Shown in pieces: positions 1 through 64,000 of a DNA stretch of 64,000 bases. The position numbers and the translations under genes were made by a program. Under the pieces are notes generated by a model. It did not search any database. It was not told where the DNA came from and worked only from the letters and a program-made list of their open reading frames with translations. The stretch comes from Cliona cf. orientalis (Eukaryota > Porifera > Demospongiae > Clionaida > Clionaidae): NCBI GenBank assembly GCA_963930775.1, contig OZ005691.1, positions 1,674,001-1,738,000 on the forward strand. Reading direction: 5' to 3'. The first letter of the stretch is position 1, and each line of letters opens with the position of its first letter.

Positions 1-3000
1 GAGATCACTCACCAAAGCTACCTCAGTCACGCTTCAAAATGAATGAGCGGGTAGTGGTGCATGATAAGCGAGGAGTTGGTGTCCATGGAATAGTGAGATG
101 GATTGAAGAAGTGATCTTTGCTGGCGACAAGCTGATAGCCATTGGCATTGAAACAGTAAGATATTATGTACTACTGTGTACATAGGCTGGGAAATTTGCT
201 ACAAATAATATCTAGTGAGAAAATTTTTGGGTCCAATTTTCATGGATGGCCAATCTTCTTCAGTTTTCATGCAGGGTTTAATCTAACAACAAAAATTTGG
301 GGTGGAAGCGCAATAAATGAGTGGGTGTATTTAACACGCCAAGTTCCTTGGGACGTATTTTTAGGAGAATTTCTTTAATTCCTCTGGATTGTTTCGTGTA
401 ATTTTTGATCAAAAAACAAATGCTAGTGGTTTGATTTGGTGACTCATTGTGATAATATTATGATGCTTAATTTAATTAAAGTCAAATTCTTAGGAGTTTG
501 GAGGGGAAGCTTCCCCCTGTCTCCCCCACTGGATGAAACCCTGTCATGGTTTTGGCACACACAATCATGCCCACTACACACTGTACAATCGTGCTTATTT
601 CGCTGGTCTAATTTTCACGGATAGTAGCTTATCCACACAAAACAGTGAAAAATGGACCCCTTGAAAATTTTCCATTATACCATAAAGTCTGCTTAATAAA
701 GTGTATGTGCTTATCACTCTCAGTGGTAAGGAAATATGTGCCTATTAGACGATGTACGCTTAGTAGAGAGTGAAGTTTTGGCCCCGCCCACTACCAGCAC
801 ATTCAAGCACTCAATCACAATGCTTACCAAGTCATGAACGCAGCGATTCTTGAAAAAAGTAGTAGTTCATGAAAGTATGATCGGAAGCCATCACTGGAAG
901 AAAACCGTGGAAAAATAGCTATGGCAAAGTCAAGGTCAAGAGTCCAACCCCATCTCAGTTGAAAATCATGGTATTGAGTATAGCCAATCTCGTGCAGCTG
1001 GCTATCTGAAAATAGATCAAATGGTGAATATTACTGTCGTCTATTGGGTACATGCGTTTATTAGACAGTACTTAACAACAAGAAGGAAGTATGCATTTAT
1101 TAATCAGACTTCACTGGTATGGTATAAACATCGATGATTTTTTATTACAGTGGAATTTCTCTAGTCTTCACCAGCCCCTCCTACCCAAAGAGGGAGAAAG
1201 AGTCTGGTCAAATGCCTATAGGGCCCTTTGTCCCTGTGCACTGTATAGTGCGCACCAATCAGATGCACGGAATAAAGTCACATGACTGCGCGGGCATGAA
1301 AGGAATGCAAATTAATGATTGTGCGTGTGCGCGATCGTACTCGAAATAGCCCCTATACAATGGAATGTTAATTTAATTTTGTATTTCTTATTCATGCACA
1401 CCAGAAATATGTGATATCATGGCCATGGGTCCTATACGTATTTGGCCAGACCCCTTCTCTCCGTGTGCGTGAAAGGGGGCTGGGGACGAGACTAGAACTT
1501 CTCCTTCCCAGGAGTGACCACCCACTATATAATGGACAACCGCTATGGGACGGATTGAATTTGCCATAGTTAGTACATTGCAAACCTCCGAGGAGCAGAC
1601 AACCTCTCAATTCACTATAACGGATGGATTATTCGGACCCGATTGAACCTCTCAGTATAATTAAATTTTTACTTCTAAACAGTGGATGGCCAGGAAGCCA
1701 CACCCCTTTTTGCTGCCAGTGACATAATTGCTGGCGCTATGATCACATGATAGCCTGGCCAGGCCCTTCTCCCTTCGTAGGAGGGGCGCTATTCTTTCTC
1801 CAGTCACCTTTGCAAACGTTAACTAGCTATATCGCTATAGATTATATTATTATGATAACGAAGTTCAGTGTGTTGATTTTCACCTTGATGATGGAGGGCC
1901 TGGGCTTGACTTGGAATTAAACTGTGGTGAAATAGTTAGGAGACCGATTGATGTTGCGAGACCAAATTCTGATGCCCAGCCTTTAAGTGGTGTTAGTCAT
2001 AAACTGTCAGTGGAAGAGCTCATGAAGTTTGATGATATCGAGTTTGAAATGCGTGATGGTGATGGCTCTCCTGGGTTGTTACTGAAGAAAGACAGTCATG
2101 TTACCTGGACTCCAATTGCCAGCAGGACTAGGTCTAGGTCTAGAGTCTCTTCTAAAGATTTATTATAATATAATTTAATTTACTATACTGCTGCACCTTT
2201 TGTGGTGTGTTTTTCAAATCAATAATAATAATAATAATTATTATTATTATTACGCAAATTATGTAAAGGGACAACCTCCATATAAAGGACAAAAGGCCTA
2301 CTCCCAATGTGTCCGTTATTTGGAAGTTCCACTGTATACAAACATAAATTGTATAATATGGTTATCGGCCACAATAATTTCCATTTACCGGCTATAGCGC
2401 AACATAGTATGATAGTATCCTATAGCTTTTTGCACAATAATATGCACAATGTATGACTCAATCTTGTAGGATGTTGCAGTGCAGTCAAAAGATTTCACAG
2501 GACACTTAACTGGCATGACTCAACATTTTAAGTGTTCAGATTCCAGACATGGTAAGATAGCGATGCCTGAAGCAGTGGTGGTCTCTGAGAAGTTGGACGC
2601 TACCCAACGTGACAAGCAAAAAGAAAATTATTCTGCTCAGGGAACCAGTGTTGATCCCCATGCACAAGTACATGAACATGCACATATGCAATATCGAGAT
2701 GTTAAACAAGCAGTGCAGCAAAGGGAGGATGAATATCTGAAGGGAGCTTTGCATACGAGTAGAATTGATCGTGATCAACAGATACTCCTAATGAGAAAGA
2801 TTGAAAAAGCCCATAAGGGGAGACAGCAGAATGCCCCTGATAATCAACCTTTCATTGATTCCAATCCCAACAAGCGGCGAGATCATTATGAAGCAATTCC
2901 TGGGCCGGCTGATTTCCCCAATCGACCTCCACATCAACAGCAGCCTTCTCCTCGCCCGTTATCCAGGGGTCCGAATAAACAATACACTCAACCATCTACA

Positions 3001-6000
3001 GGTACAAGTTCACCAAGGATTCGTGTGCATGTGTATGAACCTCCCAATAGGACTCGCCGAGACCTGCTCAAAATGAGAGACCAGCACAGCATTCAGGATG
3101 AGCATCTGCTCAGCCTCCACCCACTGCACCATCAGAGATCTCTACCAGCACCAAATGGTGTTGCTGATCATCAAGATCCTCTGTTGGAGTATATGCACCA
3201 TCAACAACCACATGGTGCACTACCAGAAGCTACACAAGGAATTCAAATTCAGCCACAGGTACATGTATAATATATGAGTGATACTTTCTCACCCACCTAA
3301 AGTGGTCGTATGCCAGTATCTCACACTCTAAGTAATGCTTTTCATTATAGAAAATTGTGTTTTCCCTCGGTTCAACTGTTCAATTGAGTCCTGACCCTTC
3401 TCGCTATGGAGTGATTCGGTGGATAGGCACGCTACCAGGCATAGAGGGGCGTATTACTGGAGTGGAACTGGTGAGTAGCGAAGTCCTCTCCTCTGTCTAT
3501 TTCTAATAATATTTATTATGCTTCCACTTGCTGATAATAATTGTGATATCTACATTCTACAGGAAGAGCCAATGGATGGCTGTGGTGATGGAATGTGGAA
3601 TGGAGTACGATACTTCACCAGTCGTCATGAACATGGTTTCTTTTGCCCTATTTCCTTACTTGTACCAGACCCAAGATTTGCTCAAACTTTGGCTGCTGAT
3701 ATCAATCGTAAGTTTTATTACACAAGTTCAAGATCTATAGTAGTATAGGATACGGAAGGGAATCTTCGGATCTCCCTCAATATCCTTTCTCATTATACTC
3801 GTCTTAAAGTTTATGAGGCATCAATTGTGCCAATAATTAATCTTACCATAGTAGATGGATGATGACTGTTAATTTCGTTATGATATCATAGTATACAAAA
3901 CTATGTTGTATTCATAAACCTTTGGCGATTTTTTTCCAATTTACTGTTGTACATTCATGATATTATTATTGAGTTAAATTCGCAGGTATTTAAATTTGCT
4001 ATATAAATATAACAGAAAGCTTTCGAGGGAGAAAACATTCGCAAATTTTGCTGTTTGAGAGCCATCTGCAAAAGTTTCCTCTGCAAAATTCTCACTTCCT
4101 ACTGATTCGCGAAATTTTTCTCCCTCAAATGTTTCTCGCTATATCATAGAGTCAGTAGACTCTATAAGTAGGGATGGCCCGGATATTGCCATATATGTAA
4201 TACATTACAAAAACTTGAATAACTCAGAGCAACTTAAATGTTAAGATTTTAACTCTCATATTCATGATCTACGCCAGAATATCTATCTATCAAGCCCCCA
4301 CACATCCATGGAAACGATCAGGTATGCCTGAACCAGCTGTATAAAAAATAGCCAATTGTCATTCTTTCTCTCTTTTTCATTACCAGGGCTAACTCAAGAC
4401 TCTCTGGACTGCTCACCTTAGTTCTCATATAAATCCACTCTATTTTGTAGCGCGCAGTGCAGTGTCATTTGTGTTATCATGACAGTTACGTAATGGTGGG
4501 TTTGGTCAGCGTATTGTACGATTGGGTGTGTCTTATACGCCATTTTGTCATATAATGCGCATGAATCATCGTCAACAGGAATATGATAGCTATAATCGAG
4601 AAAAGCAAGTGTTGGGATGTATATAGTGGACATGATTATCCCTACAAATCTTGATTGATTAGAACGGGTGAGAAAACTTGAAGTTCAAGATGTTTGATGA
4701 ATTAGGAAGGAAATAATTATCTAAACTTACCATTCGGGCTATTAGAATGTTCAAATAATTAGAGCGAGTATGGTAATACTGTGATCTGATTGGTTAAACT
4801 GAAGTATCTATCCTTCATCTATAGAAAATCATGTAAAGCTCCATAGAAAATGGTTATGGTTGTTGCTAGGCAGCAGTTTATGTGTCTAGCTTTTTGACAT
4901 TATTACTAAGATCTAAACATATTACTAATAGACGCTGTTGTTTGGTCAGAGTACGTGATTTAGAAGACCTCTGGCTCAGTAGAACCCTCGCCTCACTCAG
5001 GATCAAGCTACACAGAGCCCTTCGGTCTTCTAAATCATGTAGAAACCTCCTAAATAGTATCTAACTATTATATTTTAGATCCTACTTGTAACAAATACTG
5101 TGATCTGATTGATTAAACTGAAGTATCGATCCTTCATAGAAAATCATGTAAGCTCTGTAGAAAATCATGAAAATCATGTAAATTTTCTTGCCTATGGTTA
5201 GGGTTGTTGCTAGGCAGCAGTTTATGTGTCTAGCTTTTGGGCATTGTTGCTAGGATCTAAACATGTTAGACACTGTTTAGTCGGTTTCTACGTAATTTAG
5301 AAGACCTCAGGCCTCAGTAGAACCCTCGCTTCACTCGGGATTCTACATAGAGCCCTTCGGTCTTCTAAATCACGTAGAAACCTCCTAAACAGTGTCTAAC
5401 TATTATATAGATGATTAGTTACATAATATACACATGCATGCACTAAGTAAACATAGCTATTATATAATTTTAATTATAGCTCTAGATCATATTCCTTTGG
5501 AAGAGCAGCATGACCAGTTCATCAATCCTAGACAGATCTTTGGATATATGGGTGAAAGGAAAGGGATCCAGGGACACCAGAACTCATCCTATCTCGACTC
5601 AACCGTGTTTGGACTGTTTGCTGTCAGCGATGTCTTTGATAATATATTTTTGCAGCAGCAGTATGATGATCCTGATGGAGATGCGGTCAAATATCTTCTA
5701 TGGAAGGGGATTGTTAACCCACTCCGAAAGTATGCCCTGCACATAATATTATACACAATAACTGTGAATGCCTTAGTGCTTTGAAATGTTGATTTTTACT
5801 TGATGCCTTCACAATTCCGGGGGCTTTACCAATAATAACATTATTCTATATGATAATATCCTGTAGGTATGGAGCGGTACGCCGTGAGTCTGTCATGAGG
5901 CTTCGAAACAAGTTAGAAGAATTAGGCAAAATGAAAGGAGTAAATCAGGATGAAAAAGGTTCGGCTGCAGTGACATAATATTATTTTAGCACCAGAAAGC

Positions 6001-8915
6001 CCTTATACAATATACATCAGGGTTTATTTCAAGGGGGAGCAAGGGGGGGGGGGATTTTGCCCCCTCCCCCCTGGAAACTTGGTTGCCCCCCCTAGAAATT
6101 TGTTTGTTGGTCCTAGAGAGAGAGAGAGAGATATAGCTGCATAATATAACGAAATGGTAGCTAAAAGGTTGTTGTCATCATCATCATAATATTATATGGT
6201 GTATATACCTCTCAGAAGCAATCTCAGGGGTAATAAAATTAAAAATTTTCCTGGGGGAGCATACCCCCAGACCTCCCTAGATGGGCGTGCTTACGCACGC
6301 ACTGTGCTGATTCTTTCCACTTGCCCCCCCCCCCCCTAATATTTGGGCGCTAAGCATTTGCCCCCCCCCCCCAGAGCAAAATCCTGAAATAAACCCTGTA
6401 CATGCATGTAGCTGATTGTATGCTGATACTCTAAATCGTGTAGATCCAGAGGAGTTTTTGAACATGCTATTTAAGCACACTCTTCACGTTCCTCCATTTA
6501 TCAGTATCAAGTAAGATAATACATAACATTATTAATGCACAACAATCATAGACTAATATCGACTATCATCTTATTAGACGTCCCTTTGGTGTGGAAGCCG
6601 AGTACTTCGTACAGCTCTTTGTTGAACATGATGAATCGCTGAAGTTGCCTACTATTGCAGATCTTCTGAAGAGAATGTTTAAAGATCAGAAAATTCTCTT
6701 CACAAAGGTGTATGCTGCAAAGATAAAGCATAGCTATATATATTTATTCTCCACCTTTGTAACTTGTAATTAGATGCCCTCTAAGCTCCTAATCCAAGTA
6801 CCAAGATTCGGGCTAGAGTTTAAACCTTACCAAAAGGTTATTCCTGATACAAAGTTGAAAGTAGAGGACTTACTGTGCTCTAAACGTAAGTTCTGTGTGG
6901 GATGAGTAGAGGGCAGTCTTGCATGAGAACCAGACCTCTCCTTTTCTGTAGCATTGCCATGGATAAAATTTTGCTGCACCAGCAGTTTTGCCTAATATGG
7001 GAGTGGTCTGGTTCTTGAAAGGGCGGGAAGAAAGTGCACTTGACCATTATGGCATAGCGGGTAATAATGCTTCCATTTGCTTACGTTATGATTATGATGT
7101 AGACTGCTGCTTTATGTGTGGGGATTCTGCTTGGAAGAAATGCGTTGAATGTGCATCGCACTTCACAGCTAAGGCTGCCACTCCTGTGTATTTCTGTGAG
7201 AATTGTGCCAAGCTGTCACATGGACACGCTACAAAACGTGACAAGCATACAGTATCAGATGTGACCATTGGGTCTGACGATCTAACTATGCTTGAGCTTC
7301 TTTCTGTGATCTGTATCGAGACCAGCTATTATGTCTGCTTCACAAGGTCTGAAGATAGATGGGTTTTCTTTGACAGTTATGCTAGCCGAATCCATGAAAG
7401 TAAGGTAATAATGACTAAAACTCAATGATTATTATGCTATCATTGTTTGTGTAGAGGAAACATATTACAGCATTCCCAAGGTGGTGGACTGCACTGATGT
7501 ACTTAATGAGTGGGTCTACCCTGCTAATGGTGACCTCACCCGACTGTTGAACACACCTCCGAGAGAGTTGCCCGAGTATGTCCGTCGCTTCACTCAAGAC
7601 ATCTACCTCTGTGTCTACATCCAACCTGACGTGGGCATGTACGGGGATTTTGATGTGGAAGACTATGATTCAGAAGAAGGTAAGTTTAGAGTGTGTTCAT
7701 TATAATTGTCATTTTGATATTGTGTGCTAACATCATAGAGTACAAGCAGCCAGAAGAACCCAACAAGGCTACTGATGTAGACACTACGCAGCATGAATTT
7801 GATGAGCTTAAGGCTGAATATGCATTGCTACAGCAGCAGCAAGAAAAGGTCTGTAGAAAGATTAATACCAGGAAAATTTTCACTTATCTGAAAATACTCA
7901 GTTGCAGCAGGAGTATACTCAACTAAAGGATGAGCTAGTTGAAAAGGAAGAACGTGAGCAGGCTCGACATCAGCAAGAACTTGAACAAATTCAATGTCAG
8001 CATCAGCAAGAATTTCAGCAAGTTCAAGATCAACATCAGCGGGAACTCCAACAGATGGCTGCTAAGAACCAGTCCCTTCTCTCCTCCCAGCAGGAGTCAA
8101 TTGCCTTTGGAATCGAGCCATGGAAAGTGCCCCGTGAAGCTGTCGTGCTTGAAAGTGTGATAGGGGGAGGTGGTTGGGGGTCAGTCCACAAAGGAACGCT
8201 TCAAGTGGCTGTGAAGCAGTTCTATCCCAACATTATGAGCGAGCAGAATATAGCACGACTAAAGCGAGAGATGCGGATGTTGGCACTAATTCGACACCCC
8301 AATCTACTACAGTTCATCGCTGCTGTGTTCGACGAGAATGAAGACCACAGGCGAAGGCCTCCCTACATCATCACTGAGCTGCTAGATACGAGTCTACGTT
8401 CAGCATATGAGGATGCAAAGCTTCCTAGCCATAGTTTGCTGTCGATATTTATCGATACTGCTCGAGCTTTGGACTACCTTCATCGACGCCATGAGCCCAT
8501 CATCCATCGAGATGTAAGCAGTGCCAATGTTCTCCTCAAACAACAGCCAAATGAGAAGTGGATCGCTAAACTTTCTGACTTAGGATCAGCCAACCTTGCT
8601 CGCGAGGCGTACACCATGAACGAAGGCTCTAGGGTTTACTGTGCTCCAGAAGCATTCACCTTTGATCCCAATGCCCGCTCACAAGGAACTTTAACCCCAA
8701 AGGTAGATGTCTATAGCTATGGCATCATGCTCTGTGAAGTGGCAACCAGCACGTTTCCTGATATGGCAAAATATCCATCCTTGCTTGCTCGTGTTCAACA
8801 TGAATGGCCTCAACTACATCAGCTGATCATAGCTTGTACCAACCAAAGCCCCGAGCAGCGCCCCACTATGGAAAGTGTTCTTGACTCTCTAAAAACTTTC
8901 CTGGCCCCAATTTGA
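1..8915 (+). CDS. CYLD-like pseudo-deubiquitinase fused to a coiled coil and TKL-like kinase (5' end outside window)
   Basis: Thirteen exons are visible: <1-155, 2470-3258, 3351-3470, 3563-3707, 5480-5729, 5867-5958, 6444-6510, 6578-6707, 6774-6885, 6986-7399, 7455-7679, 7739-7848, 7908-8915. The joined frame is open for about 1204 residues. Order: second CAP-Gly (1-90), a Gln/His/Pro-rich linker, third CAP-Gly (315-400, GVRYF motif), a USP domain of CYLD type (403-840), a coiled coil (about 840-930) and a kinase (about 949-1200). The USP aligns along its length with CYLD, including GIQGH, DPEEFL and a Cys/His B-box insert. Its catalytic Cys is Ser439 (codon 5587-5589) and its catalytic His is Tyr734 (7327-7329), so it should not cleave ubiquitin. 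The kinase keeps the Gly loop (GGGGWG), VAVK, HRDVSSAN and APE; the metal motif is DLG. CYLD is known to remove K63 and M1 ubiquitin chains and to restrain NF-kB. Here a scaffold or ubiquitin-reading role upstream of the kinase is inferred. The fusion rests on matching splice phases, not on a transcript. Confidence 0.85.
1158..1497. repeat. Palindromic MITE-like element
   Basis: The left end (TCTAGTCTTCACCAGCCCC) is mirrored by the right end (GGGGCTGGGGACGAGACTAGA), and the inner arms (AGAGTCTGGTCAAATGCCTATA against CCTATACGTATTTGGCCAGA) are also inverted. There is no coding capacity. The end sequence resembles the GTCCCCAG palindrome family found elsewhere in this window. Confidence 0.5.
1857..2168 (+). 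other. Open reading frame inside an intron, origin unknown
   Basis: A frame rich in Asp, Gly and Glu runs from about 1857 to the stop at 2168 and ends in an Arg/Ser-rich tail. It is not needed for the CYLD-kinase model, whose flanking exons join in phase 0 without it. The composition is protein-like, but no family is recognised. It could be a retained exon of an inserted element, a nested gene's last exon, or chance. Confidence 0.2.
4771..5410. repeat. Two tandem copies of a palindrome-bearing intronic repeat
   Basis: Units at about 4771-5072 and 5093-5410 share long stretches, such as AATACTGTGATCTGATTG, GTTGTTGCTAGGCAGCAG and the arm pair TTTAGAAGACCTC / GGTCTTCTAAATCA. They lie in the intron between the CAP-Gly and USP parts of the CYLD-kinase gene. 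A short related piece (AAATACTGTGATCCGATTGG) occurs near 23878. Confidence 0.65.
6009..6399. repeat. Inverted-repeat element with CAGGGTTTATTTC ends
   Basis: The ends CAGGGTTTATTTC and GAAATAAACCCTG are exact inverts. The interior is rich in G and C homopolymers and in an AGAGAG tract. It sits in the intron between the second and third USP exons of the CYLD-kinase gene. Confidence 0.6.
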
Positions 8916-9736
8916 TATAATATACCTATTTCTCCCAGACTCAAATAATTTAATATTGTTGTTATTGCTCTTTATTACTAATAATTGACTACATAATATT
9001 TTTCAGTGTTAGACTGTTGAATTATTATCAGAGAGTGTAGTGATAATTTTTTTTTATCATTACTATAATTATATAGCCATAGTCTGCATTAATTATTATT
9101 AGCTCTACCATGGCATACATGTCTTGTATTAAATTTATACCCTTCTATTGACCTTTGCTTCATGAATCATGACTATAGTATGTCATGCATCTTACAAGCG
9201 CTTAATGAACAATACTTTCACTTTCATGTGTTAGCTATTTTGTTAGTAGTTTTATGATTTGGGTAGCTTGGTTGTAGGGACTTCACTGCATGCATGTCGA
9301 TCTGCTCTGCATCATTAAATCCGAGTGTGTGATCTCCATTATAATATAATAATATTATGGGCTGTTCCGCATTCTCTAATAATTCATTGTAGTAATAATA
9401 ATACTATAACAGTGATGTCTAGAGGTTATACCAAATCGGTCATCTTCCTGTATGTAGCCTGCAGTGTAGCTATTACTACTTTCATGTGTTGTGTACGAGT
9501 TCAAGAAAGGTTTCTGAAGCAACGGCAGTTGTGTAGCTGAATCCGTTTCTAATGTACAACACAGCCTTATAGTTTCCAGGTAGCTATTAATACCACGACA
9601 AATCAGGCTAAATCATCGTATACGTATCATCATTAGAGTATTGACTGATCTACTATTCAAGCAACCAAATCTAGCTAGATAGAGACTGTGGAGGGAGACT
9701 GTCATCATTATCACTTCAAATTCAATTCAATTCATC
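8916..9736. other. Intergenic spacer and 3'/5' flanks
   Basis: AT-rich sequence between the stop of the CYLD-kinase gene and the ATG of the UEV-MABP-kinase gene. I see no conserved coding sequence or clear repeat ends. The promoter of the downstream gene must lie here, but no motif could be assigned. Confidence 0.5.
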
Positions 9737-10597
9737 ATGGCTACTGCCAGTGAAATTAAGAAGAGATTGAAAGGAGTAAGTGAAATTGAATTGAGAAGTG
9801 TAGCTAGCTTCATAGTTTCTGGTAGAGGTAGTCTTTATAGCACCTTATTATTTTTTTATCAATCTAATGGCATAGTTATAAATTTTTTGTTGATCTTCAT
9901 CTTTTTCAGTATAAACATGCTGACATGGCGGCCAGTGATATTGCTACTATGCTGACCAACTTTAGGAACCTCAGGATGCAGGACATTAAGCTATTTGGTA
10001 AGATGTATAATATTATAGCTACACACTGAGTATAATAGCTATTATACAATCATAATTATTGTCATGATTGTATATAGTACACCCCAATGGCAAGCGAGAA
10101 AACTGCATTTCCATCTGTGGCACAATTCCAGTTACATTCAGAGGTCAGTATTATAACTAATGTAACTGAGAGACGTACTCAGAGAGAGAAAGATCGAGAG
10201 TGAGTGCGTGCCTGAGGGATGGAGGGAGGGAGGGAGAGACAGACAGATTGATAGTGTCACACTGAGGGAAGTAGGGGAGAGAATAAAAAAAACGAAGGTT
10301 ATACAATGACATTTGTATAGGTCTGATGTACAATATTCCTGTCATATTCTGGATCCACCCTAAACATCCGTATGAAGCTCCTGTTGTCTATGTGCTCCCA
10401 ACATCAAACATGGACATCCAACCTTCTCAGTATGTCGATGCCAATGGAAGAGTTCACATGCCATACCTCAACTTCTGGAAAGTAAGTTATAGTTAAGTGT
10501 GTATAGCTACTATTATTCAAGCTGGCCTTGCTGGTATAATTAAGACTGTGTACGAGGCTATCTTCAAATCTCCCTGTCTCTCTTTCTCGTCTCTCTG

Positions 10598-10664
<67 letters not shown>

Positions 10665-13600
10665 TATCATGTATAATCACAATGCTTGGGTCCAAATTGT
10701 TTTCTCTCGTGACGCTATCATTGTGCTATTTCTCTCCCAATAATGTTAACATCCTGCACGATCATGATGAGATAGGTCAGCACATCAGATCTCTCAGCCC
10801 TAGGGCATGTCTTGTGCAGTACATTTGCAACCAATTGTCCAGTTTACAGCAAAGCGGCCAGTGGTGTCACCTCACCGCGGATGCCGCTTTCACCGCAGTC
10901 ATCCTTAGGTCAGCTGTCGTCATCATGGTCAGCCAATGGCAGCAGTGCGACGACTCCACCCATCATCACAGATGTTGCCTTCCTTCATGCTAAAGAGAAA
11001 GTACCACACTATTACACTGTAGTAAGCCCTCAATCTGTGCTAGAATACAATGTCATGAGATTAAAAGATTGTACATGTGTACTAAATTAATTTTGTTATC
11101 CTTGTTTATTTATAGATTGAGCAGACTAAAGACGGAAAGAAGGCCATATTTAGCGAGGGTCGTCTCAACCGCTACTTCTGCTATTGCAAGAAACAAGTTT
11201 CAGAGAAGGTAAGATGACCATTGTAACCGTGTTTATTGATGTAATAAATACCAAAACCTTAAATGAGCTATCCTATTAGGACTTAATGGCCCTGGGGTGG
11301 GGGCAGTGACTAGCTTAATTGTATTATCCTTTGTGATCAGCTACGTACATGTGGCCTGCCATTCAATTGCTAGTGACCACCACAACTTGTACTAATAGCC
11401 ACCCACCCTCTAAAATTTCTGGATCACACCATACATATCAATTCAGTCTTAATTCTCTCAAATGCATCAGGATCTTCAAATCGTGTCTGGATTAATGATT
11501 GCATCAACCAGTGAACGTGCACAAAAGGGCTACCACCCCGTCAACAACACTCTGGACGACGGTGCACAGGCTTTCAAAAAGAAGCAGCTCCTGGTTCGCT
11601 ACGAGGCGGCCCAGGAAGCGAAGGAGGCTGTGGCAGAGATTGTGCTGTTTAATAAGAAAACTCACAAGAAAGAGGAAGTCCCTGAAGGATTCAAGCAATT
11701 ACCGTAAATTTTTTTGAAATGGAACTACATGTATGATAATAAGTTATCGACCTCATCCCCAGCTTTTCAATGTTACATGCATGCAGAGAGTGCGAAGTAG
11801 CTGGGGACAAGGCTAGCTATTAAAGCCTGTGACCTATCTCCTCAAAATCAAATATTTTTTCATTGGCGATATTATGTTGTTGGCTAATAAGAAATTAGTA
11901 GTAGGAATTTGTGGTGAAGTACCCACTCATTGTCGAAATTACGCACATGAAATTGTCCATGAATGAATGCATACACACAGGGAGTTGAGTGGTCTGCATA
12001 TTTGCTTTAAGACTGTGGACTTTCATTTCGCTTCACTGAGTCGCTCACGAATGAAACTATCCTCATCCACAGGTGAGTACACTCACTCATGCATGCAGTG
12101 CACTAATTTTACTCATGCAACAATGAATAATACCGTAGACTCGGGTTATTAAGCGCATGCGCTTATTACTCATGGTGGTAAGGAAATATGCGCTTAATAA
12201 AAAATGTGCGCTTATTCTTATTAACGAGAGTAGTTTAGCCACACCCCCTCACGGGCGGTCGTGATCCGCGCGAGGGATCGAAGTAGTCTCGCACTGGTAG
12301 AGCTATCAAGTGAGTAGCAGAGCCATCAAAAGGGACGGTAACCTGATCAGAAAGCTACAGTGAACAGCTAGGCTATATTTGTTGAGTATGCGCTTATTAG
12401 CCAATGCTAGTAGTAGGAAGGCAGCATGCGCTTATTAAAAAATGTGCGCTTAATAACGAGGTGCGCTTAATAACCCGAGTCTACGGTTTGTTATTATCCT
12501 ATAATATAGAGGATCTATTGAAGGCGAGTACATCCCCAGCTCCAACTCAGTCCCAGAATCTGGCACTATTGCAGCCGAGAAGGCCACGAAGCCCCGCCCC
12601 AAATCCTCCTATAATGTCAAATACAGGTGCTAACTCTATTAGTCACCACCACGCACTGAAGCTACGAGTTTTGAAACTATAGCTACTACCTTATATTAGC
12701 TATTAATTTGTAATATTACTGCCAATTTTCTCTTATAGAAGAAATGAAGGAACTCAAAGAAAAGATGGCTCAACTTCGGCACCAACTGGAGGTAGCCAAC
12801 ACGCAGATCCACGAAATGCAGATAAGTTCCCGGCACTCATGCGACCATGACCCTCCAGCTGCTGATGATGGTGAATATGTGTATGCAGATGTTCGATACA
12901 TCAATATTCAGAGAAGATTCACACTGGGTACCAGTGATGCACTCTTGCAAGCCAAGAGAAACGAAGTGACGATTGTCAGAGAAATTGGCCGTGGTGCCTC
13001 AGGATTGGTCTCAAAGGGTAGATTTCGCGGTCAAGAAGTGGCTGTAAAACAGATACACCAGGAGATCCTTTCACAACAGCACGTCATGGAGGAATTTCGA
13101 AGGGAAGTGACGATCATGGCGAACATTCAGCACCCAAATCTTGTCCGTTTCATTGGAGCCGTCTTCGATGAAAGTGTCCGAAACCTCATGGCTACCCCCT
13201 TGCTCCTCCTCGAGCTACTCCAGAAGAATCTTCGCCAAGCCTACGAGGATTCAGATCTTGGTTTTGGTGTGGCTCTCACAATATTCCGTGACGTGGCCTA
13301 TGGTCTACACTACCTCCACGAGCACCAAGAGCCCATCATCCATCGAGACGTGAGTGCCCCAAATGTCCTCCTGGAAGCTCTACCCGGGGGGACATGGAGG
13401 GCAAAGCTTTCCGATTTCGGTTCGGCAAATTTCCTCAAGCGCTCCAAGACGCCGGCCATGGGTGCCATCGTGTACACAGCCCCGGAGATGTTCCCACGGG
13501 ATGATCCCACTGCTCCCATGCCACGCCCAACTGTTAAGTGTGATGTATTCAGCTATGGGATAGTCCTCGTTGAGGTAATTACCAGGAGCTTACCCTCCCC

Positions 13601-13763
13601 TGAGAATCGTCACCGACTCTTTCAGGAGCTGCAGAGGAAGTGGCCGCAAGTGCACGATCTTGCGATTCAGTGCACACAGACTAGTCCAGCCAGTCGTCCA
13701 ATGATGTCAACTGTTCTCAATACTCTCTATCGTATCCCCACCACAGGACATATTATATTATAG
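9737..13763 (+). CDS. UEV (TSG101-type) + MABP (MVB12-type) + coiled coil + TKL-like kinase fusion
   Basis: Ten exons: 9737-9775, 9910-9997, 10078-10143, 10321-10481, 10776-11021, 11116-11208, 11471-11703, 11981-12072, 12510-12626, 12739-13763; 719 residues, all phases compatible. Residues 1-150 are a UEV domain: YKHADM, CGTIPVTFRG, YNIP, HPYEAPVVYV, VDANGRVHMPYL and FWK all track the TSG101 UEV, with no catalytic Cys. Residues about 185-340 form an MABP domain as in MVB12: ITDVAF, the Tyr-Phe-Cys strand, GYHPVNNTLDD, FKKKQL and a closing ELSGL. A Ser/Pro linker, a short coiled coil and a kinase (about 450-710) follow, with GRGASGLV, VAVK, HRDVSAPN, DFG and APE all intact. TSG101 and MVB12 are separate ESCRT-I subunits; UEV binds ubiquitin and PTAP-type motifs. 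An endosomal or ubiquitin-linked kinase is inferred. No transcript supports the fusion yet. Confidence 0.85.
10593..10661. repeat. (TC)n(AC)n microsatellite
   Basis: A run of TC dinucleotides passes directly into AC dinucleotides within intron 4 of the UEV-MABP-kinase gene. It creates spurious open frames on the minus strand. Confidence 0.9.
11751..11814. repeat. GTCCCCAG-palindrome element, copy 1
   Basis: CCTCATCCCCAGCTT is mirrored by AGCTGGGGACAAGG about 50 nt later, around a TTTTCAATGTTAC core. It lies in intron 7 of the UEV-MABP-kinase gene. Relatives occur at 21265, 26387, 36593 and 52312. Confidence 0.6.
12132..12487. mobile_element. MITE-like element with 17-bp perfect terminal inverted repeats
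   Basis: The left end ACCGTAGACTCGGGTTA and right end TAACCCGAGTCTACGGT are exact inverts, followed inward by repeated GCGCTTAATAA and GCGCTTATT motifs. There is no transposase frame. It fills intron 8 of the UEV-MABP-kinase gene and ends about 20 nt before the next acceptor. A decayed relative is in 670-1090. Confidence 0.8.
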
Positions 13764-14643
13764 GCAGTAGCAAAAAAATATTATTAATTGATTATAGTTG
13801 TGAAAATGTGTTGTAATGAATAATAATAATATTGTTATTTTGCATTATTGATCCCGAGTTGTATTGTGTTTATGTTCATGAGAATAAGATACTGGCAGTC
13901 CAGTTCTTCCCTCCACTGGTTCACTGACTTCTGTCTCTCCAAGGTTCTGCTCCAGATCCCTCCAACTTCTTAGTACTGTGAAGAAACTGAGCACCTGCAA
14001 AGAGACTAAAGGCCCCATGCAGGATCATTAGTTTGATCTAGTTATAGGGGGCCTGGGGAAGGGTATGATAGTCACTGTATGTTGGATGAGAGGTGAAGCG
14101 GCCATATTAAATATGTGTGCAATGATCCTATGCCCTACCATGATGCCTACTACATGAGACTAGCAAGTCTTGATTTTCAATATACCTGCAGGATCAATCT
14201 CACGGATTTATTGTCAAATAATTAATACCACACATACAAGATACTACCACTTTAACCCTACATGCACCTCTTGCATGTCTCACCAAGCAGGCCAGAGCCT
14301 TAGTCTCGTGGCGCCGCCCCTTCACAAGCCTATACCTAGGGCCCGCCCAGTACACCCACGCATAATTTTTCCTACTCGATCAGCACATTTTTGTTGGTAC
14401 ATGCAATTGAATTATTTGCTGTTCAGTTTCATGGTACTGGCTTTGCTTGGGCCATGGCTTTTGCTTCATTCCCTGCTGCACGCGCACCCGCGCAACATAG
14501 GAAAGTACATTTAGGTGAGGCTACTTTAGTAGTATCATAGATTATATGGTAGTATGAACAGTACTAGGCATGGTAGAAATTATGTGCCAGGTGCATGTAG
14601 CTATTTAGGGCACGTGTTTAATCATGTAGCTGGAAATCAAAAG
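13764..14643. other. Spacer holding a DPH2 exon copy and the promoter of the next kinase gene
   Basis: The first part is 3' flank, followed by the decayed DPH2 last exon at about 13860-13996. The rest is AT-rich with the short frame 14170-14514, which has no recognisable content. The open frame of the next gene extends upstream to an ATG at 14554, but 14644 is the better start. Confidence 0.5.
13860..13996 (-). pseudogene. Decayed copy of the DPH2 terminal exon
   Basis: On the minus strand this stretch matches the last DPH2 exon (18935-19074) closely, including runs such as CCCTCCACTGGTTCACTGAC, and the similarity reaches the acceptor AG and the flanking intron (GGCCCCATGCAGGAT). A small insertion near 13973 relative to the intact exon shifts the frame. 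It lies 97 nt behind the stop of the UEV-MABP-kinase gene, in the same place and orientation as the true DPH2 exon behind the kinase gene at 14644-18571. Confidence 0.85.
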
Positions 14644-17600
14644 ATGACAGCTGAGGCAGCATTTTTGTTGAAAGATATCCAAGGAGAAAAGGATTTGGGG
14701 AAAATAGGAGGTCTATTCAGATCCAATTCTAAGCTTGTATGTCGAGGTGAACTACTACTCACTATCCCAAGAGTCAAAGTCATTCCACGCAAGGATGGCA
14801 AGTCTGCACACAACTACCAGGTAGCCAGTGATCCAGCAGTTACTCTGTTTTGCATTGAAGATGATGTGGCACCAATCAGTGACTATGAATACCACCTTTT
14901 GACTGGTGTCAAGTCAAGGGAAGCACGCTATGGAGTATTTCAGAAAGATCTACTGGATTGGGGATCGAAACTGAAGGTGGAGGACTTTGTGTATGTGGCA
15001 CTTCCATCCAAAAGTCTAGTACCCAACCAGTGTGCAGTTTCAGTGATCAAATACATCGGTCCACTTCCAAATGAGCATGGAATACAGTTTGGAGTAGAGA
15101 TTCAAGTAAGTGCGTGTAATATTTAATATGCATATGTACCTGATGCTATTATTATTATAGGAAGAGCAGTACAGAAATCAAGGCAGTACTAATGGTTTTT
15201 TTGGTGGTGAGCAGTATTTCGAATGTGAGGAGAACCGTGCTCTCTTTGTATCACTTCAACGACTCTTGCCATTGAAGCCAGTACAGCAGGAGCCCCCGCA
15301 GCCTGAGCTCCCTCCAACTACTGATCCAGAGACACAGCACCCCATGAGCACTCGATCACAAAATATATCTCAGCAAAGTAATCTAGATCAACATATTGAT
15401 CACTCACCAAAGCGACCTCAGTCACGCTTCAAAATGAATGACCGGATAGTGGTGTATAATAAGCAAGGACTTGGTATCCATGGAACAGTGAAATGGATTG
15501 AATATGTTGTCTGTGCTGATGTATTCATTATAGCTATTGGGATTGAAACGGTATGGCATAATCCAGTTAGCCTCTGCTTTCTGAAATCACTGTTTATTAT
15601 CGAAGGCTGGTTGGGGCTGAATAAGGGTTTAATAGTGATGGGACATATCAGCTAGCTAACGTAGCTGAGTATAGTGGTGATACTACTTATTGCCTAATAA
15701 TAATATAAGTCAAAGAGTGTAGACAGTTCACTCAGTCTATAGAACTTTACATGCTCCAAGGCATTCTGTATAAGGAGTACATTCTTGGCCGCCACAAGAG
15801 TGGGAGGTACCTTCTTAGAAAGCACAGGCTCTACCCCTATCCCTCTGTGTCTGTATAACTATGTACCTATGTACCTTACTTGCAGGATGTTGCTGTGCAA
15901 TCAAAAGATTTTGTAGGGTCATTGACCGAATTTAATGATCGTTTTAAGTGTAGTGAGAGCAGCCACGGAAAAATTGTAATGCGCGAATCAGAGGTGATCT
16001 CAGAAGCAGTGGATGCTACTCGATTTCATGAACAGAGGAAAAAAACTTCAATTCAAGGAAGCAATGTTGATCAGGTGGGAGATGAAATTAGACTAAGTGT
16101 ATAGATAATGGATCCCAGGCCTGCTTTATTGATCATGCATGAGCAGCAGAAGTACTATGACATTGTATATCATCATCAACAATCATTGCCAGGGCCAGGT
16201 CATAATTAATTTTAATCTCGCAAGCCAGACCCTCACACTCCTTACAAACGCTGTGAAGTGTGAGAGTCTGGCTTGTGAGACTGGTCATAATTATGTACTA
16301 GGGGGCTACAGGTATTATATACTTTCCAAAAGATCATCAAGATACTATAGGCAGATCTATAGCATGAGGGCACATCCCATCACCCGCCTTTTTTGGTTGG
16401 CCATACACATAATAGTATTGTATAATTCTATATAAGGCATTATTTATTATTCTGGCTGATGTGAGTTTTTTTGCTTCATATGAAACAATTACCACATCGG
16501 ATTCCCTAGTAGCTTCATTGTATAACATTATGGTAAAGGGTTACTATGTATGTAAGTGGCATACTTAAGTTATTTCGTGTTTCAGAAAAGGGTGTTAGGG
16601 ATGTAACTTAACAGTCTAGCCAGATCAACTTGTATATTATACTAAACAATGGGTATGCATGGTTGCAAATTTTTCTATACGTTTTGCACGTGTATACCCC
16701 CTCTCCTTATAACAATACCAGTTGTTACCTCGTAGAAAATTGGAAATCCCATATGTACGTGTATATATAGCAGCTAGTGAACTACTTTAATTCATACTGC
16801 TGTTCATCAAGGATGTGGTTGGAGGATATGGCCATAACTGCATCAAAACTGATCAAATAACTATTATTATTATCATGGATACAGTGCTGCCTCTCCCTCA
16901 CCCTCATCCAATACTACACCAAGTTTTAGGCTACATGATTGGAGTTTTACTGTAGCTTTTTCACCACCAGTTATTTGCCATTTACAATATTTGTTGCAGG
17001 ATGAAGATATGGTAGGAGGAGCAGAAGAAATGAATGCCACTGCCAATACAAGCCTCAGTCCTGTTGATCCCAAAACAAGATCACTAACAAGGAACATTGC
17101 AGAGATGTTGGATTTAGCTGAAAACTATGAGAAATCAATGGAAGAATTGAACCTCAAAGTGCAGCAAATGAAAGAGCAGCAAGAAGAGCACCAACAAGCT
17201 GAATTAAAGCTTCAGCAGGAGATTCAAGAAGTACGGCAACAAAGTACACGCTTTCAGGAACTGCTAACTGCAGTAGTAAATGAAAAAGAGGAGCTTGAAG
17301 AAAGTATTCAAGAGCAACTAAAGGAGCAGCGGGATCAGCATCAAGAAATTGAAACACTACTTCAACAAGAGCTCCAAGAAGTTCGGCAGCAACATACTCA
17401 GTTTCAGCAACAGCTACATGAAGTGGTGCAGGAAAAAGAACAGCTTCAAGCTCGTCTTCAACAGCAGTTGAGAGAGCAGCAAGATCAACATCAACAGACT
17501 GAAATGCAACTCCAAGAAGTACGGCAGCAGTGTACTCAGTTTCAGCAACAGGTACATGATGTGGTGCTGGAAAAAGAACAGCTTCAAGCTCGTCTTCAAC

Positions 17601-18571
17601 AGCAGTTGAGAGAGCAGCAAGATCAACATCGGCAAGTGGAAATGCGACTTCAGCAAGAAGTTAGAGAAGCACGACAGCAGCTACGTGAAGCAGTTGATGA
17701 AAGACAACAGTTTCAAGCTCGAGTTGAAACAGCAGTTGCCTTCATTCGAGGTGATCCACTTACAACACAGGTTGGTTTTGATGCCATTGAGCTGTGGGAA
17801 CTACCGCAAGAGGACGTACATGTTTCAAACAAGATCCTGGGGACAGGTGGGTGGGGCTATGTGGCTGAGGGAATGTTCCGTGGTCAGAAGGTTGCTGTGA
17901 AGTGTCTTCACCGAGGCATCTTGTCACAGTTTACCACTAATCACGTTAGACGAGAGATTAGCATCATGGCTCAAGTCCGACATCCAAACCTCGTCTTACT
18001 CATTGGAGCCGTCCTCAATGCTGATACTGGTCCAATTATCATCACTGAGCTTCTTGATCGAACTCTCCGATCCGCTTATGAGGACCGTGCTCTAGAGGAA
18101 CGATGCAAGTTTCCAATTCTTCGAGATATTGCCTCAGCATTAAACTATCTTCATACTCATCGACGACCGATCATACACCGAGACGTGAGCAGCAGTAACG
18201 TTCTTCTTTTAGGTATACGTGATGGCAATTGGCTTGCTAAACTCTCGGATTTTGGTTCTGCAAACTTGATTCGTGCTGCGACAACACCTGCCGAGGGTGC
18301 TGTGATATACTCAGCTCCTGAAGTGTCCACCGATCAACGTAGTCCACAGACCACAAAAGTAGATGTGTACAGCTTTGGTGTTCTTGTATGCGAGATCACT
18401 CTTTGTCGGCTTCCACCAGATCCAAGAGATTTTCCAGCTTATCTAGATACACTTGAAAGAGACGCCGATGTTCGTATTCATCAATTGGCTAATAACTGCA
18501 CCAAGCGAAATTCTGGAGAGCGTCCCACAATGCAGGAAGTTTTGGAACAAATTGACCAGTTTCTGCAATAG
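14644..18571 (+). CDS. Two CAP-Gly domains + long coiled coil + TKL-like kinase
   Basis: Four exons: 14644-15105, 15161-15550, 15886-16074, 17000-18571; 870 residues. The start at 14644 aligns with the starts of the paralogues at 52468 and 61040, which also open with an FLL segment; the in-frame ATG at 14554 is less likely. Residues 1-200 contain a CYLD-type first CAP-Gly with its N-terminal extension, and 230-330 a second CAP-Gly. Each is interrupted by a phase-0 intron at the same place (VEIQ/EEQY and GIET/DVAV). Residues about 385-590 are a Gln/Glu-rich coiled coil with internal repeats. The kinase is about 600-865 with GTGGWG, VAVK, HRDVSSSN, LSDFG and APE intact. The CAP-Gly 2 exon is about 85 percent identical in DNA to exon 1 of the gene at 1-8915, but the third CAP-Gly and USP are absent. 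Binding of CYLD-type partners or microtubules is inferred. Confidence 0.85.
16216..16280. repeat. Palindromic element, CAAGCCAGACCCTCACACTC family
   Basis: The left arm (TCTCGCAAGCCAGACCCTC) and right arm (GAGTCTGGCTTGTGAGA) are near-perfect inverts around a short spacer. It is in intron 3 of the CAP-Gly kinase gene. A longer relative lies at 54915-55076. Confidence 0.65.
17395..17650 (+). repeat. Tandem repeat in coiled-coil coding sequence
   Basis: Two blocks of about 130 nt (about 17395-17515 and 17525-17645) share long identical runs, such as AAAGAACAGCTTCAAGCTCG and CAGCAGTTGAGAGAGCAGCA. The product is a repeated Gln/Glu heptad region. The near-identity shows recent internal expansion of the coiled coil. 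Confidence 0.75.
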
Positions 18572-18934
18572 CCAACCATACAGGTCATGATATCAATGCA
18601 GCCATCACCATGGATTGTAGTATAATATCTTTGTGTGCATAACATATAATATTACTACTAAGTCGTCTTATTGTATTGTGACTTGTGCTTGTATTGCAAG
18701 AGTGTAACCTATAATAATATACACCTTTTCATTCACATACTACACAATGTTGATATTATGTATGATTGTACATATTATTATTATTATTATTATTCACACC
18801 TCAAACATTAAAATTTTTCTGGCCGTAAAATAATACTAATAACAATAATTATTATTATTGTCACCATAATAATTGTTGTTGTGTATAATACATGTGTTAT
18901 AATGATTCAAGGAGAATATTATAATAATAATATA

Positions 18935-21900
18935 CTATTGTGTTGTACTGTGTTTATGCTCATGAGAATAAGACACTGGCAGTCCAGTTCTTCCCTCCAC
19001 TGGTTCACTGACTTCCGTCTCTCCCAGGTTCTGCTCCAGACCTCTCCAACTTCTACTGTGGAGAAACTGAGCACCTGCAAAGTATCACAAAAAGTTAAAA
19101 TTAATAATTGAAGAGGTTAGAGGCCCCATGCAGGATTTATAGTTTAATCTGGGAGAAGGGATATGTTGGTAGGCATGCATATTACCGTACTTAATCTAAC
19201 ACTACGCATGAAAAAAAAATCAATTTTGAAAAACGAGCGTTTTTCTGGTAAAGGTCGTCAATCGCTCCATAATAATATATAAACGTTATGAGAATTCATA
19301 AAATGCTAATTTATTGCGTTAAATTGGATCATGCGTTGTATTCGATTAACTACGGTATAGTGATGTTAACACAGTGATCCTATAATACCCAAGATGCCTA
19401 CTACACACTACATGTATGCAAGTCGAACTTCAGTTATATAGCACAAACAATGCATACCTGCAGAATTTTCAAGAGCAACTTCCATTTTTGATCTTTGGAC
19501 AACTGCCGATGAACTATCACCTAAAAATTTAATAATCACGTAGCTTGTGAAATTAATAATAAATGGAGGATACTTTAATATACTGCCACTTACCCTGCAC
19601 CTCTTGAGAGCTTTGCTTAGCAGACACCAAACCTCCACTAATTAGGGAATATTCTGGCTCTTCATCCTGCAATACATCGACATACCACTTTAATGACGTA
19701 AAACTGATGCTAATATTATTCACACCGCCTGTTATAATTATTATACCTTGATGGTTGTGCCTTCATCACTGGGAACATGGAACACTCCACCAGGCAGGAG
19801 GTCTTGGAAAGATGTTGTGAAGTCACCTGACCAGTCACGTGACCTGTATAATACACATCCATGATACATAGCACAATCACGTTCATAATAATACTTATTC
19901 CGATCGATAACATTGGCTAGAATCATTATTAAATTTTTGCTGGTCAACCATAATTATGATCTTTACCCTACCACCAAATGAAAATAGCAGCATACCGTAT
20001 AGCTGGAAATATTGGTGGGAATTAAATTTGGCAGTTGAGCCCAAAATCGCTATTTGAAGAATATTGGCAGATTTAAATTTGGTGGTTCGGTATGGGATTG
20101 CCATATGTATACAGTGCAACCAAGCAAGAGAGCAAAACTTTTTAAAACCATATTTTTGGGCTAAAAACTACACAGACAGACCTACTTGATATCAAAATGG
20201 CCACAATAATCATTTTTATTGTGTTTTACAAAATTGCAAATTTCCCATATATAGCTAATACAGAAGCCACATATGTGCAGGCCAGTTTTCATAGATTTTT
20301 CACTGATTTTGGATAAAAGTGGCTGTATCTTGGAAGTGGTAAGGAGTCAAGACTTCAAATTTGGGATTTAGTAACTTTACTACAAGTGCTATCAGCCCAC
20401 CAAGTGGAATTTCTTAAATAGGAAAAAATGTGCCTAACATATTTGGCCCTCCGAAAGGGATTTTAGGACAATATCTGGTTAGCAATGCACTGCATAGCCT
20501 CTACACTCATGTCCAATAAACTTCATATGGATGTGCATGACTGGGTAGAGCGCACACCCTTAACCGAAAACAATACTCATTTAATGTGCCTAACATATTT
20601 TGGAGAGCCATGTTATCTCATGAAGCCATAAAAATGGAAATAATCATGATTACATCCCATAATTTATATTCTATGTAGAGTTTATGTTGAAGAAGATTGG
20701 TACCAAATTTCAAACTCTTATCTATAATAGATTTTATTTTATGAGTCAAAATAGGCTCAAATTCTGAAATAAAAAAGTTTTGCTCTCTTGCTTGGTTGCA
20801 CTGTATATGCGAGTAGGAAATTTGGCGGATTTTAATTTGGCGGTTGTAATATTATAGACTGCCAAACTGCCAAATTTAATTCCCCACCAAATTTTCCGGC
20901 TATACGGTATTTATTTTACCTCATGCATGCCAGTTCCATTTCGAACGGAGTGACCACTGGTTTGTAGAACTCATGTGAGTCAACCAGGCTGTTCTCGGGG
21001 CAGGCCACCAGGACGTAGACATCAATCTCCAGGAAATTGGCCATCTTTGGAACATTAAGCTTCCCCACGGCCACTGTGTAGTACTACATGTGCATGTACA
21101 TGCACGTTACATGTCCATGTACATGTATGAAAGGAAACTTAAGAGTTACTGGTACCTTCTTTCCAGCATCTCTGACGATGTGCTTGAGCCTTTCAATGAT
21201 AGCCAAGTAGTTAGCTGTATTTAGTTACGACATTCTACAATCTACAACTGTACTTCAACAATACTAGCCTCGTCCCCATGCCCCCTGATCTATTTCAACA
21301 TGTTTCTGTGTGTAATATCAAAACATTGGGAGGAACCTGGGAACAAGGTTAGTGTGGTACCGTAATTTATAAACATCGTACCTGCTCCTAAGGTGCCCAC
21401 TAGAATTCCAACAGTCTTAGCCTCTTTGGCTTTCTGCACCAAAAAGTACCTGAAAATAATGTCGCAATCTGAGTAAATTTAGACGTGCGTGGTTACATGC
21501 CCATCATGATCTCACCTCCGTCCAAGAGCTTTGTTAACACTGAGGCTCTCCTTTCTACTCTCTTTCGTCACTGGGTTGTAGCTGTAAAACTGAAGCAACA
21601 TTCCAAAATCAACAAATTCATACAATCAGAAGGTGACGTCATACTCAATATACCATGTTTATGCTAATAGAACGCAAGCTAAAAAAAAATCACGATTTTA
21701 AATTTTGTGTGATTTTCTGGTAAAAGGTCGTCACGTGCTCCATTAAGATACACTATGAAAAATCCTAGAATGCGAATTTTCTTATGCTAATTAGATCATG
21801 TGTTTTATTAGCATAAACACAGTAGTCTCATTCTCAGGTCCTATTCCCATGCCCTACTCCCATGGTTCTATTCCCAAGGCCCTATTCTCATGCCCCTATT

Positions 21901-24652
21901 CCCATACAGCATGTCAATAGTGCATGTATGCGTTGAAAGGATCAGGAAGCCTATATACATGTAGGCTAGGGATGAAGCTATGCACACAGACAGAGGATAA
22001 CGACGGTGACGACCTACTTGACACTTGTTATAGTTTAGCATGAGGTTGTTGAGGCTGGCTCCCTCCACTCCAATGTAGAACACCTTGTACTCCTCTATGG
22101 GAGAGGTCAGCTCGAAGCTCCGCCCAAATCTATATTATGGGTATAAGTAACTAAAAATAGAATCACCTCAGTAACACAATATTTAGACTCCGACAAGCAC
22201 TGCACCATGATATAAATTTTATATTATGGTGATTTGACTATACACAAATCAGCTGATGTCAGCAGTACTACGTAACCGTGACAACATACCTTGCATGCTT
22301 GTGCACCTGAAGTTCAGAGGTGACCTGCACACACAAATACGCACAGTGCAAACAATTTTTATGAAGCGAGGGACATGATGAAAATTAATCTCCCCCCCCC
22401 CCCCCCCCCCCAACTCCACAACCAGCTAACAAGACACGTTCAAATTAGAATAGTAACACAGCCGGAATTAAAGACAAATATGAAACAGCATTCTTCAGAT
22501 AACATCACTACATTAGGCCAAAAAATTTTGTAACTTATTTGGCACAAATACAGTATATATACTAGTCGCTCATTTAGGCTCAGCTGTGTATATTAACATG
22601 CATGTAATATATTCTATAGTCATTGCAACATAGCTTTAACTGGACATACCAAACCAGCATCATTTCCTAGTCCACTCAGAATCTTATCATTAATCATGCA
22701 GTGTTGTAATATTAAATTCTAATAGTTAACGATTTCCTTACTTTAGTGTCTGTTTCAACGGAAGAAGACCCTTGTAAAAGAATGCTAGAGTTGACGTCAG
22801 TTCTAGTGGTATCACCATCCCGAACCATCGTGTCCTTCGATACGCCACCACCTCTGCTAGAGTGGTCGTCACATTTCATTTCTTCGTTCGTCCCCAGTCG
22901 ACCACCCTGAGCGATGACATCATCCTTGTTACTAAATTTAGACGAGACCTCCCCTTCAGCTTCACCACCATCGCTTTTCTTCTCATTTGCAGTATCCTCT
23001 GCTTCACTCGTACTAACACTATGCAGATCCTCAGCTCCTTCTTCTGAAGACTGCGCCTGACCGCTCCCCTCTCTCTCTCCACCACTCTCAACGCTTTCCT
23101 TCTTTCTCTCACTACTACTAACGCCTGCTGTCTTTCTGCTGCTACAGCTTCCCACACCACTAGCCTTTCCGCACGAGGAGCAGCACAGCTCTCGAGTCGG
23201 GAGCTCGATGGAGGAGCTTTGCAGATGCGGAGTTCTCGCTTCTCCCGTTGCCGTTCCCGAGCTGTCATGTGACTTGTGGGGCGGCAACTGTTGGACGGGA
23301 TCGGGGAGTTGGAGGCTCGATATGACGCAGTTGGGAAAGTCATGATAGATCTGACCCTTGAACTCATCTACAGGAACGATTTGTACAAACAGTGTCGTAA
23401 AACACCTCCAAAAATATAAATATTAGCTATAGCAAGGCACTAGTTTTGTCCGATTGTGGTTCGAATTACAGGATATAAAGGAAGAGGCTCTTTGCATAAT
23501 ATAATATTTATATAGCATAATTTTGCATTAATTTGTTCAAAATGTACTCGTACATTTGGGTTTCCGAGAAAAGGAGCACTAAGGAAAACTGACCTACCTA
23601 CGCAGTGGGAGTAGACAGTGCCGTATAGAACAAGGATACGATCCGCTTTGGAGGGGAAGAGAGTTTTAAATGACACCACGCAGTGCTCAGTGTCGATGTC
23701 TTCTGTGCCAAATATGTAAAGGACTGGCAAGCGCTTGGTTCTGGAATGGGGGGGGGGGGGGGGGGGGGGAGAGGGGGAGAATAAAAACATAATCAGTCTA
23801 AATTGCCCTACATTACCCTACAATACTTTATAATACCTTATAATACCTACAATACTTACATTACTCTACAGTTATAACAAATACTGTGATCCGATTGGTC
23901 ACTCAGAGGCCCGAGGCTGTAGCATCCCAAGCAAAGCAAAGTGAAATAGTGGACCTCCAACTGATCAATCAGATTCCTGACCTAACGATACCTACAATAC
24001 TACATTACCTTACAATACCTACATGTACAATATTTATAATACCTACAATACCTACATTACCCTACAATACCTTACAATATAATACTACATTACCCTACTT
24101 ACAATCACTATCATCTACCATGCACTCACTGAGTCAGGCACGAGGGGCCAAAGTGGATGATACAATCCGCCAGGGAGTGTTCAGCTGCCACCTCGTCTAC
24201 ACAACAGCTGCATTTGAAACCGGAAAAAGAGATCATATAAGCCTCACATACACGTACATACTGATTCAATACCCCTGTATACCTTCCATATGATGTATCA
24301 CCCAGAATGAAAAACTGCTTCTCTGCAGCAAACTCCCGCTGTAACTCAGCACTGACCTTGGCAGCATCTGGAAGCAAGAAGTCAGGAAACTGGAGAGCTA
24401 TCTGCAGGAGGAGAGGGAGAGAGAGAGAGAGGTGTGGATGAAATAAAAGTGATACGATCCATTTCATGCTACCTTTTGGAAGTTGTGTATTTTGATGAAC
24501 TCGGAGCATCTCTCGATCTCATAGTATTGTCTCAGATCTCTCTGGCTCTCCCTCCGCTGTAGATCAGCCTCCATGGCAGGGTTTATGGGGTCAATCTTCC
24601 TGGAGATGACCTCTGCTCCGTCACTGCTAAATGCTGTACTAGAACCACTCAT
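18935..24652 (-). CDS. DPH2: DPH2, diphthamide biosynthesis subunit 2
   Basis: Fifteen exons on the minus strand: 24652-24473, 24401-24283, 24207-24130, 23740-23598, 23367-22742, 22324-22290, 22129-22018, 21589-21516, 21449-21382, 21214-21156, 21083-20920, 19843-19747, 19666-19594, 19520-19458, 19074-18935; 676 residues, all phases compatible. DPH2 pairs with DPH1 in the iron-sulphur enzyme that starts diphthamide synthesis on EF2 in the cytosol. Family landmarks seen: [21 protein letters not shown], the LVGTLGA strand, [29 protein letters not shown] and the C-terminal [12 protein letters not shown]. The protein is about 190 residues longer than the human one because exon 5 carries an insert rich in Ser, Glu and Gly with a CCSSCGK cluster. 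It runs head-to-head with the formin gene and tail-to-tail with the kinase gene ending at 18571. Confidence 0.93.
19183..19357. mobile_element. MITE-like element, TACCGTACTTAATCTA family, copy 1
   Basis: The ends TACCGTACTTAATCTAA and GATTAACTACGGTA are inverted, and the core contains GGTAAAGGTCGTCAAT and AAACGTTATGAGAATTC. It lies in the last DPH2 intron. It is strongly similar to 49060-49234 and more distantly to 21651-21824. Confidence 0.75.
19994..20908. mobile_element. MITE-like element (ACCGTATAGC family) carrying a nested second element
   Basis: Outer ends ACCGTATAGCTGGAAAT and ATTTTCCGGCTATACGGT are inverted. At 20112-20803 a second element, with ends CAGTGCAACCAAGCAAGAGA and TCTCTTGCTTGGTTGCACTG, is inserted and flanked by TATA on both sides. 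A copy of the outer element without the insert lies at 47951-48160. The whole composite sits in the DPH2 intron between exons 11 and 12. No transposase frame is seen, so it is non-autonomous. Confidence 0.8.
21265..21352. repeat. GTCCCCAG-palindrome element, copy 2
   Basis: TAGCCTCGTCCCCATG is mirrored by CTGGGAACAAGGTTAG. It occupies most of the 167-nt DPH2 intron between exons 9 and 10. Confidence 0.5.
21651..21824. mobile_element. MITE-like element, diverged member of the TACCGTACTTAATCTA family
   Basis: The ends TGTTTATGCTAATAGA and TTTATTAGCATAAACAC are inverted. The core keeps GATTTTCTGGTAAAAGGTCG in the same position as copies 1 and 2. It lies in the DPH2 intron between exons 7 and 8. 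Confidence 0.6.
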
Positions 24653-25076
24653 CTCTAGTTGCTTCTCAGTACTCACTCCATGTGCAGCCTTGTAATTATG
24701 CGAAATGCTGAGGTGACAGGAAAAAATTGAAATTGACAGCTCAGGAACCGGAAGTCATGATTAAGGACAACTAGCGGATGTGGGAACATGCCCAACCTCC
24801 GCATACCTCAAATCGATGAATAATCGCATACCAAGAATATTTCTTGTCCACAAACATTTGAACACCAAAAATCATTGCTTGCAGGCCAGAAGGATCACCA
24901 GTTCTAAAGTACGTACCTCAGTCTACTCAGTATTTGTTTCGTCTTAGTTTTTAATAGCGTGATAGCTAGCTAGCTATCCAAGAAAAGCAAGCAGTCCGCG
25001 CAGAAATCATCTGACGTCTGCAAAGAGAAATCAGGACTCAGTGGGGAGAAACAATAAGTGGCCAGAGAATCCAGCG
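24653..25076. promoter_or_regulatory. Probable shared promoter between DPH2 and the formin gene
   Basis: The DPH2 start codon (24652, minus strand) and the formin start codon (25077, plus strand) are separated by 424 nt with no other gene. This is the geometry of a bidirectional promoter. No TATA box or named factor site could be assigned by eye. Confidence 0.4.
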
Positions 25077-28000
25077 ATGCCTGCGACCGTCTTCGAGTTT
25101 CGCGTTCAGTACGTGGACGACGTGGATCCTTTCAACGTACTGGCCAGCATCAAGCATGCGGAGCCGACCGTGGCCAAGCGCTACAAGTTCGCCTCCGACC
25201 TCCCTCTCTACGATCAAGTGCCGGCTGTCAAGAAGACTCTGCGTGCCCCACATAAGGTTTGATCACACTATATAAAAGCTACTCGTAATTCGTTTAGCCT
25301 CGGAAATAAAGAATTCATGTGCGGATTGACAAATCGTATGGGAGTGTTTTTAGGATAGGAGTGTGAAAAAGTAGTTGCATTCAGCTGTAAATTTTGTCCA
25401 AGTGCATGCTGAAGTGGTGTACGTGTGGTTGGTGTTAATGTTCACACCAAGTGTGCTGTGGTTAGTTAAAAACAAAAAATCTGATCACTTGTGGGTGTAT
25501 AGCTACATGGACATGTAGAGGAGTGCCACAGGATTCTCCCTAGCTACATAGCTTTTCAATGTTGCACATAATTGGGTGAAAATGGGGGATACGACATAAG
25601 TTGAAAGGCCCCGAAAGATAAGGCTACTGCAGTACGTGCAATCTTGTGGGTTGTGAAGCATTATATCACAGCTAGCTATGGCTGCAGCTTATCAATGGCA
25701 GTACCAAAGATGGTGGTCAGTGGATCTGGTGGATCGTGCACTATAGTTTGACCATTTATAGAGATTGCAGAAAGTTCTAGGAAAAAAAAGCAATCTCCAT
25801 TGTTTAAGGATCGGTCTGGTCTGACCTCTCTCTCTGCACTGCCCAGCAGCCCAAAAATCCCTGTATGTATGATAAGTGTATCCATGTGTGCTTTTCCTGG
25901 TATGCTTGTAGTAATGTTGGCGCGTGAATACAATTTGTGTCATTTTGGCCATTGTGTTGAACTGTAGCGGTGATTCAAACATTGATAGAGAGAGAGAGAG
26001 AGAAGGAGATGATAATGATTTCTTAGTGCTTCTGCCTTGGCTTTGTGTGTGCAAATACCAACTATTTTACAGTGAAGCTGCAGTGTTTCCAACACACACA
26101 CTTTCTTTAATTCTTCTTGCATCCTCATCATCCATTCACAGTGGGGAAGTGGGGTTGCACATGCATAACTTCACGCTCCTCTGTTCCAAACACTTCCATA
26201 GAAAACTAGACCATAGACTGAGCAAATATAATAATAGGTAATCTGTAGAACTGCATAGGTACATTGGTAGGTAGGGCTTGGTCCCCTTTCCTGGCACTGG
26301 TTGGATGTCCTTGGCACACACTGGAAGCCAACCCACCTGACAACATTGTGTCACATCCACAGCGTAGGCTGTGTGGTAGTTGGTTAAGCCTCGATTGTCC
26401 CCATGCTCTGGGCCTCCCAGGTTTTCAATGTTACGCTCGTAAACACTGAAAAGCTAGGGACGAGGCTACTGCTGTACTAGATATTATTATCAGTTAGCTA
26501 TGCATTCCATGATTGTGACCTTGGAGATTTCTACCTTGCACTCATGATTAGTCCCCCCCCCCCCCCCCCCAGTATTCAGGAGAGGGTTTTTTTGCCCATT
26601 TATAGTAAGTGGTCCTAGTCCAGGTGGTGGTGGTGGTGTTGGTAGGGTGTGTAGGTGCAAATAGTGCATCTATAGTGTCAATTGTTTTGCAACTTGCATG
26701 TGCCGATGTGCACAACTTGTTATCGTCATGCACCCCTCCTCTCTCTCTCCCCTCCTCTCTCTCTCTCTCTCTCTCCTCTCCATGATGGCTCTACAACTGT
26801 CTCACCAACCTTTCAAATGCTCTGATTCCTGTAGATACAATGTCATGAGGATGTGGGTTGCGGGTTCGTGGATTAGTGCAAGGGGTGCGTGGTTGCATAG
26901 GAATCCAGTTTGGGTCTGGGAAGACCTAGCACCGTGTGTAAATATTGACCTGAACCGCATATTTTTATTATTTAGAATGGACTTCCACGTAAATAACTTC
27001 CATAATACTATCCTGGGCTGGGCCGGCCTTCCAAAGCCTTCATAATGCTCTATTCTTTAAATTATCCTATTCAGGCGTATGTTCAGCCAGTCCAGAATAA
27101 AAATTTAATTTAATGATCAATGTCCAATAATTAATTTTCAAGTATAGTTTTGTGCATATCTACAGTTCCATGGAGGTCCTTCTCTCTCTGTATATTAAAC
27201 TTTCTCATCTTTCATCCTTTTTATATTTTAAATATTATTATATTATTATGTTGCATGTCTCACATGAGTGCCTTTAGTCAGCCAAGCATCCTGTACTATG
27301 TGTGTGTGTGTGTGTGTGTGTGTACGGTGTACAGTAACTGATCCCATCATTCTGTGGGTAGATGGTGCTTCAGTTTTTAGTGGGGCCCACTTGAGCATGT
27401 CTTGGAGGGTTTCCATGACTGTGGCTTGAATGCACTACCGAATGTACACACATCCATTCATGCATGTAGTGCATGCATGTACAGTGCAAATTTGCACACA
27501 TACACACACACGCATAATATTATGACAAGGAGTATTGATAGGCTATAGGAATAATCTGCAGTGCCTGCTTGCATGTGCTTGTGGTCTGTAGTCTGGAGCA
27601 TGACAGCTGCTTTGGGTGCAGCTGTTCTTGGGGGTGGATGGAGACTCTTTATTTTTGTGTATTGCAAATTTAATCCTAAAAGCAATTGTACGTATCCGGA
27701 CAAACGGAATTGCAGAGGCTGATCGGATATTTTCATTGTGGGTGGTTGTTATAGCAACATAACTAAACGGCATTAAAAGAGTAATTATTATGAATGTACA
27801 CTATGGTGGGTGGCTGTCTGTCTAGCAACACAATGGTGCATGCACCATCTCCGGTAGCTACTGCTAAATGGGAGGTGGGTGCCATCGATAATGTTATTGT
27901 AGCTATAGTCACCCACCTCACTACCACCCCCCCCCCCCCCCCCCCCCCCAGTGTTTGCATGCACATTAGAACTGCTCTTATCCCTTGTATTTGGTTCGTT

Positions 28001-30793
28001 GAACTTACATGTGTATTATTGTGCGTATGATTTTTGTTTTTGATTGATCGTGCGATGTAAAGGAGCCTGGTTTACTACAAAAATTAATAGTAATAATAAT
28101 TTTTGCTTAGTACGAAATTTGGCAGAGGGTCACTTCCATTAAGATGTCATTAATATGTCATCAAAGGGGGGGTCGTTTTCACCGAGGGCACGTCTCTAAT
28201 TACAATACCATGGAGACCACCCTTTAAACAGCTGTAAGGCGAACTGCTCAACAAACCCCAGGGCAGGGAACTATCCGTTCAAAGACTTAGACCATGCCAC
28301 ATACCATGTAGAAAGACATGCCTCTATTATTTACTCAGAATGTCCTTTCTTGAGCGGTCACGATTGGTAGCAAAGTCGGTGGGACGTACTTTTGAAATAC
28401 TTTGTGTTTTTTGTTGAGTTGTTCAAAGCATTCTTGTTATTAGGCCAATCCCAAAACCACCCCACACTAACAGTACGAGTAATGAAAGCCAGCTGCTCCT
28501 TCTCCCTCTCTCCCTCCCTCTCTCACGTCCAGTGGGCTCACTGTTTCCGTGACAATGGATAACGCATACGTACACATACAGAACATGTGCAATAGACTAG
28601 TAATACTAATTAATGAGTGCTCATGAGCATGGACAGTAAGCAAGACCTGCATCCAATAGCTACATGTAGTCTAGCTCTCATCATCAGGAGTTCAGCATAA
28701 CTCGATCCTGATTTGATAATTTTAGTCTACTCACGTATAGTAACTGCATGCACTTTTTTGTTCATGCGCCTGATTCCTGCTTATTTAGAGTCCTGCATGC
28801 AGCTACGTATAAACAAGAGTATATACTCTTGGTATAAAGACTCGTGGCCATAATGTACTAATATAGTTCTCCTCAACTTTTTGCCAGCTGCTTGCGTGTG
28901 CCATATTAATTATTGTAGTTTCCTTCTTGAACCGTCGCCATAAGAGTTTTATCAATATTTTTGGGTGCACCTAAAGCAACGATAATCCCCTCAATTCTTA
29001 ACAAAAGCACACAATAATTATATTCTTATTCCTATAATATAGCTGTGTATACATGTACGTACGTCGTATTATGCAATGCCCTGGGGCAAAAATGGCGACA
29101 GCTGCAATGCGTTACTATAAAAGCCATGAGTGGTTGAGGGGAAGTGGGGGAAGTTATTGTTATTTCAATTGCATGCAGTTAGGTCATTAACTAAACCTTT
29201 TGTGGCTCCATATACTTATAATATTATAATTGTAACGATCTTTGGACTAACTACTCTTGACTGGCGTGCGGCATATATGTACAGCTTGTGGTGTACGCCT
29301 TTGGCAGATGGATAAAATACTATGAGCGGATCAAAGGGAGCATTATAGTTAGCAGACTGAATGGAGCTGTCGGTTCGCAGGAAGCATTCCTTCGCGGTTG
29401 ATGTGGTTCGACTACAGGAGTCTAGACTGGGGGACAAACTAAAATTAGCATAACAGTATTTATTATCTCCCGCAGTTTTCAACGCATGTGCACCTACCTA
29501 TAATATTGTACGGTCAGTGAGTCTAGCTGCCTACGCACTGTACGCTATAGAGTGGGTATACTAGAATGGCTTTACTAGGATTTCAAGATAATTAAAAGTC
29601 TTTTAGTTGTGTTCAGCTGGAGGGGCTGGATATAAAATTCCAATCAGAAGCGATTAGAGATTTTGATGTGATTTTGATGCTTTGTTTGAGTATTTCAAGT
29701 ATTCCGACGTGTAATTTCCCTGTAGCATACACATGCACTACTGTACATAAAGCTGTATGTGGTACGGCATGCTCATGCTTGTGTTGATATAATACCAGTT
29801 GCCCTAATTGGTGTGTGCATTCCTGTGGTCTGTTCTACTTAGTGTACGAGCATGCATTGTTCATAGAGCGTATAAAACCTTTTCAACTCTAGATCTGGCA
29901 AAAACTATTAGCTTGATGATGTGCTGCATCGATCATCAAAAGCATAACCAGCTAACTTTCAGTTGGTAGTTGGGCTGGTCCTCAGTGGTTTACAGTCTCT
30001 GATAGATGATCACTGTACATCCTCATCAGTTTTCATGGGGTCCCAGTGATTCTCATAGGTTCTTGGTGATTCTCATAGGTTCCCATAAGATATCGCTATT
30101 TCCCATAAGTTCTCACTGCATTGATATGGTTCTCATAAGTTATCGCTGGTTCTCATAAGTTCTCACTGCATGGTTCTCATAGGTTCCCTTAAGTTTTTGG
30201 TTTCCGTAGGTTCTATGATCATGATCGTGATGTAATGATTACATGTATGTCATACACAGATAACGCTATTTTTAGTTTCACAGTGAGAATACCCTAGGAA
30301 TTATGGTTCACCACACTTGGGTGCTCAACTCTTGGCACAGCTCAGAGGAGACCCAACCGTCCATAAAGAAAAATAAAGGACAGCTGAATGGACTAACGAT
30401 GACCACATCCCTTTTCACAGAGCATTTTTACTATACAGCTGCTTTTGGTTAATTGTGAATTAGTAACGCATATTTGATCAAGCGTTGATACAAAGAGGTA
30501 TTAGTTCTACTTGGTTTGTGTTCGTTTGACGTAGCTTTATTTTTTCGAGACAACTGGGCCGGGGATGACGAACTGACAGACAGACAGACAAGACAAACTG
30601 ACAGATGGATAGGTGGACTTACAGAGGTGGATGTCCGTGATATGATAATTGTGCCATGGTTGACTGATATCGTCATGAATCGTACTGCCTAGCTGTGTTT
30701 GTTGATCCTAACCTGTTCACTCCCACTGGTGTCGTTTACATGTCCATGCACTTGAGCAGGATACATGTGAAGAGCAGCTGCTCTGAGCGTATG

Positions 30794-30835
<42 letters not shown>

Positions 30836-33784
30836 GGGAAGGGAGCCTGAGAGGGGTCAGCTGTAACTGCATTTTGGTAGAGACATCAGCTGTTGCTTGT
30901 TATGTATATGAAGTGGGGGAGGGAGAGAGTGGAGGGGAAAGAAGGGAGGGAGGGAGGGAGAGAGAGATTCCATAAACCACCAAATCTCATCGATAATAAA
31001 GACATAGTGTCAATTGGACTCATTCTCACTTTCTTGAGATCTATCCGCCTCAAGATTCCTAGCTGTGTCCATCCATATAAGTACATGCACATCCAGCCAG
31101 CATATCACTTGGCCAAGTTGATCAAATTCAAGTTGACACCTCCAATGCAGTAGTTTACAGCATTCAACACTTTGTCTTTATGGGTGGTCGCTGCATGCAT
31201 GTCTACAGGCCGTTCACACTCATTCACAGCTAATAGGGAGCGGGAGCTGCTGACCTGATGTGGTGTTAGAGACACTAAGCACCTCTAAGGGTGGAGAGTG
31301 GTTCTGATAAAGTGTCCAAAACAGTTCAGATATTGATGAGCTTGGAAACACTGTTTCTGAATCAGTGGTGCATGCGAAAAGCTCAGGCAAGAGATAAATG
31401 AGGATCACATTAGTTTATGCTCTGCTTAAGGGTATTATATTATACATATGTACGTACATATACATAGATACAACAAAAAATGCCTATGGCCTACATGTGT
31501 GTATAATTTTTATACGAGTTTGCAGGAGTATAGGAACAAATCCCACAGCTGGGCAAAAAGCTACAAATTAACTAACACGTACATGTCATGCACACGTCCA
31601 TACTGTGATCAGTGCCATTAGTTTGTCATCTGGGGGCATGGAGTAATCCATGCTAATGGATTGCGTGTGTCCAATTCCCATTTCACAGTACAATTTTATA
31701 CGTTTCGTGATCTGGTATCAGATGTCAATGATTTGCATCTCAATTGGTAGGTCAAAACCGTCGTTTACTTAAATACATGGCGTTTGAAGAATAACGTCTA
31801 TATAATCATCCAACTGTGTATAACCACCTATATAGCTATATAGCTGCCTTTTGATGTACAAAAAAACTTTGTATTCGTGCTCATTATGCTAACTATGATG
31901 TCGTAGGGTTTAATATAATTTCATAATAATCTCGTTTCTCCACCTTCCCTCCCTCCGATTTGACCACCACAGCTGGTTTTGATTCAACGAGATCATTTGT
32001 TTCTCTCAATCACAGCATTAATAGCAGACTTAGATATTATCTTGCGGCACCTGATCGATGTTACTATAGCTGGGATGAGTTTAGACTGTAGGATGACACG
32101 AAGCCAAGGGATTTCCTCCGACAAGAATAACTTTTTCTTTGACGGTGAATAAGGCTATACACGAAGGAAATGTTTGATCCCTTCCCCTCCCACCTTTCCT
32201 ACCTGGAATTGTATCCGTAGGATCTGCCTCGCACACAAACTGATATGCAGGCAGGCATGCAATGTGCTGGTGCTTAAGCAAATTCTTAATGTCCTGTATA
32301 TAATACTGAACCAAGCGGAGTGTTGGAATTGTTCAGGCTTTATAGTGGACAGGCACCACCATGCACCACGACGACTCTTCTCTCTCTCTCTGTCTCTAGA
32401 GCTCTCTAGTGCATTAACAACACACAGTAGCTAAGTACATACGTACTCCAACCTAGAGTTCGAGCTAGACAGGCAACTGCATCCATTAGAGGGAAAATCT
32501 GAGCCTTGAAAGAGTTTATTGATCGTTCCACTCAGTCAAAACCAGAGCTTCCCACACCAACTAAGGAGGTTCCACCCAGCCTTGATCATGACCATCCCTA
32601 CAAAACATCCTAATATCTTGCACAGCTATGTACTACTGTTAGAGATGATGGATTTCACTGAACTCCATTCCATGTAAAGGTATCCCATAGAAACTGATCG
32701 AGTTAGTTTCACTGTCCGTGCCAGGCGCCATCGAATGATTAGACAAAACTTTCATCAGTGAAAGTACGTAGCTGTACCTAATGTAAAGGCTCTCTCTCTC
32801 TCCTTTTGACCCAACTTAATAAATGAGGCTACCGTACCACATAAAAAGCTAGTCGTTGGCAATTTGCTCAATGTAAAGCATCCAAACTCACTTAAGCATC
32901 TCCAAGTAGACAGGCTCTCAATGTGTTTGAAGAAGCTTTGTCTGAAAACGTGAAAGTCATACAAGTATATGCATGTAGATTAGCGACAATTTGCCCCCCA
33001 GGCAAAAAGCATTCAACCTCGGCTAATGTCCGAGCAGGGTTTGTACTAGCTTAATTTAGCTACCTTTGTGGGATCTAACATTAAATTTTTGGTAGCGGCA
33101 GCTTAGCTACATGTGGCTGCAGCCGACAGAATTCTTACATCGTCGTTGGTATGTGTTGTCTGCGACCCATTGACCTTTCGTGTGGTTGACTCAGCTGATT
33201 GTGTGTCTGGAGCGTATGTGAAGCCCAACGTGTTTCTATGTTGGCGCAACATTCTGTAGCTATATGCATGTATGTCAATGCTTTGGTGAAAGTACGCCTA
33301 TATATTGCCCGATTTGGTTGCATGGCGCAGTCGGACTATAATGATTATGATCATGTTTACCTTGGATTAGCTACCGAGATATTCAATTTCCCAAGCCAAG
33401 CCTTGATGGATCTCCTCAAGAGATTTCACTCAAAACACACTGTAGCACTAGTCTAGACTTGGCTTGTTGACAGTATCGACCTACCTACGTACGCCTACTG
33501 GTCCGTAGTTTGTGTGTTTACGTCAGTTTGGTTGGTGCTTCACCTATTTTGCCCTGGAGCCAGCTGGCTCAAGCTCTTACAGTCCAATGATATGTAACTA
33601 GCTACAGTAATGTCTCCCACTATGCATACTTGCCCACTAGCATTATGCGGCTACTGTAACTGTCTGTATCTAGTACGTGTACTTATGCACAACAGAGGAT
33701 AAATTGATTGTTGTGTTACTGACACAGTGAAATTGCCAAGGAATTTGAAACCCCCTAGACCGTATCCATACCGTACCTCGCACT

Positions 33785-33817
<33 letters not shown>

Positions 33818-36800
33818 ATAATCGTATAATCACTGTAATATAATATATTATTGTACTGCATATGTAGCAGCTTGCAGTGTATTATAAGAGTATACATTTT
33901 GGCTAAAGTAATGACCAGTGTTGGGTATGACCTTTTTAGTACTTTGTTGTCCTCTGTACAATTGTTTCGAGCTTAGAAATCAACTTATAAGGTAGCATAC
34001 AGTTTTGTTCCACATTGCTTTCTTTGGGCACACGTAAGTTTATTAATTTTTGTCTAACATTCATACACCCTGTCAGTTGCTGAGTTGCTGAGTTGCTATA
34101 TATAGCTTGCCTATTGTGGGTGGGTGTTAGCTTTTTGACCATCTTTGAGGCGTCATTCCGCTGGCTTCTTTTTCAACTGCTAATTGTCTGTTGTACAACT
34201 TTTAATCGAACGCTTGCATTCCACGATGATGTGATGCATTCGCTATCAACTCCTTATAGTGCTTTTAAGACCTTTTCCAACCCAAGTTATGGCATTGTGG
34301 TACATTGTCAAGTATATATAGGCCTTGCCATGGTGATGTAGTATATTGCCAATTAAACACTGCCTGTTAAGTGTAGTGATTAATAAGGTGCCAAGTCTCA
34401 GCGAAATGTATTGAGTTACTCGAACATCTTTTGAGAGTATAACTTAACATCAGCGCTAGCATGCATGCGCTATAGTCTATGGGATACTCGGAATGTATAA
34501 ATGCATGCATGCATTATGATGTTAGTATTTTGTTCCATAGCTACAGCAACAATTGTAGTCTCTATGATACTGATATAAAAATTCACAATTATAGTAAATG
34601 TTTAACATTCAATGATGTGTTAATTATCCTATTCCCAGAGCTTAGAGGGTGTAATGTAATGCAATACTGTACGTAATGCAAGAGTAGTAGCTATGCCTAT
34701 CAAGCGGCTCTTACTGTCCTGAAGTGTGCATGTCCATCCATTTTATATTAATGATTCTTTTCCCCCGTATTGTACACAGATCTACCCGTGGTACATGCAT
34801 CATGTAATCCAATAATATGTGCAATGCATCTATTACCAATGATGATTGTCATGAATAATATATTTATAGCATAACGTGAAATTAATACGCTGATATCCAT
34901 TACACCAGCAGCTGCACTCTTAGCTCCAGGGCTGTATGGTATATATAGTATGGCATTTAAGCTGCTACCTATACTGGTATTTAGCATACTGGTATGTATA
35001 CAATGTATATAATATTATTATGCTGTTAGTATTACGTATTATGAGTAAATGCAACTTTGCTCCTTAATTCTGACGTTGCATAGAAGATTTTACTCTAGTA
35101 TTAATCCTATATAACCGGTTGTTGATTCACAAGAGAGATAATTATAATTGCATGACATTGTATGATGCTTTCTCTCAGAGGTGGAGCACAGTTAATTGAG
35201 TTGAACTCGCACATTTTGGGTGCATGTTGCCACACTTTTCCATAATCTGTAGACTGCTTTTGTCTTGCCCATGTGAGAGAGAGCGAAGTTTACCAGCTCT
35301 CCGTGGCTCCCAGCTGTGTCTGTCTCTAGCTGTTTGTCCCTTGGAGAACAAGACCAGCTGCATGATACTTAGTTCAGACTTAGCAATGGAGCCTTCACTG
35401 TGTTGATAGCTGCCTAACTGTACTAGAGCACCACAGACTCTTTCCGAGTTGATAGCAGCCAAACTGCATTAGAGCATGCATATAATATCATGTGTACGTA
35501 CGTATATACAGTACAGCTGGTCTTTTGATAATGACTCATGTCTACGCGCGTCTAGTGCCAAAAGTACTCGATGAAAGTTGGCAAACTTTCCGGGCTAATG
35601 TTGCACGCATAAAACGCTCGAGGTTCCCTTTTTGTTGCCTAACATAGTATTGTGGCTGTGTATTCGATGGATATGCAAGTACGTACTGCTACAGTCATGT
35701 ATGTATGTAGCTGCTGCTTATGATGAATTTTTGCTGACTAGTCTTTGAGTGTTGCCTATGTAAGTAAATGTATGACATTGTGACATTGTGTGTATGTATG
35801 TAGTGTTTATGTTGACTGGGAAGGGCAGTGGATGTGGTAGGCATGTTGATGTGACAGTTACCTTTTAGAGTCACTGAGTGCAGCTGTACAGTATGTAGCT
35901 GAAAGCTTCTTCTTGTTGAGCTGAGGTTGCTGCACCCAAACACACCCTTGCTTCGTAGCTTCCTCAATTTTAAAATTACGATTTTCCTCTCTCTCTCTCA
36001 ATCTCTCTTCTCCCTCTCTCTCCCCCCCGCTCCACAGATTGAAGACATCTCGTTGATCTATTACCGTCGAGATGACAATGACATCAAGTACCTTGACCTC
36101 GATGCCAGTATGGAGGAGCAGGTTGCCGACCTTGACCTAATCTATGACAAGTGAGTTCGCTCAATTCACAAAACCAACTACAAAGTATGCAATTTTTACT
36201 CTATTGTCGGCACAATTGCCGTGAAATGGGCCTAAAATTGTATATGGAAGCTTTTAAATTGTATCACAGTGGAAGCATGCATGTGAGTATGTTTGTGTGT
36301 GTGTGTGTGTGTGCATGCCCATGAAGTAAGTTGGCATTACCAGATATGGTTCTACGGAGCCCTAGCTTGCGAGCAATAGTAAATGTTAGTATAAAGCTCT
36401 TTTTACGTTGTCAAGGGAAACCATTTATGCTACAAGCATTGTGTACTTTTAACCCGGTTTAGGCTTAAACTGATCAGAGGACTAATGCAGTGGCGGAGTA
36501 CAACAGCATAGCTTCCCGCCTGCCCTGCCAGATGAACAAATATGTATATTTACCCCTCCTTAGCTGGTTACTACATATACGTATACACCTCATAGCCTCA
36601 TCCCCAAGTCACTCCCATGTTTTCTGCGTGTAACATTGATAATGTGGGAGTGGCCTGGGGACGAGGCTATATATCTCATATTATACATACGTGTATAGGT
36701 CACGTCTTGGACTATGACTCAACTACAGTCGATGGGTAGAGTACGAAGCCCTTTATATTTAAATTTAATAGCCATAATAATGTCATAACCACCTCCTCTC

Positions 36801-39800
36801 AAGGGCGTACTATAAAGTCATAATAATATTATTATGTAGCCTTGTTCAGAAAAAAGTCAGTGGCGTAAGTACCGTTGTATCCCGGGTATATTGGCACCAC
36901 AGGACGTGCATATTTAGGTTTAAAGCAACCATAGCTAGAGCCTGCTGGTGACCAGGCTAGTATGATATACGTAGTACAGACATGTGCATCTACATCTAAA
37001 TGCAAGTTTTAGTGTTTTGTGGGAGGAAGATGTCCGTGTACATAGTCCACGACTACAGCTTACATAACTCGATGCCCCCATCAGTGTTGAATTATTCTTG
37101 CTACAAACGGTCTTTTAATGTTCTCTCAGGTTACAGCTGATATATACACTATGGAGTTACATAATATTATGTATAATATGCAAGATAGCAATACTATACA
37201 GACTGTATATGCATGCTCTAACTACTCCAATGCAATATGCCTATATAGCTATTTCTCAAAGATAGCTACGTATACTATAGCCATATTATTACGTTTTGCA
37301 CTAGCTGGGCCATTTGAGATTTGTGTTGCGTACATGTACATGTTTGTGTGTGCGTGTACGTGCTTGCTTGCCACATCATAAGCATTCCATGGCCAACAAA
37401 GCCACCTACTCACTGCTACAATACTATATCATCGTCAAGTAAGGCTATAAGACAAATCCCATGGGCTGGTTCATGCACATACACAAACACCAGGGGCTGC
37501 AGATCCAGGGGGAGCTAGTAGATAGGGTGGCTAGCCACCCCCACCCCCCTTCACTAGTTCTTTTGTGCAATGACGTCCACCATTATTTAACCAACCACCC
37601 CCCTTGCACCAGTATGGATAGCCACCCCATCAGCCACCTTCCATGCAAAATTTCTGGATCAGCGCCTGAACACTATTCTTACATTCACTAACGCACACAC
37701 ACATACCTCAATCTGAACGTGTTGCATAATACGTATATTCTTGTCTGGGTGATGTCAGTACCATAATATGATTGAAAGTACATGTATAACTAGCTGTAGC
37801 CGTGGTGCTGTGTATGGGTTGGGTTGTGAAAGCTATGCAGGTTTAATTTCATCAGCATCAGTGGTCACTGAATGGGTGGCTTTCACCGTGCATACCTGCG
37901 TCTGTTCGACACAAACTAGCCATTTGTTGATCAATTTTGTACTATTATTATTATAAGATCATGGATAGTCTGGTTTGGTATTACTCAGGGTAGTAATGCG
38001 TCATGTAACTAACAAGCTTGCCGTTTCTAATCACTGAACTTCACTCTCTGATAGCTGGTGCTAGCAATTGCTAACAGATTTCTGTAGGGACAATACAGAT
38101 TAGGTAGTCATTAGGTAGTGCTCAGTGTTTAAAGAATCAGACCTTTAAATTTTAGGTACAAGATTCAAAGGTGAGAAGGAGAGAGAAAATGAATTTTTAG
38201 CTGATGCTAAACCTTTAGATGGTGTGTGTGTGTATATATGTGTAATAGAGGCTGTACAAGTCCGCATTCCTGCTTTGAATAAGGAGGGATCAACGATTAA
38301 TAATTAAATGACGTATGACAACAGTCTTCCTCGAAAGGTGCTTAAGTTTACTACTGGGTGCACTAACTACTAAAAAAATCAAACAGAACGCTGCAAAATC
38401 AGCTAGATCAAGGCAAGAATGCTGAGGGTTCTTCGAATTCTGTACCTCTACCTCTAAAATCTAAATATTCTTGCTAATTTTGTACATGTAGTGTACCTAC
38501 ATAAAGAAAGCACAGGAATGTGTCTCATTTCCCCCTCCCAGAGATCTGCTATTGATATTGATTACATACATGTATATAGACCCATGGAACTAATTATAAG
38601 GTATAGCTGCTGTTTTGTGCATTAAGCTAGCCTCACTGCATGAGGAAGGCAGTGTAACTGTGAATGGATGGGTGGATGGGTGGATGGGTGGATGAGTGAA
38701 CACACCTGGAGTCATATTGTCAGTGGTTAGTCGGCCAAGTGGAGGCAAACACATTCCCGGCATTTTTCGCATTCCAAGCGATATTCATTGAGCAGGTAGT
38801 GTACCATTGTTAGTATTGTTGTTAGCAGGCAAATATAATATATCGACATTGTAGTTATAGTCATGTATACTGGTTCATACATGCATAACATACAATTGTG
38901 GGTTGTACTGTGAACCATAAAATTTAGTACTATCAAGTTCAAAACATTGAGCATAGTCGATCGTAATAATATAAATTTTTACCGTGCGCACGGGATAGTC
39001 ATTAGAACTGCCATGCATCCATCCAGCTGATAACAGCCTGTTGTTAGTTAGCTGCTCGGCTAATGCATTCCGAGAAGGCTATAGCTCTAATTACGTATGC
39101 TAAGAGTTGTTTTGACTTGGAGTTGATGGGATCATAATAGCGCTGATCATCACATCGGATGTGTTCTCCACGATTGCAGTACTGTGTATCCATAGCACTT
39201 GGCTTCGTGATCAGACAAATTCTGCAAATTGCCTCCAGGAAATTAAGCCTCCAGCATAATACCGGATTTGACATCTATTCAGCCATACTCCAATACCCAA
39301 TCCCGATTCCCTATTCCATTGATCTACATGTACATACATAGCATCCATCAAACACGAGTCGCCGTGTGCAAGCTGCTGTCGGTCGGTCGTTCTGTCTCCT
39401 TTCGGCGTGTGCCTTGGTTTGTCCTAGGCCCGTGTAAATTGGATGTTTGGGAGTCTGTTCTCCTCTAGTCGTTCTCATGTAGCAAAACGCTGGAAAGATG
39501 TACCGTACCAGCGGACGGACCGCGCGCCACATGACAGGCCGCAGCCTAATTATAATACGCTAATTAGCCCTCAAGGGATAGAAATGGTGTAGCAAGACAT
39601 GACGAGTAGATGGATGGATGGATACCCTTTCTACATGTACATTCATGATGTAATGTCATTAGCTATATAATATAGTTGAAAGTAAGTACTGCAGTAGTAC
39701 TTGTACATGTATTAATGGGGACTGGTCTTCATACATATGTTTCATACCTACAACATATATACAATCGTAGTATTTATTATATGTAAGTATCGCGATATTT

Positions 39801-42800
39801 AGATCCTGTATGTGTAGGTAGGTATGGTCATGCTTCTTTGTGGTGCATGTCCCGGCACAAATCACCTGGTATGCATGAAAATACTGCGGCTTTTTGTGTT
39901 ATGTGCAGATAAATCCTATTCTTAGTATTATAATTATATTATAATGCATAATAATAATATTGTGGAAGGTTTAGCAATATATACAACCACTTTGCATATG
40001 TGAAATACCAGCTTCAAACACCAGTCATGGGCGTTTCATTCCTCTCTCACATACACTGTTAATTGCGTTAATTGCACTCTTTGCTCCGTATCATACATGA
40101 TAATATATTGCAACATTATGTATAGTACGATATTACAATCATGTATGTATGTGTGACCTGATAATTAGAGAAATCACACAAGGTATGCAGGAACACTGAA
40201 GCATGGAAATATCCAGACCGCAACCACGTGTTTCATCAAAGTAGAGATTTTTTGTTATATAATAATAAGATTGACCGATGGATGACTAATGCATGCATGC
40301 ATGACAATCGCTAGGTATTTAGCTATCGTAACGACATGTGATTTTGCTTTCCATATTTAAAGTGGAGCTTGTGGAATTTTAACTGCCTCTTTCCACTTTG
40401 TTTAACTCAGCCATGCACTAATTTGATGATGTCCGCGCGAACTACATTATTTTAACATTTATTATGGTATATTATTATCAAGTTGAAATACAATAACGTG
40501 CTTAGCTAGCTCTGCTACTGCGCATACTATTATTTTTTGATCCGCTCCACAGGTCAAGCGTGATACTATTGAGGACGAAGCTATCAGTCAGAGTACATAC
40601 TATCATAGGTGAGTTATGTTAGCAATAATTATTGGTATGCATGCTTAGCTAGCTATAGATGGGAGCTTTCTATCATTTGTATGAAATTTTTATACCATAG
40701 CATATGGGCATACGTGTATATATTATGTGTACTACATGTCTCAGTAGAAATAATGAGGTAATGGGCTTTAACTAAATCAAGTACATAATATGCACTGTCT
40801 GCTGCCAGCATCAAACCTATGAGAAAGCTATCCCAGTGAAGTATGCTACCATCGTATACATATGCATTTTTATCAGTGCCAGCTAGACTTGTAATGTCAG
40901 ACTTGTCTTAGCCAAGTCAACGTGGAGATTCCACTGCAGTTGGGGACTTGTAATGGCTTTAACAATGCCTTGAAGATGTTTACCACATCTCTTATTGGAT
41001 TTGTACGTGATTTGTCGATAATCTTTTAACGGCATTAACAGTTATCTGCCCAGAGCCAAGTGTTGTTGTCACTGGCTGTAGTGACACTAAAATCACTTTT
41101 AGTTGGACAAAAAATTACTGCATATAATATTGTAGTGTTATATTGTGCACCATAGACTTTCTGCTTTAAAGTGTTTAATTTGTTGCGATTAGGGTTAATG
41201 ATCGTCGTGTACATTAAGTGCCCTCTGTGATTGACTTATTTGTCAGTTTTATCATTTTTATCATCTCTCCTCTCCCCTTCTCCCCCCCCCCCCCTCCGTC
41301 CCTCTCCCCTTTCTCTCTCTCCCTCTCCCCCTCTCTCTCTTTCTCTCTCCCTTCCCCCCCCCCCCCTCTCTTTTTCTCTCTCTCCCTCTCCCCCTCTCTC
41401 TCTCTTCTCTCTTCTCTCTGCCCCTCTCTCATCAGAGACGCTGCTCAACTCAACAGGTACTCCTCTACGCCAGGCTCTGTTTGCTCTGAAGAGGATATTC
41501 AAGGCAAGCTTGACTACACTACCTATATATGGGTATGATGTCTATCTTATCGGCTAACACTGTTCTTTCCTTGTTACAGGATGACGAAGACTTAGTGCTA
41601 GAGTTTGTCTGTAACCAAGGCCTCAATGCGCTGGTCTCCGTTGGCCGGGACAGTGACCAGACCTACCAGCAGTACATCCTGAAGGCCGTGGGCGAGCTGT
41701 CGGTCTACGTCGACGGAATGAACGGACTGATTCAGTGCAACGAGATCATACAGTGGCTCTATCAGCTCACCGCCTCAAAAGTATGATGTCATAATATGAT
41801 GTAATATCACAATCACATGTGCACAGTGCATTAGAGTTGTACCTGCGGGACTATTTGAGCTTGGACTAATAGAAACTCGCCTGTATAGTCTTCATAAGAA
41901 CTACATTGAAATCTCACACACACATGCATGCTCACGTACTAATATAGGCACTCATACTTATTCATATTATTCTCTTTACACTCACACACTCACAGTATCA
42001 TATGGTTGCCAAGGCAGCCATTGACCAGCTGCTGGTCTTCGTCAACTACAGTGAGCAGGGGGAGGCCAACGGCACTGGGGGAGCGGGTGGCCCCTCCCTC
42101 CTCGGCATCGACTCTCCCTCCCGAATGGACTCACCGGACTCCTTCTCCAACGCACTCCTCTTCAAGGACGCCGTGGAGATTGTGGCAGAAGATGAAGGTA
42201 CAATTGTACTGTACGTGTTCTCCCCAAGCAAAATTCAAAGTATGGTGGGAAGGCATAGTTTGGGTGGAGGCTGTGCCCACAGCAAAAGTTCATGGATTAT
42301 AGTGTGGTAGAGGGGTGGGGAATGTGATCATCCACTGGCCATGGCCACGGAATGATAGTTATTTGTACGCAGGTAAGGAGCCCTGGGTTAATCTGTTGGC
42401 TCTGATCAACGAGAAATCGACTGCTGATCTCGACATAAAGGCCAAGGCAATGAGTCTAATAAACAGGGTAGGTTAATAAATCTAATGAGCAAAATTTTTC
42501 CTATTGCTGGAACTTTTAACAATCAATATGAACTTATTTTTATTGGTAGACCCTGGCTGGATTTAGCGATGTGGATAACTTCTGTGACGTTGTTGATGCT
42601 TTGGAAGCACAGGGCATCGAGAAACACATGGATGTAAGTCATATCCCCCTCCTAAAGAACCAGTAATTGACAGTCCTGTATAATCCCAGCTTGCCTACTT
42701 GTATCTGTGTTGGGGGTATTATAAATAATTTTGTTACTGTAGTATCACCAGCGGAAAAGGTCGCCCAATCAGGACCTTCGGAGAGAGATTCAAGTATACG

Positions 42801-45800
42801 AGGTACGTACATTATGTTTTAGTTACCAACTCAAATTCCAGATCTTCAATCTACATAATGTCCACTTAAGTTCGTTAGTATAACTTTGATCAATTAACTG
42901 GAGATTAAAGCATTTTTGGTTTGTAGAATGAGTGCCATTGTGGAATAATGATCAACTCACAGATGATCAACCACAAGTACTAGCATAGTAATAACACTCA
43001 CACTATTCTAGCATATAATATTATTAAAGTTTTATGGTATATAGTTGTTCCTATAATTGAGGGTGTGGTAGGAATCTACGAACTAGACAATTTAAAACTG
43101 ACCTCTACAGTGCCGATTAGAGATTATCTCCTTTGAACGCTCTTGACCTACATCTGTGCAACATCGAAAATTTTAATTAGCCTGTAATTATAAGGAGCTT
43201 CTAAGAGTCTTGAACAATAGTACATGCAGGAAAGGGTGTGACAACTATACTATCTAAGGGGGTAGGGATTATATATTGTAAGGGAGAAAGGAACTGGTGT
43301 TTTGTAGTTTTCTTGTGATGTGTGTGATTGCTGCATTCCTCTGCTATTGGTTTGGGAAGTCAGCCTGTTCCGGTGATGTTGGGTGCATGTTGTGTATACG
43401 ACACTGTGGTTTTCTCATGCACTTTACTTGCTCCAGGGTACCGGGTAGCTATGTGTGCTTACCATAATAATTTCGAGTCCATGATCCCCTTTCATCTTCA
43501 GACCACCCTATGATCATCTACATGCACTCAGTCACATACGTTAAATTTTTTTCGTACTCGTAATACTGGTATATATACATACATTGCAGGATACAATCAG
43601 CCAGGTGTACAATGTGGAGTATGAGGATGCCCAAGGGTAAGAAAATTACGTATAATTTGTATGATGCATGTTACTCATAAATAATAATATTTCTAGACAA
43701 TTTGCACCTGTAAGATAGATGCACATTCCAAGATGGATGCATAATAAGTGTATAGAATTGCTATGTATGTACATGTACTTTACATACTCACACATGCATA
43801 CAGGAGCACCGGTAAGCGCTTGGTGCGTCGAGTGACCGCATCTCCCCGTACTTCCATCACGCCCGGCAGTGCTCCAGGGACGCCGAAGCGCTCGCTGAGC
43901 TACACCCCCAACCGAGCCTCCGGACCCTCTCTCTCTACATCAGACCTCTCCTCCCTCCTCACGATGATTGGCAATGAGGAGCAGGGGTCTCCCCGCGAGG
44001 GAAGCCCGGCGGGGGGAGTAAAACTGAGGGTAGGGGATTCTGGAAATAGCTCTGCTAGCTCCAGTCTGGCTTCTTCGAGAAGACGTAAGTGTAGCGGATT
44101 AATTTAAGCTTCTTCGCAGTAGAAACACAGGTATACATAGGACATAAACCATGTGTACCTAATTCAATAGTTGTGGCATAGGCACCAGGTGTTTTGAACC
44201 AGTTTATACAGCAGCACAGTGGTGGTTTCAGCGTAGTCTGATAAGTTGCAAAGGTGGCTAAATTTGCTGTACGCTGCATATTGTGCCTGCCTGCCTGCAT
44301 GTCCTATACCTGTAGCTATGCTCATGCATGATTCAGGCATGTGCCATGCATGTGCTAGCTATACAGAGTCTATGTGTTCGTACATGTGTAACTAAACACG
44401 TCAGTTCAAGTCTGGTCCCGTGTTACTGTCGTCGTCTTCAATGCGACAAGACAGCATTGTCATTCGCATTATTCACACTGTAACAAAATTACAAGTAGCT
44501 GTATTATAATTGCAGAGAGTGGCAATATTATAATAGTTATCATTGTACCAAAGTTTCACACAGCTGCATGCAATATCATTATTAATTTTAACTCTACTTG
44601 CCCTCGTACACAGAGAGTGGCGTCAGAGGCTCCAACAGACATAGCGGAGACAGCTCCTTTGATGTCGAAAATAAATCAAATGGCCTCCAAAACACACGTA
44701 TGTACACACTAGCTGCTATACAGACAGAGTATCAGTAGTGTTTATCACATACCACAGGGTTTCATCCAGTGGGGGGGGGAAGACAGGGGGGCTTCCCCTC
44801 CAAACTCCCTAGCTCCCCCCCCCTAAAATTTTGACTTTAATTAAGATGAAACCCTGTACCAGCACAGTTGCAGTAGTTGAGTGTTTTCCCAGGCAGGCTG
44901 ATAGCTATATTATTATTAATCTATGCTATACGCTGCGTGTGCTTTGTCTAGCTTTAATTTTTTCATTTTCCTATAGCTATGACTTACACTTTCATCTACA
45001 TATTATTATTATTATATAGGTGGTATTGATTCTAAGGAGTTGAGTAGTCGCCTTGCTCCGCTGGCCACCTCATCTCCTAACGACAGCAGCCATGGCAGAA
45101 GAAGATCCAGTCCCACCATTGCAAGGGCGTCGAGCTCCGATGTCCCTCTCAGGGGAAAGAGAAACAGTGGAGGTGAGTTTTCAAATAAGATCATTTAATA
45201 GCCAACATTTGGCTGATTATGCTCGAAAGCTTGTGATAGAACTACACTTCAGGATTTACCAATCTATCTAATGATACTATCATAATAATTAATGTGATGA
45301 TTACAGATGCTGATAAAATGATCAAGGAGGAAGGCCCTGTCATTAACGGTGTCCGAATGGACGACATCTCTCTCAACTCTTCTCGTAGCCGTCGGCGAAG
45401 AGACTCCCAAGGGTCGCCCAAGCACCAGCGTAAGAACATGGCCAACGAGAACGGTGGAACAGATGAGATCCGTAGAGTCTCGAGTGCCGCCTACGCCCGA
45501 GACATTTCAAAGGGACAAGATCGTGAGGAGCCTTCGGTGATCTTGAGGAAGAAGGGAAAAGACAACGACAGACTGAGCGGTGAGACGAAGGACAAGCGAG
45601 GCAGCAGCATTGTCCTCGACGTGAACTCAATCCTCGATGAATTAGTTACTGCAGGGGACGATGCTTTAGAATTACCTGAGAAATCTAGCACTCGCAGTTC
45701 AAAAACTAGTAGTAGTAGACTTGGTACTGAGCGTAAGTCAGCACCTAGGAGTACCCCCAGTCCCATTTTGAGAGTGGAGTCAGCCGATCCCCCTCAACCA

Positions 45801-48800
45801 AAGAGAGGTAATGCTCTTGAAACGACTGTCATAAGAAGCTCGAGATTGATTCGAAGCGGTACGGATGAGAAAAGCAAGGGTCCATTGAGTAAGACCACCA
45901 CTTCCACTACTGGTTCGTCAGTTTCCACAAGCAGTAGTTATACTACTGATAAGCGGCCTCCAGTCTCTCCTGCTCGTAGTCCGGCCAGAGTGCGTGGGTC
46001 AGAATCAACAGGCACCGCAAATACCGTTAGTAGTCCCGTTGAAGAGAAGAGCATGCAGTCATCTCCTCGATCACCCGATTTAAAGGAAGCTGAGATAAAA
46101 GATGGTCAGAAATCATCTTCGTCATCCAGAAGAATTTACTCTAGCAGAACTTCAAAAGGTTTACAGAATGAGAATGAAGAGCAGGAGGAGAGTTCGTCTT
46201 ATCGATCGAGAACTCGATCGAATGCCATCTCAAAGGCTGATGCTCAGCAATACTCCCCGAAGGTGTCAGCAAAGAACGAAAAGATCGAAGAAGAGGAGCC
46301 TCCTTCAAGTCCAAGGCTGAGGGATAAATCAAAGAGACGATCTCACATTGATTCTGTCGTCGAAATGCGGTCACAGAGAACCTCGAGTTGGAGTCGAATG
46401 CGACAGCTGGTCAACAGCAAGCAACTGGGGATGTTTTATCATGACCGACGATCACAGGCTTTCGATCACGATTCACAAGATGAGGACTGGAGGGTGAATA
46501 GTGACAGGGGATCCAGCTTGGAAAGGTCCGATTCTTCAGCTTCAGCACCTCGCAGTCCAACCGTGGTGAGCCCGAGATCGAGGGAGTCCAGAGGATTGAG
46601 TCCAGGCATAAAGAGTCCACTTGCTTCGAAGCATCGGCCCGGGTTTGATGAAGCTCATGCCTCACTCTTGGAGAAGAAGGAGAGAGAGGAGAGTGGTGGT
46701 GGCCGTGGTTCAGTACCAGCCACACCTTCAACTCCTTCATCAGCAACATTGGCTCCTCCTCGAGAGCAGGATGATGAAGAACCACAGGTAAGTAGTATAG
46801 ACACAAAGACATATCACTCTTGAGCATAATGTGAATGTGGAGCATATTATGTAACATGCTCATCAGATTACATGCATGTAAATGTCAGCCAGAAGTTGTT
46901 CTTATTCAAATTTGTACAATACATTTTTCTGACTGTATGATGATTCTTTTTGGTAACTCTCACTTCTTCAGAGTGATTTTGCCAAAATGCTGAACCAGAA
47001 GAGATCAAGTCGTATCGATGCTAAGCAAAAGAAGCTCTTGGCCATGCTGGAGGAAGAGACGGTCATCGATGATCCCAAAGCCAAGGCAGTGCTCGTCGGA
47101 TACAAGAAGCTCGAAGTACGTATATAAAATTAATATGATCAGGTGCTACATAATATTATTATGATTGTAGCTATGTACGTATAATATTATGGCTATTGTT
47201 TAGGTGCATACAAAACAATGGCGCTTTGGTTAATAGCCAGCATGAAAAATTTGTCCACGACTAATTGCAGAGTATTAGTTTTGCATGTAACTAGCAATTA
47301 TGGTTATTATTGTTTCTGGTTGTATAATTATCGTGCTGTCCACGTGTGTGGATTATGTAGTGTTTTTCCTAAAGCATAGATTTACGTAACTCCCTCGCAT
47401 TTCATAGGAGCCTCAGCCTGAGCCAATGATCGAGACAATAGCGCAACCTACTGTCGCAGAAACTCCAGTAGAAGAGAGAAGAGCAGACCTAGAGTGGGCG
47501 TACGCACCGACGGATATTCCATTGAGAACTCTAAAAGTCAACAACCTTGATTTCACTGATCTCACTGATGTGGATGACGAAGATGTGCTCAAACCCCCAC
47601 CCATGATGTTCGGAGGGGTACCAGGTGCCCCGCCCCCTCCTCCTGGGATGCCTGGTGTTCCTCCGCCACCTCCAGGCATACCCGGAGCCCCGCCCCCTCC
47701 TCCTGGTCCACCAGGTGCCCCACCCCCTCCCCCTGGAGTACCTGGACCTCCACCCCCTCCTCCTGGCCCACCGGGTGCCCCGCCCCCTCCTCCTGGAATT
47801 CCTGGAGCCCCACCCCCTCCTCCCGGCCTCCCAGGTATATAAATAATATCTTGTTAAAGTATAGTACCCAAATCCCCAGAGATATATTGGGGAATTGCAT
47901 AGCAGTCCTACAATGTAATGTAGCTTGTAGTTAAAGCACACTGATAATACACCGTATAGCCGGAAATATTGGCGGGAATTAAATTTGGTAGTTGAGCCCA
48001 AAATCGGAATTGCAAGAATATTTAAATTTGGCAGTTCGGTACGGGATCACCATATGCATATATGCAAGTAGGAAATTTTGGCGGATTTTAATTTGGTGGT
48101 TGTAAAAAAATCGCCAAACCACCAAATTTAATTCCCTGCCAAATTTTCCGGCTATACAGTAACAGTAGTGAAAGAGATCAGTGGTGCTGCAGTCCATAAT
48201 GCGTTTCTAAGTACGTAGGTACCTTTCTGAATTATAGCTGCCCTTGTTCCATCTCAGGTATATCCATCGGTGGTCCGAAACAGCCACAGGTAAACCTAAA
48301 GAAGCTGAACTGGAGAAAGATGATGCTGAATCAGCAGTCTGTGACCAGAGCGGGGGGAGCCATCTGGAAGGAGCTGCCCTCCGTCGACCTTCCCAAGGAC
48401 ACCTTCACCCATCTCTTCACGCAGCACACCGTCGTCAAGGAGAAATCTACAGAAAAAGCGGTGAGTATTATGCAAAAATAATAGTTATGACAATAATTAA
48501 TTTTGGGAAAGTTGGTCAGTAGATCTGGTATGGTATTGTACAGTGTACACCATTGAGCTGAGGTGTATATTATACATTATCATGCATGACTGTGCCTGTT
48601 TCTCTATGTTGGGCCATGGCTGGTTAGCTCTGCATCTGAGATAACTCTCCCCCTCGGGCCCCAACTGAGAACCAGCCACGTCTATCATATTAAAGGCAAT
48701 AGCAACTGAAGTGTCATGATAAATGCTTGAAGTACTGATTACTGTGATGTATTGCCATTATTGTTACCTCTACTTCCTCCTGTATGTGTGTGTAGATTGA

Positions 48801-51800
48801 TTCTGAGAAGGTGAAGTCCGTAACAGTGCTGAGTCAGCAGAGAGCAAAGAACATTCAGATCATGATCAACCGATTCCCTGCAGCCAGGCACGTCAAGACG
48901 GCCATCCTGGGAATGGACCACTCCTTCTTCACCATGGAGATCATTGAGGTATGTTGACATGGCACCATAGTAATACAGTGTAGTAATTAATTTTGGGATG
49001 AGTGATGATTTCTCTCCATATTTGGGTAACACAATGTACTCAGTGTGCTAATAATAAACTACCGTACTTAATCTAATACAATGCATGGAAAAAATTTTTC
49101 AATTTTGACAAATGAGCGTTTTCTGGTAAAGGTCGTCAATTGCTCCATGTATAAACGTTATGAGAATTCGTAAAAATTAATGCTAATTTCTTGTGTTAAA
49201 TTGGATCATGTGTTGTATTAGATTAACTACGGTACTTTTTCTCTTCATTTGCAGAAACTGCTGACTAGCCTGATGCCCACGGATGAAGAGCGGACCATGA
49301 TAGCTGACGCCAAGGCCGCCAAGCCGGATCTCCCTCTCGAACCAGCGGAGGAGTTCCTCTACACTCTGTCATCTATACCAGAGCTCAAAGCCAGGCTGAG
49401 TCTGCTCAAATTCAACTATGAGTTCCAGCAAGTGGAGGAGGTGTGTACTGTAATTTTGTTGTTAAAAATTTTTTCATTTGCGTGAAGTGACGAAATTTTT
49501 TATGCGAAAATAGTTTACCTGTACTAACTTGTACAGCGAATATTTGGTGCGTGCTTAAAGTTGACGAAAATATTGTTACACGAATATTTCTAACACAAAA
49601 TTTTGCAAATGAAATTAACGCAAATTATGGTATACGTACATGTACCTACAAGAGCAGAGAGGGAAAAGGAGAGGGAGAGGGGGAGAGGGGGGGAGGGAGG
49701 GAGGAGAGAGAAGGTTGACTAGCACATCATTAAAATTGCATCATTGTTGCTGTGTGTTTGTAGGAGTTTGCTGATGGTCTCATGGATGTAAAGAAGGCTA
49801 TTGAAGACGTTAAGAACAGTCGCACCCTGAAGCTTGCACTAGGCTCTCTCCTGGCCATTGGAAACTTCCTCAATGGAAACCAGGTATATCTATTGTTCAT
49901 ACTATAGACGAGCACTTGGCTTGAAAATACGTACGTCATTCTCTGTATAGCTATACCCAAACGTTTGCAAAATAAAAATTTCTGACTAGAGTAATAGAGT
50001 TAAATATACTACATCATTCTCTGCTTCTTCTCCTATACATGTATATAGGTTGAAGCTTTTGACTTGTCGTACCTCAGTCGTGTCGTGGACGTCAAGGACA
50101 CTGTTCACAAGGCTCCCCTGATGCTGCACCTGGTCGAGCTGGTGGTGGACAAGTTCCCAGAGAGCTCAGACCTCTACTCAGAACTCTCACACGTCCACAG
50201 AATAGCTAAGGTTAGCAATCAGCCTGTCAGATTCTCCAAAGTACTAATTTCATATCATTAATACAAAATAGCATATAAATAGCTAATACTTAATGTACAC
50301 CCTAAGGAATAATATTACAACTAGAACATAAACTTGTATAGTTGACATTTAAAACTATGACATGATACAATGGATACTAAATTTTATCATCGAATCAGTG
50401 ATCACAAATGTTTTATCCCACTGCTGTATATTATGTAGATGGACTGGACTGAGACCGAGGCCTCTCTGGAGAAGCTGCAGAAAGACCTAGCACACTGCTG
50501 GGAGCACTTGAGAGCGATAGCCAAGCATGAGTCCTTCACCGACTCCATCAGCACCGAAAAGAAGATGAAATCGGCAAAGTTTCTCACTGAGTGTTCGGAG
50601 AAACTGAAAGTGTTGGAGGTAGTGCACAGACGAGTGGTCAACAGGTTCAACAAGCTGCTATTCTACATGGGAATGAATACTGTACAGGCTGAGGCACAGA
50701 AGGTACACTGAACTGCATGGTATAGGTTTAATTGTGATCTTTATAATAATAATACATGTAGCATAGTGTGCCAAGCTACATGTATGATTATCATGTAGCT
50801 ATAGCCACATTGTATATACCTTGCTGGTATATCAGCTTTAAAAATTAAAGTGAATGTGTCAGTCTTTAATAATGATATATACATACTTGACAAACTGATG
50901 TTCATTAATGTATACAGATTGATTCCTTCTGCAAACTGATCAGTGAGTTCTCGATGGAGTACCGTACCACCCACGGCAAGGTGCTCGCTAAATTGGAGAA
51001 GAAGAAACACGAGAAGGAGAGAAGAAAGACGAAAGGAAAATTCATTGTGAGGAAATAGTATTTCATTGTCGTACATAACATTCCCAGTGACCATTGAACG
51101 TAGTAGTGTGTAGCTGCCATAATATTATTATTTATTGGATTTAGATTTTTAATATGTACCCTATTCATCATGTACAATGTGCCGTTTCTTCTGACACTAG
51201 ACCAAGCTAAAAGACATGGCCAGTGGAAAGAGTAAGGACAAAGAGAGCAAAGGTAGCAGCAAGAAGGAGAGTAAAGGGTTCAGGAAGACGAGCTCTGGAG
51301 CGACCGCTTCGGGAGGCAGTGAGGATGTGGATGCATCAGAGGCAGCTAGCTTGGTGGCTCTCCTGGCCACTCAGGCCATGAAGGAAGAGAAGAAGAGACT
51401 AAAGCCAGGCCTGAAGCAGAAGAAGAAGGGAGGGAAGGCAGTCAACAAGAAAATAAGTGAGTGCTATATAATAGATTAAGTAAAAAAAACCCTTGGCACA
51501 TTCTACTAACTGCAGTACGTTGTAACAACACTTCGCATTATTGTGTGATAATCTTCGAGGGATTCATAAAATTTAATTTGTTGCTAACTATTGGAACGAA
51601 CTGGGAGGAAAGAATAGGAGAATGTTATCTGCACACAAAGCATGCATGGGATTATGTTGCCAATAAGAATGTACGTAGTCATTCGCAATAATTATTACGA
51701 TATCATCTGTTCACTTCCTCATGTACAATGTATTATACACTTGCATTCTTTTTATACAGTTCGGAGAACATTAGGTCGTCCTGATGAACTTGAAGAGATA

Positions 51801-51836
51801 GAGAGATTAAACCAAAGCCACTCTGAAAAGAAATAG
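25077..51836 (+). CDS. FHOD: FHOD-type formin
   Basis: Twenty-five exons: 25077-25256, 36038-36150, 40553-40608, 41436-41503, 41580-41780, 41996-42197, 42373-42467, 42550-42633, 42743-42802, 43590-43636, 43804-44084, 44614-44697, 45020-45172, 45307-46787, 46972-47115, 47408-47834, 48258-48460, 48796-48948, 49255-49440, 49764-49883, 50049-50210, 50439-50702, 50918-51046, 51201-51456, 51760-51836; 1741 residues in one frame. The start at 25077 opens with the FHOD-like QYVDDVDPF segment. The GTPase-binding/FH3 half has LILRT-like LLRTKLSVRV, DLVLEFV and the YILKAVGEL repeat region. A long Ser/Arg-rich linker (43804-46787) follows, then FH1 (runs of five or six Pro with Gly, 47615-47834), FH2 (48258 to about 51046, KLNWRKM and GNFLNGNQ) and a basic C-terminal tail. 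Formins nucleate and elongate actin; FHOD members act at stress fibres or sarcomeres. Intron 4 uses a GC donor. Confidence 0.93.
26387..26469. repeat. GTCCCCAG-palindrome element, copy 3
   Basis: AAGCCTCGATTGTCCCCA is mirrored by TAGGGACGAGGCTAC, around a TTTTCAATGTTACGC core that matches copy 1. Confidence 0.55.
30018..30205. repeat. Degenerate minisatellite of TTCTCATAGGTT-like units
   Basis: About ten imperfect units of roughly 12-22 nt (GATTCTCATAGGTTC, GGTTCTCATAAGTT, TTCTCACTGCAT) follow one another in formin intron 1. The phase and spacing vary, so the array is old or built from two interleaved units. Confidence 0.65.
30793..30832. repeat. (TG)n microsatellite
   Basis: An uninterrupted TG/GT run of about 40 nt in formin intron 1. 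Confidence 0.9.
36151..40552. other. Formin intron 2, about 4.4 kb, no supported gene
   Basis: AT-rich intron without conserved coding sequence. It contains a palindrome copy (36593-36670), a TG repeat near 36294 and GGAT/GGGT repeats at 38662-38697 and 39606-39622. Confidence 0.5.
36593..36670. repeat. GTCCCCAG-palindrome element, copy 4
   Basis: TAGCCTCATCCCCAAG is mirrored by CCTGGGGACGAGGCTA, with inner arms CACTCCCATG and GTGGGAGTGG. It lies in formin intron 2. Confidence 0.65.
41265..41430. repeat. Pyrimidine-rich low-complexity tract before formin exon 4
   Basis: A C/T-only tract of about 165 nt ends at the acceptor of exon 4 (41436). It produces spurious long frames on both strands. 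It may act as an extended polypyrimidine tract. Confidence 0.8.
44757..44853. repeat. Palindromic element with CAGGGTTTCATCC ends
   Basis: CAGGGTTTCATCCAGTGGGGG at the left is mirrored by GATGAAACCCTG at the right, with G- and C-runs inside. It lies in formin intron 12. The same ends occur as an incomplete copy at about 487-543. Confidence 0.6.
47951..48160. mobile_element. MITE-like element, ACCGTATAGC family, without nested insert
   Basis: ACCGTATAGCCGGAAATATT at the left is mirrored by AAATTTTCCGGCTATACAGT at the right, with further inverted sub-arms (AATTAAATTTGG). It lies in formin intron 16. It is a relative of 19994-20908 and shows the uninterrupted sequence where that copy carries a second element. 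Confidence 0.8.
49060..49234. mobile_element. MITE-like element, TACCGTACTTAATCTA family, copy 2
   Basis: TACCGTACTTAATCTAATAC is mirrored by GTATTAGATTAACTACGGTA. The core GGTAAAGGTCGTCAATTGCT matches copy 1 at 19183-19357. It ends about 20 nt before the acceptor of formin exon 19. Confidence 0.8.
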
Positions 51837-52467
51837 ATATTAACCTGCATTATTATATTATTTGTTGGCCATGCATAAGATTTTACACATTAAATGAATG
51901 CTAATGTGTGCATAATAATTAATTGCAGTAGTAAAAGTGCACACATGACGCAGGCATCATAATAATACTAACTTACATGCAGGGACCTTGATTTAATTGC
52001 TCGCCCCCTGCTGTATCTGATTAATTGTTAGCTATTTGGCATTTAGGAACCCATAGAGCAAGGGATGTGTATATAATTATTAATCAGATATCAGTTTGCT
52101 GCTACTCTTACAAAGGGTGCATGACCACAGGCCAGAGTGCTAGTTTAAGCACGTAATGTGTGATGTGATTGTGATGTAACGAAGACTCAAAGAAGCCCAT
52201 TTGTTCCTTGGCTTGTATAGTCCGTCCAAGAAGTTAGTGTTTGTGCCTGTAGGCAGTGTAGCTAGTGCCACGGCAGGGATCGGAGGGCCAGAGATATAGC
52301 CTCTTGTGTCGTAGCCTCGTGCCCAGCCTCTTTATCGCACGCGGAAAAAGAGGCTGGGCACGAGACTACTTGTTTCGCGATGTCAAATTCTGAGACGGAC
52401 GACACACCCTTAATAAAATTTAATAGGTATAAATTTGTGGGCGGGGCGTGCACGATGTAAAGAGACC
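51837..52467. other. Spacer between formin and the next kinase gene
   Basis: AT-rich formin 3' flank, then the 5' flank of the kinase gene at 52468. It contains a compact palindrome at 52312-52368. No gene is seen. Confidence 0.5.
52312..52368. repeat. Compact GTGCCCAG palindrome just upstream of a kinase gene
   Basis: TAGCCTCGTGCCCAGCCTCT is mirrored by AGAGGCTGGGCACGAGACTA with only about 17 nt between the arms, so it would form a near-perfect 20-bp hairpin. It lies 100 nt before the start codon at 52468. It belongs with the GTCCCCAG elements but is shorter and better preserved. Confidence 0.75.
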
Positions 52468-54715
52468 ATGTCTTTCACAAACCAGTACTTTTTGCTTATT
52501 GAAAAAATTAAAAGCTGTCGATATAGGGTATTTGGTGATCTGACAGAGGGCGATATAAATTCTGGACAAGTAGTTATCAGAAAGCCGTGCAATGATGCTA
52601 ATGAGTTTGAAGTTCATCGGGGTTCTGAAACGATTGACGGTCCACTCCTCGTGAATCGAGAGGGTGGTTTACCTCCGAACAAGGTGGCTGCCATCACTGA
52701 TCAAGATTTTGATATTCTGTTAGGTACACATCCTTTTGAGGATAAAGTTCGTCTCGATTTGCATTCGTCTGGCAGACTAAAGTGGGCGAGTCTGTTAAAG
52801 GATAGTGATGCTGTTCGAGTGAAATTAGATAGGAAAAGTGCATCAATAGCAGGAGTGATCAAAGCGATTGGAACTCGTCCTTTGCCGAACTACCATGGCC
52901 TACTATTTATTGTGGAGATTACGGTAAAATCTTGTTGAGCCTGGATCAAGTAGCAAGAATGGCACCACCACAGAATTTTTTCTTAACCATACAATATAAT
53001 AGCTAATAATATTGAAGCCTAGACATCATGCCATGCACTTGGGCTGTACATTCACTCATATTATATTATTTTTGTAGGATGAAGCCTTCAAGGATCATTT
53101 TGGTGATAAGCCTGAAAAGCGGAAGCGATTTCTTTCTACAAAAAACTGTGGTATTATTGTGTCAGCAGACCAGCTCTATCCACCCTATCCACCAGAGCAA
53201 CCCAAAAGTTTCACTGCAACGGAAGCCAAAAATGAAACATATCAGGCTGAAGTGGGTGCAGTGGATGTCAAAATTAAGCAATCACGTAGTATGACTCAAC
53301 TATCAACTCTAAAGGAGAGAGCACAACAATTTAGCCAGATGTGCGAAGAGCTGGAGAAGACAATACAGGAATTAGAAGATCAGGAATCAGATTTGAGGAA
53401 TGAAAACAAATCGTTGAATGAGCAAGTTCAGCACCTGGAAGGTGAGCTTCAAGAGAAAGTAGCACTGATTGATCAGCAGAAAGAGGAATTGTGTGTGAAC
53501 GAAATCAAGATTGAGAAACTTCATGGTGAATTGAGAGAGAAACTGGAAGAGATTGATACAAATAGGGAGGAATCAGAGCAACGACTGAAAGATCAACAAC
53601 TACAGCACGAGGAGCAACTGAGAGAACAACAACTACAACACGAGCAACAACTTAGAGATCAACAAGAGCAACATGAACAGGCACTAGCTGATTTACGGCA
53701 ACAAAATGAGAGAAGCCTGAGAGAGCTACAGGGTCATCATCAGCGGGAAGAAAATCGTCTTCAGCAAGAGCAAGAACAACTGCAACTACAGGTAGCCCAA
53801 TTTCAAGAAGAACTACAAATGATGACTGATCAGAAGCAGCAACTCCAAGCTCGAGTTGAAACAGCATTTGCTTACATGAGAGGAGATCCAGGTACCTCTC
53901 AAGTTGGCTTCGATGCCATTGAGTTGTGGGAAGTACCAAGAGAGGATGTACATGTTTCAAACAAGATCCTGGGGACAGGTGGGTGGGGCTATGTGGCTGA
54001 GGGAGTGTTCCGTGGTCAGAAGGTTGCTGTGAAATGCCTCCACCGAGGCATCTTGTCACAGTTTACCTCCAATCACGTTAGACGAGAGATTAGCATCATG
54101 GCTCAAGTTCGACATCCAAACCTCGTCTTACTCATTGGAGCTGTCCTCAATGCTGATACTGGTCCTCTTATCATCACTGAGCTTCTTGATCGATCACTGA
54201 GATCTGCATATGAAGAACATCTTCTTGAGGAGCACTGTAAGCTTCCAATTCTTCGAGACGTTGCCGCAGCACTAACCTACCTCCACTCGCATCGCCGCCC
54301 TATCATCCATAGGGACGTAAGCAGTGCAAATGTTCTACTTGAGGCCGTGCGCAATAATTCATGGAGAGCCAAGCTTTCAGATTTCGGTTCTGCCAACTTG
54401 ATTCGCCTCGCTACGACTCCTGCCGAAGGAGCCGCACCATATGCTGCTCCAGAAGTTCGCACAGAAGCGCGAAACCAGCAGACGCCAAAAGTGGATGTCT
54501 TTAGCTTTGGTGTCCTCCTTTGTGAGATCAGCCTCTGTCGGTTTCCACCTGACCCGAGTGAGTTTGCCACCTTTTTGGCTTCTGCCCGAGATAATGTTGA
54601 TCCACGTTTGTACGAACTAGCCCGGAACTGCACCAAGCGTGACCCAGAGCAGCGACCATCAATAAGGGAAGTACTGACTCAAATAGAAGAACTAATTCTT
54701 CTTGTGGTTGCTTGA
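52468..54715 (+). CDS. CAP-Gly-like domain + coiled coil + TKL-like kinase
   Basis: Two exons: 52468-52923 and 53078-54715; 697 residues. Residues 1-180 match the N-terminal region of the genes at 14644 and 61040: the FLL opening, a central FDILLG-type segment, then a CAP-Gly-like fold split by a phase-0 intron after VEIT. The second half of this CAP-Gly (KRKRF, NCGIIV) lacks the usual GKNDG-like loop. Residues about 205-435 are a long Gln/Glu-rich coiled coil and the kinase is about 440-690. GTGGWG, VAVK, HRDVSSAN, LSDFG and APE are intact, so it should be active. A stretch of about 240 nt (53940-54180) is nearly identical to 17805-18045 of the gene at 14644, though flanking coding DNA is clearly diverged. 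Function in ubiquitin-linked signalling is inferred from the family only. Confidence 0.85.
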
Positions 54716-55318
54716 GTAACGAAGTGAATCATTCAGCAACTTATTATTTTGCTGATTTTGTGTGTATGCATGCTTGTAGAATTTGGATTGAATTGCATTT
54801 ATGTATCAATAAAATTAATAATCGGCTCCACTCCTATAATTATTATCACAATACTGATTAATTCTTAATTTTGGGGGGAGTGGATTTCAAATAAGCATTG
54901 ATATCACCAGGTAGTCTTGCAAGCCAGACCCTCACACTCCACAGCGTTTGGTTCTCTGCATGTTTTTAATACCTGAAAGAACTAAAACACTGTGGAGTGT
55001 TAGTCTCATGGAGCCAGACCCATTGGCTCCATGAGACTAGTACTAGTGGAGTGTGAGGGTCTGGCTTGCAAGACTAAATCACCAGGTATGTAATTACAAT
55101 TTCTGGGCTATTTTTATAACTATTGTCCTTGATCTATCAACCTTGAATTCCCTATAACATATAGTAGCAGCATTGCATAGGGGGAATCACCTGGGGATTC
55201 CCCATGTATCCTCCCACTGCGCGAAACAATTTATAAATTCCTAGCCTGTAAAAGGCATCATCATTATTATAATATACCCGTAGTGTTTGCGATATCGTTT
55301 CATAATTATTGTTCAAGA
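54716..55318. other. Spacer with a palindromic element
   Basis: 3' flank of the kinase gene followed by the CAAGCCAGACCCTC element at 54915-55076. No gene is seen. Confidence 0.5.
54915..55076. repeat. Palindromic element, CAAGCCAGACCCTCACACTC family, with internal hairpin
   Basis: Outer arms CTTGCAAGCCAGACCCTCAC and GTGAGGGTCTGGCTTGCAAG are exact inverts. A second perfect hairpin (GTCTCATGGAGCCAGACCC and its near-invert) lies inside at about 55001-55037. It is related to 16216-16280. Confidence 0.75.
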
Positions 55319-56192
55319 ATGGTATCTCTGAGTACATACATTCTGCTGGATGTGACGCTACCAGCCGTCCTCATGGCGGTGATTTGCGCCCTCACTTTTG
55401 TGCTAACCCTGCTTGGCATACTGTATAAAGGGATCTGGAAGGAAAATAGTGATCATCCCGTGCCTCTTGTCTTCCTAGTCTGTAGAGATGGTGGACCTTG
55501 CCTTTCCAGATCTAGAGAAACAGAAAAAAGATGGGTATGACGTGTTTGGCAAGGGAATCAAGTCCTTTATGTTTGCAATTTTGACGATGATGATCATACC
55601 TGTTATCGCTGCCACTTGTTTCATTACGTTCTGGAATGTGTATGCCGTGGAAGAGGCAGTCGGAGGCGTGTGTATCGATAATTTCGACTGCTTCCCTAGG
55701 ATGGGTGGTGAATATCTGCAGCAGGAACCAGTTAAAAACGGCAGCTCCTTCATCTTCACGCCTCCAGATTCACAACAGTTGCAGAATAATATGAGCTCAA
55801 ATGCTACCGACTCTCTCCCACTTGAGGTGATCATCACATACAACTGTTATCGCCTTGTTTTCCGCTATGCTGAGGCCTTTGGAGCTGCTGGTGGGATACT
55901 GGCTTTTACTGCTCTCATTTCTAAGATCTATTTCTCAGCTTTGGTGTCAATTAGACGATCGACGGGTGAAGATTCCTGCAATTGGGTTCGATTTTTCTTT
56001 TACCTTTTTGTCTGGTCTATATGCATCATCGTCATAATCATATTTTTGAGCGTAAATCTTGGAGTGACTATCATTCGAGAGACTATAGCTACTGCAGACT
56101 GTTACGGGCCAAATTCAGTTTGTGATGTACACCGTCACCCTAGTTCTAATCACCATTATTGGGATAATTATTACTATTGGCATAGACTATAA
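55319..56192 (+). CDS. Multi-pass membrane protein, family not recognised
   Basis: Best model: exons 55319-55448 and 55510-56192 with a 61-nt intron, 270 residues. A model without the intron would start at ATG 55488. Four hydrophobic segments are visible: LPAVLMAVICALTFVLTLLG, FMFAILTMMIIPVIAATCF, a segment around FGAAGGILAFTALI, and FYLFVWSICIIVIIIF. The loop between segments 2 and 3 has two Cys and several N-glycosylation sequons (NGS, NMS, NAT), so it is probably extracellular. The C-terminus is His/Tyr-rich. A decayed copy of the third segment is at 57366-57531. No domain is recognised. Confidence 0.5.
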
Positions 56193-56564
56193 AGATTAAC
56201 TCAGAGATTCTAGTTATTTCCCAATTATTATAGTTTTCTAATGGCTTAATCTTTTTGAACCCACAATTAACTTTTGTTTCAATATTATTAGCTATACTAT
56301 AGCTATAGCTCTATTACTGTGTACCGATAAATGCTAATTTAAAATGACTTGACTGAAATTTATAGTACAAAGAATAATAAATATTATTATGTCACATGAT
56401 CACTTAGTGGTGGCTTTAGCCACGCCCTTCATCCGCTATGGTAATGGTAACTCTGGCTGGTGAGAGAGTGAGTGTGTTAAAAACATAAAGTGGACGATGA
56501 AATGGCTAAACTATATAGGTAGCTCAAGGGCGGAGAACAGGTAGCAACTAGAGCTCTATAGAGC

Positions 56565-56940
56565 ACATACCCCGCGCGCTGCAGCGTCGATGTGAGAGCC
56601 ATGCCATGCCACCTACAGCAGTACGCATAAGACATAAGCCTACTGACGACCTTTACCTACATACTGTGCCAGGCTGTGCGCATGAGCAGAAAGCACATGG
56701 TGGGTAGTATTGATAGGCGTGGCCAACAAAATGAAGTATTTGTGACGTTCATGGACTTTGCCAAACGATTCGAAGCATAATGAAGCCAGTTTTTCGACGA
56801 TATCGACGGATATGCTGCACTTACAAGTCGCTCAGACGCCTAGATCTCCAGATCTGGCGATTTTTGTGCTGACGACGACGACAGACGACGACAGACAAAA
56901 CCGATTACTTTACCCCTTGCGCATGCGCGCGGGGTAAAAA
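56565..56940. repeat. Inverted-repeat element with CCCCGCGCG / CGCGCGGGG ends
   Basis: TACCCCGCGCG at about 56568-56578 is mirrored by CGCGCGGGGTA at 56926-56937. The interior carries GACGACGACGACAGACG repeats and no long frame. Confidence 0.5.
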
Positions 56941-57365
56941 TGGGGGGGGGGGGGGGGGGGGGGCTCAGACCTTTGACTGTGTACTGTGATAACCTTTAGG
57001 CGGCTGTGGGCATATGCCCACAGCCCACCTAGGGGGGTCTGGGGGCATGCTCCCCCAGAAAAGTTTGGAAATTTCGACTCTCTGAGAGTGTTTCTGATGC
57101 AATCTGGCACCAGTTTTTGGACTGATTTTAGTAGCAATTTTTACTGTAGCACTCTTTGCAAACACCTAGAATTATGACAGAACTATGTTGCTGTAATTTT
57201 GTAGTATGGGCATGTGATAAAATGGGGGGGCTCAGCCCCCCTTGTTCCCAAAGTGGGGGGGCTGAAGCCCCCCCTGCCCCCCCCCCCCTATTTCTCCGCC
57301 CCTGTCTAAGCTATGCTAATACAATGTAATGTCGTATCATGCATGCACTAGCTATAGTAATGGTA

Positions 57366-57531
57366 TTATCAAGCATTTGGAGCTGCCGGTGGAATTTTGG
57401 CAATTACTGCTCTCTATTCAAAGCTTTACTTCTCTTTGCTGGTATCAATTACAGTGCTACACAGCAAGAGAGTAGATTTTTACCACTGTATGGTTTTTGC
57501 AGTGTTTTGTGGTTAATCTTGCATGTATCTA
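57366..57531 (+). pseudogene. Decayed partial copy of the membrane-protein gene
   Basis: The frame AFGAAGGILAITALYSKLYF matches the third membrane segment encoded at about 55869-55940 of the neighbouring gene, then diverges and stops at 57529-57531. There is no start codon or flanking exon. A tandem duplicate that has been truncated is the simplest reading. Confidence 0.65.
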
Positions 57532-57919
57532 GATTTGATTTGATACCCAGCTGGGTCAATGGATGGACTATCTACATATGCAGCGGAATGTTGATATCAC
57601 CTTCTATATGGCTTCAGCATGCAAAAATAGCCAAAAATTTCCAACTTTTATGTTAGGCACATTTCACGGGATTGGATTATAGTTAAGAATCCAGATTTGA
57701 GATGAAGATAGATACCAACTAGATGCATCTTTGTGCCAAATAAGAAGTCTTAACTACAAAGGGTGACGGAGATATCGACCAAAATAGTCTAAAATATGGT
57801 CTATTTATGTTAGGCACAAATCTTGCATGAAAGTGTTAGTTAAGAGTCAATATTGTGCTCAATGCATCCTTATGCATTAATAATTCTGGTGTATATGTGG
57901 AACTGCGAATGTTTTGCAG

Positions 57920-59417
57920 GAAACGCCCAATCCGGAAGCAAACGTTTCCGCCGAGTGCTCGAGACGGGTTGGAGTCCGACTTGTTGACGTGTGCCCAACG
58001 CACGTGTACAATAGTGACGTTTTTATTGACCACGCCCACTGGCGATCTAAGAACGAGAAGGCAGCGAGAACAGAGTTGTTAGCGTTGAACGCGTGGAGCG
58101 CTTCGCTTCTAAGGCGTCGAAGCGAGGTAAGATAGTAACGATAGGCAGCCCAAAAGCCTTTTTAATGCTCCGAAGTTTTTTTGTGGGGTTGACAGTCACT
58201 GCCTCACTAGGTGGTCCGATTGTCGCTCGTGTTAGCTATGTATGGTAATACTATGTAGAAGTAGACATACCAGAGCGATTCTCTACCTTCAGAAACTTAC
58301 CTCCTCTTGTCTATAGCCTTCGATCTTGCGATTTTTGATCGTTTGTATTGCTATGCATTGTGCACGTGATACCAGACCAACGTCATTATTCGTCATAGCT
58401 TCTGTTACAGAGCGGTCTTTGTTTGACGCTTTGCACACTAATACTGCTGCTAAAAGTGATATTTCTATTTATTATAGGTAATAATAAGTGTGCATGCAAA
58501 GTTAGAAAAAAATCTACTCTTTTGCTGTGTAGCACTGTAGCTATTAGTCGAACTTTTGACAGCACAGATCTGGTATACTGTTATCTGGCTTGTGTGTGCA
58601 GCTATCTTTGTTATCTTTCTTGGAATCAATGTGGGTATACCTGAAGTAAGGGCAACAGTTTTTCACACTATGACCGATATTAGTTTGTGATGTACCGGTA
58701 TTGCATCACCATAATTCTCATTATCCATGATTCTCATTACTGGTGCATTAAGGTACCACTAAATTGCGTGGGCGTGAGGTGGGGGATATGACACCTAAAC
58801 CACATCAAAGTCATTAGTGAGGTGCATGTTGTGTAACCACGCCCTTTTAATTGCACAGGTCTCAGGGGTGTGGCTGCTAGAGCCGGAAGTGTTCATTTAA
58901 TATCCTCCATGGACCGGAAGCCGAGCCGGAAGGGAGGGGCCAGGCCACGCCCAAAACAGCCCCACCCTGTTCCCTAAGGACCACCGTTCTCAATCAAGTG
59001 CCTACTAACCACCGGATGTCCACCGGAAGCCCACAATCAATCCCAATTAAAACACACAGCTTCCTCAAGGCCAAAACACACACAAACACTTGGAGGCCGT
59101 TCTGCCACACCGCCCACGCAAGAGCTCACCTCATTTCCTGTGTGGGCGGAGTAACAACACGTCATCGCAACCACATCCGCTTCAAACCATCGTCGGCTTC
59201 CGTCCAGCCGTACAGGCCCCTCGATCGCACCGCCGTACAGTGCCTCATTAACAGACATGGCCTCACCTTTGACCTCCTGCCACGCCCCCAAAGCCTCCTG
59301 GACGGGTTCAAAGGTCACCACCGCATCCGGGACACGCCCACCTATCGCCGCAGCCAAGTCCCCGGCCCCGATGTCCAAGCACTGGCCCGTGAAGCCACGC
59401 CCAATCGGAAGCAATAA
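57920..59417 (+). CDS. Candidate gene of unknown function, start not found
   Basis: Two candidate exons join in phase 0: 57920-58126 (acceptor TTTTGCAG, donor GAGGTAAG) and 58881-59417 (stop TAA). The first encodes 69 residues with RRVGVRLVDVCPTHVYNSDV and an AARTELLALNAWS helix. The second is rich in Arg, Pro and His, and its third codon positions are dominated by C in this frame, as expected for coding DNA. No family is recognised and no start exon was found upstream. The second exon's acceptor (GCTAG, 58876-58880) is uncertain; an alternative acceptor at 58859 would end the protein at 58902. The minus strand of exon 2 is also open, but the codon pattern favours plus. Confidence 0.35.
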
Positions 59418-60197
59418 AACCTGCATTAACGCACACGCACACACTCCACACAGTGCCAGGAACACGCCCACATGCTTAATTAGGCCTAATTAGCTTTTTT
59501 TTTTTTTTTTTTTTTTTTTTCAAGGCGACCTGAACACTAAGCAGAAAAAAAATTGTCCAAAAACCACCATAAAATCGAGCTGGGTGCATAGTGGAACCAT
59601 ACAATGCAAGCAGGCAGGCTAAATTTCAATTTTGTCAAAAAGTTGGTAAAGGTCGTCACGTTTTGTGCGCGCGTGGCCCCGCCCCTCACGTAGCGCGTGG
59701 GCGGAAACATTGCAAACGCATGGCTTCCCTGTACAAACATATGGGGAAACTTCAAAGGGCCGTAACTTTGATTCTAAGGCGTGAATCAAAATTCCCCAAG
59801 GTCAAATCTCTAGTTTTGACCCATTCTGCGTGCCCATGTAAAAATTATCTCCCTAAGTACTCCCCAACCCCCCAAACATTAATTAATTATATAAATTCTT
59901 TTTTTTTTTCAAGCTAAACCACAACCTAAGATAAAAGAATTTTATCAAGCAGTTATTAGTTGAACGGTATGTCACCATTTCTTATCATACATGTCAGCTG
60001 CTGCAATAGGTCAGGTATGTGGTAAGGCAAACTTGAAATCTCAAGTTGCAAACTATGCCCACTATAATGTCATAATACTAATGCATAACGTATATCTGAG
60101 AGTCTGTAAGGAGCATCGCCCATGGAAAGTTGTTGGTGTATGTAGACTGCCTTCTCAGCATCACTGGCAGTGAAAAAAGAAGATGGAAAAAAAATTG

Positions 60198-60279
60198 GCC
60201 CCAGGTTGGATTCGAACCAGTGCACACATTTGACACTGGTTGGCAGACACTGAGCTTAACCATTGCACCATCTGGACAG
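60198..60279 (-). repeat. tRNA-derived pol III element (SINE head or tRNA pseudogene)
   Basis: On the minus strand an A-box-like TGGTGCAATGGTTAAG is followed about 35 nt later by a perfect B-box, GGTTCGAATCC. The acceptor and T-stem pairing is poor, so a working tRNA is unlikely. The sequence runs into a T-run after the 3' end. I cannot assign an anticodon. Confidence 0.55.
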
Positions 60280-60450
60280 TAGTAATTTCCTTCATTCTTC
60301 AGTGGTCAGAAACTACTACGACTCGTATTTCAAAATTGAAAGTGAAAATCAAAAATCTGAGACGATTCAATTATTATTTTTGATCCACTCTACATGCTGA
60401 TATAAAAATTATTGCACAATACCTTTTCCTGTGCTTCGAATGAATTATTT

Positions 60451-60502
60451 ACATTACATTACATTACATTACATTACATTACATTAATTACATTACATTA
60501 CA
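60451..60502. repeat. (ACATT)n pentanucleotide array
   Basis: About ten ACATT units, interrupted once by AATT. Confidence 0.9.
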
Positions 60503-61039
60503 CGCTCATATATTCTTTTATCTTAGGTTGTAACTACTTAGTGTTTAATAAGTCGTTGCGGTTAATAGTTAAGCAAGAATGCTTTGATCTTGCTTTGATG
60601 TGGGCAATTACCGGCCTTTTCTTCAGGGGCCACTTCCGGTCGCTAATTACACGCGCATAATCATCCCTGGCCGATTCTGGACACGCCCACCTTCGACCAA
60701 AAGCACTCGTATGGCCTCTTCGGCCACGCCCCTTCACGATTCGCTAATTGAATTAGCCATTCCTGACGCTCACGCCCACGCAATTAAATGGTACCTTAAT
60801 TTTGGAATTACTTTGCATACCCTTTCAAGTTTCCTAATAATTATAGCTATATAACTGTTGTAGTTATAAATTTTACTATACAACAAATAATAATATATTA
60901 TGATAAAGGTCGACAAGATATCAAGTGTGTGTACATGGACATGTCTAGGCGGAGCTGGCGAAATTTATTGCGCATGCGCGTTACGACGCATTGTGGCTAA
61001 AACAATCTCGTATCGAAAATGAAAGTGTAAGGGCTGAGA

Positions 61040-61772
61040 ATGGCTGCCAAGACTGCTACAGATTTTCTACTTCTTGAAGACGTTGTCGGTGAACGACTAA
61101 CCCGAGGAGAGAGATACAAAAAGATCGCGGTGAACAAGGGAGCGCTACTGAGAGCGGCGTCGCTATCGTCGGAAACCTTTTCCGTTAGCAAAGCCGGGAA
61201 ACCACGAACCAATATCAACTACAAAGGCACTACTATCAAGTTACCGGGTGCAGGCAGAGAAGACTCAAAGGTAGCGCTACTATCTAAAGTGGAGTATCGG
61301 CTATTGAAAGGCGTGGCGGGAGATTCGGCGCGTTTTGAGGTGTACACCTCTGGCAGGCTGAAAGTAAGCAGCGGAGAAGAGGTGTTTGTGAAGCTCCCGA
61401 ACGTGAGCGAGCCAGTAGCAGCTGTGCTGAGGTGGAGAGGTGTGGTGTGTCGAGGTGGCATCGGCTCAGCAGTGTTTGGCTTTCATCGGTTGGGTGATAA
61501 GGAGCTAAAATTTGGAATTGAAGTTGTGGTCAGTTGATTTGAATTTAGCTATCTTTTAAGGACTGCCTATAGCCTCTAATGCATGGATTATAAACCCACA
61601 TTGAAATCAGATACACCAATGCTACAGATATTCACCACCGATCCTGGTAATAGAAACTTCCAAAATTAATCAACTTTTTATTATCTCATTCTTTGTAATT
61701 TTAATCTCCCTTGTTTTGTCAGGCTGTTACACCTTGTAGCAGACCTTCAGCTGCCAGCTGTAAAGCAATAAC

Positions 61773-61804
<32 letters not shown>

Positions 61805-63487
61805 CATTGTAGCCATACATATGTCCCATAATGGGCCAAATACATACTACAATAAATGTGGTAATGCACACTTGAATGACATCGACCATATATAGCTGTC
61901 AGTAGCTATAGCTATAGTAGCTTAGTCCCAATCTGTGATTGTGATGATGATGCGTGAAATCTATCATGTGATAATTCGCATGGAAATTTATTTGGAGTAG
62001 GAAAACCAATCGATCCTAGCATTATAATTGATTTTTATGAAATGGTATGCATCTCCCAATTCACCCTTGTTAAGCAAGAAACGAGCTCGGGGTTCCCCCT
62101 CTGTAGCTACTGCATGTTTATGAGTAGCTACAGAGTCAGTATTATATTATTATGTCATGAGCAGATTTGATCAATAAAATTAAAATTTAATTTTAATGGT
62201 GTTGTAGATATCAATCATGTGTGGCCCATATATAGTATGGGTGAGTAATCATAACAAATTCCTAACGATTAAGGGAGTCTCCGGCATTATAATAATCATT
62301 ATTCTTCTCAGGATACGAGGTATTTTGGCTACGGTGATAGCAGTGGGCGGTTGAATGGAGTGGACTACTTTCACTGTGAGAGCAACTGTGGCAGTTTTGT
62401 ATCCTGGGACAAGCTCTTTCTAGCGAGCAACTTTGACGGTGCTTCTGATACTCAGTCAACTGCAGGTTATGAATGTACACAGGCAAAAGATGTGAAGTGG
62501 GCAGTCTCAACCGAAACTTTATCCTCCTTTCTGTCAGTGGATGACAATAATGATAGCTCACCATTATTGCCAGGGCAATGCAGTGAAGGTTGTAATGGAC
62601 CAGCGGAAAAATTAAATCAGCACAAATTTAAAGAGATTGAGGGCCATAAGGAGTTCAGGGTCACCACCGAGACCAACATCTCAACAGATTTCGAGAGAGA
62701 ATGGTGGGAAATTTCTCGGAAAAGCATTCAGGTGTCCGACATAATTGTCCGCAAAGACCAATGGGGATGTGTGATGCAGGGGACGATGTACCGTCAAAGA
62801 GTTGCAGTCAAATCGTTCCATCAAGATGTTGTGGCTCGACTGGTATCGGGTGAGGTCCAGCAAGAGATGAACAGAGTGGCTCAAATTCACCATCCAAATC
62901 TTCTCTTAGTTATCGGAGCTGTTCTTGATCCAGTTGCTGGTCCACTCATTGTGACAGAGTTTCTGGATCAGACACTTCAATCAGCTTATGAGGACCAACT
63001 TCTTGAAGATCACAGCAAGCTTCCGATTCTTCGAGATGTCGCCTCCGCACTAAACTATCTACACTCGCAGAATCCACCAATAGTCCATGGCAATGTAAAC
63101 AGTTGGACTGTTTTGCTAGAAGCTCTAAGGAATGGAAGATGGAAGGCAAAACTATCTGACTTTGGAATGATGGATTTGATTTTCCTCATACGCAAGGCTT
63201 CAAAACACGATAATACGGATGCACAGACTAATGAACATTCAGCCCCTGAGCTGCATTCAGACATGGAGTGCCATAATCATCCCCCACTAACTCCAAAGAT
63301 TGATGTTTACAGCTTCGGCGTTCTGTTGAGGAGGATCTCACTTAATAATCTCCCCAGCAGCAGTTCTCCTCAGGATGGAGTTGATCCTCGTTGGATTTAC
63401 CAATTGGCTGAAGATTGCACTAGATTGGCTCCTCACAGGAGACCAACAATGGATGATATTCTTATGCAAATTGATGGAATTTTTTAA
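61040..63487 (+). CDS. CAP-Gly + pseudokinase
   Basis: Two exons: 61040-61528 and 62312-63487; 554 residues. The start matches the paralogues (ATDFLLLEDV against the FLL openings of the genes at 14644 and 52468). Residues about 115-210 form a CAP-Gly domain with a good second half (RLNGVDYFHC, CGSFVSWDKL), split by the same phase-0 intron as in the paralogues. There is no long coiled coil. The kinase-like domain (about 290-550) keeps VAVK, DFG and a degraded APE, but HRD is HGN (codons 63086-63094), so the catalytic Asp is Asn and the Arg is Gly. The Gly loop keeps only one of three Gly (KDQWGCV). It should be catalytically dead or very weak, and could regulate or dimerise with the active paralogues; that is inference. 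Confidence 0.82.
61768..61802. repeat. (AAT)n microsatellite
   Basis: An (AAT/ATA) run of about 35 nt in the single intron of the pseudokinase gene. Confidence 0.85.
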
Positions 63488-63706
63488 CATCAAAAATAAT
63501 TTTATAAGCTGGTTTTTGCTTATTATCATGATACATTGAATTGGCTCCAAATTGCTCGCTATATTATTAGCTAACTATATATAGGTACTACAAGTATATT
63601 ATATTATATACCACAATAATAACTGCTTAATTATTTTTCACATAATAAAAGCATCAAACATGTAGTTCTTCAAACATAGTTATAATAACAATAATAATAA
63701 TTAATA
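63488..63706. other. Convergent 3' flanks
   Basis: AT-rich sequence between the stop of the pseudokinase gene and the stop of the minus-strand kinase gene. The AATAAA-like stretch near 63646 could serve as a polyadenylation signal for the plus-strand gene. Nothing else is seen. Confidence 0.4.
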
Positions 63707-64000
63707 TTATGTTGCTGTGCTTGCTATAATAATATGCTGATCAATATCGTGCAGCACATCCTGCATGGTTGGGCGTTTCTTGGGATTCTTATTTGTACAA
63801 ATATGGGCAGTATGGTGGAGGTCTTCACCAGGTCCTTCTAATTGTTTCAGATCGGAAATGTATTTTAAAAGGTCGTCAGCAGTAGGATCAAGATCGGGAG
63901 GCAAGCGAGCCAAAAGGATCTCAGTGTAGAGCACTCCGAAACTGTACACATCGACTTTAACTGTTTGTTTTCCTTTTGTTGCTGGTAGTGTTTCGGGAGC
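63707..64000 (-). CDS. C-terminal end of another TKL-like kinase (rest outside window)
   Basis: The minus-strand frame is open from the window edge to the stop at 63707. It begins with APETL and continues with KVDVYSFGVL, the Arg-containing helix (NPKKRPTMQDVL) and a short tail. These match the C-lobe of the other kinases here, which have KVDVYSFGVL and RPTM in the same places. The active-site half lies beyond 64000, so activity and N-terminal partner are unknown. It is the only kinase of the cluster on the minus strand and converges on the pseudokinase gene. Confidence 0.85.
   Translation of the reverse strand, partial: APETLPATKGKQTVKVDVYSFGVLYTEILLARLPPDLDPTADDLLKYISDLKQLEGPGEDLHHTAHICTNKNPKKRPTMQDVLHDIDQHIIIASTAT

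Follow-up and report, generated by a model that had tools for sequence, protein, structure and literature searches.

Results

The window, the whole 64,000-nucleotide stretch of Cliona cf. orientalis DNA that was analyzed, contains a forward-strand gene of 10 exons (positions 9737 to 13763) that encodes a protein of 719 amino acids. A single frame runs from the ATG at 9737 to the TAG at 13761-13763 across nine GT-AG introns (exons 1 to 5, 9737-9775, 9910-9997, 10078-10143, 10321-10481, and 10776-11021; exons 6 to 10, 11116-11208, 11471-11703, 11981-12072, 12510-12626, and 12739-13763). Exon boundaries were set by eye and by homology rather than with a gene predictor, and the gene call draws on splice sites, phases, the open frame, and Pfam matches. 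An earlier note on this DNA had proposed that this frame joins UEV and MABP domains to a coiled coil and a kinase, and when we searched the spliced protein against Pfam the matches lay far above cut-off. The UEV profile matched amino acids (aa) 22-141 (exons 2-5, forward strand 9934-10844; E 2.4e-33, 115 bits, cut-off 27), and the MVB12 profile PF10240 matched aa 182-386 (E 2.4e-28, 99.8 bits, cut-off 22). Structures in the PDB gave the same picture: the first 360 residues matched the TSG101 UEV (E 4.2e-29) and the MVB12B MABP structure 3tow (E 5.4e-7, and E 3.1e-7 in another search). The MABP domain occupies exons 5-8 (forward strand 10965-12072, from aa 182).

The end of the UEV, a linker of ~40 residues, and the start of the MABP lie uninterrupted in exon 5 (forward strand 10776-11021), so the link between the two domains is independent of splice prediction. 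Downstream, exon 9 (forward strand 12510-12626) encodes a proline-rich linker; it is symmetric (117 nucleotides, phase 1/1), and the kinase is in frame whether this exon is included or skipped. A putative short coiled coil, recognized by eye from the sequence, follows at about aa 379-406 (forward strand 12739-12821), and the protein kinase domain spans aa 457-702 (forward strand 12972-13709; Pfam E 1.3e-34), with further support from PDB matches and a family alignment.

An apparent stop codon at 11705-11707 falls within the donor of intron 7 itself (exon end CC followed by GTAAAT) and is removed with that intron (forward strand 11704-11980). The MVB12 gene of this genome shares this phase-2 intron, and there too read-through meets an immediate stop; on this ground 11705-11707 is rejected as the end of the gene. 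A protein ending there would score 74.4 bits against PF10240, and the piece encoded by exons 8-10 alone (167 aa) had no PF10240 match; exon 8 therefore adds to the MABP match but is insufficient by itself. The earlier claim that the MABP runs through four exons and is completed by the 11703/11981 splice holds for exons 5-8 and for the splice, whose position and phase agree with MVB12. Its extent needs correction, because the match to 3tow stops in exon 8, near aa 320, and MABP proper ends there even though the Pfam envelope continues.

These observations bear on whether the locus yields two products instead, one a UEV-MABP protein that terminates within intron 7 or 8, the other a separate kinase starting in exon 10. 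Read-through of either intron soon hits a stop (after aa 309 and aa 365), exon 10 has an ATG close to its beginning (aa 381), and the lack of an MABP match in the exon 8-10 piece alone fits such a split. Nevertheless, MVB12 has an intron identical in position and phase to intron 7, the PF10240 score drops by 25 bits if the protein stops at 11705-11707, exons 8, 9, and 10 are phase compatible with or without exon 9, and in a relative on C8, described below, a UEV likewise lies upstream of the kinase. We consider two products very unlikely.

A check for true TSG101 and MVB12 genes found both elsewhere in the genome, which rules out the fusion as their replacement. The sole Vps23_core match found in the genome (C13:1529003) shares its strand with the C13 UEV and is 3 kb downstream of it, and so within TSG101. 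This C-terminal region (the steadiness box) is part of the ESCRT-I core, and the fusion had no Pfam match to it at E 1 or below. The UMA part of the genome's MVB12 scored 28.5 bits (PF10240 profile positions 204-251), whereas the fusion's 114-aa stretch between MABP and kinase gave no PF10240 (UMA) match. Excerpts of one study describe the C-terminal UMA/EBB2 region of MVB12 as binding the VPS37-TSG101 stalk (PMC4007767). Since neither Vps23_core nor UMA was matched, the fusion protein is probably not an ESCRT-I subunit, judging from profile searches.

The gene's introns point to the origin of its first two domains. Position and phase were equal to those of TSG101 or MVB12 for six of the seven comparable introns and one codon off for the seventh (TSG101, three of four equal and the fourth one codon off; MVB12, three of three); the last two fusion introns had no counterpart for comparison. 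These shared positions support derivation of the UEV and MABP from copies of the genome's own TSG101 and MVB12. The fusion UEV is 58.8% identical to that of the genome's TSG101 over 136 columns, and the fusion MABP is 46.8% identical to that of its MVB12 over 171 columns (53.7% over the core 136). The fusion thus resembles TSG101/Vps23 in its UEV and nearly the same intron pattern but differs in having no Vps23_core match, no long proline-rich region, and an MABP and kinase instead; it resembles MVB12A/B in its MABP and the three shared introns but lacks a UMA match and has a UEV in front and a kinase behind.

Pairwise NG86 estimates gave a dN of 0.26 and a dS of 1.45 for the fusion UEV against TSG101, a pair that includes the TSG101 branch, which suggests that the UEV is under constraint. 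The dS was 2.4 for the MABP, in a pair that includes the MVB12 branch; for the kinase, one pair gave 4.1 and three pairs had no defined dS. That pairwise dN/dS is well below 1, in pairs that include the TSG101 and MVB12 branches, argues against a decaying duplicate or an assembly artefact, as do the nine GT-AG splice sites and open frame, the UEV-MABP junction inside a continuous exon, and the existence of a second UEV-kinase gene. We regard decay or artefact as scarcely credible.

Residues aligned to T58, Y68, N69, P71, T92, M95, and V141 of human TSG101 are retained in the fusion UEV, while Y63 is replaced by Phe and F142 by Tyr. M95, on which PTAP binding depends, is thus kept together with the majority of the groove positions compared; apart from M95, we take these positions to be PTAP-groove sites. 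Among the ubiquitin contacts compared with human TSG101, V43 and W75 are retained, and N45, D46, and F88 have become Pro, Asn, and Tyr (Ala, Asn, and Tyr in the genome's own TSG101). Mutation of N45 in human TSG101 impairs ubiquitin binding, according to portions of a published account (PMC7073217). With both N45 and D46 changed, ubiquitin binding may be absent, and the earlier suggestion of a ubiquitin-binding kinase at endosomes is only half favored by these residues.

The earlier note called the kinase intact. VAVK, HRD, the catalytic-loop N, and DFG are all present, but the catalytic loop reads HRDVSAPN, with Ser in place of the HRDxK lysine that Ser/Thr kinases usually carry. Of the 30 family kinases examined, the fusion included, 28 carry Ser at this position and two carry Cys; with the lysine absent here as in its relatives, catalysis is not certain. 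The best PDB matches were CTR1, TNNI3K, Roco4, and TAK1 at the top, together with IRAK4, all of which we take to be TKL-group kinases; the TKL likeness of the fusion kinase is thus one of PDB sequence matches. The family departs from TKL-group kinases in its HRD[VI]S or HRDIC catalytic loop, and the fusion departs further in its ESCRT-type N terminus.

A loop insert after the kinase's APE carries a PTAP motif (aa 635-638, forward strand 13506-13517). Its six closest relatives among the kinases, which are all located on C2, have PSAP (five) or PNAP (one) at the same loop, and the UEV search gave no match on C2. Because relatives for which no UEV was found also carry the P[TS]AP loop, its tie to the UEV may be accidental; P[TS]AP arose by chance in 621 of 20,000 shuffles of the fusion protein.

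The UEV-MABP-kinase fusion is well supported, and it does not stand alone. Another gene in the same genome (C8:200500-206999) combines a UEV, a coiled coil, and a family kinase, and its four UEV introns match TSG101. It differs from the fusion in that no MABP was seen in the 295-aa N-terminal part scanned, its coiled coil is far longer, and its kinase belongs to another branch. With the kinase data, sisterhood of the two kinases was rejected (p-AU 7e-17), in a test that the long C8 branch may pull. A four-sequence UEV tree favored TSG101 with the fusion but did not reject the fusion with C8 (p-AU 0.069). A single shared origin of both UEV-kinases is thus rejected on the kinase AU test, and the UEV tree leans the same way.

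Related kinases also lie downstream of other modules: the family is clustered and multiplied, and the modules upstream are of Death, ubiquitin, Ras, Kelch, or CYLD type, several having been copied from host proteins. Of six stretches upstream of other family kinases (18 open reading frames [ORFs] scanned), four contained an above-cut-off domain (ubiquitin, Death, and Ras twice), one had a weak Kelch match under cut-off, and one had none; fusion is read there from order and strand in unspliced sequence. Eight of ten ORFs from the kinase loci matched a kinase profile and two matched nothing; extra coiled-coil or other family matches in some of the eight were all below cut-offs. Six of ten window ORFs, including the three from the upstream CYLD-like gene, had no Pfam family match. 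This varied upstream content suggests one kinase cassette grafted repeatedly onto input modules, several of them from the ubiquitin system.

Such a family could also be read as immune kinases with integrated decoys, in which a coiled-coil/kinase cassette was repeatedly joined to host copies (UEV, MABP, CYLD-type, ubiquitin, Ras, Kelch, and Death) that serve as baits, and binding by an intruder triggers the kinase. The clustered, multiplied family with its changing modules would fit, as would the occurrence of the UEV in two distinct kinase branches, a frame within the same clade that holds three kinase domains, and the CYLD-like neighbor, which has Ser and Tyr at the catalytic Cys and His positions (two of the CYLD-type protease domains lost the catalytic Cys). 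Viral PTAP motifs, moreover, bind the TSG101 UEV, as stated in part of a published account (PMC7073217). The constraint on the UEV suggested by pairwise dN/dS speaks against decoys, and we think this reading quite improbable, both for the fusion and for the family.

Discussion

Of the two roles offered in the earlier note, reuse of ESCRT-I parts for signaling fits best: both domains appear to come from the genome's own TSG101 and MVB12, without their assembly regions. We propose that a single gene arose when N-terminal exons from copies of TSG101 and MVB12 were joined to a coiled-coil/kinase cassette from a large kinase family, keeping the ligand-facing ESCRT-I parts and neither assembly part, and that the product is a ligand-recruited peripheral-membrane kinase. 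As a whole, we give this proposal an even chance. The UEV groove would bind P(T/S)AP proteins and perhaps also contact ubiquitin weakly, the MABP would hold the protein on acidic membrane, and the coiled coil would pair molecules. Sections of one report describe the ESCRT-I MABP domain as binding negatively charged membranes weakly (PMC9436306). Clustering on ligand-rich endosomal or plasma membrane could then let the kinases activate each other and signal, and the PTAP of the kinase loop could keep the UEV of the same molecule bound in cis until it is outcompeted by a stronger ligand.

The retained groove residues and MABP, the assembly parts not found, and the other ESCRT-I genes in the genome (VPS28 and a VPS37-type domain are also present) would also suit a regulator or competitor of ESCRT-I, which would draw P(T/S)AP partners away from TSG101 and phosphorylate the ESCRT machinery or its cargo at the same site. 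However, related kinases accompany modules unrelated to ESCRT, so the kinase output is probably not ESCRT specific, and we judge this role unlikely.

A protein search with residues 1-400 examined 5,227 candidates and returned none at E<=0.001 and no animal protein. TSG101 is about 390 aa long; since proteins of that length fall just under the search's length limit and no animal protein was returned, this null result says little. UEVLD, a UEV plus lactate dehydrogenase, likewise has a TSG101-type UEV grafted onto an enzyme, but one that is not a kinase, and it has no MABP. In the portions of the literature searched, we found no description of the UEV-MABP-kinase arrangement; the one paper to mention UEV domain, kinase domain, and MABP (PMC7865452) is, from its excerpts, on CDIP1. 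The repeatedly evolved GPCR-TKL/K fusions of choanoflagellates and GPCR-TK fusions of choanoflagellates and sponges similarly place a TKL or TK domain behind an unrelated input module but, as excerpted, are 7TM receptors rather than cytosolic ubiquitin/ESCRT modules (PMC12716839).

If the bait reading were true, the family would read interference with trafficking or ubiquitin signaling as phosphorylation and would represent in an animal what integrated decoys and tandem-kinase resistance proteins are in plants. In the fusion, two domains otherwise brought together only through the subunits of a single complex share one polypeptide with a kinase output. With the complex-assembly parts absent, the gene would be a natural test of how UEV and MABP act alone, and it may directly link trafficking-type ligand recognition to phosphorylation.

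The fusion joins ESCRT-I-type domains to a kinase

The fusion is a predicted UEV-MABP-coiled coil-kinase gene on the forward strand, running through ten exons from an ATG at 9737 to a TAG at 13761-13763 of the window, with 2160 nt of coding sequence encoding 719 residues and GT-AG exon borders set by eye and homology. The earlier note had described a UEV, an MABP, and an intact kinase in this single frame, and the profile searches that it proposed bear it out. Pfam matches on the spliced protein were far above their cut-offs for the UEV (residues 22-141, 115 bits), the MVB12 domain PF10240 (residues 182-386, 99.8 bits), and the protein kinase (residues 457-702, 120 bits). When we searched PDB sequences with residues 1-360, the matches included UEV structures of TSG101 (E 4.2e-29) and 3tow, the MABP of MVB12B (E 5.4e-7); 3tow was also matched by the MABP piece searched by itself (E 3.1e-7). 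Intron 8 holds a MITE-like element (12132-12487) with 37-nt inverted ends that are 86% complementary.

We searched the whole genome (216.8 Mb, 149 contigs), in which the window spans C3:1674001-1738000, for the ESCRT-I genes themselves, and the true TSG101 and MVB12 genes sought since the earlier note both lie elsewhere. The TSG101 gene, on contig C13, has a UEV; the genome search found a single Vps23_core match, which lies 3 kb further along this strand. The MVB12 gene, on contig C9 and assembled by hand, matches nearly the whole PF10240 profile, including its UMA end, at 143.9 bits. VPS28 was also found, as was a VPS37-type Mod_r domain whose score is barely above the cut-off and whose matched frame contains one stop. 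By sequence comparison, both ESCRT pieces of the fusion share an origin with TSG101 and MVB12. A third MABP-type gene (L006, C3:191476) is followed by proline-rich frames.

Evidence for the joins

Exon 5 (10776-11021) carries the end of the UEV and the start of the MABP unbroken, and because both ends sit within this exon, the UEV-MABP join does not depend on splice calls. In protein alignments, three of the four UEV introns share column and phase with those of TSG101, the fourth being one codon off, and all three MABP introns match those of MVB12. Among the latter is the 11703/11981 splice (intron 7), which was said to complete the MABP match by skipping an apparent stop at 11705-11707. This claim is supported: PF10240 scores 99.8 bits on the spliced protein versus 74.4 bits if the protein ends at that stop, and read-through of the corresponding MVB12 intron meets a stop immediately. 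By itself, however, the piece from exons 8-10 does not match PF10240, which counts against the argument from score gain. The MABP-to-kinase join is predicted from splice sites and phase alone; exons 8, 9, and 10 stay phase-compatible with exon 9 in or out.

Pairwise comparison of the fusion UEV with that of TSG101 (NG86; dN 0.26, dS 1.45) suggests that the fusion UEV is under constraint. Silent sites are near or past saturation both in the MABP comparison (dN 0.41, dS 2.43) and in the kinase pairs, where dS is 4.1 in one and undefined in three.

Parts kept and lost

Fusion positions aligned to human T58, Y68, N69, P71, T92, M95, and V141 are unchanged, while Y63 is replaced by Phe and F142 by Tyr; we take the compared positions other than M95 to be PTAP-groove residues. 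At the N45 position the fusion has Pro and the TSG101 of this genome has Ala, so the fusion is not alone in departing from the human residue at this ubiquitin contact. One report describes that, in human TSG101, M95A impairs PTAP binding and N45A impairs ubiquitin binding (PMC7073217). Neither Vps23_core (Pfam) nor UMA (PF10240 profile) has a match in the fusion; the UMA of MVB12 and UBAP1 is described as binding the VPS37-TSG101 stalk (PMC4007767), and ESCRT-I as binding negatively charged membrane weakly via its MABP domain (PMC9436306). The predicted protein retains the ligand- and membrane-facing parts and has no match to the ESCRT-I assembly parts.

The kinase family and a second UEV-kinase

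The best PDB matches of the fusion kinase are CTR1, TNNI3K, Roco4, and TAK1. From 1034 candidates, at least 148 genome matches were scored, and the best 30, the fusion among them, were made into loci. All 30, the fusion counted, have HRD and the catalytic-loop Asn; in place of the usual HRDxK lysine, 28 have Ser and 2 have Cys. In the kinase tree, from which L029 (three stops) was excluded, the fusion groups with six kinases on contig C2 (67 to 72% identical) in a starred clade of seven. The clade has its own loop insert after APE, where the fusion carries PTAP, five members (L008-L012, C2) carry PSAP, and one carries PNAP. The UEV search gave no match on C2, and the loop motif therefore probably predates the UEV. 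Shuffling the fusion protein produced P[TS]AP by chance in 621 of 20,000 shuffles.

On contig C8, a second UEV-kinase gene (L037, C8:200500-206999) was assembled here; its 1053-residue product runs from a UEV through a long coiled coil to a family kinase, and no MABP was seen in it. Kinase data reject the fusion and C8 kinases as sisters (lnL difference, 63.4; p-AU, 7e-17), although the C8 row has a long branch, and the tool warns that such branches can sway the test. The UEV alignment favors fusion plus TSG101 and does not reject fusion plus C8 (p-AU, 0.069). The alternative is a single UEV capture followed by exchange of the kinase part; given that the kinases reject sisterhood and the UEV alignment favors TSG101, family kinases probably captured a UEV twice.

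Neighboring modules

Judged by order on the same strand, other family kinases may be joined to different upstream modules: Death domains (L038, L053), three ubiquitin domains (L050 with L016, C19), Ras-family GTPase exons (L051, L055; C18, C2), and Kelch repeats followed by a three-kinase frame (L040:932-6018, C2). In that open frame, two extra kinase domains precede a last kinase of the fusion's clade. The stretch upstream of L052 has no domain match, and that of L054 has a weak match only. CAP-Gly matches lie upstream of kinases or in a kinase frame at window positions 15161-15652 and 62273-63484, the second just below the cut-off.

The putative gene upstream of the fusion (about 5479-8915) has two stretches matching the CYLD protease 2vhf (E 4.9e-11 and 5.5e-8), which precede its family-kinase exon; the ORFs of these stretches have no Pfam match. 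The genome search turned up four CYLD-type domains (L044-L047), every one at 1.635-1.680 Mb of C3, and three have a family kinase within about 3 kb downstream among the kinase matches listed. L045 and L047 keep the NSCYLDS-box Cys and the ETSHY-box His, presumably the catalytic residues of CYLD. The Cys position is Ser in L046, where no ETSHY box was seen, and in the window copy, whose His position is Tyr. Since both positions are changed relative to 2vhf, the window domain is probably a pseudo-enzyme beside a kinase.

What the fusion may do

We found no description of a UEV-MABP-kinase arrangement in the open-licence papers searched. As a kind, TKL-like or TK domains fused to other modules are already known: choanoflagellates are reported to have GPCR-TKL/K, and both they and sponges to have GPCR-TK (PMC12716839). 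Under a bolder reading, which we consider improbable, the fusion and its relatives would be integrated-bait kinases with a parallel in the tandem-kinase resistance proteins of plants. The sequence of the fusion shows its domain content, a conserved groove, and intact core kinase motifs. Its UEV groove would bind P(T/S)AP proteins, the protein would attach to acidic membrane, and the coiled coil would form dimers. Clustering would then activate the kinase, and the loop PTAP may inhibit the fusion in cis.
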